NCBI GenBank assembly: GCA_021292105.1
Contig: CM037874.1
Span: 58,754,539-58,818,538 of the forward strand
Source: Anadara kagoshimensis
Taxonomy: Eukaryota; Mollusca; Bivalvia; Arcoida; Arcidae
Reading direction: 5' to 3'
Length of the DNA: 64,000 nt
The notes below the pieces were generated by a model. It worked only from the letters and a program-made list of their open reading frames with translations. It ran no database searches and was not told where the DNA came from. The position numbers and the translations under genes are program-made. Positions 1 through 64,000 of this stretch are shown in pieces; the first letter of the stretch is position 1; every line of letters begins with the position of its first letter.

Positions 1-3000
1 ACCTCCATCTTTAAAGGCTAGTTTGGGAATCGGAAATGGTTCTTCTGGGGAATTAGGTAGGAATGATGGCACTGTGGCAACCGGTGATGGGGGAGTTGAT
101 GTAGAACTACAAGTCATTGATGATGAACAAGACCCTGCTCTCCTTTCTAAAAATAAAACACATAATTTATGGTTAATTAATTAAGAAATAATTTTGGTTA
201 CCTGATGCATGATTACAGGTAATTTGGACATCTTTAATCCTTTCAAGAAACATAAATGGTGAAAGCCTGATGTCATTATCTTATCAAATAGTCATTATAT
301 AGCAATTCAAGGCTTATTTCACAAATGAGGTTATGCCTTGGCTTTCAAGTAGAAAGATGTCAAAAATTATAGTCTGCATTAAAGTGTCCTGTTCTTAAAA
401 CCATTAGTAACCAAGGAGGGTTTTGTCTACCATAAACAGACTTCACTTATAAGATAAGGTAGTTTCATGCCAAATATTTTGAAACAGGTTGAAGATATTG
501 CACATTTTGTGAGACCTGGAATCATATAGATTTTTTGAGACCTGGAATCATATACATGTACATATATATTACCTCTTCTGGATGTTTTAGCCAGTATTTG
601 ACCTTCTGACCCTAGCAACATATCTGTTACAGTCTCGTAACCATGTTCCTGAGATATATGTTGTAAATTTTGTGTCCCATCGTAATTCTTCATCGTAATA
701 ACCATGTTAGAAGGCGATTTGATTGGTTTAAAATTAGACTCTACTTTAACTACTATAGGAGGGGGTTCTATGACGGAGTTGTCCACGGAGGTGTCCGATG
801 AACTTGGTACCTGAAACAAAACAAATGATTTGTCATTTAAAAATAATTCTGTAAAAACATATTGTGACTTTAAACTTAAAACTAAAAACACAGATGTCAG
901 ATTCTTTTTCAAACTGCTACAACCTGTGCCCAGGAGTCAGGCACTAATTACTTTACACCAAGTGGTTGTAACTAAGCACTAGATAAAGATGCAATTTTAG
1001 TGCATGTAATTTTCTTTTTAATTTTAGCACTCAATTCTGACAATTTACATTTCATAAGAATCAATGATAATGTTTGACAAAGAATGTACTTGGCACTTGG
1101 CAGAGAGAATATAAAATTCTACTTGTCACTGTGTAGTTACAACTAGGTTAGGACAAGTGGTTGAGTGCTTTATCTGAGGATTGTATTTTCATAATAGATT
1201 ATCAACTTTTATTTGATTGGAGATGTTAATCTAGTCTGTCAGTATAAAATATTTCCAGTAAATATTTCAGTTGGCTCAGTATTTCTATAGAGACTGCAGA
1301 GTTTGATAACAATTACCTTTCTTAGTGGACTCCAATAACAACTAGAGCAGTCTCTTGAGAGACAAATACCCCCATCCCCAACTTGACCTTGATATCTTAA
1401 CCTATTTACTTTCACTTGATTTAGGAAACATTGTCTCATGTTGGTTTACATTTGTTCCATGTTTGATAAATCTATCCATCAGTATGGAAGATACTGAAAG
1501 AACATCATGTTGATATGAATGGCCAGAAAGACAGATACTAAATTTTGTATGCAACACATAGTCTCATGATGCTTTACATTTGTAACTAGTTTGATCAAAA
1601 TCCATCCAAAGGCAAAATAATAGGATGGATGGACAAACAGGGTGATTCCTATATACCCCCAACATTGATCTTCATACTTTGACCCTTGCACTTTAACTTG
1701 GTATGAAGCACATAGTCTCATGTTGGTCTATATTTGTGTCTAGCTTGTCAAAAATTATTCATAGACACACTAAGTGACAGAAAAAATCCTATATACCCCC
1801 AACATCTTGAGACTTTGACCTGTGTACTTTAACTTGGTTTGAAGCACATAGTCTCATGTTGGTCTATATTTGTGTCTAGCTTGTCAAAAATTATTCATAG
1901 ACACACTAAGTGACAGAAAAAATCCTATATACCCCCAACATCTTGAGACTTTGACCTGTGTACTTTAACTTGGTTTGAAGCACATAGTCTCATGTTGGTC
2001 TATATTTGTGTCTAGCTTGTCAAAAATTATTCATAGACACACTAAGTGACAGAAAAAATCCTATATACCCCCAACATCTTGAGACTTTGACCTGTGTACT
2101 TTAACTTGGTTTGAAGCACATAGTCTCATGTTGGTCTATATTTGTGTCTAGCTTGTCAAAAATTATTCATAGACACACTAAGTGACAGAAAAAATCCTAT
2201 ATACCCCCAACATCTTGAGACTTTGACCTGTGTACTTTAACTTGGTTTGAAGCACATAGTCTCATGTTGGTCTATATTTGTGTCTAGCTTGTCAAAAATT
2301 ATTCATAGACACACTAAGTGACAGAAAAAATCCTATATACCCCCAACATCTTGAGACTTTGACCTGTGTACTTTAACTTGGTTTGAAGCACATAGTCTCA
2401 TGTTGGTCTATATTTGTGTCTAGCTTGTCAAAAATTATTCATAGACACACTAAGTGACAGAAAAAATCCTATATACCCCCAACATCTTGAGACTTTGACC
2501 TGTGTACTTTAACTTGGTTTGAAGCACATAGTCTCATGTTGGTCTATATTTGTGTCTAGCTTGTCAAAAATTATTCATAGACACACTAAGTGACAGAAAA
2601 AATCCTATATACCCCCAACATCTTGAGACTTTGACCTGTGTACTTTAACTTGGTTTGAAGCACATAGTCTCATGTTGGTTTATATTTATCATCAAGTTTA
2701 ATCAAAATCAACCATACACACACTATATGGATGGACAGACACACAGGAAAATTCCTATATACCTCCCTATATTTGCAGGTGTATATTTACCTTTCTCAGT
2801 GGACTCCCATAACAAATATCCCGGTTGACTTTTGATTTGTAACTTCTTTTGAAAGGTGAGCCATCTACAGGCCCTGATGATGATATATTTCTTGGAAGAC
2901 TAGTTTTACTACTGTTGCTGTATGATCTCTTTTTCATTGGCTGATCTCCAACCTTTAGCCTTTGAACTGTAAACACCTTATTAAAATCATCAAATCCTCT

Positions 3001-5729
3001 AGCCATGATGCCTGTAGGTGTGTGAGCTAGATTGAATGTGTGACCCAACTCATGAAGAGACGCACCGAGTCCTGTTGCATAGTTAGCCCAATAAAATTCT
3101 CTGCAATAAAAAGTAAAAAATAAAATTTCAATATTAACATTGATTGTTCAGATTTATTATTTTTCTTTTTTTCTGCATGGAAACCAGGATACATTTTAGC
3201 AAAGGTTTTTGTGGCATTACTCTTTACCAGATTTCAATGATGACAACTTTCAATATGCTTGGCTGGGAGGTAAAACCACATGCAATCAATATGCTAGCAA
3301 ACCTGGTATACAGATTTACATTTCAAATCAAATTCTAATGACACTGACACCAAAGAACCATTTTCTCCTTAACCCTATATATTAACCATTAACACACCAT
3401 TAGTATTTGTTTGCTAAACTTGTAAAATGATAACATGTACATGACTTAACCCAGCAAACATTTAGTTCTGAATGCGTTTGTTCTTGTGGAACCATGTTTC
3501 TATTTTGAAAGAGCATTAAGTCTGAATCTAAAGTTTGTGGCCTTGTGGGTTTAAATTCCAACAGGGGCATGTTGCTGCTGACTTGTGCATTGTCAGGATA
3601 TTGGACCGCTGAGACTGCAACCTCTACAACTGCAGTCTTGGTAAGCTTGCACATATAAATCACCCTGAGTGTGTGCTAGTACTAAGCAGACATATATACA
3701 TATAATACACACTGCAAGTCAGTCTTGTGTGATCTGGCTGACATTAGCACAATAGTGACCCACATTATGATGCACCAACTCTAGCCTAAAGCTTAATAAA
3801 GGTGTCTGATATAGTGATTATACATGTAGTAACCTGTGTAAACCAATTACAGTCCAACATGCCTTCAAGGCCACCTCTATATAAAGGTCACCTGCTTATA
3901 TAGGCCAGTAGAATTGTATCCCAATTATTCTTTATTCATGTTATTTTAACCTGTATATAAAGGCCACCTGCCCATAAAGGGAACTTTTACCGATTCCCTG
4001 GTGTGGCCTTTATAGACGGGTTTGACTGTATATGAGTCATGACTAATCAAACAATCATTGTGTTCTGGAACATGTTCAGTTTCTACAGGTTCTACTTTAA
4101 TACTACTATATACCTGTAAGCGCTGTCATCCATCAATATTTTTCTGTCTATTTTCCTGGCATCTGTAAATCTGGAATGTATTTCATGTATATACCTGGCC
4201 CAGGTGTGAAGGTTACCTGTCCCAAATAACGCCAAACCACCACCACCTGAAATTACAGATATAAATACAATATAAGCACATCTTTTCTAAAATAATGAAA
4301 AAGTACCTGAAAGAGAGAAAGGGGAGGTATATGCATTTGATAACATTTATGAAACATACATTGTTAATAGTTATGATTTTCAACTTCTTCATGTTTTGTG
4401 ATCATCTGGTCTGAGAGAATTGATTTACAATTTATAAATCACTGCACCTCTCACCACCTAGTTTAGAATCCCAATCTGACAGCTCCTAGACAGAGAAAGT
4501 TTGTTAATATGTCATTTCACTTGCTGAGAGTTGGTGTTTTTCAAGACACTCCTGTTTCCTCTACCATTGCAAAACTGACCACCTTAATATAGGTGAAAAA
4601 AATTTGATAAGGGTGAAAAAGGCTACACTATTCCACCAAACCCTGCTATTAGCGTCTCAAAGATCAAAACACATATCTATAAGAAACATGATGAAAATCA
4701 TAATGGGAAGACAAGTATAAAGGGACAATTTCAACTTCTTCAGCTCGGATTTGTTCTGACCACTTGTCATTATACAATCAAACAATAGTTACTTAAGCAC
4801 AGAGCACTATCAAAATTTATGCATTAAATAAGGGCCATGATATGGACCATCATTTTGATATAGCCCTAGTCACAGGTGACAGAGCTATCAAAATGATGGT
4901 CCATATCCTGGCCATCAATATAAACCATGATTCTGAACTTTTAGTTTATCAGAACCTTATTTCTTAATTATCTGTATAAAACAAATTAAAATTATAAAAC
5001 CTTTAACTTTGATTTCTTACCTAATGCTGTGTGACCTTTTGTATATTTCAATATTTCTCCGTGAGTTTTGGGATACGGTACATCTTCTGGCGGTTTATAT
5101 CTGGTAAATGACATAAAACAATACCATTTACACATATCTTTATTTTCAAAGTCGGACTCCATTAATTCTTTGGCAAAATGGTTCCATAAGTCACCTCCAG
5201 ACATACTTTGGGCTCTTTCCAAAGTGAGTTTGCTACGGAAGAGATGGCACATTGGTTCGTTTGATTGGTTGGTTTCTAGTTGGAATGTATATCGACCTAA
5301 TCCATGTTCTTTTAAGTTTTCTGCTGTGAATGTTTGAATCAACATGGCGCCTAAGGTAATCCTGTCCAGAGCACTCTGAGGGGAACAGTCCTCCCCATCA
5401 GGACCCTGAAAATAACCATCATCCTCCTCACAGATGACATATACTGGACGGACAAAATGCTTAAAACTCGGATTTTCCCTGTAAAGTTTAAATATCAAAA
5501 TTTCTTCATCGTATTTCAAATGTATTAAATTTTGGCCTCTTATTAATTTGACTAAGACTTTGAATGCACCTTCGACCACCGGCCATTTCAGCCGTTCTGA
5601 TTCTGGATCAGATGAATTGACTACTTCTATAAAACCATCACTGGTACAACTCTCTATGTCGCCTACAAGCAGTGGTAGATGATTATAAACTGTCTCGCTG
5701 TCGTCCACATTGTAAATACAGATTTTCAT
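1..5729 (-). CDS. Zinc metalloproteinase, YIL108W-like (partial, five 5' exons)
   Basis: Likely a metzincin-like zinc peptidase of the putative peptidase family typified by yeast YIL108W; the substrate is unknown. Exons by splice site and phase: 5021-5729, 4114-4246, 2791-3100, 573-810 and 1-146 (continuing off the left edge). The phases 1, 2, 0 and 1 join without a break, giving about 512 residues. Zinc ligands lie in HELGHTFNLAH (H297, E298, H301, H307), followed by a Met-turn at about M313 in GIMARGFDD. The motif is cut from its upstream half by introns, so no single long reading frame shows it. The segment after the catalytic core (exons 3 to 5) is Ser/Pro-rich and looks disordered. Start at 5729 is chosen because MKICIYNVDD opens the conserved N-terminus; a possible 5' UTR splice acceptor lies near 5773. 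Intron 3 carries a large satellite. Fold family fairly sure; function inferred. Confidence 0.85.
1317..1362 (-). pseudogene. Partial duplicate of the 3' end of metalloproteinase exon 3
   Basis: The minus strand reads CYWSPLRK followed by a GT donor, mirroring CYGSPLRK plus GT at the true end of exon 3 (2791). It is joined upstream to sequence resembling one unit of the adjacent 136-bp satellite. It has no acceptor of its own and is probably a by-product of the duplication that built the satellite. Confidence 0.5.
1479..2765. repeat. 136-bp tandem satellite inside intron 3 of the metalloproteinase
   Basis: Units repeat exactly every 136 bp: the anchor gaagcacatagtctcatgtt begins at 1841, 1977, 2113, 2249, 2385, 2521 and 2657, with a close variant at 1705. 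The central copies are virtually identical, which points to recent homogenisation. Degenerate units flank both sides (1479-1704, 2671-2765). Confidence 0.95.
3848..4030. repeat. TA-flanked MITE, TACAGTC family, copy 1
   Basis: The element begins TACAGTC and ends GACTGTA. The inner terminal repeats read as ataaaggccac and its complement. Related copies lie at 18473-18655, 40473-40636 and, degraded, 58014-58149. The TA ends fit a Tc1/mariner-type non-autonomous element. Confidence 0.75.
4833..4913. repeat. Intronic palindrome with about 31-bp arms
   Basis: Arms beginning ggccatgatatggaccatca and ending in its near-perfect complement are separated by about 19 bases. It lies in intron 1 of the metalloproteinase gene. 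No coding content is seen. Confidence 0.8.
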
Positions 5730-5779
5730 TCTAACATTCTGCTGGTACTCTCACAACTGACTTTACAACCACATCACCT

Positions 5780-7147
5780 GGAATGAAATGAGAACTAGTT
5801 AGTATATGTGACAAAGGGAGAGAACTCCATCATTATATAAGAACATATTGATATATGCAGGTATTATGATGTCTACATGGTTTCTGATAGTCCAACTAGT
5901 AAGAGTCCGCGATTGATGACAAGCTTCTTTTCAGACAATGTACTGTCATCACCATATTGTCTGACAACAGTAGCTTGCAGTAGATCTCAGACTCTTATTA
6001 ATTGGAGTAAGTTTTGGAGCAATATCTAAACAAAAATTTATCTCTGTATAACTCAGGGCCTAGCTATGGTAATGAAAAACCTCTTTTCAATTACAGTCAG
6101 TTGAGTAACAGAAAAACTTCCACTTCAACCCTCTATGAATTTATACTTTACTATTGAACCAAAGAGCATAAATGACTGAATTGCAAGGAGCAGAATCATT
6201 TTAAAATTTAAAAAATATATGCATGGTGTATCAGTAACAAATTCAGTTGTGTATATTAAAATAGTAATTCTTAAAGAAATTTTAAAATGAATCTTGCCCT
6301 TTTTTACTAAATAATGATTTTGAACATTTATGTGAAAAATTATTTATTAAAAATTAACATATATACATACATATTGATAAAAAATTGTAAATATGAGTTT
6401 GAAAGAAACAAACTGCATTTGGTGGCAAATTGCACTATAATCTGAGCTAAGTAATGGATCGTAGATGGGGCTTCCCAAAACCGGCTGAGCAGTCCAGTGT
6501 GTGGGTGGAGGACTAATCAGGAGTGAAAGCATACAGGTCGTCAAATAATTTCAAATAATTATGGTTTAAATATACAACAAATATCTCAAAGTTTTTGTGT
6601 GCATCTTACCATCTAATGTTGCAAGTTGAATTCATTAGTAAATTATAATAATATTATGAATTTCTATAAATATCAGCTGTGTTTTCATAAACACGCATTC
6701 GTATCTTCGAATTTAGAGAGTTCTGATAGCGTCTTCTCTTTTGTATTTCCCTCCTTTCAATGATATTGAAGCACTTTATTTCAGTGGTGATGCTGTATCA
6801 GTTGTATTATTCAGTTGTGGCCATGCAAAAAAAAAAAAGAAGAAAAAAATACAGTATAGTAGCACTAAAATAGATATTATACAGATAGACCGAACTATCT
6901 GTCCTTTTTAACATTAACAATATTGCTATCATCACCGGCATAGTACTTTTAAAAAATTATTATGTCATATTACAATTAAGACTGGGTTTTGAATCAAGAT
7001 ATAAAGCACAAGCCACAGTGGAGTTTAGGCCGAATTATCTACCTTAACGACCTGTAAAAATATATCAATATAAACTTCACTGGGGCTTGTGGAATGATCT
7101 TGGTTGTGACTCTCATGATGGTTTCAAATGATATCTTTAGAAGGACT
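5780..7147. other. Upstream flank of the metalloproteinase gene, no gene seen
   Basis: AT-rich sequence. The only longer open frame, about 6347-6544 on the minus strand, has low-complexity content and no family signature. It probably holds the promoter and a 5' UTR exon, which cannot be placed. Confidence 0.5.
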
Positions 7148-7153
7148 CGAAAA

Positions 7154-8868
7154 CAGTGGCGGATCCAGCGGGGGGCACAGGGGGCCCGTGCCCCCCCCCC
7201 CCCCCAGTTGCCCCGACTTTTCCCCCTCTCTCAGCTAATTGTCAATCAACCAGCGTAAGAACCAGTTAATTAGTGGTACTGATTGATTAATTCGTGTACA
7301 CAGGTAGGAAATTGCAATCAGGTGATGATGTAATTTACCAGTTCGCTGAAGCATGAAATAATCCAGGTAGTACTGACCAGTCTTAGGTGATAGTGTTACC
7401 TGATCGTTGAGGCGTGAAAGAAACCAGGTAACCAGTAGATAAGGTTAATTAGTAATACTAATTAAGAGACTTCCATGAAGAGTGATTCCATTAATCATAC
7501 GTGAATTCATCTAATTTACCGATATGGCCAAGAGAGAGAGAGAGAGTAAAATAATTTTTAGCACACAAGATTATCTTTTTTGTGTATGTTTATAGCACGG
7601 TGTTCTACTTTCATATAAAAGTCCAAATTTTTGTACAATTTTTATACATTTTTCTCTTTAATTAGTTTTAATGGAAAAATCTGTCTCATTTGACTTTTTA
7701 TTCTATTCGCCCGTTTATCGGCTTTACGGAACAAATCCGTCTAAAATAATTGTGTTCGGTTGCACTTTTAATGCGCATTATACAATGATGAAACTGACTA
7801 ACTAGTCATTTTAAAACTAATCATATAATAAAATTAACTTGAAACTCCAGATGGATGTCATACAGTTCATTTTAAACAAGTGTGGAAAAGGGGTAGTGGT
7901 AGTAGGAGACCTACCCCTTCGGTACATGTAGCGGGCAGGTCAGTTGGTAGAGTGCTTGCTCCGTAAGTCAAGGAGGTCGAGGGTTTAGTCTCTGGTCAGG
8001 TCTGACCCAAGAATTGAAAAAGTGTAGTGACTGTTCGCTCGGCATTAAAAATGAATGCGGGTCTTTCGGACAAACCTTAAAAAAAACGAGGCCCCTTGTC
8101 ACGGTAGGCGTGGCAAGATAAAGAACCCTTAAATATTTCTGCACCTACACCTATAGCTGGGGACGTCTCGATATAAGTGAAATATTATTGACTTAAAAGT
8201 TAAACCCCATTAATCAATGATCAATCAAACTTAGGACCGGGATTCAAACAGAAAAACTTTCCACTAATGAGCTTGATTTATCAACCCAACTGGATCACCC
8301 AGACCATGTTCATCCATTTATCGACCAAATTAAATCAAAACATTGGTATCCCTCCGATGGATCAACTTCCAAAGATTGAACAAACTCCTTTAATATAACG
8401 CAAAAAAAGAGTCGGTCTGGATCTGGGATGCACAACTACACCTCGACAGATAAAAAGGACGACAATACAAGTTACCGACGGCGACATATCAAAGATATTT
8501 CCCCCTTCAAAAAATTATTAAAATTGTGGTGCCGGGAAGGGCCCATAGCGCACAACCTCCTTTCGACAGTACAGTTGATTGACGATACTATGAACTCGCC
8601 GACACTCATAGCCACCTGCGTCAATATTAATTTTTTTTAAAAAAAAGCTAGACTGATTAGATCTTTGACTGGTTTAGATCCACTTTGAATGCGAGGTAAA
8701 AAAGACGCTCGACAGTGTTCAAGATGCAGGAAATTGCACCATTTGTACTGAAAAAAGCGATTTTTTTCTGGGGGGGGGGGGGGCATGCCCCCGACCCCCT
8801 AGAAGGTAGCGCCTTTGGCGCATACTCAGTGTGCTCCCCCATTCACCAAGACTCTGGATCCGCCCCTG
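7154..8868. mobile_element. TIR DNA-transposon-like element with 6-bp target duplication
   Basis: The left end is CAGTGGCGGATCCAG and the right end is the complement of CAGGGGCGGATCCAG (14 of 15 match). Both ends continue into G/C-homopolymer tracts. The hexamer cgaaaa sits directly outside each end (7148-7153 and 8869-8874), as expected for a target-site duplication. No transposase frame is seen, so it is non-autonomous. A SINE is nested at 7925-8225. Similar termini occur at 23811-24014. The superfamily is unresolved; hAT would normally give 8 bp. Confidence 0.65.
7925..8225 (+). mobile_element. tRNA-derived SINE, family S1
   Basis: A tRNA-like head with an A box (ggtcagttggtagagtg) is followed by gtctgacccaag and by the 3' body gacgtctcgatataagtgaa. 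The same body recurs in copies at 17345-17684, 33509-33702, 42010-42330, 49560-49850 and 61303-61565. The B box is partly decayed in this copy. Confidence 0.85.
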
Positions 8869-8874
8869 CGAAAA

Positions 8875-9430
8875 AATATATGCTCATGAGGGCCCATATT
8901 AGCAAATAAATAAAAATCATATGGACCACTGATTATTATTGAAATATGGAATTTAAAATTTGAACGGTCACTAGAGTAGACGCCCTACGGTAATATAAAT
9001 GTAGAAGACCGACCTGTCATATTCAATGCATTTCTCTTTCTTACAACGACTAGTGGTTCACAAAACCACAATAGATGGTTTAAACACTTTTTAGTAGGGT
9101 AGGGTTTTAATTTTCCCTAGCAAACTACAGATCGAGACATATAATTACAACTAAAATAGTTGTGTTAGGCGAAAAAGGATATCGGTATGTGTAAACATTC
9201 ATAACGTGCTGTTTAGACAATTTTTTTCGTTTACCTAAAGCTGGTGAAATGTCGATATAAGCATACCAATCTTTGTTGCTAAGATGTAAATTTCTACAAT
9301 GATCATAAAACTAATTGAGACAAAAATCTCCCAGAACAAGATCCACAGTTGACAAAAAATTGGGGAAAAACGCAAAATAATAATGCCATATACCATTTAA
9401 AAAGAGTTTATCAATCAATACATTAAAATG
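8875..9430. other. Intergenic, nothing recognised
   Basis: AT-rich sequence with no open frame, tRNA or repeat family that could be identified. Confidence 0.4.
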
Positions 9431-9440
9431 CTATATATTA

Positions 9441-9485
<45 letters not shown>

Positions 9486-9533
9486 TATTATTATTATTAT
9501 TATTATTATTGTTATTATTATTATTATTATAAT
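9441..9533. repeat. AAT/ATT trinucleotide microsatellite, palindromic
   Basis: A run of about 14 aat units turns directly into att units, so the tract can fold on itself. Confidence 0.95.
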
Positions 9534-9893
9534 AAACAATAAAATGATGATGATAATGATGAAGAGGAAGAAGAAAAGAAGAAAAAAGATCAAATATTAC
9601 CTCTTTATAAAAACGACAACCATCAAAACATGCGGTCAGCCCGTCATATCATCTATGTGTTATATGGCCCTTTTGTAATGGTGTATTTATTTATATAATG
9701 GTCTATTAACAATATTGGAAAGTTTTTTATCTGTAATATTGATCGCAGAATGGGGACGACGATATCGTTATTATCCAATCTATGTTCTCTTGATTTAATA
9801 ACGGTATTGTATTATATGTATACATTAGGACGAGGCATGTGGTCACTTTACTAATAAACGCTATACTGACATCACAGGTTAAGGTTGTATACC

Positions 9894-9894
<1 letters not shown>

Positions 9895-9942
<48 letters not shown>
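9895..9942. repeat. GA dinucleotide microsatellite
   Basis: An uninterrupted ga tract of about 22 units. It creates artefactual Arg-Glu and Ser-Leu reading frames on the two strands. Confidence 0.95.
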
Positions 9943-10425
9943 AAACACTACACCCTCGCACACAAACGCTATTAGTTTGGGGGGCATGGTAACGGGTACT
10001 TGTACTCTACAACATACCAATACCTATAACATTCTTTAACTTGACCTTGTTTAATGTTGTTTGTTTTCTTTTTTTCAAATTTAGGCTGATTGTAAACATA
10101 TTCTGAAAATTCTACAGAAGTATTTTTTTAAACAGGCTCTAATTTTCGCCTAACATACAATTAAAAAATTTGAAACCTATAACTTATATGATAGTAAGAA
10201 AAGATAAGTCATTACACATGTAAAAGTCCGTTTTGGTCATTAATTTTTTTTAACACAAGTAAAAAGGAGATTCTTGATGCCCCTATGATAAGCTGAATTA
10301 GGATATTAAATTATATCGTTAACTTTAGTGTATTGCTTAAAATCAAGACAAGGTGCGCGTTCAAGCGTGAAATTCATTGTTTTACTGTCAGTATTAAAAT
10401 GCCAGAATATTGAAACAGATACATC

Positions 10426-10797
10426 TACAGACCGGTCAAAAGTTTAGCACTGAACCAATGAACTTATAAATGACAAATTGGCAGCTTATCGCGGCCCCTC
10501 TATAGATATAATAGATACATATCGGTAGCTTTTGGCATCCGATGTCTATCTCACGTCTATCTCTCGGCAGCTGGTCACGTCTATCTCTCGGCAGCTGGTC
10601 ATGTCTATCTCTCGGCAGCTGGTCATGTCTATCTCTCGGCAGCTGGTCATGTCTATCTCTCGGCAGCTGGTCATGTCTATATCTCGGCAGCTGGTCATGT
10701 CTATCTCTCGGCAGCTTTTTCAGACACAAGCTATCCCTATATCTGTCGCTTCGACTTCATTTGGCTAGCCCAGTGATAAACTTTCGACAGGCCTGTC
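10426..10797. repeat. MITE family R, copy 1 (carries a minisatellite)
   Basis: The left terminus is tacagaccggtcaaaagttt; the right is the diverged complement (aactttcgacaggcctgtc). It belongs to a family whose consensus end is TACAGACCTGTCGAAAGTTT, with other copies at 23670-24099, 33426-33840 and 45332-45547. The interior is filled by a 24-bp minisatellite. Confidence 0.65.
10540..10713. repeat. 24-bp minisatellite inside MITE R copy 1
   Basis: About seven copies of a unit containing ctatctctcggcagctggtc. The 24-bp length keeps all frames open and makes spurious repeat proteins on both strands. Confidence 0.95.
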
Positions 10798-11114
10798 ATG
10801 TAGTGTTTGTACCTGTCTTGAAGAGAAAATTCGGTCATTTATTCCATTGTTTTGTAAAAAAAAAACCAAATGAAAAGTAAAACGCTAATGATCTCAATAA
10901 CAAAATTTTAAAAACACATTTAACCTGTAATGAGAAAAAAGTCGTTTAAACCACGCCTTTATTTAACTTCAAGAGGTTGAAACAGGAATTAAACTTTATA
11001 TGTAAAATAAGTTAAATTTGCATATTTTCTACACTTGATGGACGCGGTTTGCATAATATTGTGTTAATTACATTTTAATGTATTTTCTAATTAGGAAAAG
11101 AATTTAAATGTACG

Positions 11115-11250
11115 ATATGATTTGACATTGCGAAACAGACTGTGTTAGATTGTTAAATCTTGTTAAATTTTAGTAAGGTGTGTATGATTTGACATTGTGA
11201 AAGGGACTGTATGTTGGGTTGTTAAAATATTGAAGTTTTATTTTAATAAG
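11115..11250 (+). repeat. 68-bp direct duplication just upstream of the TRIM-type gene
   Basis: The string tatgatttgacattg occurs at about 11116 and again about 68 bp later, each followed by a diverged aactgtgttag-like and attgttaaa segment. It lies in the probable promoter or 5' UTR. Confidence 0.6.
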
Positions 11251-12780
11251 ATGGAGCAAAATATGGATTGTTTAAACGGTGTACATCCAGTTGACATGGA
11301 AACACAAGCTTGTAGAAAACACCCGGATGAGATTATAAAGAAATTCTGTTGTATATGTGACGAGTTGGTGTGCAAAATATGCATTTTAGGATTACATAGA
11401 TATCATGAGCTGACGGACATTGAAAACGTTATTGATCAAAAGAAACGCGAAATGAGCGAGCTACGATTTGATATTTTACAAAGCCGCATTCCTAATTTAA
11501 AAGCAATTATTGGAACAGTGAAACAAGTTAAAGAAGAGAATGAAAGAGAAAGTTCGAAGACAGAGGAATCTATTATACAAAGATCTATACAGCTGAAGGA
11601 CGCCATTGACCAGATCACTAACACGTGTATTGAGGAAACACACCATGTTAAAACAAGTAGGGACGAAACATTGACCAAAACAATAAAAAGTTTGGAAAAC
11701 ACATTGCAGGATCTTTCACTTTGTGCCAAAGCCTGTCAAATTGTTGTTAGTTCCAAAAACAGACTACAGATGGTTCAGCAATCAAAACAGGTTAAAATTC
11801 AAAGTGACAAAATAGGAACGTCTGCTAATGTTCCGTCACTGAAACCATTCCAATTTAACGCGGGAAAACTCTCCAGCAAAGGAATTGATGCAAACTTTGG
11901 AACGGTGTCCGGGAACGTTCATGCCACCCCGTTCGATCATTTTGAATTGATTTCGTCACTTAAACCTTCTAAAGGTGGGATTAACTTCATTATTCCGAGG
12001 ATCAACGAAGCATGGACAAACATCGAGGATTCTAATGACTTGAGCTTGTTAGACATCGAAGGACGAATTCTAACCACGATTGAAATGGAGATGACGATGG
12101 AAGGTATGGCGGTTATGGCTAATGGGAACTTAGTTCTTTCTGCTCCAGAAAAGAAAGCTGTGATGATGCGTTCAACAGACGGATGCTTGACAAAGCTGAT
12201 ATCAATGGAACCGTTGAAACCATGGGGGCTATGTCTGTCACAAAATGGCGACATTTTAGTGTGCGCTTTTGAAGAAAATGGAACGCCCAGCAAATCTAGC
12301 AGACGACGCGCTGTTCAGCGGTTTTCGATCACTGGTCAGCTTTTAGCGTCAATGGAACAAGAAGATGGCATAAACCTGTTCAATTTGCCTTATCGGGCAC
12401 GTGAAAACAAACATTTTGACATTGCAGTGGTGGATGTAATAAGTAAAGAATCCGCCAGAATTGTTGGTCTACAGCAAGACGGGACAGTTAAATTCATATA
12501 TGACGGCACAAGAAGCATAAACCCGCGTTCTAGATTCAACCCGTATGACGTCTGCTTTGATTCTATAAACAACATTCTTGTAGCCGACAAGGACAGTAAA
12601 ACCGTTCATATGCTGGACGAAAATGGATTTTGTTTGATGTTTTGTATGACATATACGGAGTGTTTCCCCACGTGTCTGGGATCATCTTGTGATGGAACCA
12701 TCTGGGTCGGTTATAGCAATGGGAAATTGGAAGTTTGGAGACCGAAATATCATGCTCTTATTTATCATCACGACGAGTAA
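11251..12780 (+). CDS. TRIM-type protein: B-box, coiled coil, propeller-like C-terminus; no RING
   Basis: A 509-residue intronless gene. The start at 11251 (aagATGGAG) is the first ATG; the open frame reaches further up only through a GTG. The B-box zinc finger has ligands C21, H24, C33, C36, C41, C44, H49 and H52. Residues about 60-190 are Lys/Glu/Gln-rich and form a long coiled coil. From about 235 onward blades such as LSQNGDILVCAF, FDSINNILVADKDSKTVHML and GSSCDGTIWVGYSNGKLEVW resemble NHL/WD-type propeller repeats of TRIM2/3/45/56-like proteins. There is no N-terminal RING, so it is unlikely to be an E3 ligase by itself; it may act as an adaptor or oligomerising partner, possibly in innate immunity as in the expanded molluscan set (inference). 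The single exon suggests retroposition or membership of a tandem intronless clan. Confidence 0.88.
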   Translation: MEQNMDCLNGVHPVDMETQACRKHPDEIIKKFCCICDELVCKICILGLHRYHELTDIENVIDQKKREMSELRFDILQSRIPNLKAIIGTVKQVKEENERESSKTEESIIQRSIQLKDAIDQITNTCIEETHHVKTSRDETLTKTIKSLENTLQDLSLCAKACQIVVSSKNRLQMVQQSKQVKIQSDKIGTSANVPSLKPFQFNAGKLSSKGIDANFGTVSGNVHATPFDHFELISSLKPSKGGINFIIPRINEAWTNIEDSNDLSLLDIEGRILTTIEMEMTMEGMAVMANGNLVLSAPEKKAVMMRSTDGCLTKLISMEPLKPWGLCLSQNGDILVCAFEENGTPSKSSRRRAVQRFSITGQLLASMEQEDGINLFNLPYRARENKHFDIAVVDVISKESARIVGLQQDGTVKFIYDGTRSINPRSRFNPYDVCFDSINNILVADKDSKTVHMLDENGFCLMFCMTYTECFPTCLGSSCDGTIWVGYSNGKLEVWRPKYHALIYHHDE

Positions 12781-13300
12781 ACCGCCATTTTACTACATTT
12801 ACTTTCCAAATCATTCAACCATTTTACATTAAGCCAACATAACAATCAGTATTTCAGTGGTTCGAAAGCTTTGTGTTCTTAACAAAATGGCGACAGTTAA
12901 GTGTTGACCTTTGATTATTTGCTCCGAAATTGGTTGTTTTTGCCGTCAGGAAATACCAAGCCATCATTGCCAACAATAACATAAACGTGACTAGAAAGGG
13001 CAAATAGTAGTTCCGTCGCTATCCAAATTAACTAGACTACGAAAATGTCCTGTCACTGACATTTGGTCATCAACGGGGTCTTGTATAGAACAATTATAAA
13101 CATTTTTAAGACGGAACACAATAGAAACTGGTCGTTGATAAGTTTGTTGTCTTTGTATTCAAAACTACCCTGGATATATTTGACGTCACACAGTTCTGTG
13201 TTTCTTTCTTTCTCAAATTCGACAACACATGTGGCGGTTGGAAGGTAGCTAAACAGGAGGCGCCTTTTCTTCTGAAGCAGCAGACCCAACTTCTTACATA
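12781..13300. other. 3' flank of the TRIM-type gene with degraded repeat
   Basis: No gene. From about 13150 (ctggatatatttgacg) the sequence matches the body of the D foldback family also seen at 46360 and 38400. Confidence 0.5.
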
Positions 13301-13560
13301 GCTAAATGGAAGTTCACGTGTTTAACTTAACATGCCAGTTTTAAAGTTTTTTGCTTTGCATAAGAACTGTGATTTGGGCATGGATTAGTAGATTGTTTTT
13401 GGCTTTGCGATTGTGTTTTGGACATAGAATTGTATATTTAGTAATTTTTTTTAGTTTTGGACATGGATTAGTTTCTTTCTCTCAAGTTGACTTATTGATT
13501 TGGACTATTATGGACTAATTATGATTTGGACAATGGATTGGTATTAGTGTTTTTGATTTA
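13300..13560 (+). repeat. D-family foldback repeat, partial
   Basis: Contains gttcacgtgtttaactta, then a cagttttaaagtttt stretch, then gacatggattag; this order recurs more than ten times in the window on both strands. Confidence 0.65.
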
Positions 13561-13884
13561 CAAGATAAGAACTTCATCTAGTATGATCTTTACATGTGCA
13601 TGTATTTTTTATGTTAATTTATTCACATATTATACAAATGTTATGTAATGAGTTTTCGTAACTATTTAATGACGTCACAAAACTTCATTTAAAGACAGAA
13701 TAAATTGTACTATAAATTATTGTTTTAAATAATTTTATAAATCTATTTTTAAATATATTGTTGTTTTATTTTCGGATATAATAAAATGCAGAATTTATAC
13801 ATTCTTAGGACAAGCGTTCACGTCATTAGAATCTGAATAAGCACATACCTCATGATCCTACTAGTATCTATATACATCTATAAT

Positions 13885-14505
13885 CGTGCAATATCGCTGC
13901 TATCTCGGAAATGTTTTCAGAAACACATAAGCACCAGTGGTACGCTAAGATACAAACAAAACCTAAACTGAGAACTTACATAAAACTGAAAACTGAATTC
14001 CAAACAGAAAATTATTTCAAAATGAATATGCCAAAACATGAGCGATCAGTGCTGGCACAGTTTAGATGTGGAACACTTCCGCTAAGGCTAGAAACGGGAC
14101 GATTTAGAAATGAACGTATAATGGATAGAAATTGTACAGTTTGTAATATAGGTTGTATAGAAGACGAATTCCACTTTTATTAGGTTGCTCGCTATATTCC
14201 GGTTTGAGACAAAATCTTATGGCTAAGTGCAATATTTCTTCTCAAATTACTCCAAACTTCGACCTGTTTATACATTTAGTAACTTCCCAAGACAAACTGC
14301 CAGATATATACATGTATATTCAGCATTACAACTCCGCCAATCAAAACGTTCATGTAAAGAGTTATAATTAGTATATGTATATAAAGTGACTGACAAGTCC
14401 TCTGGGCCGGGTGCATTCAGATATGTTATATATTTTCTTTGTAATAATGTTTTTTTTTTTAAATATGCAACTGTCCCTATAATAAATAACTTACTTACTT
14501 ACTTA
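13885..14505 (+). mobile_element. LINE A, 5'-truncated 3' fragment
   Basis: The open frame 13911-14183 encodes the region downstream of the reverse transcriptase, with KHERSVLAQFRCGTLPLR and a CxxC...DEFHF zinc-knuckle-like end (NCTVCNIGCIEDEFHF). The frame breaks near 14178, and the expected continuation (LLGCSLYSGLRQNL) runs on in another frame to 14371. The 3' end is an aataa(cttact)n-like tail at about 14480-14505. It resembles the C-terminus of Jockey-superfamily (CR1/L2-like) LINEs of molluscs and cnidarians. Not functional. Confidence 0.75.
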
Positions 14506-14560
14506 TACAGGCTAGAGACTGACTAAAACTTTCAGTAATAAACTATAAAGTGGAGAAAGA

Positions 14561-14771
14561 AGTGAAGATTTTTCACTTATATCGAGATGATTAGTTCTGG
14601 GACGGTGAAAGAAACCGGAATACCAAGAGATAACTATGGACATTCGGCAAGTAAAATTGAAAAGTTTCTCCTACTATGATCTCATCCGACGGAGGGCTTC
14701 GAACCAAGGCTGAGAGAGGTACTGTGCTCCATATGCAGTCCTTTAGACCTCTCGGCCACCTTACCACAGTA
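14561..14771 (-). mobile_element. SINE, tRNA-headed, family S2
   Basis: On the minus strand a tRNA-like head (ggtggccgagaggtctaaag with a later ggttcgaagccc) is followed by a body ending in ctcgatataagtgaaaaat. The head resembles Leu/Ser-type tRNA, unlike S1, but the tail is shared. A related tail lies at about 52265-52310. Confidence 0.65.
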
Positions 14772-15029
14772 ACTTAAAAACAGGAATACAATCTTCATGA
14801 TTTTGCACATTTTCAGATTGATAGGATGTAAAATAAAACTATCTTTAATTTTTTTAGGAAAATTGTTCTTAATGTCTCTGGTGCCGACACCTGTTCAAAT
14901 TTTTTCTGAAAGCTTAGCAAAAGGAAAATCTTAAAACAGCAGTCTATTTGTAGATCAGTAAGGACAAGAGATCCCACCCAGCCTACATCACTAATTTCTG
15001 TAACAAAACTTTCAAAATGAATGTAATTA

Positions 15030-15061
<32 letters not shown>

Positions 15062-15167
15062 CGAAAAGTAAACAAGTTCACACAAGTAGTAAAATATATA
15101 GAAAAACAAAAAGTGAAGATTCATCGAAATTTCGTACTATTTATCTACATGTTCTATTGTAAATACA

Positions 15168-15206
15168 CATTCCCAACCGGTTTCATTGAATTTCTTCAGG
15201 GGAATG
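15168..15206 (-). ncRNA. Predicted hammerhead ribozyme, left terminal repeat
   Basis: The minus strand reads the same 39 nt as the motif at 16805-16843: a CATTCCC/GGGAATG stem I, a CTGAAGA core, a GAA core and a palindromic ACCGGT stem III with a T before the cut site. Identity with the right copy is complete. Confidence 0.6.
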
Positions 15207-15257
15207 GAACTGTTTTCTTGACGTAACTATATTTATTATTATGACGTCATAGAACAA

Positions 15258-16610
15258 TTATTGCCGATTACCGCGCCGTCTACCATTATAACATTGGGGG
15301 AGGGGCATATAATCTCCATAATGATAATTATGCATATGAATATTGTCTCTATTACAGTTTACCCCTTTATTACTCCTCCAAGAATGGTATGGCGGGTTAA
15401 TTGTCTCTTGTTTGTTATCAAGGTTCTTAGTTGCGCGTATGTAGTTCGGATGTTTTGGATACCATGATTTCTTTCTATGAGATTTCATCACATCAGTATT
15501 CCCCGAACACTTGTCTACGCTAGATTTTACCACGTCGGCAAATGATTTCATTTTGTCCATGTCGGGACCGTTTTTTATGGCACATAATATCTGCTTCTTT
15601 GTGTTTGACTTTGCTGTTCCTTTATCTCTTTTCTCCGGTTTTCCGACTTTTCCGGTGTTATGTGAATTTAGAGATTTGAAAAATGGATTTTTACCATGGA
15701 ATTTATCTTGAAATTCTACCCGGTCTTTTTTCCTTTCTCTTTTCTCTGGTTTTCCTACTTCTCCGGTATTATCGGAAAATAGAGATTTGTTATTTCTCTG
15801 TTTGAAAAATGGATTTTTACCATGGAATTTATCTTGAAATTCTACCCGGTATTTTTGCATCCATTTTTCTTTCTTTTTCCAATGTTTTTGAGATATTTTT
15901 TCATGTTCCATACATACTTGATTCCACATCATTTTCAGTAAATTGCATACTTTTGGTGTGTTTTGATCCCGAAACATGTTGTGCATATCCATATCTATGT
16001 TTTTGTATTCTTCAGTACATTTGGCACTTCTAAGCCTTAAAAGTTCTATCTCCGTATTAAAAGTTTGTAAAGCCAGAGATTCCCGGCATTTGCGTTGTTC
16101 ATCCGGTTCTGTTTTTATCTCTCTTATTTGGAATTTTCTTGGGATAATGATTGGATTGGAAGACTTCCAGGAATTGTACACAGCATATTTCCGTTCGTTT
16201 TTCAGCTTATTCCAGAATTTTGACTTCCTTAATCCAATTTTTTCATTCCACAAGTTGTTGATCTTTTCTTTAAATTCCATGGCTTTAAGTTTTACCGTAA
16301 TTGCAGTGGATACGTTTTTCTTCTTCAAATCAGCTTTTTCTGCACATGTCCTTCCGAAACATGGTCCAATGAGATCGTTATTTGACAGTGAATTCTCTAC
16401 GGTATTGTCTCGGGATATTTCGGAATCCTCTTTGTTCTGATTATTGTTTTTATCATCTTGAGGATTTTCGTCCATTAATCCAGTAAGCAAATTATAGATT
16501 TCACTGACTTTTCCACTAAGTAAAGTTATATCTTCTTGAATGCACATAATAGTAAGCTGTAAATCTTCTTTGGATATTTTCGTAGAATGGTAACAATTCC
16601 TCGATGCCAT
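15258..16610 (-). CDS. 450-residue basic coiled-coil protein inside the ribozyme-flanked element
   Basis: Not recognised. The intact frame starts 24 bp inside the right-hand repeat and its stop lies about 4 bp from the left-hand repeat, so the ORF fills the element exactly. Residues about 10-50 form a coiled coil (SKEDLQLTIMCIQEDITLLS). A Lys-rich middle carries an internal duplication in which VEFQDKFHGKNPFFK and then GKPEKR occur twice. The C-terminus is Asn/His/Tyr/Arg-rich (NYHYGDYMPLPQC) and ends RRRGNRQ. Coiled coil plus a basic tail is what one expects of an ORF1-like RNA-binding chaperone, but no zinc knuckle or known fold is visible. The intact length suggests recent selection or recent insertion. 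Confidence 0.65.
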   Translation of the reverse strand: MASRNCYHSTKISKEDLQLTIMCIQEDITLLSGKVSEIYNLLTGLMDENPQDDKNNNQNKEDSEISRDNTVENSLSNNDLIGPCFGRTCAEKADLKKKNVSTAITVKLKAMEFKEKINNLWNEKIGLRKSKFWNKLKNERKYAVYNSWKSSNPIIIPRKFQIREIKTEPDEQRKCRESLALQTFNTEIELLRLRSAKCTEEYKNIDMDMHNMFRDQNTPKVCNLLKMMWNQVCMEHEKISQKHWKKKEKWMQKYRVEFQDKFHGKNPFFKQRNNKSLFSDNTGEVGKPEKRERKKDRVEFQDKFHGKNPFFKSLNSHNTGKVGKPEKRDKGTAKSNTKKQILCAIKNGPDMDKMKSFADVVKSSVDKCSGNTDVMKSHRKKSWYPKHPNYIRATKNLDNKQETINPPYHSWRSNKGVNCNRDNIHMHNYHYGDYMPLPQCYNGRRRGNRQ

Positions 16611-16804
16611 CTTCCGTACTTGTGGTAGATAAATATCGAAAAGTAAACAAGTTCACACAAGTAGTAAAATATATAGAAAAACAAAAAGTGAAGATTCATC
16701 GAAATTTCGTACTATTTATCTACATGTTCTATTGTAAATACACATTCCCAACCGGGTTCTATGACGTCATAATAATAACTATAGTTACGTCAAGAAAACA
16801 GTTC

Positions 16805-16843
16805 CATTCCCCTGAAGAAATTCAATGAAACCGGTTGGGAATG
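16805..16843 (+). ncRNA. Predicted hammerhead ribozyme, right terminal repeat
   Basis: Parts in order: stem I strand CATTCCC (16805-16811), core CTGAAGA (16812-16818, fits CUGANGA), stem II AATTCAAT (weak), core GAA (16827-16829), ACCGGT (16830-16835), T (16836), then GGGAATG (16837-16843), which pairs perfectly with the first strand. ACCGGT is self-complementary with no room for a loop, as in minimal hammerheads that work as dimers. The predicted cut is after 16836. The weak stem II is the main doubt. Confidence 0.6.
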
Positions 16844-17031
16844 TGTATTTACAATAGAACATGTAGATAAATAGTACGAAATTTCGATGAATCTTCACTT
16901 TTTGTTTTTCTATATATATATATATGGCGCAAACGTGTGACTCCATTATTTGTAGTACCCTAAAGACACCATAAATACATATAAGTGGAGTAATGATGCT
17001 TGAACCCAAGCCAAGATTATATCACTTACAT

Positions 17032-17275
17032 CCAGGGCCTGGTTGTTCAAAGCCACGTTAATATAACCACTTGGTTTCAAGTGAAATTTTGTATCTTCCA
17101 TAAAAGGCAATATTTTCAAAACTAATTGGGTACAATTCTATATCATGTTAATAGTTTTCAGTTAGAATTGGTTTAGTTTAAAATTGTATGCCAGTAATAA
17201 ATATTTAAATTTCAATAACATTTTGATTTTTCACTAAACCTTTGGTTAAGCAAATGGAACTTTGGACAATCAGAT
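17032..17275. repeat. Short inverted-repeat element (ggttgttcaaag ends)
   Basis: Starts ggcctggttgttcaaagc and ends ggaactttggacaatcag; the ends are imperfect complements about 240 bp apart. MITE-like, with no coding content. Confidence 0.55.
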
Positions 17276-17344
17276 CCTTATGGCAAGAACTGTGATGGTG
17301 GAAGTGAATTCTTACCAGCAAATGATTAAAGAGATGTGTGGAGT

Positions 17345-17684
17345 AATGGTGTTTAATGCCTCAATAAAGAATATTTCACTTATATCAAGACATCACTAGC
17401 TATAGGCAAAGGTGCAGAAACATGAGAAAGGTATCTGTGTGTTGCACTGATGGCAATATACATCAGGGTTCTTTATCTTGCCATGCCTACCCTGACACAG
17501 GACCTCGTTTATTTTAAGTTTCCATCTGAAAGAATCATGACTTTTATTTTGTAATGCCAAGCACTTGGCGAAAGAAGAGTCACTACACACAATCAAATCT
17601 TTGATCAGACCCAGTTGAGGTTCGAACCCACTACCTGCCACTTACAGAGCAAGCACTCTACAAACTGAGCTACCGCAGTGGTCA
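17345..17684 (-). mobile_element. tRNA-derived SINE, family S1, near full length
   Basis: The minus strand begins ccactgcggtagctcagt, with the A box, the B box gggttcgaacct and gggtctgatc, then the shared body and a terminal caccattactcca stretch. The best-preserved head of the family in this window. Confidence 0.85.
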
Positions 17685-18472
17685 AATTATTAAAGAACTT
17701 GTAAACATTACAAATCAGTATGGATAAATAAAAATGGGAACATTTATTGATATGTTGAACATCTATAAAGTAAATTATGTAAATAACATGTAAATTTTAA
17801 AGTTCATAAAAATTAAATACTGAAAAAAACAATCACACACTAACAGTAACAAATTTATAAAATACTGACAGGTGTAAAACATGTTTAACTTACAGTTTTT
17901 ATGTACATGGTCAGTATTCCAGATTTTTCAGATGGGATCATTTTAAAAAAATATCCTCTAAAACACCTATAACATCAATATTACTGCATTCATATATTGT
18001 TTTATATGACTTATTAAGACCTTAACAATTGGGTAATTTGGCAAAATATCGAATCAATGTCTCCGATCTAGAATGAACACTGTATTGTGAAATAAATGGA
18101 ATAAAAACACATTGGAAATGTTTGAGTAAAAATCAATGGACTTTCAAAAATGGAAAAAAAAGCTGAAAAACATATCAAGGTTTTCAATTCTTCATAGCAT
18201 AAAAATAGTGTGTTTTTATAACTTCATGAACACATTAGATTGATAAATATCTGTTGTACAGCCAAATTTATATCTTATACATCTTTTAACAATTAAAGGT
18301 TACAGAAAAGCTAGATTTTTCTTGTTTTATGAAGTTAAAAATACATCATGAAAAGACTAGTGTACATCTTACTTAACAAAAAACAGGTGTGTAAAATAAA
18401 TTTGAAAATGGTATCCTTTTCACATTCTAAATTGTCACATGAAGTTGAACACAATAAATTTTACAATGGCAT

Positions 18473-18655
18473 TACAGTCAAACCTGCCTTAAAGGCCACC
18501 TTAATATAAGGGCAACCTGCTTTTAAATGCCAGTAAAATGTTATCCCAATTGCTCTTTATTTGTTTTATTTGAGCCTCCATATAAGGGTCACCTGCACAT
18601 AAAGACCAGTTTTACAGGTTCCCTTGGGTGGCCTTTATAGATAGGTTTGACTGTA
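18473..18655. repeat. TA-flanked MITE, TACAGTC family, copy 2
   Basis: TACAGTCAAACCTG at the left and the complement ending GACTGTA at the right; same interior as 3848-4030. Confidence 0.8.
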
Positions 18656-18845
18656 TCAATATAAAATGTTGCAGTTGGCACTTAACCATTTGCTTTTTAG
18701 ATCACTAGTATGTGAATCAGCTATTTGTTCTTTAATGAATAATGTGGCAGCCCTATAAAGCTAGCATCATTTACATTTAGCCGATTTTAAATTGGCACCT
18801 AGTATTACCAAATACAACACATTTTGTACATAGACTTGTATCGCC

Positions 18846-19362
18846 GAGTATTTGTCTACTGTTCAAGCCATTCTGTCTGTGACACTGAATCACTTTCTAT
18901 TTTCATAGAAAATCATATAAACTTGTATAAAGATTGATATTTTTCACTTGCTTGTACCTAGTCATATAACGGGAAATCTGCATGGGCATCTGAAACTAGC
19001 CTAGAATATTTCTGCACAGAGTAACACACTGGCGCTATGGGGATTTAATATGTTGAAAAACCAGGCAAATGGTGGATCTTGTTGGGAATATGATGTAGAA
19101 TGTCACCATGGACATCACTGCCAGTGTAAACATCACCATTTCTCCCCTATGTAAAATACATGTAGTGCCAACATTTTTCTTTCAACAGAAATACTTTATG
19201 ACAATAGCAGATGTGCATACAAATTTTTAGTTACGACTAGGTACAAGTATGTGAACAATATCAAACATTATTCTTCATTTTTATTAAATTTTCTATGGAA
19301 ATAAGGCATAAGTCACTGTCTCAAACAGAATGGCATAAACAGTAGCTAATTATTTACTCATA
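18846..19362. repeat. Foldback element with long (about 130-160 bp) imperfect arms
   Basis: The left arm gccattctgtctgtgaca, then catagaaaat, then cttgtacctagtc is matched in inverted order by the right arm (gactaggtacaag, attttctatgg, ctcaaacagaatggc). It lies just 3' of MTFP1 and may be in its 3' UTR. Confidence 0.75.
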
Positions 19363-19403
19363 TCAGTTAATATTTGACTAGCTAATTAGTTCCTAATATT
19401 AAT

Positions 19404-22117
19404 TCAATCATTTCTTTCATGATGGACAACCTGTTCCATTTTAGGTTCAAAATATTTTCTAAATGTGTTTTCCATAAAAAAGTCCACAAGTCGGTCTATA
19501 GGCTTAATGATGATGGGTATACAACATAGTCCTACAGCCGTTGTAGTCCATTTTCGTGTTGGTCCTGGTAGCTTTGTTGCTCTTTTAAGAAGTACTCCCG
19601 TCAAAAAACATATCCTGTTTATTGTCAATCCTGGGATAGCTACAGACGCAAGTCCTTGCCATATAAGGGTATCACATACTGCCCATGCCACTTTCTTCTT
19701 AACACTATCTTCATTTTTATATTTCTAAAAATAAATTATTAGACTGTTATAAAAAAAATTAATAGATCAAAAAAATTAAGATGAATAAGAAAGTTACTGT
19801 GGACAAACCAGTTAGTTGTCGTAGAACATTACCTACCAGAAGAGGGTAGCTAAGCTTAATATAAAACCCATTAAAATACAAAAACAAATGTTGGGGTTTA
19901 ATCTAAACAGTGCAAAATTCGGCCTAAATTTTGAAAATTGTGCCTAGAAATTGGACCCCAGGTGATAAATTAGTGACTGGTGAGTAGTCATTCTTTACTG
20001 TGAAAATAAAAACTTTGATTTAATATTGAAGTCCTTGGTATTGCATGTATTGGTAGTCCACATACCGGTAATCTCCACATATTGAAATTAACAGAATCTT
20101 TAGAAACAGGAATTTAATAAACAAACACCTTCATTTGTCTATCAAAAAAAATAAATTCTTATCTTCATGTTCATGTCTAGGGAAATTGGTTTGTGTGTGT
20201 GATTGGAGATCAATCCAAGAAAAATAGAACATGATTGGAAAAGCTGAGAGAAATTTGTCTAGAGAAGTTATAGGTAGACAAGAACAGAAACAATATTTAT
20301 ATTTAAGTCTTTTACAACACTTGCATCTAAAGGATTTTGCATCGATAAACAATATGTTCAAAGAACTTTTTCATCAGTCTTCTCTAATAATTGTTATAAT
20401 ATGATAAAATGCATTAAGAGCCATCATACAGCAGAGGTCCAAAATTATGTTTAGGAATGGAAGGTAGTGATGGGAATCGGTTGCATTTTCATAATCGATT
20501 AATCGGTTATAATCGGAAGATGATTTAGATAGATTTTCCTATTATAATCGGTTAATAAATTGAAGCAGATATTACAAAGTAAATTAGATTAAATTTTATA
20601 TATATATATTTGTATGTCAGTTAAGGCTTAAAATATCCTCAATTTTTCTGATCATTTATTCTTTCTACATTTGTGTTAGTTTTCTTTTCCAAGTACACTT
20701 ATTTCAGCTACAATTTCATACTTATTTTATAAGAGACGTTCCATAAACAAACTTCAGTACATAATCGAAATTGATCGATTATTAGATTTTAAAATCCATT
20801 ATTGCTAATAGGACGCTCAAACAATTAGATATCGATTAAATCGATTAATCGGTCCAACACTAATTGTAGGTCCAGGGCCTTTTGTCTTTATTTTTGGCAG
20901 GTCCCATACAAAGCCATGGAACTTCAATATCATCATTGAAGGTCCATGTGTAATTATGTTATCATATAGAAAAACTGTATTTTGTTGATAAAAACAGTAG
21001 ATCCATTAGACTTTTACAGTTTAAATATCAAGGATCCCAATGCAAAATCAATAGGTCACAAACCTCGGACCTGGGGAATTTTGAATCCCTAATACAGACA
21101 CTAATACATTCTGTGCGGCAGATCTGGATGAAAAATTATGTCCATGGGTACATTAATTCAGAAGTTTGAATCTGTTATTTACTATATGATGTTCTTTTAA
21201 AAGCAAATTTGAATTTGTATAAAGGGAAGTAACTCCTGTACTTCCAGATAGACTAAATATGATTTCCATGCATTTTTATCAATTTTACATGTATCAGAAT
21301 TCTATAACTAATTCTCTTATAAAAAAAAAATTATGACTCTATCAGAGAAGAAACTTTCCCATAACAAATGTTAAAGAATAATGTCCAGGAGATCAACTGA
21401 AAGAACAGATTCAGATTATAAATTTGCAATGAGGGCTTAAGTCCTTGGTGAGGCCTTGGAGCTGAGTTAAGTTGAGTTGAGTAATGGTGTTTAATGTCCC
21501 AGTTAATAATAATTAACTTATATCGAGACAATGCCAGCTATATGTAAAAGTGTTTAAAGCTGCATCAACAACATTACAACTATTTGCAGCTATGACAAGC
21601 CTTCCAATCAGCCTATGTATTATTTTAATGTTAATAAGCGAATAATAAATTATACTTTACTAACCTCAGAAGCTTGGTTTCCTTTATGTTTTGCATCAAA
21701 AATTACATATGCAATAGCTATACCATAACTAAATCTTACAAAGTCTACACGAATTTGAGATCGAAATGCTTCTCCAACCTCATTTGCATAACCTATCAAA
21801 TAGAGAATGAAATTTCATGATGTTTATATAAATTATTATTACTAAATGTTAAAGATAACAGTGACATTCAATAACATTTTATGTCACTGGAGATAACAAT
21901 GACTTTATTTGAGATAAAAATCTGTTTTCTGTCCCCAAATTATTCTATATAAAATGTTTGAAAAAACATTTTTCACAGACATACCTAACTTTATCCAGAC
22001 AATTCTAGAATTTTTCAGTCTGTGACAGAGTCAATTTGTAACATTAGAATTTCAGTGAATAGTCAAAATGAGATAATTTCCAATTTGTGTTCCGTATCCC
22101 TTTCATTCTTAAGTCTG

Positions 22118-22198
<81 letters not shown>

Positions 22199-22894
22199 TT
22201 TTAGTCAGTGTTCAAGCTAACTAGACAGATAGTGCTTACCCTTCAGGAGCAACAAGTATCACTTCTCTGGTGAAATTCCTATGTTCAACTTAATTTGCCA
22301 GTTCTCAAAGTGTGGCGGGCCAGGCTCAATAGGTGGCCTGGTAGCTCAGTGGGTAGATTGTCCCGCTAAGTTTGGGAAGGTCCCAGGTTTGAGTTCTGGT
22401 TTGGCTGTAAGAAATTTCCCTTTCCTGTTACATTTGGGGGCTTGTACAACAAATTGGCCCCAGGGTGGAACCTGGTGGTTTCGATTCAAAGGAATTGAAT
22501 CGAACAAGGGAAGGGAGGAATAGGCCACACATGGAGGGAGGGGAAGTTAACAAACCGTATGACCTTGGCAAGGCCACACATGGAGGGAGGGGAAGTTAAC
22601 AAACCGTATGACCTTGGCAGAGTTTACAAGGTTTCCTTATTTTCATGAAACACAATTTCAAAAAATGGACAAAAGAAAATGACACATTAAAACTTATTAA
22701 ATGCAAACGTGCAAAATACTTGTTTTAGACTTTCTATAAAATAATCCCTTCAGAACTCAGAACATTTCAGCCATTACGGTCAATATCACAACTGCTTACC
22801 ACAAATTTATACGACAGGATAACCTACCAAAGTATCTAACATAAGAATCTCTAAACGGGTCATGTTTCTTCTGGTTTTCTGGAGTTTCAGTCAT
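19404..22894 (-). CDS. MTFP1: Mitochondrial fission process protein 1 (MTP18)
   Basis: Inner mitochondrial membrane protein that promotes DRP1-dependent mitochondrial fission in animals. Three exons, 22828-22894, 21665-21792 and 19404-19724, joined in phases 1 and 0, encode 171 residues (the human protein has 166). Diagnostic strings are RYFGYANEVGEAFRSQ in exons 1-2, and LASVAIPGLTINRICF, RKWTTTAVGLCCIPIII and PIDRLVDF in exon 3. Hydrophobic segments match the membrane spans of the family. The start is MTETPENQKK, just before the conserved DPFRDSYVRY. Introns contain a hAT-like repeat, a SINE fragment, a CA microsatellite and a second SINE, none touching splice sites. No defects seen. Confidence 0.95.
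20466..20866. repeat. hAT-like MITE with aatcggtt/aatcgatt-rich ends
   Basis: Left tagtgatgggaatcggttg, right complement of tagtgttggaccgattaatc; the interior is AT-rich. Ends of this type are common on hAT elements. No clear 8-bp duplication was found. In MTFP1 intron 2. Confidence 0.5.
21470..21545 (-). mobile_element. S1 SINE, 3' fragment only
   Basis: Carries acttatatcgagacaatgcc and the preceding gtgtttaatgtcccagt, the inverted 3' body of S1, with no tRNA head. Confidence 0.7.
22121..22197. repeat. CA dinucleotide microsatellite
   Basis: About 38 ca units with one interruption at 22151; in MTFP1 intron 1. Confidence 0.95.
22331..22622 (+). mobile_element. SINE, family S3, with 49-bp 3' duplication
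   Basis: Head ggtagctcagtgggtagatt with a B-box-like ggtttgagttctgg. The last 49 bp (ggccacacatggagggaggg up to gaccttggca) are present twice in tandem. Lies in MTFP1 intron 1 in the opposite orientation to the gene. Confidence 0.65.
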
Positions 22895-23669
22895 TTTTAT
22901 AAAATACCACTCCTTGTCATATAAACATAGACTGACACATTGTGACAACAACCCACGTGTAGTAATCTAATGACTGTTTTAAATTTGCTAGGGAAGTCGT
23001 GTTTACATCATAATAGGAAAATCGGAAACGGCATGGCTACCACTCTTTAAAATCCGGCGATATATCCGGGAAAAATCCAACTCAGGTTTTATTGAAGATG
23101 TTCATCGAGACAATCGCCTGTACAGAAGTAAATGAATAAATAAATAAATCTTATGGGGGAAGACTGTGAGATTATCACTGAGAGACGAGACGGAGTGTAT
23201 CCTAAATGACTGATAGAGGGTGATTACATAGTCATACTTCAAGTCAAAAGTACGGGCCACTGAGATTGGCGGTAAATGCTTAACCAGCGTCATGATTATT
23301 GAACTTGGGGTATAAGTATTTAGACAATTAACCCACGCAACACAAGGTGAGGCGATATATGAAACACTTGTCTGTCTGTCCGTCTGACCCACTATATACT
23401 CAGTATCGCGTCGACCGGCAATATTTCCATGTGTACCATGGTTTCGATTTTGATCAAACTTGACAAATATGTTACAAAAAGTGCAGGTCAAGAGTCAAGG
23501 TCACAAGGTGCAGGTCAAGAGTCAAGGTCACAATTTTTAAGGTGCAGGCCAAGAGTCAAGGTCACAATATTAAATCTTAACAATGTTGGGTACCGTGATT
23601 TTTTTTATCTCTCAAGATTTGTCCAGTTTTCGCTTGTTATGAACTTACGATATAACCATATACACAACA

Positions 23670-23862
23670 TAGACCTGCCGAAAGTCTAACGCTAAGCTAA
23701 CTTAAGTGCCGAATTAACAGCTCATCTTGGTTCGTTTGTCAGCTATTTTTCTGTAGTTTTTGTCCATCTGTCACTTGGCAGCTTATTGGTCGAAGCTATT
23801 TACATCAGTCCAGTAGCGGATTTAAGGTGGTGCGGGGGTTGCAACCCCCCTTTGAAAATTTA

Positions 23863-23912
<50 letters not shown>

Positions 23913-24099
23913 ATATGTTAATGTAACAACCCTTCGGCGCTGGAACCCAGCATTGATATACTAGTAATTCTCACCCCCCCCCCCACACTTTCAAAAAATC
24001 CTGGATCCGCCCCTGATCTCGGCCACATATGACACCCAAGCTTCGACCCTGGATCCTTTTCGTTAATTAGTTCAGTGTTAAACTTTCGACAAGTCTGTA
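23670..24099. repeat. MITE family R, copy 2 (hosts a nested TIR element)
   Basis: Left tagacctgccgaaagtctaa; right ttaaactttcgacaagtctg followed by TA. The nested element occupies 23811-24014. Confidence 0.7.
23811..24014. mobile_element. Short TIR element nested in MITE R copy 2
   Basis: Left cagtagcggatttaaggtgg; right complement of caggggcggatccaggattt. It shares ends with the 1.7 kb element at 7154-8868 and contains a ga microsatellite (about 23870-23910) and C/G homopolymers. No convincing flanking duplication. Confidence 0.55.
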
Positions 24100-24690
24100 C
24101 TGTATATGTCAATGTATATTTGAGAATATTTTTAACAACGTTTTAGTATTTTTCAAATGGGTTTTTCAAAAATAAATAAAAAAAATCTGGATATAAATAT
24201 TCTTAAAAAGCCCATGTATATACATGTGTCATGTGCTACTTTTGAATCTACGTGTGTACTTTTGAATACATTTTTTATATAAAAATTCAACAGTTGATTC
24301 AAAAGTAGCTAATGACACATGTTCCACATTTAACGCCATACAACATCGTAAATCAAAGTTGTGAAGTTAATTTTAAGGAAAAAGGAAACAGGGAACTTGA
24401 GCAGCTTCACAAAATGATGAAATTTTTTAGGTATCTTAATTGACAATCTAGATATCACGTGAGAGAATGCACGGTCGGGAATGAATCGATAGATGGAATC
24501 TTCAGTGGGTTTAAAACATGACGTGTACATTCTGTGACTGAATAAAACATCAGCGAATCATTGTCCCATAAAACAGCAGAGACCAGCAACGAATCATTGT
24601 ACCACGTTCTATATTTTTCAAAACATATGCTGACAAACTTGGTGCCAAAATATTTTTTCTGTTACAATCAGTTGTATTAGAAATTAAATA

Positions 24691-24869
24691 ATGGAAATTT
24701 CGCCTGATTTACAGGTGGTTAAAACATTTACGTTGATTTTGTGCGCATTAGGAATATTTTTATCAATTTACGCATACCATGTGGAAACAACTGCGGAGTC
24801 AGATAAGTTTTACCGAGCACTATGTGACATTGGGGATACCATCAGCTGTACAAAAGTATTCACTTCAAG
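24691..24869 (+). CDS. VKORC1 alternative first exon (exon 1a)
   Basis: ATG-initiated exon encoding 59 full codons of a VKOR N-terminus (signal-anchor-like span LILCALGIFLSIYAYHV; conserved ALCDIGDTISCTKVFTSR with the two loop cysteines). It ends in tcaag|gtatat in phase 2, the same phase as the 29596 exon, so it can splice to exon 2 at 30916 to give a 172-residue protein. No exon 2 or 3 of its own could be found before 29596. It is therefore either an alternative promoter/first exon of the same gene or the remnant of a tandem duplicate whose other exons were lost. Confidence 0.8.
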
Positions 24870-25502
24870 GTATATGTATATTATAATTATACCTGATCAT
24901 CTAATTGCTTTATTATTATCATCACATGTTACGTAATATACGTATGTACATGCCAGTATTTGAGTATAGGCAAACAACATTGACCTGTCTGATTAACTTT
25001 TTATTTAAATAAATTATTATAGATCACCATTTACTAGTATGTCTTGGAAACACATGTGTTTGTCATCTTAATCATGGGAAACGTACATTGTTTAGGTATT
25101 TACTGCGAATCTTAACACTACCCATGTGTTGGGTGGGTAATCATCTATAAATATTCCAAAAGAAGGGGTCAAGCGGACAGGTCAATGTCGTTTGTCTATA
25201 CACGGTACTTCTGTCTGTATTCTATCTATTACATGTATTTATGTGAGGTAAATATTATGCCACTATCTGGGCATATATTTTTTTACTAAGGTTCTCTTTG
25301 ACCTTAGCTTGCACTTTTTTAAATTTGCTATTTTTTAAACTTAATTACTACTAAATACGCAATAAGATGCAAACCAATTTCAACAATTTATTCAGATCTG
25401 AATAAGCTGGGTGTTGTCGGTTTGAACGTCCGACTCCAACTGCCTAACAGTTGGTCAGTATAAACAGCATGTAATACAAAACACAGGTACATTGAATAAC
25501 AA

Positions 25503-26882
25503 TCTAGTTCTAGTTCTAGTTCTTTATTACACTCAAAACCACCGGAGGTGGTACCTGAGGTTTATATACATAATTATACATAATATGGCGATTGATACAA
25601 TGTATAGAATATAACACAATAATATAACATTATACCATAAAGTAATAGAATATAGCACAACACTATCATATAAACTATATACATAAAGTGTGTTAGAATA
25701 CTCTACCAGAGAATTAACATAAAATAATGGTATTTGGTTGGATAATAAGCAGAGCAGTACGACGAGTGATTGGGAAATGCCCCCACCAACAAGTACAAAC
25801 TGCAGTTCTTATTATCCAAAACAATTTGTCCATTTTTTTTATTTATATATATAAATAAACCAAAATATTACCTCTTGTATTAGCTGTAGAATTTTAGACC
25901 CTCCTTAATAAATTTGCATAAGTTAATGATATCTTCCCTGTTTCCACTTTTAAATAAAGATGCTAATTTTAAAGTATTTGGTCTGGTATAGTATTTTTCT
26001 TTAATATATTTTTTCTAAGACCGTTAAAATTGTCACATTCCAACACAAAATGATATTCGTCACCAATGCAAGATTTGTCACAAAGTTTACATTTTCTTTC
26101 ATTTCTATCAATTTTTTCCCATCTTCCCTTTTCTATCGGCAGATCGGTAAACAATGATTTGTAGTTCTGAACCTTACAAAGATTAATTTAAAGTTAACAG
26201 GTAAAAAATTAAGATAATTTTCAAAACCAAATTTATCCTTATAGATTCTGTATATTATAGCTTTGTTTGACTGTTCAATTTGAGAATACCAGCTTTGGCA
26301 AAACTGGTCTTTCAGTTTTTGTTCAAAAGAATTAATTAACCATTTTTGTTGACAAAAAACCCTTGAGACTCCCATATATTGCTAAAACCAATCGAATTCA
26401 ACAATGCTTTTATTTTTCCAACCCAAGATATGTTCTTCCCCTCATTATGTCGACAAAGTAATAATCTATAACAAAAATGTGTTAACTTATTTTCTGAAAA
26501 TACTACATTATACCAAAAAGAAACCATTCTTTATATACACATGTATTTGTACATGTAATGGATACCTCCCGAGTTCACCGTATACCATATACGTTGGTGT
26601 ACTTGTTTTAAGTTTAAGGATTTTTTTACAGTATTGTATATGTATTTTTTCTACCAATTCTAATTTTTCAAAATCCCAAATTTCACAAGCATAAACTAAT
26701 ATTGGTAAAACCAATTTATCAAATAGATCCAGTTGACATTCGATTGACAATTGAGTATTTTCTAACTTTCTATACACACCGAATAGAGCTTTACATGCTT
26801 GGTCATAAAGGTTTTTCCTAGCTGTGAAAAATTTCCCATTTCTATTAAAAATATACCCAAGTAACAATAGCTGTCTACACAA
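25503..26882 (-). mobile_element. LINE B, 5'-truncated, CR1/L2-like
   Basis: Minus-strand pieces of the post-reverse-transcriptase C-terminus: LVLPILVYACEIWDFEKLEL and YCKKILKLKTSTPTYMVYGE (26508-26882), KLKDQFCQSWYSQIEQSNKA (26133-26375), and the zinc-finger-like CKLCDKSCIGDEYHFVLEC (25969-26154). At least three frame changes separate the pieces. The 3' end is a short (ctagaa)n tail at 25503-25525. Long dead; inserted between the two VKORC1 first exons. Confidence 0.8.
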
Positions 26883-27573
26883 TAATTAACATAATAGGTA
26901 AAACAACATTTCTTAAAGCTGAGACGGAAGTGTCAATAACTCATTTTCGTGTTTCTTTATCCACCGTGTCCGCTAATGGATGGCTTACTATAATCCGTCC
27001 GACAAGGTGTCACAGTCACTTAAATATTAGTGTCCTTAAATCAGATTAATAAATTCACACAACATTTTAATATTGTCGTCTAAACGATAAATTAATATTA
27101 AGAATCACTTCCCTTTTAAAATATTAAATTTGATTTTTATTCTTTAATTATTTATTAATGTTTTAATTTATATTTGAAAAGTCAAATGATGAAAAAAAGT
27201 CCAAAAGAAAGTCTGTCAATTTTGCACCATAACATAAATAAAAACCAAGACTAAACTTATAGGCTATTTAGACCGGTTTTAATGACGAAGAGGGTGTATT
27301 TATTCCCCTCCGGTAAACGGATGTTAGGGGTATATCTGAATCACCATATGTCTGTCTGTTTTAATACCGTAGCCGCTCCGTTGAAACGTCCACATCGATG
27401 GGTGGATTTTGATCAAACTTGGAACAAGTATACACCAACATGACTCAAATGTCGCACACCAAACTACATGCGTATTGAATAGATCAAAAGTTAGGGTCAT
27501 GCGGGCAAGTATTAGATTTGAACCCGTAAGCCATGTTAGGGACGTGCATGGTATTTGTCTTTCGAGTGAGACT
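26883..27573. other. Intergenic/intronic DNA with a degraded dispersed repeat
   Basis: About 27340-27560 holds the tgtctgtctgtt then ttttgatcaaacttgg type of repeat also seen near 23370-23460. No gene seen. Confidence 0.4.
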
Positions 27574-28037
27574 CCTTACCTCACCTATCCTCTTCATCCC
27601 TGGTGGGACATAAGGCCATAACTAGCTATAGTTCCCTCCACTTCCCCCTGTCCTGCGCTATGTGCTGGGCTTGTCCTAGGTTGTATCCCTGTTCTTGCAG
27701 TTCAGATAGGATGGTTCTTCTCCAGGTGGTTCGAGGTCTGCCAGGTTTTCTCTTTCCAGATGGTGTCCAACGTAGTGCTAATTTAGGAATGTGTTCTTGT
27801 GGCATCCTCAGTACATGCCCTAGCCACCTGAAACGTCTTCTTTTCAATTCCATTGCAATGGACTGGCATTTGCACTTCTTCAACAGATCTTCATTGCGAA
27901 TCTTTTGTGGCCAAAAAATTCCTTGTATTTTCCTCAGGCATTTGTTTTGAATTATTTCTAGCTTCTGCAAGTCACTCTGGATGACACGCCAACACTGACC
28001 CATACATCAACACTGGCCTCACATTACTGCTGTATAG
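27574..28037 (-). mobile_element. LINE C, 5'-truncated, with 13-bp target duplication
   Basis: Encodes the extreme C-terminus of an endonuclease-reverse transcriptase of the RTE-like kind: RRRRFRWLGHVLRMP-like string (KRRRFRWLGHVLRMPQEHIP), GKRKPGRPRTTWRRTI and IAQDRGKWREL. The frame changes once near 27995, between VLMYGS and CWRVIQSDLQ. The 13-mer ttcgagtgagact flanks it at 27561-27573 and 28038-28050, marking a single truncated insertion of 464 bp. The identical duplication suggests moderate youth. Confidence 0.85.
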
Positions 28038-28050
28038 TTCGAGTGAGACT

Positions 28051-28980
28051 ACTCTAGTTTTACTTAGTCTGTTTTCCTCGACGCGTTTTTGTCATGTGCA
28101 GATTTTTTTTTATTTTTCCTTGATTTTTTTTAAATCTACATAAGACAATTTATAACTATTGTATTGATTAAAATTTTATATAGACAAATAAAGATTTGAC
28201 TAATTATTATATACAAACTTGGTATCAATTCTATGTTATGTAGTTTCTATTACATGTACATTCCATTCAAACATGTGTTACCAGGTTTATTTTACATTTT
28301 ATATAATCCAGACCACTGAACAAATATACATGCTTGTTTGCCAGAATTTATAATCTATAAAAGCGCTCACGGTTGAAGCTCGGTAACGCTACTATGTGCA
28401 AGCAAACTGACATATTTACACAATGTCACTACCAAAGGAATAAATTGATTCTTGTTTATAGGGTTTGTAGTGTTCAAGCTAGGATTTTTTCAGGTGGGAC
28501 ATTTTCAAAAAACTATTCTTTTTATAAAACACCATAAAACATCAATATTTTTGCATTTATTTGATGTACAATATCACCCACTGATGTCTTAACAATGGGA
28601 CCATTTGACAAAATAAGGGACCAATGGCCCCTTCTAGAGTGAACACTGTGATTGCCATGTATTTTAGTCACTAGTTGACGTTAACATGACAATGTTTTCT
28701 AGTAGATTTTTTTCTCAAAATTTCAAGACAGCTATGACAGTCTCCTTGTCTATTATATAGCAGTGCAGTCACTCATAATGATTCCGATCTAGTTTTACCT
28801 CTGGGTGGCCGAAATCCTTGCACCGTAGTTTCAATTCTGTAGTAATATTCAGGCTATGCGCCTATCCTGCCACTATACAACCTTTCCACGGTGACCGTGA
28901 CAATAAGTTTGAAATGAAATAGCCATTGATTTTTCTGTTATGCTGTTTTTGTAATCTCTTTAATTAACCAGTTAACGGGC
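28051..28980. other. Intergenic, no gene seen
   Basis: AT-rich sequence with nothing recognisable apart from scattered low-complexity tracts. Confidence 0.35.
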
Positions 28981-28983
28981 GAT

Positions 28984-29270
28984 AGGAGTCACGGTGGTCG
29001 AGTGCTTATGTCACGAGCTTTAACTAGCGGCCTCAGGCAAGTTCAAACCCTAAAAGGGTCTCACCGCTGTAGGTTTGACCAACTGAGAAAACGCTTTCCA
29101 TTGTCTTAGGGTTGGCTCAGTGCCAATACAATGCACTGAGTGTCAGTGACATTGCGTGTAACATTGAGTGTAAATGTGCCACTCAACATGATAGGTGCGC
29201 ACTTGGATGACTAATTAAGCCGGTCTTACCAGCGACATTTAATATTTAGTCTGTATTAAATGACAAAACG
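28984..29270 (+). mobile_element. SINE-like, tRNA-headed (Ser/Leu-like head)
   Basis: Head gagtcacggtggtcgagtgc and a B-box-like caagttcaaacccta, followed by a non-coding body. It lies about 330 bp before VKORC1 exon 1b, so it could border the promoter. Confidence 0.5.
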
Positions 29271-29595
29271 GACTATTGGTCCAAACTCATGTACCATTTT
29301 TTAATTTATTTTTGAGATTAACAAGAATTTGTCTTGTCGCAAATAGCTTAAAAATTGCTGACCCGACGCGGCGACGAATATTATATAATAGGACAGACTT
29401 TGTGTCAGGAAATCTTACAATACGAAATTCAATTCGGAACCTGACGTGTCGATATCAGTCTGTTGATGCTTGTACACGTGTCTCTAGACTAGGCAAAACG
29501 ATAATATAGTTTGTATGTTAACAACCCTTATCAATGATACCAGGAGATATCTGAATTAATTTTATTTGTTGATGTAAGCGGCGTTGTGTTGAAAG

Positions 29596-31861
29596 ATGGC
29601 GAAGTCGGGACTGAAAACGTCTCGTTCTCACAACAGAATCAGGATTTTTATATTATTACTGTGTTTATTGGGACTGATTCTTTCATTGTACGCTTATTAT
29701 GTTGAAGTGGTTGCCGAACATAACAAATCATATAAAGCCATGTGTGATCTTAGCGCTAAAATCAGTTGTTCAAAGGTGTTCACATCACAGTAAGTACAGT
29801 AGGTTTATTATCAAGGTAAAAACGTACCTATATAAATGTACCCTACATTGGTCAAAACAATTGCCCATTAATTTATTGATTTTTCTAAAATATGATATTT
29901 GATGTTTTGGGGTTTTAGTTAAAATTTCAAATATCTTAAATTCTAAAGCTCTTTAGTATTTTAAATCACGTGTTACATAGTCCAGGATTAAACAGTGTCA
30001 ATAAAGTTTGATAAATGTGTTTATATCAACAGGCGGAAATGTCATGAGTAAAATATCAGTATAAATATATAGACGTGCATGGATTGGTATATAATGAATT
30101 GGTAATATATCATTTATACAGGTAGTGATATATTTCGCTGATTTAGTCATTGTCTTAATGATGCAAATTATATTGAATGTTACTGGAGAAGAATATAAAT
30201 TTATTTGTCAGTGAGGACAAAAATAAAATAAAATTTCTGATTAAAATTAGGTAGACCGATTAGAGTCTCGTGCTCATCGTAGGATTTTTTTTTATGAAAC
30301 CCAAAACATGCAGTTTAATTTAGACTCATTTGAAAAATAGCAAAACTGACTGACTCATTAATGGCATATTCTCCAATTAATTGCATTGTCTACACCAAGA
30401 TGCAACCGTATTGCCAAACAAACCGTTACATGCGTCAAAACAAACACTTATTCATAACGTGTATAGGCTGAGACCGCGTGTCCCGGAAGACAAAACCCGT
30501 CGTGTGTGTCTTTTACGTCGTCTGCAGTATATTATTTCGTTAGATACATTCAGTTATGTGAAAAAGTGGATGGACAAGTGACCGAAAGCCCGGACCGTCC
30601 GTATCGATTACGGCACTGAGATGTCGCTATCGAGTCCCTTTCGAGCAGTTTATTATATGTTTTAACAAATATTTTAATGTTACGTAGTTCCCATAGTATA
30701 TACTTGATAATATAAGCGCAAACCAGACAACCGATAGAAATGTCGAATTTCACCCTACAACGGCCTATCCCCGGTTCAAATGAAAACTAGTCTTTCTCTC
30801 GCAGCCGTATTCACGCCAGCATTAAACACCCGTTTAAAAAAGACAGTAAATTTTAAATTTTTAATTGTTTTTGATGAAATATTGACTAAATTTAAATTTA
30901 TTTTTCTTATTGTAGGTATGGAAGGGGATTTGGACTTTTACAATATATAGTTGGAAAAGACAGTGTTTTAAACCAACCAAATAGTGTGTTCGGTATTATG
31001 TTTTATATACTTCAAATTTGCTGTGGTGAGTATCTGGTATGATAAGTAGTTGTTGTGACTATGTTTGTTTCCACCAATTTCCTTTTATACAGTAAACTCT
31101 TTAAATACACGGTGGTCAGTTCATTTTCTTTGTTGTATACAACTGTTCCAGATCATCATCAAGGCAACCATAGAATTATGACTGAAACGGATGTTTTACC
31201 TTCTCAGCAATGTTTGTTTTTGATTATTTATTAGATTTATTATATATAAGGCTTCTTTATCTTTATTTTAAACCTTTATTGTTTGTTGTAAACATAATCG
31301 TTTGAACATTTTACTACTATGTATTTTGAAAAAATCTGCTTCTTTTGTTTCCCTTTTCTCCTTTTGTTATTCATTCTGATCCGATATCTGTTTCTTTTGT
31401 CCACTTTTCCTTTACTTTGTAGTTTAACAATATTTATTCTTGTTTCTTTTGTATGATTGATGCAGCTGGGTCATCATTGGAACATTTTACTATATTTCCA
31501 TGTATTTCAAAAACATTTCTTTTTAATTGCCCCCTTTTCCTCTTTTTTTAATCTATTTTGATGCGTTTTATATTTCTTTTGTCTTCTTTTTCTTAATATT
31601 TTAATCATATTTATTCTTGTTTCTTTTGCAGCCTTTATCTTTACCATTGATGCAGCGAAGACTCAAGTAATCACGTGTATCATGGCTAACTGCGGATCTG
31701 TGTATTTGGCCTATATCTTGTATTTCGTACTGGAGGATTTCTGTGTTGTGTGTGTGTCTACGTATGTTGTCAATGCTCTGTTGTTATTTTACGCCGTAAA
31801 GAAAAGAAGATTATTATCCACGCCTACAGTACAAGTCAATGGAGAGAAAAAGGATAGTTAA
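29596..31861 (+). CDS. VKORC1: Vitamin K epoxide reductase complex subunit 1-like
   Basis: ER-membrane enzyme that reduces vitamin K epoxide to the quinone and hydroquinone for gamma-carboxylation; it uses thioredoxin-like partners. Exons 29596-29789, 30916-31025 and 31632-31861 join in phases 2 and 1 to give 177 residues. Seen: the first membrane span (about 17-35), loop cysteines C50 and C58 in [34 protein letters not shown], and the redox centre CVVC (C139, C142) followed by STY, matching the human FCIVCITTY region including the Tyr linked to warfarin binding. The length sits between human VKORC1 (163) and VKORC1L1 (176); one invertebrate gene usually represents both. No defects seen. A second usable first exon lies at 24691-24869. 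Confidence 0.95.
31309..31631 (+). repeat. Tandem duplication covering the exon 3 splice acceptor of VKORC1
   Basis: Strings catttta(c)tactat then tgtattt(t/c)aaaa, cttttctcct and atttattcttgtttcttttg occur twice about 180 bp apart. The first copy ends in ttttgtatgattgatgcagc, resembling the true junction ttttgcag|CCTTTATC plus the exon string ATTGATGCAGC. Confidence 0.6.
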
Positions 31862-33425
31862 TGACAGCCCACCTTAACAAACATTTCAGTACAAACAAAA
31901 AAAAAGCAACACTACTGTTAATCTCTATTTTTGATGGGTTGGGTCGGGGGCTAAATATTAGTATTTATTAAGCGGGATTTACAAGAAAATGACAGCTTAT
32001 ATTTTCAATTTTGTGTTTTCGATTGTAACCAGTATCTTATTATGTTGACACAAATTAAGAACACATCCAAAATAACGAGAATATTTCAAAAGGAAAAATT
32101 ACCAATCAGGAAACGGTTTCTAATGTAAGTTTGCCTACTGTCTGTTACTCGCACTTATTTTTTTTAAATATAACTTAGTTTGTGATTTTCTTCCTAACCA
32201 GATAATGCACTGCTGTTCCACTGATAAATTTTACTCCCGATGATGCCATTGCCATTTTGATTTGGCGATTCGATCTGCAGCCATCATGTGACATTGTTAT
32301 GTGGATTTATTTCCCTACGTGATATATTACCAAGTGAATCCGATCGACAATCGCAAATAACCCCTTTGTATTCAATTTTTTTTACTCCGAGGAAAGAGTT
32401 CGGGTAAACTGACAAAGTTTTGTCATTATTGTTAAGATTGATTAAAGCCACCTTGTGATTCATTCTGTCACATCAGCATGGTGGTCCGTGCATTTTGGTA
32501 AAATAAATCTACAGCAAACGAACCTACCCAATACTTTTTAGACTCTCTAACAACTAAGCTACTCGTGATCAGCCTCTCTCTAGTCCGGTTCCCATCACTG
32601 ATGTACATGCATATTTAAGATTCTTGAAATAGATTATTGCTAATCATAATAGTGGTTTTTATACACATAATGTAGTTCCTATGGTAACAAAAATGTGTTT
32701 TGTCATAACGAGGTTTAGAATTTTCGTAGATGTTTGCAAGTTTGAATAGTTGTATAGAATGCTTGAGAGATTAAATGTCGTTAGATATAGCTCAAGTTTT
32801 AAATGTCATAATATGTTTTTCAAAAGATAAATCTATCATTTAAAGACCCATAGGATGTAAATTTACGATGTTCATTACACACTGTAACTTCATTATAATG
32901 CCCCTTCATATCCTAACCCTAGCCCTTTCAGTATTAACCAAAAATCTAAACGATATCAAAATTTCCTATAATATGGAAATGGATCCATATTAATAGAATC
33001 TATCACAACTTGTGGTGCCAGATAGGGAAATCTTAACCCGAGTTCTAATATATTTGGTCCAGAACGAGGCTGTATGTTTAAAGGGATTAGCAATAATGAT
33101 ACTTTTGGACCATTACACTCATCTATGTGTGTCTTCTATATAGCCATTTATTACATTATGATTTGATGTTGTGAAAGCCAGTCAGTGCCTATATATGTAT
33201 GTTTGTGCATGTGGAAAGCCACTTGCTGTAGCATTCTTATAAATTAGATAATTTGGCATTGAATGAAATTCAGAATATTCCATTGAAATATTTATACACA
33301 AAATGTGTATTTATTTATTCTGTAAGGACCATATTGTCATATACTAGTATTTATTTTTGAGAAAACGTTATTAAAAAGCAACCTATAGTCTTCTTGTTAT
33401 TGGTGTTATGTTCAATGTATAAAGG
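31862..33425. other. 3' UTR and intergenic DNA downstream of VKORC1
   Basis: No further coding potential seen. The 3' end of the VKORC1 transcript is not defined. Confidence 0.4.
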
Positions 33426-33840
33426 TACAGACCTGTCGAAAGTTTAACAATAAGCAGACAAATTAGTACCAAAAAGACAATTTATCTCCATCCCTATACA
33501 TGTATATACCACTGCGGTAGCTCGGTTGGTAGAATGCTAGCTCCGAAAGTGGGAGGTCGTGGGTTCGAACCTCGGCCGGGCCTGACCCAAGACTTGAAAT
33601 TGGGTAGTGACTGTTCTTACTACACCTTTGCCTATAGCTGGCGACGTCTCGATATGAGTGTAATATTCTTCACTGGGACGTTAAACACCATTACCCAACT
33701 CTATCCCTATATATCCAGAGCTTTTTAACAGCTACTAACTATCCTTTGACAACATTTCGGTCACTGACTATTCATATATCCACAAGACAACCGAGCTTCA
33801 TCTTCTGTTCGTTCGCTGTTAAACCTTTGACAGGTCTGTA
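33426..33840. repeat. MITE family R, copy 3 (hosts an S1 SINE)
   Basis: Left TACAGACCTGTCGAAAGTTT and right complement gacaggtctgta, with a SINE nested at 33509-33702. It gives the clearest ends of the family. Confidence 0.8.
33509..33702 (+). mobile_element. tRNA-derived SINE, family S1, internally shortened
   Basis: Complete head (ccactgcggtagctcggttg; B box gggttcgaacct) and 3' body (gacgtctcgatatgagtg), missing about 120 bp of the middle part that full copies carry. Confidence 0.85.
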
Positions 33841-33889
33841 CTGTAGGGGAGGGGACGATATATTGATGTCAATCTATATTGAAATCACA

Positions 33890-34575
33890 ATCTAAGCAAA
33901 GTAAAAACTTTGACATTAGGCAAATTGAAATAGGCACGTGAACTTCCACCGGGGACGTGAGGCTGGATGCTCCGGAAGGGACCCAATGATGGCATTATAC
34001 ATCATAAACTGTCAATATTTGGCCTAAAAATATTTTTGATTGGACGTAAATTAGGTACCCCTTTGAACGAACCTCGTAAAAACAAGAACACCATGAGCCA
34101 TAGGGCTCAACCGAGGATATATTTTCAAAACATCCTTTAGAAGTCCAAGAGTCCATTGCATAAATAACGGAACCATAAAATTTTCTCTAGTCTAAGACCA
34201 AATGCAAGACATTTGCAAATGATACATTATTGTTATAAGATGGAACCGATGGCATTAAACATGTTCGGAATATCAATACCTATAATATTTGATATACATG
34301 CCCATACTAAATGTTTATAGTGTTGCGGATACAATTATTTTGACAAATGTCATCAACAACAACCCCGCTTAAGTTCCTTGACATTTCACGAATCACACCA
34401 CGACCAAACTGTTTGTTTTTGTGTTCTTGATTATAATTAATGCCAGGAAATACTAACCCTTTGGAGCACCCGATTTTCACTTGAAGTTTACGTGTATAAC
34501 CTGACTGGTCAGTTTCAAAGTTTTTACTTTGCTTTTGGATTGTGAGTCGAACATGTGTTAGTGTGCTTATTTTTG
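33890..34575. repeat. D-family foldback repeat, inverted pair
   Basis: Inverted arm at 33890-34005 (agtaaaaactttgac then cacgtgaacttccacc) and direct arm at 34460-34575 (gtttacgtgtataacc then gtttttactttgctttt). Confidence 0.6.
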
Positions 34576-35592
34576 ATCTTGATTATAATTAATGTCTAAA
34601 AGTTACTGTACTTTAACATCGAGTTATATGGACAAAAAAACCAGATTAACTGAAAACATTGTAGTTATCATACAGTGAACATTTCATCAGAAAAATATAT
34701 ATCTACATTATATTGATCCACTTGTAAACGCTTTAACTATCAACAGGTTGTTTTAATTGAAAAAATAATAAAATACCACTTTGTTGATAGTATGATTGCA
34801 ATCAGCAGATGCAACAGGTGCTTGTAAGTACAACAATACAAGTGATATTAAGTTATCTGTGATCAATAATATAACGCGTTTATCCAAGCTGTTTTCTAAT
34901 ATTTTGTTAAAATTAATTAATTTAAATAAGGTTTTATCTATCTAAGTATGGAAACAGCTTTGTTTGTTAAATGAGCCTATTGTCTATTGTTTTTAATACA
35001 ATAGGGATTTTGTTTAAAATCTTTTATAAAAAACCATATTAGATCTCTCTTAACAAAATCAAGAAATCGAATTAAAAATTAAAAAAAAATAATAATAAAA
35101 ATAATTGAAAAATAATAATAATACAAATATAAATGTAAATAATAAATTTATTAGAACGGAGAAACAACTTGGTTTATCTATGTGTGTATATACTGCTAGT
35201 CTTCAAATCCATATACATGTATTGTCGAATCATTTTCGTGGCTCCGAAAATATATTTTGTGGAAAGATAAAATCATGATATGTGGTTAATGCTTGAATAT
35301 GTTTTGTAATAATTTGTTATATAAATATTTTCGTTTGGCACGTAAATTCGTGTCGGCGTGACAACAAAAACTGAGACACCACGAAAATTATTGACAGCAA
35401 ATAAACAACGAATATTTATTCTAATGCAACCTTATAGGAGCGACTTTAGTTCTTTAGTAATTTAAGCAATTTAGTCTTCAATCTGTGTACCTGTTGTCGT
35501 TATTCATCAGAATATCTGTATATGTGTTTCTTCAAAAGAACGATGGCAACACGCGTTGTAGCAAAAAATTTCATGTCACACATCACTGTATG
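34576..35592. other. Intergenic between VKORC1 and SLC13, no gene seen
   Basis: Strongly AT-rich sequence. The two genes here are convergent. Confidence 0.4.
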
Positions 35593-38500
35593 TTACCAGC
35601 CAGTTGTATTTAACAGATGTGTTATATGATATGGAACGACTGATGTTAATCCAGCCGTTGTTGTTATGTTAACATTATTCTTAAATATTTCCGGCAAGGT
35701 GTGAAAATTAAAATAAGCATTTCCCCAAGTCTCGGTAGCTAAAACTAATACTGGTACGGCCATGACGTTGATGAAAAACCCTGCAGAAACCTACAACATA
35801 CAAACAAAAACAAGCTTTAATGAAATGTAGAAATTTGTATACGCACAACCCCTAATGTAACATAATAACAAAAATAAAGAAAAGGCCCATAAAATAATAA
35901 TAATAAAATTTAATTGAATTAAACTAGAACGAAATTTGCAACTGAAGAACACGTACTTGACAATACGAACGCAACCAAAAACAAAACAGCAGCAATTAAT
36001 TAAGCCAAACCAACATGACAATAGAAAACAAAGACAAACATAATTTCAAGAAAGATATAACATATCATGCGCCATCTATAACTTATGCTGACATGTTTCT
36101 TTTATTTAAAAACAATAAAGTTATAACGTACACACACAAACAAACCCAAAAAACCAAACATGAAAATTATTAAGTATTATACACACGGCGGGCGTATTTA
36201 GCTAAACAAAATGAGCTTACCCTGCCACAGCTATCGGCTATACGTCCCTAATGAAGGTTCACGTGTTTAACCGATTTTGTCGGTTTCAAAGGTTTTACTT
36301 TGTTTTAGAATTGTGGTTTAGATATGAAATGGGATGTTTGTTTTTGATTTGTTGCTTTTCAAGATCACGTGTTAATATTTGAATTTTCTGTATCTGTACA
36401 AGACAAATGCCGAACTTACCATATCTATTACTCGGATATTTCCGTAAGAGAAAACTACTGCATTCGGCGGTGTTGCCGCTGGTAACATGAACGCAAATGA
36501 ACAAGCAAGGGCTGCTGGGAACATCAAGTATAATGGATTAACTTGTAAACTTAAAGCCTGCAAAAATTAAATAAAAATTGTAAATAGATATAATTTGTAT
36601 CTGAAAAGTATGTACACAATGTACACAACAGGGCTCAAGTCAATAATAAAACAAAATCACATTTGTACCGATCATAAAAGAAACTAGAAAAACTGTGAGC
36701 CACAAGCTCACAAAAAATACCCCGCGCTCCCACAAATCCATCGAATCAAATTTTGAAATAGAAGGTGCACATCTACATTATATTACAAAAATTGTGTAAA
36801 AGTTTTATAAAAATCCATTGAAGGGTTTAGGAGGAGTTGCGGAAAAGAGATAGGTACCCTAAGGTGTAACGGAAGGACGGACACCCCTATCACTATCTAA
36901 TCCCACTTTTTAAGCGGGGGGTATAATAAAAGTATCCTAATCCCACCTATTGGAGAGTCTTCAAATATCCAACTTTTGTAAACAATGCATGTTGTAGACG
37001 GAATAAACGCATGTGTTCTCTGTTTATAAATCTACGGGTTTATATTAGATATTTAAATTAAAGATCTGCAGGCCCTGGTTTCACAATCATTCCTTAGCTA
37101 AGATTTTCCTTAACTTAAATTTAGCAAATTTTGGCAAGCGCTTTTGGAAATACGAATGAATATGTTTGTTAAAACTAAATGCAGATGTCATAAGCTTTGT
37201 ATATATAATATTTAAAATGACACATTAAATTCCCTAATATCTTAACAATTAACAAAACTATAAAGGTTTTTAATTTGCCAGATTTAAGGAAAATCTTAAG
37301 TTAAGAAATAATTGTGAAACCGGGGCCAGGCCAATGTTGTTTACCAACACTAATCTGGAATCTTTGAATACTAGTTCGCCCGATCGATACTAAGAACTGG
37401 TAATGATAAAATTATATTTTATAAATTTTGATATTTCCTTTATGTCTAAATTTCCTGCAAGTTAAAATTTGAAATTTCTCAAAAACTAAGGTATATTCCC
37501 TCATGCAAAGTATTTCCTTAGCTTAATTTGGTAAAATATATTTCGTCCTTTGGGTAGCTTTTCAACGTTTCATAATTTTGGTCCAAGCACTACTGATGAG
37601 GAGTTGTATTCTGAAACGGTCGTCTAGTGCTGTAAATATAAAACTGGTATAATATGTAATTTAACATCTAAAAAAATTTGTAATTCCACAGTTTTGGTCC
37701 AACCACCAATGATGATGGATTTAATTTTTATTCTGAAGCGGCTACCTCGTGCTGCATAATTTAAACAGGAAGAATTACATATTGTTGTGTTAATACTTAC
37801 CAAACTAGCCATTATTGGCATAATCAAAGTACACGTTGCTGTGTTACTTGTAACCTCAGTAACACACGCTATAATGTAACACAGTACCATATTCAATATC
37901 CACGGTTCCAGATGACCAAGTGAAGCAAACTGATTTCCAATCAAACTTGACAATCCAGAAGTCTAAAATTATAAAAAAAAATAGCCACTGCATCAGATGC
38001 GAATTACGGTCCGACACCTTCTCTTCTAAAGATTTCGATCAGGAGGATAGTGAGGACTGTTAGATACTTTTCCTCCCTTTAATTATAAAGAGATGTTTCG
38101 AATGAGAAATACGATCGTGATACAAACATGTTAATACACATGAATTAAACAGAAGGTGCATATACTTCCGGAGCACCCAGTCTTACTTCCCTGGTGAAAA
38201 TTCACGTGTTTTACTTAATTTGCAAGTTTAGGAGCTTTTACTTCGCTTTGCAATTTTGACGTGTATTGTTATTTTTCTATACCGCGATGTAAGGTCTTAA
38301 ATATCTTATTATTTTATAACCAGTCGTAAAACTAAATCTCTATAACTGACAACATAAAAAACACATTCTTGGCTGATGTCTCTGTATCCAAAATTACCAT
38401 GGTAATATTTGACGTCTTATAGTGCCAGGTTTCTTTTGATTTGATTTTATACGTGGTGGATGGAGCTACGGGTAACTAAACATGAGTTGTTTATCCATCT

Positions 38501-41500
38501 GGAGCAACCGGTCTATTTCCCTGGTGGACATTTACGTGTTTACCCTAATTTTCTAATTTGCGAGGTTTTTACTTTGTTTTAATATTTTAAATGTTAAAAG
38601 TTACAGTCTGTCCCGAGCCATTAGGCCCATTAGGCCGGAGCTTATCCCGGTTTCGGTGGCGTTAAGCGACTGAGAGTACAAGACTCTCCCCTGAATGGGA
38701 CGCCGGTCCATCGCAGGGTTAACCCCCAGCATTTTGCTGGTACTCATTTATTTTTCAGCTGAGTGAACTGGAACAACGTGAAATTAAGTGTCTTGCTCAA
38801 GGACACAACACATCGCCCGGTCCAGGGATCGAACCCATGACAAAAAAGAGCCCTCTTAAGGATCATACCACTTCTCACCGCCTAGATTACAATCCATTTG
38901 GAAGTTGAAATTGTAGTCGAAGATTTTTTAGTCTCCATGTTGAGGGTTAGTGGGTTTTGGTTCTCCATGTTCCTCATCTTGCCAAACAATGAAATCCTTC
39001 ATGAATGTGATGAAATCGTGAATGGGAGACACCATTATTCAAATGACTTTCTTCTTCAGTTTTTAATAGATGCATATAACCATACAGGTACTTTGATCAA
39101 CTGGACAGATATACGAAACTGTAATTGGATAATTGAACATAACGTATCATGGTTAGCTTACCTGACTTCCTTTTGCAAGTGCAAAACCACCTCCAAGTAA
39201 TAAAAAGACACCCCATGGAACTTTTTCTTGTGCAACTTTCCACGATAATAAGGGGTCCAGTTGTAATTTACCTGAAAAGGATAAAATTCACAACAATCGA
39301 CATCATTTTTTTCAAAAGAAGTTTACCCATCCGGGTAACCGGAATCACTTCCCTCTCGGAATTCTATGTGTTTAACTTGTCAGTTTTTATACTTTATAAT
39401 TTGCTTTTAAGATTGCGATTTAAACAACGATTATTTTGGTTTCAGACAATTTGGCTTATATTGATTATAAATACTTTACCCGTATTTGAGTTAACAACTC
39501 TAAGGGTAGGTAGAGTTTTAAGGTATTAGTATTTAGAAATTAATAAAATGCGGAAGTACGAAGAGAATAAAATCAAACACACCTACCATAATAAAATTGG
39601 CAAAAGTGCCGAACTGGACAGTCATTTAGGAATTTAATTCCTCATCAGTAATGATCGTACCAAAATTGTGGAAATCTGAATGTTTTTCAGATAATGAAAC
39701 ATGAAACAAACAGACAGATCAAAATGCATTTTACCATACCCAACTAGCTATAGTAAGACATCATGCTTAGTTTTTTGAGTAATTTGAAAATTTAAAAAAC
39801 AATATCAAAGGAACGATAAACTTAAATTATACGTACCATATTTTCCCCTTTTGATTGATGATGGAAATATAAATAGAATACAGGCTATCAATGTGCTTGG
39901 TAAGGAATCTGAAGTATGTCTAGACAGAAAGCAGACGATGATAGTTGTGGTGATAATATATACGAATGTATGAACAAAATTATCCACTATTTATCAACCA
40001 ATAATATGCATTGAAAATGTCAATAATAGCTAAAATAATGATCACTGCAAAAATATTAAAACAAATTAATATCGTGTTTTTTTCTGAAAAGCCAACTGCT
40101 AATGGTTAGACAGAAAGCAGACAATGATAATTGTGGTTAATTTGAACAACATTTTTCAGTGTTAATCAACAAACATCTATTGTAAATGTCAAAAAGGGAA
40201 TCGAAAATTTAAACTTAAATAATGATCACAGCAAAAATAACTAAAACAGCTTTAATTATAATAGTTTATTCTGGAAAGCCAAAGGTCAAAGGCAAGTTTG
40301 TTATTAATTTTCCCAAAGTTGTAGACATCTCTGGAGTAGAGAGGTTGCTATAAAACAGAACAGGAAGTCTTAGTTGTATTTTTATTTCAATATGGCACCT
40401 ACACATTCTCCAATTTAGGATTATACAGAACTCCATCTATATATCTGTATGTTGAGTTGAATTGAGTTGAATTACAGCCCAACATGCTTTAAAGGCCATC
40501 TGCTTATAAATCCCAGTCGAATTGTATACCAATTGTTCTTTAATCATATTTTTTGAACCTGGATATAAAGGTCACCTGCCTATAAAGGCCATTTTCTGGT
40601 TCCCTTGGGTGGCCTTTATAGACAGCTTTGACTGTAGTTGGTAACAGTCTTCTCTCCAGATTTAATAAAGTAACATAAACACAATGAGTAAAACTTAACT
40701 CAGAGAAATTCCGAAAAATATAAGAAAGCATGTAGAAGACCTAACAGTAAATTAATCTGAACACATTATTTAAAGGACAAAAAGATAAAGCAGCTCGCCT
40801 TAAGAAAGAAAATGTCATATAACTTACTTTTCCAGAAATAGATTACTCCAACCGCCAATGCCTCCTAGATCACGTGTTATCCAGAGTAAAGCCATTAATG
40901 CAAAATGTACCATTACAGCAGCTTGTGCAAAACTGTAAAATAAAACGCACAAAAATAGTTAATTTCACTCCTCAGTCTTTTTGGTGCTTACACCTCTAGA
41001 GCATATGGCCCAATTTCTCTTGTGGGAGTTCATGTGCTTTGTTTAATTTGCCATTTAAATTTTCAATGATTTCTCAGTTTCAAAGTTTTTGTTTCTGGAT
41101 TGTGATTCGGACATGCATAAGTTTGTTTGTTTTTGATTAACCGGTGTCCGATATGGGATACCATGTGGCAGAACGAAAATTTTGGACATGGATTGGTATG
41201 TTTTTATTTATAAACAGATGATTTTTATATTAGGATTCAGTTTAATTGAAACTTGAAGCACTGATAGCTTACAATTGTATTAAAGAAAATGCCATCATTA
41301 TATAGCAATGAGAACTGTAGCTGGTTAAACGTACTTTGTATAAATGTTGTAGAACAATACACAACATTTGAGCACAATTGATAAACCAATAACTCTAACA
41401 CTAACTCTTAAAGCCCCATGTAATGTAGTTCAACACTTCTCTAAGTTTTAACGTGTTCAAAAGTTTATATCTGAAGTGTAAAGCAAAGCGATTTTTACCT

Positions 41501-44500
41501 TACTGGTCCAAGTGCATCATACTCTTTTCTAATGGCTTCTTTAACTCTTTCATTTACGTTTTTCTCTCTTCTTAAACAGCTAAAACAACCTCTATAATAA
41601 CACAGAAATAGAAAATAAAATTATGGTGAAAATTGAGAATCCATTAGACAACACATTCAAACATATCCTTGTTACGTTACATCGTCATTACACAATGGAA
41701 GTGTGTTTTTCGTACAGTTTTGAATTCTGTGGGTTTTTTTTCATGACACCCTTGTGGCTGAGTGATCCACAATGGTTATGGATAATGACACCTCTTACTG
41801 TTAAGATTCTACATACAGATCCTAACGCGAGACAATATGTCGGTTAACTTAGCGAAGGAAGACTGTCTCCGTGCATATCGGGTTTATCCACGATTAGAGA
41901 AATGACTAATCTTAAACCCCTTTGATTTTCCTAAATACATTATTTGTTCCAGTTTTTGAAGAGATCTGATTTTATACAATGTGTTTCAGTATCTGAATAT
42001 TGATTGACTGAATAATAGACTGATTGAATGGGGTTTTATGTCCCAGTAAAGACTATTTTACTTATATTGAGACGTCGCCAGTTATAGGTGAAATGTCAGA
42101 AATTTTGACTTTTGCAGTCCGCTTAGTGCAATGTGCAGGGATTGTTCTTTAAGGTGCCACGCCTTCTGTAACGCGGGACATCCGTTTTAAGGTCTCTTCT
42201 GCAGGAACCAGTGACTTTCATTTCAAAATAACGAGTGCTTGGCGAAAGAACACTATTTTTAAGTCTTGGTAAGACCCGGCCGGTGTTTGAAACCACGAAC
42301 TCCCACATAAGAAGCGAACACTCTACCATTGAGCTGAAGAGAAAGGGTTAATGGGTGTAGAGCGTATTTAATAAAATACTTACTTAAATCTAAGAAAGTA
42401 CAGCTGTAGCCAGATCCAGATTAAAATAACAACCAACAGAGATAACGGCATTCCAAATACCATCCATGTAGTAAATGTCACGGGGGATTCCCCGCCATGT
42501 TCCTGAAACACACTTTTAGTATTCTATACATGTTATAACTTTAAAATAAAACAAATAAATTTCATGTAAATAAAAAACAACGTAAATATGAAACAAGCAA
42601 AATAAATATGCAAAAACCAAACAACATAAAAATAAACCAAAAGCGAAGTAAATATTTTGAAGAGGCAAAACACTCCAACATAAAACTGAAACAAAAGCAG
42701 GTCAAGAAGAAAAACCTTTGAACAAGCACAAACATAAGAAATTAAAAAACATTCCAACATAAAAATGAAACAAAAGCAGGTCAAGAAGAAAAACCTTTGA
42801 ACAAGCACAAACATAAGAAATTTAAAAACACTCCAACGTAAAAATGAAACAAAAGCAGGCCAAGAAGACAAAACCTTTGAACAAGCACAAACATAAAAAT
42901 TATAACACTCCAACATAAAAATGAAACAAATAAGGAAAAGTGAAAACTTAACAATATGTTTGTACATGTATGTTTGTTTCTGTCTTGGGACCATTTAATC
43001 AACCTGATAGGGCATAATTTATTCATTAGAAATTGATTTTAAACTTACATATCAGCCTGTCCTTTTAACACAACATTCGGCAATGTTCCCGTTAAGCTAC
43101 CGATTCCTCCGACGTTAGCCGCATAAGCTATACATAATGACAATGCTCTACACATGCGTGTGTATTCTGCTGATTCTTTCGTCTGTTCTTTGTGTATCCT
43201 GCAATATAAAACCAAACGTTTAAAAGACAATTAATCGTACATGATTTAATCATTGCGCCCCCCATAAAGTTCTCTAACCAGCTGACATACTGGATGGATG
43301 TGTGTGCTATTAGAATGTGAGTTTTAAAACATTAGTCCCTGTATTCAATGCTATTTAAGAACCCGGTGTACATTAGTTCAGTTGAAAGAATGCTTGCTCT
43401 GTTTTTGGAAGACCATAAATTTTAATCTGGTAGAAGAACTAAGAACTGAGTATTCAGATGCTGGTCTTAGAATTATCTATAGTTGATGTATCATGCAGTT
43501 ATATACTACATCATCACAAACCCACTAATCCATGTCCGAAATAAATTCATAAACCAAAGTGAAAAACGCAATTGCAATTACCAGTAATATGGATATGGCA
43601 GAGCTTGTTTCGACTACAATAACTTTATGAAATGAAGCAGGCGGCTTACAAATAAATATTTGACGTCCCATAGTGTCAAGATCCTTTCATTCTCAAGTTT
43701 GTTTACACGTGTGACAGATGAAGCAAGCTTAAAAGGAGATGCTAACTCTTCAACGCACCGCCTTCACTTCACCGATGGAAGTTCAAAAACAAACATAATA
43801 ATCCATTTTTTGCCAGTTTTCAAGATGTTTCGTTTTTTTTAATACGGACAGGTATTTTTGTTTTTGATTCAGGTGCATGGTATTTTAATTGAAAATAGAC
43901 AATATATTTCAAGATAACAGCAATGATCAGTTAATACATATTTGGGTTTCTAAGCGACGCTTTTAATTATTGCGATACAAGCATTAAAGTCTATATTTAA
44001 AAAAAATTATAATCATTTTGACTAAAATACGATAGTCAAACAAAAACTTCAAAAAGGGTGTCATTTTTAAGATTACCGCCAAAATTTGGTTATTATTAAT
44101 TTTGTTTACTTATAATCTTTAAAATCTTACTTTTTGTCATAATCTATAACAATTTCATCTTTGTTATCAATATTTCCATTTTCCATGTTTTGTGGCTCTG
44201 TTGGTGTTCCCTTTACGTTATCTATCACCGTCACTTCCAGTACCATCTCGTTATCATCCTGGGTTAGTTTGGTCAAAGCCTTGTTATCTGTAATTATAAC
44301 ATGATATCGTATGTTTTAGTACAAAAATCGTCTTTGCCTTGTCTACATTCCGTTTATAATACAGAAATGTTGCAAGAAGTTTCAAGATATGCGTAAGATT
44401 TATTAAATAGGGTTTTAGGTTTCAGTTAAGGATATTTCCATATTAGCTATAGGTGAAGAGGTAGAATTTTTCACATTTGTTGTGCGCACAGGGCAATCTG

Positions 44501-47500
44501 CATGGAGGGGTTTTTAACGGGCCACGCTGCAGTGACACGGAACATCGGATTTTAAGGTGCACTGGAAAGTCTAATGACAGATGACCGACTGGATGACCAG
44601 CTGATAGAAAAGTTTTCGATCAATATTATTAGCTATGACTATTGTCCATCAAATCAGATAATTTTATTTTTATTAACCTTGAAGCCTAGATATAGTAACC
44701 AAGTATTATTAAAATTTCAGTTAGTTTTTAATCCGAGAGCATAAAGATTGGCTTGCAAAGAAAAATTCCAATAATAGACCTCTTATGGCCCAAAATATGA
44801 ACATTTCAATATTAAACTTTTATTTGCGTATGTATAAGTTTATTTCGATATTTATTAATCAGACACCTATGGGTCTTTTTACGACAAAACCCATCATAAA
44901 CAGCCATACCTATAAAAACTACAGTATTGTTTACTACTACAACAAATGTTAACAACCACCTGATATTTCATTTGCATACTACATGTATCTCTCTGTTCAA
45001 TGAATGGTTAAATTAAGAAGCCTGGAAAGCTGGATAATGGAAATTTTCTGTAAAGGTAATTGCTAATGGAAATTTTGATAATGGTGAAAATGGAAAATAT
45101 GAGTACAGGAATAGTACATTACAAATAGTGGTAACAGGTAATTCATGTAGGAAGGTTATTGTAGGGCATTTCATATAGGAACATTACAAACCTGGTACTT
45201 CAGCATTGTCTAAAACCAATAAATCGATAGATAACAAAATAGATGCATTAGTGTGTAACAAGTAGTCAATTGCTGCTAGTAACAAAAAAAAAAAACTAAA
45301 CAAAAAGCAGATTCCTAATGCGGGTAAAAACAGTAAAGACCTGTCGTAAGTTTAAACTCTAAACTATAGAAAAGGAGTCGAGATCGGCTGCCAAGTGTTC
45401 GAGACATGGATAGTTTGTGATCTTATACCTGGCGAAATATACTAGAAGACAGCTGGTGGGTGAGCTCCTGGGATGCTGATAACAGAAATGAGCTGCCGAT
45501 TAAACAATAATTCCAAAGCTCAGTATTAAACTTCCGACAGGGTTGTAATGTACTCGTTTTTTGTTTATTTATAGTTTTCTGATAATGTTCTTTCAAATTA
45601 AATTCAGTTTTCACAAGTTTATACAAGTTTTTTCGCAACTTAATATCAGAAAAATATTGTTTTACAATTTGCAATGTCAAAAATCTATTACGTAGTATTC
45701 CAATTCGTTATTTGGCACGACTTTCAATCCAGCTTACTGTTTTCGTACTCGGAAATCACTATGGTCAAATGATGATACTCGTAGATCTCATTGTGCTCTA
45801 TTCAAAATCAAATGTAAAAACAACACTGGATTAAGTAAGGTTTTATTTTACACTAAATGAGACTATTAATTTCAAACAAAATGATCTCTCATTTAGTCCT
45901 ATCTCAAAATTGAATTCTAAATATGTACATGTATATTTTAGTTACATTGTGTTCAAAGGTTTCCGAAATAGACCTACCTTCTTTTGTCTCCGTTGTGTCT
46001 TTTAGTTGTGTAAGTACAGCATTGGCTATAGGAATCATCATCGCCGTGGAAGCCGTGTTACTGATCCAAAGGGACAAAAACCATGTAGGAAACATCAGAC
46101 CAAACATTAACCTGAAACCAATCAAAATGTCAGAAGTTAATTATATACCATTATATAAGCAAGAATATGACAAGCTTGGGTTAATCAATGCCCCCAAAAA
46201 GTTTTATGGTCGTCATCACAATATGATAAGAAAACCATGCTAATCCATGTCCGAATCACAATCCAGACACAAAGTAAAAACTTTGGAACTGACAAGTCAG
46301 GTTAGACACGTGAATTTCCACCAGTGTAGTGAGGCCGGTATGATGCCTCTCTATCCAACATTATCCTGGATATATTTGACGTTCCATAGTAACATGTTCT
46401 GTCATTCCCAATTTTTATTACATAGCTAGCTAAACAGGAAGTGCTTACCCTTCCGGAGCACCCAGTTTCACTTCACCGGTGGAAGTTCATATAAACACCT
46501 AATTTGCATTCTTCAAATTTTGGATAGTTGTTTGGACATAACATAGATTGACATGTATGTTTTTGATTCATATACATGGTAAAAATTCGTGTTTTAGAAA
46601 TCCAGAATAATCTGCAAGGGTTTAGATCTGTTTGTGAAAAGCTGTAGGAGTAGTTGATTACACAAAATGGGTACTATTAATGCGGACAGACGGACGGACA
46701 GACAGGCTAAAACCTATATGTCCACTACACTTTGTCTGCGGAAGTAAAATAAGGGAAATTGTAACTGTATAAGGTGTAAATTACCAGTTATAACGCAGGA
46801 AAACATTGTTTGCATTCTATATGGTCTAAATTTGCTGCTAGCTAAAATCTTAAAGTTCTCTAAAACTAAGGTATACTCCCTCATGCAAAGTATTTCCTTG
46901 TCTAAATTTGATTAAATATTTTGGTCAATTAGATTTTTTTTAAAAAGATAAAAGTTTGGCTTTTCAATTTTGTTTCAAGCACTACTGGTGAAGAATTGTA
47001 TTTTGTTGGTATGGTCGTGTAGTGCATTGACATTAACACTGGTATAATATATAATTCTACCCATTGAAGGTAATTATAAAGCATAAGCCAGCTTGCAAAA
47101 TAAGGATACTCTTGTCCTATTAAATTTGATTCCATCGGAGATAGTTACCATTTAGGTTCTGTCCCGGCTATCATTAATATTCTCAGTGCTATACGTCTGT
47201 GTATGTTCCAATGTTCAATAGCGGCGGCCACAATCAGACCTCCCATAAATAACATTGAAGTATCCTGAAACAATCCAGTAAAACTATCATGTGCTACTAA
47301 TGAATGCATTATTTTATAAAAAATCAAAAGTAGCACATGGCAAGACTATCATATACATAGTGATTACTTTGCATTACTGATGCTGATGAGGAATTTTATT
47401 CCGCAACGGTCATCGAAATTAAAACAGGTTTAGTAATTAAAAAAGGATATAAAGAATCTTATATCATATTAGTTAGTAAAGGCAAAAGTAAAACTTGAAC

Positions 47501-50500
47501 AATAGAATCAGGAATTCCTAGGGAAACGTCAAAAACAAAGATACTAATCCGTGTCCAAATCACAATGCCAAAGCAAAATAAAAACCTATAGACTGGCAGC
47601 CTATACGTCAAACACGGCAAAATACACCAGAAGGGTGGGGCCGGGTGCTCCTGAGAGGTATGGCCGGGTGCTCCTGAGAGGCGAGGCCGGGTGCTCCTGA
47701 GAGGTGAGCACCTTCTGTCTATCGCCCTTCCCCCCGTCATGAGTGTATCTACCTTCACCCTGTCATGAGTGTATCTACCTTCACCCTGTCATGAGTGTAT
47801 CTACCTTCACCCCGTCATGAGTGTATCTACCTTCACCCCGTCATGAGTGTATCTACCTTCACCCCGTCATGAGTGTATCTACCTTCACCCTGTCATGAGT
47901 GTATCTACCTTCACCCCGTCATGAGTGTATCTACCTTCACCCTGTCATGAGTGTGTCTACCTTCACCCCGTCATGAGTGTATCTACCTTCACCCTGTCAT
48001 GAGTGTATCTACCTTCACCCTGTCATGAGTGTATCTACCTTCACCCTGTCATGAGTGTATCTACCTTCACCCCGTCATGAGTGTATCTACCTTCACCCTG
48101 CCATGAGTGTATCTACCTTCACCCTGTCATGAGTGTATCTACCTTCACCCTGTCATGAGTGTATCTACCTTCACCCTGTCATGAGTGTATCTACCTTCAC
48201 CCTGTCATGAGTGTATCTACCTTCACCCTGTCATGAGTGTATCTACCTTCACCCCGTCATGAGTGTATCTACCTTCACCCTGTCATGAGTGTATCTACCT
48301 TCACCCCGTCATGAGTGTATCTACCTTCACCCTGTCATGAGTGTATCTACCTTCACCCTGTCATGAGTGTATCTACCTTCACCCTGTCATGAGTGCTTAG
48401 TTTTTATGTAGGAATAAGGATTGTTTAATGTTACTTAACGTCGCATAAGCAAATTTTAAGCTATTCGCGACAAGAAATACTTTATTTATCTCTATGAATT
48501 AATCTATGAACAAGTTCGTGTATGCTTGTGAAGTGCGAGTATGTTTTATGGCCTGTCTTGTACCAACGCACTCTCAGGGCGACTTTATGGTGCCAGCTCA
48601 CGAAGGAAGACAAGTGTACCACTCCTCCGGCTACATTATAATGACACTGGATGAACCAGTAAAAGCCAACGGCAAGGGAAATTCACTCTGCTACATGTGG
48701 TCTGAGCGGGACTCGAACTCACAGTGGTGAGAGACCTGGATTTGAAGACTGACGTCTTATTCATTAATAGGCAACATCGGTCTTGTAGGAATAAGGACAT
48801 GGCAACTGCTATCTTTAATATTTCATTTCATGAAAAATAAAAACCTAGTAAATAAAAGCTAAACATAGGTCTCAGAAAAGAGACAAAAAAACTTTCTCGC
48901 TATAGGACATTTCTCTAAAAATATGAAAAGGACATTTTAAAATAACTTCTTTGCAGGTGTCATATCTCAATCTTATATGCAGGTACCCGGTCGTACGAAA
49001 TACGTTTAAAAAAAGAGAAATGCAATTTTACTTGACACTTTAAAGTATACAGTTCTCATGTACGTAACTTTGAAGAGCAAAATTAAACGTTAGACAGTCG
49101 ACATAAATAAATGAAAACACAAACATATATATAGTGCATTGCATACACTGCCCTGATTTTTGAAGTTTATTTATAAATGCCTTACAGCAGTTAAAAAATA
49201 AACTAGATAGATCCAGTATAAGCTAGACTATCAGCTAGACTATCAGTGGAAGTTTAAGTGTTAACTTACCTTGACAGTTTCAAAGTTGTTACTTTGACAT
49301 GGATTAGTATGTTTGTTTTTGGTTAATATGTCAGTTGCGCTGTTTGAAATGGTTGTGCTTATTTTTATTTTTACAAAATGGTTTGATTGTAATATCATTA
49401 CAGAATACCCATACCATTAGTATGTTCCCAATGTTCATTCGCCCCAATTAAGTGTTGTTACCCGGCAGCCCATTAACAGCCACCTGTAGGTCACATACAG
49501 GCTGTGATTGCGTACTGGCTAATTTTTCTTAAATATATAAAAATACATATTTTCTTAAACCCCGGCCGGGTCTGACCCAAGACTTGAAAGTGGGTAGTGA
49601 CTGTTCTTTCGCCAAGCACTCGGCATAACGAAATGAAAGTCATGGTTCTTTCGGATGGGAACTTAAAATAAACGAGGTCCCGTGTCACGGTGGGCTTGGC
49701 ACGCTAAAGAACCCTGCTGTATAATGCCATAAGCGCAACGCACAGGCAAAATTTCTGCACTTTCGTCTATAGCTGGCGACGTCTCGATATAAGTGAAATA
49801 TTCTTGACTGGTACGTTAAACACCATTACTCACTCACTCACTCACTTAAATATGCAACCAGCAATTATGTGATCAACTAAATGTGTTCATGTGCATGTCC
49901 AAACCAATAGTATATAGTCCCCTAAATAGACATGGGACCAATCCAAACTAAAAGGGGCTTCAATCACGTGGTACGAACAATGGAAGCTAATATTATTCAC
50001 AAGAAGCATTACTGGTATCAGGTGGTTGGAACAAATACCGAATTCTGGAATAATTAGAAATAAATTGGTAAATTTATCTTAAAACAATTTTTATTATTTT
50101 GGAAAAGTCCAACTTTAAATTACTGTTTTTAAAAAGAGGAACTATTAATATGCTATTTTGAATGGATATAGTCCGTTCATGGAGAGATCACCCAAAACAG
50201 ATGCTAGTATTTGCGCCAATCTTGATATTGTTTTTGGATTTCAAAAGTACCATTGGAAAATGGCTATATCACCATATATGTTTTGCAAGTCAAGGTCACA
50301 GTTTCACAATCATTTCTTAGCTAATATTTTCCTAAATCTAAATCTGGAATCTTTCAAATGTCAATAAAATTGTTAGTTTTCCACTGACATTTTGATGCAT
50401 TTAAGGTGTCATTTTGAAGATTGGTGCTATAATCTATATTTTAATTTTGTCGAAATTTTTATTTGAAAACCCGTAAAATTTAACCAGATTTACGTTAAGG

Positions 50501-53500
50501 AACCCCTTAGTTGAGGTATAATTGTGAAATGTTGTTAAGGGATTTTAACACACATTATTAAACTTACGTTAATATATACCGAGGAAACTGCTTTTGGCGG
50601 TAAAACACCAACAACCGGAAACAGTACAATTGGTAATAATGACGTCACAGCAATTGGCAAAGCTTCCGTCAGCCAGTAAACGGCAATCACCAAAATGACG
50701 TATCCACATTGTGCTTCCTGTGTAAAATATAAAGACGGGGTTCATTAGGAAAACATTGGTAAAGGTGCTTGGAAGTTAAATTTTTTTCAAAAGCTTTTAA
50801 TAATATGAAAATAGGCACTGCCTATCCCGGGAAATGTCCAAATTTATTCTCGGGTTATAGTGCACACACACACACACACACACACAAAGAGATGGAACAC
50901 GTTTTGTCCTACGGTAGGACTCCTACCCAATACTAGTGGGACTGACTATTGTTAACTAACGCCGAGTTATTGCATCGCCTTTCAATCATGTTCTTTCACA
51001 CAGAACCGAGTTTTGGAATGATCTTTCCAGGGACACAAAAGGCTATTCAGTGAATATACTAATCCATACCACGACAACATTCTCACGTTGTAATGTCTTC
51101 TCATCTTGAGTCACCTTTTACCATACCATGTGAATAATTTAATCTACTGATTTATGGATTGCATAAATAACTACTTCTGGCTCCGGTTTCACAATCATTC
51201 CTTAGCTAAGATTTTCCTTAACTTAAGTTTAGCAAATTTTGGTAATCTCTTTTTGGAACTGCTGATGAATATTTTTATCAAAACTAGATGCAAATGTTTA
51301 ATTCTAGCAAATATCTTAAAATTGACACATTAAGTTCCTGAATATCTTCAAAATTAACAAAATTATACAGATTTGAAATTTTGTAAGATTTAAGTTAAGA
51401 AAAATCTTAGCTAAGGAATGATTGTGAAACCGGGGCCTGTTTCTTAAAACAAGATGTGTATCACTTCACAGTTATGAAGTAGTTATACCAATGAAAAACA
51501 AACATACTAATCCATATCCAAATCACAATTCAGGAGTTTTTAACCTGACAAGTTAGGGTAAACACGCGAACTTCCACCAGGGAAGTGAGACCGAGTTTTC
51601 TGGAAGGGTAAGCACCTTCTGTAAGCTAGCTACACCGGCCACCGTGTGTAATCAATATTAAGTGACGGGAACATGGAACTAAAACATCCAGGTCAATATT
51701 AGACACAGAGACATCAAACTTGTCAACAATACAGTGATGATGGTCATAAAACTTTTTGCCGAAGGCCCTGATAAGCCTAGGCTTGCAATATCCCTTGGTC
51801 AACAATCTATTCTGTTTGTGACCGCCTTGATTGTTCAATGGTATAGCATCCTCCTGGAGAGTGGAAGGTTTTTGATTCCAACCTGACTTGTGTTATACAT
51901 GACAATACTTCAAAATTTGAGTTACTGCTTCCTCATTTTGTAAGCCACATTTGGCTTTGAGGATAGACTATCGACTGGTTATAGAATTATATTAATGTGG
52001 GAGTGGAATGCTTGTCTGTGACTCTGTTAGGCAGCACCTTTAACCCACAACCCGATATGAATACAGTGGTATGAGGGTAAGCTCTCTTACACCTTCAACA
52101 TTCACAGGCATATAGTACCATGATGAGAATTTTCTAAAGCACAGACCATTGCAAGTGACAAATAATATGATTAAAACTTGACAGGCTTGTACCGAAATAA
52201 TGTTAATTTTAGCCCAGTCCCTTTAAATTTCACTGCATGAAGAGTCCCAGCCCCGGAGAGTTAAAAATGCTTTTTCACTTATATCGAGACGGTTAATTCT
52301 AGGATGGTGGGTTGTAGTTTTTTTTTACCCCAGTCACCTAAATTGAAATGAAACATTCTGGGATGATATACTAGAAAGATGGTGCTTTAAGATTTATATT
52401 GAAATGGTCGCTTATGTGGATGGTGGAGTGGAAATTGGCATTTATTCACTTCAACTTTTTTTTCGAGACCCAAGTCTGGGATATTGAAGAAGGTAATGTT
52501 GATTTTACCCTAGTTAAAATTTTTATATTCATTTCGAGAACTAAATTATTGGAATCCCCTGCCAGCATCAGTAGTCCAGTCGCCATCCCTGGAGGTTTTC
52601 AAGGGGTCAATTCAGATCTTGCCTAAGTGGATCTCAACTACAGTCAGCTGCTAAACTCAACATGAATGTTTTATTATTGTTATTTTCATCACAACTTTTT
52701 GGGACAGCGGTCCATCTCATTGCACAACATGTACAGTTTCCTCATCAGTTATTTCCAAGTTAGATTTTTGATGAGTACAGTCATTGTAGTTGAAGTCAGT
52801 TTTAGTCAGCACCTTAATGTCGAACTGGTCCAGCTCGATCAGCTGATCATGATATCCACGTCACATGTAAACAAACAAGAGGATTTGTCAATATTTACAT
52901 TATATTCGGAATAAATTCAATAAATTTTATCTGTATTTTCATAAAAATGATTATTGGGAAGAACTGTTAATTAATTCTTTCGAAAAACGCATTTTATTAT
53001 TTTTCTTAAAAATCGATCGTTTGTGAAAACGTCTTTCCCGTCCTGGCGAACGCCATTTTTGTTTACACTGCATTCAGCGAGGGTCACAGATGCACTCAAA
53101 ATTTTGATTCAATTAAGTAATAATATGTGAAAAAGAGTTACCGTAGAAGTCGTATACTGTGGTTATGCTAACCTCGTAACCGTTTTGTGTCAGGTAACTA
53201 TGGTTATCGATTTATCTAACTTAAAATCGGCAAATTTTGTATCTTCCCGCATTGTATACTGTGTGATCATGGTTGATGCACGTGGGAAAGTCGGTCGCTG
53301 ATTGGCTTACAGTGGTTATCGATCTGAATTGAACTTTGACCCAATCAAAAGAAATCACGTCATCGCGAATCTTGAAACGCTACACTTGGAGATCAGCCAG
53401 AACGGCGAAAGAAACGTAAATATTTGGTATTCGATCATTACTTGTTTCAATGAATTATTTTCACGATAATCGTTTCTTGGTTTCATTTCTGATGAACGAG

Positions 53501-56500
53501 ACTGGCGAGATTTTCCCCCATATGGAGCTCACTTCCTGTCGATTTGACCCCTTCAATGGCCTTGAGAAAAGTGAAAAAAGTGGTGCACGCGCGGCGTCAA
53601 ATGATTTGGACGTACGGTCTATAGAATTTTTACACAATTTTCTATGACGTCATAATACATACGTGTTACCTATAGACGGGAAATTCCCGGCGCTTCGCGC
53701 CGGGACATTTCCCGTAATAATAATTGTAATACATGTCATAATAATGTTTTTTTTATTGTCGTACATGTCATTAAATAGCTAATGTATTTAGCAGAGTGAT
53801 TACAAAATACATTAATAGAATCTATAGCTACCGGTCATGAGAGACAGGGAAAGCTTGCCTCGTTTTGAACCAAATTTATAAGACCGAGTGTTGAGATTTC
53901 CCTATATCATATAACCAGTAGTGATTGATTCGTTTTCTCACATCTTTTTTCTTTAAAAATCCATTAAAAGCTTCTAGGGTCACAGAAATAGCTGTTTATT
54001 CAGGCGTAGCGTGTAGCCTGTCTCAACCCTAGGGTGAGACAAGGAAATTCCATTCACATAGGTAAAAACAAAGGATTTCCATATCACGGGTGTAAGAATG
54101 CGATATCCAGCATAAAAGACTTACGAGACTGAGCGATTGTAATAGAAAAGTTTATCATTCTGTAATGTAAAAAAATAATAATTATTTATGCAATAGGAGA
54201 TACTTTCGGTTTCTAACAAAGTTTTCATGTTTTAAGACAGCTGTACAATATATTATGGATGTCTGAACACGCCTATGTTATCCCATACTCTAGAGTGGGT
54301 CATGCATTTAATGTATAAAACTTATAAAAGATACACAAAAGTATAGAGAAATGGTTTTATTACGGTTATAGCGAAGCTTTCGCCGGAGATTATTTCAATT
54401 GTATTGAGTTGGTATAGTGGAGGAAACCGAACTACATTGTGTTTAACCGAAAATGCCAGTTTTAAATGTTTACGTTGCTTGGGGATTGTGGTTTGAGCAG
54501 TGGTTGGTATCCATGTTTTTGACTGTAGTATTTGCTCAAATTGGTACCTCGTCTAAATAGATCGTAAAGTACCCCATACATAATGGTATACAAAAGATAC
54601 ACGAAAGATGAGAGAAATGGCGTTATACAGTTATAGCGAAACGTTCAGGAATATTTTTAATTATATTGAGTTGGTATGGTGGAGGAAACCAAAGTACTCA
54701 GGGAAAACCACCAGCTACCAGCGAACTTTTATGTGTACAACTTAAAATGTCAGTTTTAAAGTTTTTACTTTGCTTGGGGTTGTGGTTTGGGCAATGATTG
54801 GTATGTTTGTTTTTGACTATAGGATTTGCTCAAGTTGGTACCTCGTCCAAATAAAATCTCGCGTGCATAATGGTATTCAAAGTACCACCCAGTATGCCAC
54901 TAAACGCCTGTCCTGTCAATATTATATGAATTTTTTTTCCATAGGAAAACGTAAAATTATGCAAGTCGTATTAAACTCGACATGATAATCGTTCGGCTCA
55001 AATACTATAATGTATTACGTGATATGTGTATTATCTCTTGCTAAATATGTCTGATGTAATTAATCCATTAATACCCCAGCTTTAGTTACTGGTACGTTGT
55101 AACTCAAGCTAGATCACGAAATGTAGAGGACTACAATATTATAAAGGAAAACGCATAAAATAATTTACATGTTGGCCCATTTCTTCTACTTTAAGATTTA
55201 TGTCAGATAATACATTGATATGCACAACATATTTATTGACTAAACTCCTTCAAAAGTAAACCGAACACGCATAAATCATATGGGTTAATACCGGGTTCGA
55301 ATCCCATACATTGCACGGGATTTTGTTTTTAAATTTTCCTAATTTTTGTATCTTTACTAAATTATACATGTATTTAACTCAATTGTAAATGAATAAGTTA
55401 TAATACATTTTTCGTCAAAAATTAATTTCTAAGCAAGTTGTATAAGCATCGATATTAATATATATTACAAGACAAAGCAAATTAAAAGTCTCGTATAAAC
55501 GTGCTTGTTGTATACTGGTATATGTAACAAGAGTGTCATGGCTGTAGGTTTGTTTGTAATCTAGAACAACGAGTTGAAAATGCTGCTGGGGCATCGATAA
55601 ATCACAAAAATAATTTACTTTCGATTTAATTAATATTTATTCATTGTACGGACACTTTTTACTACGGATTTAAACTGAGACGTTATCACCGATTTTGTGA
55701 CAGAAAACACTATTTTATATAAACGTGGCCTCATACAGGTAATATCTTAAAGCCATACCATGAATATTCCTGTGGGTCGATCGCTCGCAGTAACCGAAGA
55801 CATCCTTTGATGAAACTTGAGAATTATCATGCCTGGGTAACAGGCTTTAAAATTGTATTCGAGGTCTTACCACGCCTAACTGTCGTTACTAAAAATAGCC
55901 AAAATACAAAAAAATCTTCTTCTCAGAAACCATAAGGTGCAGGAAAATTTTGATTGGATATTTGGATTCAGGATATCTGGGAACATTAAGATTGTGATTT
56001 TCAGGAAAATTGGGCTAAGAATAGGTTACACTTTTTCGCGTAAAATTTTGATTTTTTTTAAATAGACATTTATTGTTATAACTCAATAACGACTGAAGAT
56101 AATTGTATGGAGTTCACTGTTGATCTTGTCTTGGTATTTGTCAAGGTCAAAAGTCAAGTTCCAGTTTCTGATTTGATAATAAATGTTATTTTTTAAACAT
56201 TTGAGGTGAAAATGGCATAGGATTTTCAGTTAATTGGAGGTATTGACATGACAATCATTTTTATACATAGATCAAGGTCATGGGTTCAAAGGTCAAGGTC
56301 ACAGATGAACAAAAATACCACGGCCAAAATAGTTAATTTTCTGCAGAACTATTAACTTTTTGTATAAGCTTGCATATTAGAGTATTGTAGGTAATGGCAC
56401 AGTGTTCATTTTGATCTATGAATAAAGCTTATGGGTTCAAAGGTCAAGGTCACAGATGCAAACAAGTACTGAAATGTTTATTTATCTCAAAAACTATAAA

Positions 56501-58265
56501 AATTTTGTATAGCCATGTATATTGGAATATTGTAGGTATTGGCCCAACAGTCATTTTGATATATGAATGTAGGTCATGGGTTCAAACGTCGAGGTCATAG
56601 ATGCCAACCAGTACTGAAATAGTTCATTATCTCAAAAACTATAAACTTTTTGTATAGGCATATATATTAGAATATTGTAGGCATTTGCACAACAATCATT
56701 TTATAATTTTGGTCCAAGCACTACTAATGAGGACTTGTATTCTGAAACGGCCGTCTAGTGCTGTAAAATTGAAACTGGTATAATATGAATGGAGGTCATA
56801 GGTTTTAAATATTGTAGGTATTTGCCTAACATTCATTTTGATATATGAATGAAGGTAATACGTACAAAGGTCAAGGTCACAGATGCAAAAGAATACTGAA
56901 ATGGTTATTTATCTCAAAAACTATAAACTTTTTGTATAGGCATGTACATTAGAATAGTGTAGGCATTTGAACAACGATCAATTTGATGTATGAATGAAGG
57001 TCGTAGATTCAAAGGTCAAGGTCGTAGATGCAAAAGAATACTGAAATGGTTAATTATCTAAAAAACTATAAACTTTTTGTATAGGCATGTACATTAGAAT
57101 ATTGTAGGCATTTGAACAACGATCAATTTGATGTATGAATGAAGGTCATAGGTTCAAAGGTCAAGGTCGTAGATGCAAAAGAATACTGAAATGGTTAATT
57201 ATCTAAAAAACTATAAACTTTTTGTAAAGGCATGTATGTTAGAATATTGTAGGCAGTGGCCTTGCGTAATTTTGATATATAGATTCTTTAGCTGTTTAAA
57301 AATAATATATTGTAGCAAAACTTTAGATATGTTATATGTAGCATTCCTAGGACAAGCTATAACAAATTTTCAAAAATCCTTGCATATAGTTGGCCCTTAC
57401 TGCTGAAAATTTGGACTTCTCTTTAAATAATGTCATTGACCATTGAACCTCTGCATGAGATACGTACTCAGCCTCAGGTGCGTGTTAAGGCCCATGGGCC
57501 TCTTGTTTTATTTTCATTTTTTTATTATTATTTTAATGCATTAAAAAGTAGCACATGGCATAATTTGCAATAGCAAAACTTTGATCTTTCGGTATCGAGT
57601 TTTTACTCCTTTACCTTCTGATCGAATGAGCAATGGAAGTAATAGCTAGACTAGTCGGTCACCATAGAATCTGTAACTTTATCATATTTAGTCACACTGG
57701 TCAATTAAAATGTTCGTGACGGTGAATTTTTGCATCCGACTGCGCATTATCATTGAATATATATATAGTTGAACATTACATGGAGGAACAAGGATCCATT
57801 TTAAATATGATTTAGAAAAACGAAAGAAAAACCGGCATACATCATATAAATATTTGGGCCCCTAGGCGATCGAAACTCACGTGTGAGCAGCATATTATCT
57901 CTTATCTTCTAGAGCAAAGAAGTTTGTCGAAGGACGGTGGTTTTTTCGGCTACTGTGCCGGTTTTCTCAACCATCTCAGAACTGTCCGCCTCGCTAAAAT
58001 ATTGACTTGGGCTTACAGCAATCTAATAAATTTTATCCTAATTGGTCTTTATTCGTGTACTAGTGATCTGTACCTTTGCATATGAACCACTTGCCATCAA
58101 GGTCATCTTTACTGTTCGTATTGGGTGGCTTTTATAAGGTCTGACTATATTTTCAAATAATTAGGTTAATTAGGTACAGACGACGATTAACATAAATAAA
58201 TAAATAAATTTTACTAACGCGTACTTGTACCAAATTAAGCATTTTTGTCAAGTCTTAAATCTTGC

Positions 58266-58304
<39 letters not shown>

Positions 58305-59382
58305 ATAAAAAAATTAACACACTGGCCTAGATATTCAGAGCTACCGTCATTAATAATGATAATTATATAAGATGACATTCCATAAAGTGTCAAAGTTTAC
58401 TTGAATCTAGTCCAAAACAGGATTGTGTTGTCATTTTAACAAACACCTCTAGGGTAACTGTCGAGATGAAATAAAATATGAAACTGACACACATTTTGTT
58501 TTCATGCACTATATTTAGTATTTGTTGTTAAATAAAAGTAAGCAATATAGATGATTTAACACGAACAGAGTACAGGGTATAGTCCCATAAAACATGTCAA
58601 ATATGCAATATTCATTTGTAGGTAAAACTACGGCACGCAGAACATTTTTATAATGTGTGCTTTAGCTAAAATAACGCAAAAGCAATCGCGTGTGACCACG
58701 CGATAATTTTATCGAGAGCACGGGATTGTTTTTGCACGAGTACGCGATAGGTTTTGCGCGAGTGTGCGTTTTTTCGAGTTAGCATGTGGAAAAAAAAATC
58801 ATGTCAACTTTGTGCTTTCTGAAAAATATTGTTTAAAGATAACTTTTGTACTGACATGATTGAGAGTGAACGTCTTCGAATAAACTTACTAAGATTTTAA
58901 AGATAATGTCACGTGTGTTTTTGAATGCATTTAAAAGTATGGCGATACAAATATATTGTAAACATTATAATATGCGAGAATATGAAAACATTATCGGTAA
59001 CATGATGCATTTATTAATGGAAGGAAATAACTTTGTATCTTCCACTTAAATTTAAATTCAGTAAAAAATAAAATAGTTATAAAAACTGGTTATTATGAAA
59101 GTCCCTTTGATATGATTATTATTTTTCACATTTTAAAAAAAAAAATCACACATCATAGATCATTACCATACTGAACAAATAAATGAGACTATGCATGCAC
59201 GTCGAACTTTTGAGTCATAAAAACTTTCAAGTCCCTGTCTATCAAGTAAACTATGAATTAAAATGTACAAAAATACTCACTGATGTTGCAACTACCAACG
59301 GAAGAGGAAGAAGAAGAATTGGCGCGAGAATCACCACCAGAATATTGCGTAAATCCCAGAGATCTCTAAGTAACGACGGCAT
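35593..59382 (-). CDS. SLC13-family sodium/dicarboxylate (or sulfate) cotransporter
   Basis: Plasma-membrane Na+-coupled anion transporter (DASS family). Fourteen exons: 59281-59382, 50568-50717, 47149-47264, 45978-46111, 44131-44287, 43049-43198, 42384-42512, 41499-41591, 40828-40932, 39837-39919, 39162-39271, 37801-37962, 36420-36557, 35593-35790. They sum to 1827 nt, exactly 609 codons (608 residues). Motifs: [20 protein letters not shown]; first substrate/Na motif [12 protein letters not shown] (SNT at about 140-142); [15 protein letters not shown] (about 253-267); [16 protein letters not shown]; second SNT in [16 protein letters not shown] (482-484); [18 protein letters not shown]-terminal NIT is a likely N-glycosylation site, as in SLC13A2/A5. 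Similarity favours the di/tricarboxylate subgroup over sulfate, by eye only. Exon 5 is an acidic loop. Oddities: exon 7 needs a non-obvious acceptor, and intron 1 is about 8.6 kb. Confidence 0.92.
36235..36365 (+). repeat. D-family foldback repeat, single arm
   Basis: Shows ggttcacgtgtttaacc and ttttactttgttttagaatt, in SLC13 intron 13. Confidence 0.6.
37071..37327. repeat. MITE with ccggtttcacaatcattcc ends, copy 1
   Basis: Left ccctggtttcacaatcattc, then cttagctaag; right complement attgtgaaaccggggcc. Other copies: 51179-51437 and, diverged, 50300-50527. About 257 bp, no coding content. Confidence 0.8.
37586..37631 (+). ncRNA. Predicted hammerhead ribozyme, dispersed family H2, intact
   Basis: Parts: stem I AGCACTA (37586-37592), core CTGATGA (37593-37599), stem II GGAG-ttgta-TTCT, core GAA (37613-37615), stem III ACG-gt-CGT (37616-37623), C (37624, position 17, cut after it), then TAGTGCT (37625-37631), perfectly complementary to the first strand. 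All invariant hammerhead bases are present. The three-pair stem III with a two-base loop is typical of minimal metazoan hammerheads in retrozymes and Penelope-like elements. It lies in SLC13 intron 12, antisense to the gene. Confidence 0.75.
37700..37754 (+). ncRNA. Decayed hammerhead copy, H2 family, tandem partner
   Basis: Starts 116 bp after the intact copy in matching context (ttttggtccaa precedes both). The core reads atgatga and the second core GAAG, so it is probably inactive. Confidence 0.5.
38160..38600 (+). repeat. D-family foldback repeat, two direct arms
   Basis: Arms at 38160-38290 and 38500-38600, each with cggagcaccc or gagcaacc, then ttacttccctgg, then ttcacgtgtttta. The stretch between, from about 38395, matches the family interior. 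Confidence 0.6.
38633..38850. mobile_element. Conserved SINE-like dispersed repeat
   Basis: Contains gggacgccggtccatcgcag and aagtgtcttgctcaaggaca, strings I recognise as widespread in marine invertebrate repeats. A B-box-like ggatcgaaccc sits near 38828. Family name not assigned. Confidence 0.5.
39606..39672 (-). ncRNA. Decayed hammerhead copy, H2 family
   Basis: The minus strand has CTGATGA then a perfect stem II GGAATT/AATTCC, but the second core is TAAA instead of GAAA. Confidence 0.45.
40473..40636. repeat. TA-flanked MITE, TACAGTC family, copy 3
   Basis: TACAGCCCAACATG at the left; ggcctttatagacagctttg and ACTGTA at the right. In SLC13 intron 9. Confidence 0.75.
40985..41215 (+). repeat. 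D-family foldback repeat
   Basis: Shows ctctagagcatatggccc, ggagttcatgtgctttg, gtttcaaagtttttgttt and, at the right, gacatggattggtatg. Confidence 0.55.
42010..42330 (-). mobile_element. tRNA-derived SINE, family S1
   Basis: Inverted 3' body (cttatattgagacgtcgcca), middle (agtgcttggcgaaagaacac) and B-box region. The A box is degraded (gctcaatggtagagtg). In SLC13 intron 7. Confidence 0.8.
42655..42935. repeat. Tandem repeat of about 78-80 bp, three to four copies
   Basis: Strings aacatgaa-like aaaatgaaacaaaagcagg, aagaagaaaaacctttgaac and aagcacaaacataagaaatt recur at about 78-bp intervals, then decay. Located in SLC13 intron 6; produces a spurious Phe-rich minus-strand frame. Confidence 0.85.
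43500..43880. repeat. D-family foldback repeat, inverted pair
   Basis: Inverted arm at 43515-43580 (actaatccatgtccgaaata) and direct arm at 43740-43880 (cttcacttcaccgatggaag). Confidence 0.6.
44400..44575 (-). mobile_element. S1 SINE, degraded fragment
   Basis: Shows agctataggtgaagagg, cagtgacacggaacatc and ttttaaggtgcactgg in the order of an inverted S1 body; the head is lost. Confidence 0.6.
45332..45547. repeat. MITE family R, copy 4, without insertion
   Basis: Left taaagacctgtcgtaagttt; right attaaacttccgacagggt. About 215 bp, the shortest copy and probably close to the unfilled element. In SLC13 intron 4. Confidence 0.6.
46236..46590. repeat. D-family foldback repeat, complete inverted pair
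   Basis: The inverted arm (ctaatccatgtccgaatcac to cacgtgaatttccaccag) at 46240-46345 and the direct arm (ccggagcacccagtttcact to tagattgacatgtatg) at 46450-46575 flank a spacer with ctggatatatttgacg. Confidence 0.7.
46977..47026 (+). ncRNA. Decayed hammerhead copy, H2 family
   Basis: AGCACTACTGGTGAAG context with stem I TAGTGC still present, but the core reads CTGGTGA and the GAAA is lost. Upstream sequence (gcaaagtatttccttg) matches the region before the intact copy. Confidence 0.5.
47378..47424 (+). ncRNA. Decayed hammerhead copy, H2 family
   Basis: CTGATGA at 47393-47399 is followed by a good stem II (GGAAT/ATTCC); the second core is GCAA and stem I is weak. Confidence 0.45.
47535..47725. 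repeat. D-family arm plus 25-bp triplicate
   Basis: Inverted D arm at 47535-47600 (actaatccgtgtccaaatca). After it, ggccgggtgctcctgagagg is present three times in tandem (about 47640-47710). Confidence 0.65.
47735..48398. repeat. 26-bp minisatellite, about 25 copies
   Basis: Unit contains gtgtatctaccttcaccc followed by (t/c)gtcatga. Copies differ almost only at one C/T position. Lies in SLC13 intron 2. Confidence 0.97.
48520..48750 (-). mobile_element. tRNA-derived SINE-like repeat
   Basis: The minus strand carries a B box gagttcgagtcccgctc near 48712, followed by a non-coding body to 48520. The A box is not clear. A plus-strand open frame over this stretch is accidental. Confidence 0.5.
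49560..49850 (+). mobile_element. tRNA-derived SINE, family S1, head lost
   Basis: Begins at cccggccgggtctgaccca, has the full middle (ttcgccaagcactcggcata; cgtgtcacggtgggcttggc) and body, and ends in a (cact)n tail (about 49832-49850), the best example of the family's 3' tail. Confidence 0.9.
50300..50527. repeat. MITE with tttcacaatcatt ends, diverged copy
   Basis: Left gtttcacaatcatttcttag; right ttgaggtataattgtgaaat. Confidence 0.6.
50864..50886. repeat. CA dinucleotide microsatellite
   Basis: About 11 ca units. Confidence 0.95.
51179..51437. repeat. MITE with ccggtttcacaatcattcc ends, copy 2
   Basis: Left ctccggtttcacaatcattc; right gattgtgaaaccggggcc; closest in sequence to 37071-37327. 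Confidence 0.8.
51490..51620 (-). repeat. D-family foldback repeat, single inverted arm
   Basis: Shows actaatccatatccaaatca, then acacgcgaacttccacc, then gagaccgag and ggaagggtaagcac. Confidence 0.65.
51825..52120 (+). mobile_element. SINE-like repeat with Gly/Glu-like tRNA head
   Basis: Head ttgttcaatggtatagcatc, then ctggagagtgg, then a decayed B box (ttttgattccaacc). In SLC13 intron 1. Confidence 0.5.
53450..53647 (+). CDS. Short ORF, 65 residues, unrecognised
   Basis: Reads [20 protein letters not shown] then [19 protein letters not shown] and SIEFLHNF. Composition is protein-like and GC is higher than around it. It lies 30 bp before a GC-rich hairpin at 53676, within an 8.6 kb intron. 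It may be part of an unknown mobile element rather than a host gene. Confidence 0.25.
   Translation: MNYFHDNRFLVSFLMNETGEIFPHMELTSCRFDPFNGLEKSEKSGARAASNDLDVRSIEFLHNFL
53676..53715. repeat. GC-rich perfect-arm hairpin
   Basis: Arms acgggaaattcccggcgc and gcgccgggacatttcccgt with a ttc loop; one base bulged. It stands out from AT-rich flanks and resembles an element end or a terminator-like structure. Confidence 0.75.
54325..54875 (+). repeat. Direct duplication of about 280-300 bp, D-family related
   Basis: Two copies (54330-54580 and 54595-54875) share agagaaatgg, ttatagcgaa, attgagttggtat, gtggaggaaacc, gatttgctcaa-type and ttggtacctcgtc strings. Confidence 0.7.
55255..55325 (+). other. 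Possible tRNA pseudogene or SINE head remnant
   Basis: Has a good B box (gggttcgaatccc, 55293 onward) but no convincing A box or acceptor stem. Confidence 0.25.
56095..57330 (+). repeat. Diverged tandem repeat of about 148 bp, interrupted by an H2 ribozyme repeat
   Basis: The string ggttcaaaggtcaaggtcac and its variants recur at about 56283, 56434, 56579, 56857, 57007 and 57151; each unit also has tactgaaatgg, aactataaactttttgtata and attgtaggcatt. One unit is split at about 56700-56800 by an H2 insertion. In SLC13 intron 1. Confidence 0.85.
56717..56762 (+). ncRNA. Predicted hammerhead ribozyme, H2 family, one core change
   Basis: Stem I AGCACTA/TAGTGCT is perfect, stem II GGAC-ttgta-TTCT retains some pairing, the GAAA is present, and stem III is ACG-gc-CGT. 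The first core reads CTAATGA instead of CTGATGA, which should reduce or abolish cleavage. Confidence 0.6.
58014..58149. repeat. TA-flanked MITE, TACAGTC family, degraded copy 4
   Basis: TACAGCAATC at the left, ggtggcttttataaggtctg then ACTATA at the right; the interior tccta-attggtctttattc matches the family. Confidence 0.55.
58271..58301. repeat. GA dinucleotide microsatellite
   Basis: About 15 ga units. Confidence 0.95.
58302..59280. other. 5' part of SLC13 intron 1, nothing recognised
   Basis: AT-rich sequence; a short CG-rich stretch at about 58680-58760 (cgcgtgtgaccacgcgataa) forms small inverted repeats. No gene seen. Confidence 0.4.
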
Positions 59383-60011
59383 GTCTCCAAGACGACGTAT
59401 AACCTGAAACTGACATCTACCTGGTGACACAGAGTAAGTTACTGGGAAGGGAAGTTATTATGCTTTTACATGGGCCGCATGAATAAATCTGTGTTTAAAG
59501 TGCAATTAATGAAAATGTGTACGTTCTTCTATCTAATTAATCTTGAGTTAACTTGACGACATTCAACGAACATTGAACCCCTAACAAAGCCATAGAAACC
59601 ACCATAACAGGAAGATAACAGGTAATTGTAAGTATGTACATGTATACATACAGTATTTATATAAGTGAACCGTGTAAATAAATTCACCTTCATTTGGATT
59701 CATTCCTCCTACTCGGGCTCACTTTTCAAAAAATGATTATTATTCCTGGTATTCACAATTCAAAGAATAATGAATTTATATTCCCGTTAATTCTACTTCC
59801 TAGAATAATATATAATATATATTGTTCTACAGGAATATAAATTATGATATATTGTTTTACTCAACTTATTAAATTTCAGTATAAAAGATGAACTAATCTT
59901 AATAATTTTTTAAACCTGGAAACAGAGTGGGTTTAAATTTTAATGAAATTTATATTTATCAACAATCTAGAAGATTATTTTATTATATCAAATTAGTCTA
60001 TTTCTGTGTAA

Positions 60012-60090
60012 TTAATGTGGATCGAACCCGGTACCTTGCATACTATAGACAATGCAAGTGCGTGCTCAACAAACTGAGCTACATATATGG
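60012..60090 (-). other. tRNA-like sequence, probably a pseudogene or SINE head
   Basis: The minus strand has the A box tagctcagtttgttgagc and B box gggttcgatcc. The anticodon arm is over-long and the acceptor stem does not close. Confidence 0.5.
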
Positions 60091-60458
60091 GTCAATACAT
60101 TTATTCAGCTTGATATGGCTTCTTCGGAGTCCACAAATAAAAGCTTTATAAGATACCTTTCTATCCAACAACACAAACGATATCGACATGGTTTCTTAAA
60201 GACACGATTTGAGATAGAACTACTAATTATTGAAGTCATTCGGCCATTATATCCAAGTTAAGTCCCTCCTCGTCCAATTCATTATTTATTACGTTTTTCA
60301 ATAATCTAATTTTCATCTATAGATCCCATGTTAAAATCCTGTACATTTTAAAACCCATGTGAATCCGGTAGAAGTTACCGAATTGTAATCTAATCAAATC
60401 TTAACATGACGTCTCGATATTGTTTAAACCTTTAGATAAATGTTGTAGTTATCCAGCC

Positions 60459-60531
60459 GGTTTCGTAGTGTAGTGGTTATCACGTTCGCCTCACACGCGA
60501 AAGGTCCTGGGTTCGACCCCCAGCGAAACCA
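60459..60531 (+). tRNA. tRNA-Val (anticodon CAC)
   Basis: A full cloverleaf fits: acceptor GGTTTCG/CGAAACC (7 pairs), anticodon stem TTCGC/GCGAA around CTCACAC with CAC at positions 34-36, and T arm CTGGG-TTCGACC-CCCAG. The A-box region tagtgtagtggttat matches animal tRNA-Val. Discriminator A at 60531, followed by a T6 RNA polymerase III terminator. Intronless. Confidence 0.97.
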
Positions 60532-60537
60532 TTTTTT
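60532..60537 (+). terminator. Pol III terminator of tRNA-Val
   Basis: Six Ts immediately follow the discriminator base. Confidence 0.85.
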
Positions 60538-60787
60538 ATATGCCGTTTTGTTTAAATACTTTATAAATGTCAGCGATACTTTGTGGTGCATGGATGGTGT
60601 TAAAGACGACTGAGTGATTTATTTTAAAATAATGTGAGGTTATAGTGTGCATGTAATTTGTATTTTTTGAAGCAAAATTGCAAATTCACGGTAAATATTA
60701 AGCTACCCAGTTTAACGAGCATTTTCAATTACCACATGCATTGCAACAAATACTGCTACTCGAGTGACTATTCCATAAAGCCAGAGA

Positions 60788-60965
60788 TGGCGGCCGCGGT
60801 GGGAATGGAGTGCAGTTATGGAGTTTTCCGTCACACTCGGGATCCTTTCACTTATATCGAGACGGATGGACGTGGTGCGACAAGATGTCACTAGCCTCAG
60901 TCCTGACTGGCGCGTCACGTAAAACTCCACTCCAATTGCGTTCCCCATCTCGATGGCGGTTAGAT
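60788..60965. repeat. Imperfect palindrome
   Basis: Left atggagttttccgtcac and right gcgtcacgtaaaactccact are inverted copies, with flanking gagatggcgg and ccatctcgatggcgg. The centre contains an S2-like cacttatatcgagacgg. Confidence 0.5.
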
Positions 60966-61302
60966 CTAGACTAGATACACGAACGCTAATCGCAATGTAG
61001 ATGTCAAATGCTCTCTTTAACTCCTAACTAGGTTACTGACGATTTACAATCCGCGATTATCCACCGATGGATCAGCAAAACTTCCGCTGAATACTTGCAA
61101 GTACAAGCTAATAGGTTTCACTAATTTTGTAAGTAGATGTTCCCACAATACTTTATCATTTATCCAAACCTCTATATGATACTTATATATTATGTGGAAC
61201 ACGCACATTGAGACCAAATTCAACATCTATAGGTCCACGGTGTGTTTTTCGGATTGGCTTGACTGTATTTTAGATGTTTCATTTTTTTCTGTTATGACGC
61301 CA

Positions 61303-61565
61303 CAACGGTAGCTCAGTTGGTAAACTGCTAGCTCCGTATGCGGGGCTCGAATCCTGTTAACGGCTATTGAAAACGCTCTTTCGACAAGCAAATATTTAGA
61401 ATTAAAACCCGAAGGTCCTTCAGAAAAGACCTTAAAACCGAGGCTCCATGTAACGGGCACACACTAAAGAATCCTTGCTGCAAAGGTAAAATTTGTTGGT
61501 ACTTCATTAGCTGGTGACGTCCAAATGCAAGCAGTGAAATCGTCTTAACTGGAACGTAACCCCCA
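61303..61565 (+). mobile_element. tRNA-derived SINE, family S1, older copy
   Basis: Head caacggtagctcagttggta, B-box-like ggggctcgaatcctg, then the diverged middle and body (agctggtgacgtcc). Confidence 0.75.
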
Positions 61566-61569
61566 TGCT

Positions 61570-62160
61570 TTAAAGTGCATTCTTGGCGTTTATGAACATA
61601 CGTTGGATTGTTGGTTCACTTTTTGATAAAACACAAGGCTTATTTTTAATTCTTCAATATGTGTGTTATGAAGGACTACTGACTGTTAACAAGTTGGACG
61701 GTAGGAAGACCTCCAATAATGGGGTTTTCCACTGTAACATGTGATACTCCCGGATATTTGAAGGGAACAATTACCGTGTTTCCTTTTGATATGGAATCAT
61801 ATCAGTTCATGTTTAATTCCCTTTTAAATGACATTGATTCAGGAATTCGCATCGTAAACGTTTTTTGAAATGTCCACCACAAATAATAAGGGTGTCAATC
61901 ACATGGTACAGCGGAGAACCCCATTATACTTTAACCACATCATTTGGGATTTATTATATTTATATTGATGTATCTGTCCAGTGTTGAGGTGGAAGTATTT
62001 TTTTCTCACTAGTAATTTTTAGGGGACAAGGGAGATAATCACTAGTGACCTTATATTACAAATACAACCCCATATTAGGTTACTTATTGACCCATGGGAA
62101 TAAGTGATTTTTCTCTGAGGTGGGAAAATAAGGTATATACCTCCTACTGTTGCGTGTGAA
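61570..62160. other. Intergenic, no gene seen
   Basis: No open frame, RNA gene or recognised repeat. Confidence 0.35.
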
Positions 62161-62164
62161 AAAA

Positions 62165-62340
62165 TGAGGTGGAGTACTTTGTGGGCAACCAATAGGTTGT
62201 GAGTTCAAAACCTCGGCCAGACTACATAGTAGGTACTTGAACAAGATATGCTACAATTTCCCCTACTGGTACATTGAGTTGGATGTAGTAATGTTGGACA
62301 GAGTTTAACCTTGCCACACTGTGACTGATTAGTACTCTCA
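62165..62340 (+). other. Possible SINE remnant
   Basis: B-box-like ggttgtgagttcaaaacctc followed by cggccagactac, similar in order to S1 after its B box; otherwise unmatched. Confidence 0.3.
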
Positions 62341-62379
62341 GGAGTTTATAACAACAGAAACTTTGGCAAAAGACCTCAT

Positions 62380-63598
62380 TAGTCTAAATGCTCAAAATGA
62401 CTATACACATAGTACAGAGGCTCAAAATGAGTCTGTATGCTCAGACAGAGTCCATAGGTTCAGACTGTCTACAGAGAGTCAAGGGGGTCCGAATGAGTAC
62501 AAAAATAGTATTATAAATAATGAATCTACAAACTCAGATTGAGTCTATATTCTTAAAATGATTATACAGGCTCAGTTTGAATAAACAAAATGAGTATACA
62601 AGTTTGGAAATTATATATAAAGACTCGGAATGAGTCTATAGTGACTCAGATTGAGTTTATAGACTCAGAATGATTACATAGGCTCATTGAATATACAGAC
62701 TCAAAATAAGTCTACAGAGTCTGATTGAGTCTACAGGGCTGCAATGATTATACAAGCTCAGATTGACAATTTATACACAAAGAGTTTACAGACTCGGAAG
62801 CAAGTCTACACTCTACAGGCCCAGAATGATTCTATAAACTCAAAACAGACTCGGAAGCAAGTCTACACTCTACAGGCCCAGAATGATTCTATAAACTCAA
62901 AACAGACTCGGAAGCAAGTCTACACTCTACAGGCCCAGAATGATTCTATAAACTCAAAACAGACTCGGAAGCAAGTCTACACTCTACAGGCCCAGAATGA
63001 TTCTATAAACTCAAAACAGACTCGGAAGCAAGTCTACACTCTACAGGCCCAGAATGATTCTATAAACTCAAAACAGACTCGGAAGCAAGTCTACACTCTA
63101 CAGGCCCAGAATGATTCTATAAACTCAAAACAGACTCGGAAGCAAGTCTACACTCTACAGGCCCAGAATGATTCTATAAACTCAAAACAGACTCGGAAGC
63201 AAGTCTACACTCTACAGGCCCAGAATGATTCTATAAACTCAAAACAGACTCGGAAGCAAGTCTACACTCTACAGGCCCAGAATGATTCTATAAACTCAAA
63301 ACAGACTCGGAAGCAAGTCTACACTCTACAGGCCCAGAATGATTCTATAAACTCAAAACAGACTCGGAAGCAAGTCTACACTCTACAGGCCCAGAATGAT
63401 TCTATAAACTCAAAACAGACTCGGAAGCAAGTCTACACTCTACAGGCCCAGAATGATTCTATAAACTCAAAACAGACTCGGAAGCAAGTCTACACTCTAC
63501 AGGCCCAGAATGATTCTATAAACTCAAAACAGACTCGGAAGCAAGTCTACACTCTACAGGCCCAGAATGATTCTATAAACTCAAAGCAGACTACTTGA
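62380..63598 (+). repeat. 57-bp higher-order minisatellite built from about 19-bp units
   Basis: Fourteen nearly identical 57-bp units occupy 62789-63598. Upstream (62380-62788) diverged short units of the ctcagaatgagtctata type continue the array. Because 57 is a multiple of three, one frame stays open for 284 codons (repeat TRKQVYTLQAQNDSINSK), which I regard as incidental. The last unit ends 8 bp before the stop codon of the minus-strand gene at 63607. Confidence 0.95.
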
Positions 63599-63606
63599 TA
63601 TTTTGT

Positions 63607-63765
63607 TCATTTTTTATTTGTTTTACTACTTTTGCTTGTCCCTTGTCCAGAAGATTCACTAGAATTGGTTGCAGATTTAATAACACTAAAAGATCTTGGT
63701 TCTAACGACTTAGCTTTCATCGAAACTTCATGTTCTATATCTGACTTTATAGCTTTCTCAAGTCC
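63607..63765 (-). CDS. Last coding exon of an unrecognised gene
   Basis: Acceptor tttttcag|GGACTTGAG at 63766 and a phase-0 open frame of 52 codons plus stop: begins GLEKAIKSDIEHEVSMKAKS, has EPRSFSVIKSATNSSES and ends SKSSKTNKK. Composition (charged helix then Ser/Lys-rich tail) fits a soluble protein C-terminus. The upstream exons are beyond the right edge (the next at least 235 bp away). No family assigned. Confidence 0.65.
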   Translation of the reverse strand, partial: GLEKAIKSDIEHEVSMKAKSLEPRSFSVIKSATNSSESSGQGTSKSSKTNKK

Positions 63766-64000
63766 CTGAAAAATATTAAAAAGTAAAAATTATGAAAATA
63801 ACTTATGAACTCTGTATTTTTGATATTTTCAAGTTGTTATTTTTTTCCACAATTGAAAACTACCCTCTGTCTTTTAAAATTGGGAAAATTATAATTCTGA
63901 GATCTAGCAAACTGTATTATGATATGCTGGTAACAAAAAGAATCTTCATTACAAAGACACTATATTGTGGTACTATCTGATATTTTGTGGCTAAGACAAC

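Follow-up and report, generated by a model that had tools for sequence, protein, structure and literature searches.

A hammerhead-like motif without a regular stem II in the pseudo-LTRs of a probable non-autonomous Penelope-like element of Anadara kagoshimensis

A 64,000-nt stretch of contig CM037874.1 of the bivalve Anadara kagoshimensis (hereafter the window) contains, in two opposite orientations, a 39-nt sequence that resembles a hammerhead ribozyme reduced to its bare minimum. The locus raises the question of whether so small a motif is a self-cutting RNA and, if it is, what part it could play in the element that carries it.

The motif and its structural parts

On the plus strand the motif reads CATTCCC (16805–16811), CTGAAGA (16812–16818), AATTCAAT (16819–16826), GAA (16827–16829), ACCGGT (16830–16835), T (16836) and GGGAATG (16837–16843). 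Its outer 7-mers are perfectly complementary, and the same 39 nt are found, identical, on the minus strand from 15206 to 15168, just as the initial annotation had read them from the sequence. As RNA, the motif consists of CUGANGA, GAA, the palindromic ACCGGU and a single H between the two strands of stem I, and it agrees with the conserved core of type I hammerheads at all positions (C3–A6, G8, A9, G12–A14, A15.1–U16.1 and H17). Stem I is open and formed by the two ends of the motif with seven perfect pairs. Stem III consists of a single A-U pair capped by the palindrome CCGG and becomes a 6-bp helix in a dimer only. Stem II, by comparison, is replaced by an 8-nt linker with at most one A-U pair. 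In the young family A (described below, as is the older, diverged family B) such a pair could close this linker, and A-U, A.G or A.A stand at the same place in family B, the 10.1–11.1 pair being missing altogether from the G and A forms of the latter. Because stem II is absent or limited to one A-U pair, activity cannot be taken for granted. Inspection by eye of the other parts of the pseudo-LTR (pLTR) gave no consistent pairing partner for the linker, and a search of the genome for canonical stem II in one of its forms had two matches, not above a rough chance estimate of 4–5. A stem II shared by the two motifs of a dimer was rejected on reasoning alone, as each linker stays local in the double-hammerhead layout. 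The motif is probably a minimal type I hammerhead whose stem II has been reduced to the 8-nt linker, and this assignment, with the cleavage that it predicts, forms part of the explanation that we prefer.

The core pattern without stem I, CTGANGAN{3,12}GAAACC, has two matches in the window against 0.06 expected from 100 shuffles. For the core together with a palindromic hexamer and a perfect 7-bp stem, the composition-based expectation is 1e-6 per window and 0.017 per genome. The motif pattern had no match in IMG/VR. In an Rfam scan of 96 nt, RF00163 (Hammerhead_1) was the best of three matches, although its score (Table 1) is below the gathering threshold of 34 bits, and a 6-kb scan with Rfam returned no hammerhead at E up to 10. 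The covariance check proposed in the initial annotation is therefore borne out as to the model that was matched, but not as to the score. A family B copy was matched best, and weakly, by RAGATH-1-hammerhead (17.4 bits; gathering threshold 56.3) and not by RF00163. The folding energies were -21.7 for the double-hammerhead layout, -29.9 for the lowest-energy dimer and -8.2 for the monomer; since the double-hammerhead layout lies above the lowest-energy dimer, the active form is not the one that folding programs prefer.

The carrier element

Read on the minus strand, the element is composed of an inverted arm, a truncated pLTR, a 450-aa open reading frame (ORF) and a full pLTR (Table 1). The unit measures 1,575 bp, and the arrangement is of pLTR–ORF–pLTR units that are partly in tandem. 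At the head-to-head junction in the window, pLTR position 76 abuts pLTR position 1 directly.

Table 1. Features of the hammerhead-carrying element (coordinates of the window)
Feature	Position	Strand	Remarks
(TA)n target, left	15037–15061	.	adjoins the direct 3' end, CGATAT
3' pseudo-LTR	15063–15255	- (element sense)	193 nt; palindrome TGACGTCA at its positions 7–14; at least 41 genome matches listed at 98–100% identity, among them at least 29 across the full 193 nt
Hammerhead-like motif, sense copy	15168–15206	-	predicted cut 15175/15174; RF00163, 18.2 bits, E 0.028
450-aa ORF	15258–16610	-	pI 9.6; 14% lysine
5' direct pLTR copy, truncated	16638–16755	-	begins at pLTR 76 (CCGGTT/GGGAATG), without the 5' half of the ribozyme
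Inverted arm	16756–16917	+	pLTR 1–162, without the 31-nt tail; 1 of 162 nt differs from the 3' pLTR
Hammerhead-like motif, copy noted first	16805–16843	+	within the inverted arm; predicted cut 16836/16837
(TA)n target, right	16911–16925	.	adjoins the end of the inverted arm, its first bases overlapping the arm

The outer ends of the element recur among the family A loci. The direct arm ends at TTTTCGATAT beside TA repeats in all 23 loci examined in full. The inverted arm ends at pLTR 162 in 15 of these 23 and also at a further place, L092, and TA repeats adjoin the ends of inverted arms at 14 loci listed, the arm of L059 not being among them. The second start thus lies 31 nt inside the first (193-162). 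L092 and another additional place, L091 (both described below), are likewise in TA repeats. Two of the loci, L047 and L048, share a flank and may represent one duplicated insertion. The inner ends of both arms vary among loci, as truncated copying would give. Breakpoints within the pLTR, too few to assess clustering at the cut site and read after the fact, are at about positions 1, 36, 39, 45, 76, 76, 86 and 123 in the 23 loci and at 28 in L091. Direct arms that end near the cut site (pLTR 82) do so at 76 in the window and at about 86 in L051; as these ends are not at 82, they do not show processed templates, and the 5' ends of genomic copies do not coincide with the cut site.

Pseudo-LTRs, tandem units, an inverted arm, a tail of about 31 nt and an AT-rich target are all features of Penelope-like elements (PLEs) and are all present here. 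A PLE reverse transcriptase (RT) is absent from the unit, where the 450-aa ORF stands alone and takes up the available space, and we therefore call the element non-autonomous and PLE-like. The genomic copies, the anatomy of the pLTRs and the Rfam match support the proposal, made from the window alone, of a hammerhead-like motif whose stem III is palindromic and which lies in the terminal repeats of a young element, here one of Penelope type; the family assignment in the initial annotation was largely right. A unit-length circle or a dimer in cis needs two motifs on the same strand, so the circularisation envisaged at the same time does not fit the window copy. That copy has one complete motif per strand, as its 5' direct pLTR begins inside the motif, so that cleavage as a cis dimer and release of a circle would both be beyond it, though not beyond tandem copies. 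At four of the 23 loci (L040, L043, L046 and L050) a single strand carries at least two complete motifs.

L050 (1768–4773) is a tandem array of a 456-bp unit with an internal deletion, and each of its two arms carries motifs. Three units in a row have the same sequence, from which the unit in the inverted arm differs at three positions. This derivative is retrozyme-like in size and layout.

The 450-aa ORF is the sole long ORF of the unit. Its protein had no match in Pfam at E up to 10 or in PDB at E up to 1 and no relative in IMG/VR, and a single-sequence structure model (mean pLDDT 39.5) was too poor for use. The ORF is full-length and without stops in at least three of the 23 loci (the window, L043 and L051), and a decayed relative of it is carried by the family B copies L061 and L062, themselves a duplicated pair (94% over 4.3 kb). 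In four aligned blocks between families A and B, with stop codons skipped, pS is 0.71–0.75 and pN 0.26–0.32, values for which no exact pN/pS ratio is given because pS is saturated in two blocks. The comparison clearly points to slower change of the protein than of silent positions, and hence to an RT-less unit that has kept its protein gene.

On the minus strand at 15114–15123, upstream of the second start site, lies TGAATCTTCA, a sequence that many family B copies share with family A; it is perhaps a protein-binding or RT-start element.

Copies in the genome and conservation of the motif

The 1.115-Gb assembly (36 contigs, the window included) was searched with two patterns. The pattern CTGANGAN{3,10}GAAACCGGT had 56 matches versus 6 for the reversed control, and these 56 were sorted into 45 of form A (CTGAAGAAATTCAATGAAACCGGT), nine of form B (CTGATGAA[AC]TAGAA[TG]GAAACCGGT) and two that look like chance matches. 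The pattern CCCTGANGAN{7,9}GAAACNNGTNGGG, which includes part of stem I, had 55 matches (45 of form A and 10 of form B) versus none for the reversed control; these are not independent, most being copies of one family. The linker is 8 nt long in all 55, although the pattern allowed 7–9.

The identity of the listed pLTR matches (Table 1) indicates that family A is young, as the initial annotation had held. All 45 form A motifs lie within 23 loci, namely the window and 22 others that were fetched. Over 70 nt, 35 of the 45 motifs are identical, a comparison in which only stem I, the linker and the flanks are informative, the core having been fixed by the search pattern. Variation of stem I within the family is limited to two changes of the first base from C to T and one lost C.

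A search independent of the motif, with the last 443 nt of the ORF, gave 64 matching pieces (all 32 candidates scored), which fall in the same 23 loci except for two places, C11:32632085–32632653 and C7:3475924–3476002. The first (L091; G000:C11:32631700–32632120) runs from pLTR 1 to about 28 and then into TA repeats, upstream of the ribozyme. Copying of L091 appears to have begun at a possible third RT start site that precedes the ribozyme, and not every copy has the fixed ends, since this one stops at about pLTR 28 in (TA)n. In the second (L092), the pLTR extends to 162 and is followed by TA repeats, and single bases are missing from the motif and elsewhere. The motif is thus intact in 23 of the 25 known family A places, the other two being one truncated and one damaged. 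No family B pieces were reached by the search with the ORF DNA. A search with the family B pLTR gave at least 43 matches, and 20 further places among them were read. The alignment of the two families drew on the 30 loci L061–L090; L066 and the chance loci L069 and L070 fell away, and the other 27 contributed 30 family B motif places.

Family A differs from the majority sequence of B at N7, at four of the eight linker positions, at H17 and in the outer pair of stem I, which is C-G in A and U-A in B. Two of the 14 stem I positions differ, both in this one compensatory pair, as compared to 46 of 98 positions in the flanks, whose alignment between the families is loose (p 0.02). None of the 15 positions of the core and stem III differs (p 0.0003), a value that overstates the case because family B was found by a pattern that fixes the same 15 positions; as a sign of selection, stem I alone is free of this bias. 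Single family B copies have decayed from the majority by 11.7% in the flanks, 11% on the 5' side of stem I and 8% in stem III, so any selection acted on source lineages rather than on each copy. Uncompensated variation of stem I had been named in advance as evidence against a ribozyme. Between the families the variation is compensated, but among single decayed copies it is not.

Mechanism, alternatives and known systems

The explanation that we consider the most probable is a non-autonomous Penelope-like element with a minimal hammerhead that is predicted to cleave tandem transcripts in dimeric form. A reverse transcriptase of PLE type, provided in trans, would cut both strands of (TA)n and would prime at internal AU-rich sites of the RNA, CGAUAU and CUAUAUAU, giving the head-to-head arms. 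Where a transcript spans at least two units, one motif could pair with another through ACCGGU/ACCGGU and both stem I helices, and the paired motifs would then cut at GUU/GGG, trimming multimers to unit length. The basic 450-aa protein may bind the RNA of the element. A bolder version is rather doubtful: a long-lived PLE lineage without RT, whose own RNA-binding protein holds the stem-II-less hammerhead fold and which jumps into (TA)n with a foreign PLE RT.

The most serious rival, for which we see a minor though appreciable chance, is that the motif is a fossil, the descendant of a hammerhead that has been inactive since stem II was lost and is copied along with the pLTR. The missing stem II, the sub-threshold Rfam scores and the 5' ends that do not mark the cut site would all agree with inactivity, the near-identity within family A reflects youth and not selection, and the way in which B came to be found accounts in part for the conserved core of the two families. 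An inactive relic is less compatible with the behaviour of stem I, which was left free by the pattern that found B and nevertheless changed by one compensatory pair only, or with the uniform length of the linker. A chance origin, in which a short inverted repeat in the pLTR accidentally has the letters of a hammerhead, could appeal to the shortness of the motif and its weak covariance score. We regard it as highly improbable and rejected it on the shuffle count, the composition-based expectation and the compensation in stem I: the diverged family has the motif at the same place of its pLTR.

Spread in the manner of retrozymes, in which a unit is excised by two motifs on one transcript, circularised by a ligase and turned into tandem copies by rolling-circle reverse transcription, would account for the loci with two or more complete motifs on one strand and for the identical consecutive 456-bp units of L050, and circles of animal retrozymes are described in PMC7229834. 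Most of the copies examined, however, are single and truncated, the window copy with its one motif per strand could not have supplied a circle, and PLEs form tandem units without circles having been shown for them. Furthermore, animal retrozymes, as presented in PMC7229834 and PMC7761336, are short (150–450 bp) and non-coding, and, although they too are non-autonomous and combine a hammerhead with tandem units, which occur here at some loci, the present unit has 1,575 bp, a conserved ORF and PLE-like ends. We consider this route improbable.

The preferred explanation, a PLE-like element mobilised in trans, has close parallels among described elements. Like the element described here, Penelope of Adineta vaga combines pLTRs, including an inverted one, with a 31-bp tail and a palindrome at the pLTR 5' end, and its pLTRs are reported to drive mobilisation in trans (PMC3846280). 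The enzyme of PAc, an element of Anolis, cuts both strands of AT-rich DNA and starts reverse transcription internally at two adjacent sites in vitro, and thus resembles the present element in its AT-rich target and internal starts; a related ribozyme depended on protein, and insertion did not require that it cut (PMC11167929). In contrast to both, which encode RT and endonuclease, the element described here encodes a basic 450-aa protein without a Pfam match and has (TA)n as its target.

The hammerhead itself is most similar to the minimal type I hammerheads of PLEs and Terminons (PMC7761336, PMC6155905), which are likewise located in pseudo-LTRs, have the type I order and a weak or absent helix III, and are proposed to act as dimers. 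Here, however, helix II is reduced too, to the 8-nt linker, and the unit lacks RT. Minimal PLE hammerheads without helix III are described, with their role given as unknown, in PMC7229834 and PMC7761336. The same sources describe hammerheads whose helix III has one pair and a palindromic tetraloop and which perform better as dimers; HHR_Amex1 of the axolotl, an amphibian type I hammerhead, is alike in this respect, but the amphibian ribozymes have loop 1–loop 2 contacts, a helix II and repeats of about 300 bp (PMC7229834). Palindromic stem III is also known from repeat-type hammerheads in PMC3088659, which, like the two sources above, connects short forms of it with activity as a dimer. As for the reduction of stem II, an active hammerhead with a one-pair stem II has been described, but it is of type II and has a pseudoknot (PMC3088659). 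The model of RAGATH-1-hammerhead (RF03152) also has a one-pair stem II and differs in a longer stem III and an upstream hairpin, and the match to it, as stated above, is a weak one. No report of a missing stem II was recognised among the titles and abstract beginnings surveyed.

PMC7761336 calls the role of hammerheads in Penelope-like elements a mystery. Family A offers a clean natural system for the question of whether cutting matters: its copies are numerous and nearly identical, RT starts recur at two sites, the target is a single sequence, and there is a diverged sister family. The motif also makes a case for asking to what size a natural hammerhead can shrink and whether a protein of the element replaces stem II.

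Elsewhere in the window, an open frame of 530 codons lies on the plus strand at 11188–12780; its start reads like what we take to be a B-box zinc-binding (TRIM-like) protein. A 57-bp tandem repeat with 14 copies and 99% matches (62788–63592) lies within an open frame of 289 codons, and further tandem arrays consist of 136-bp units at 1647–2687 and 26-bp units at 47726–48395.
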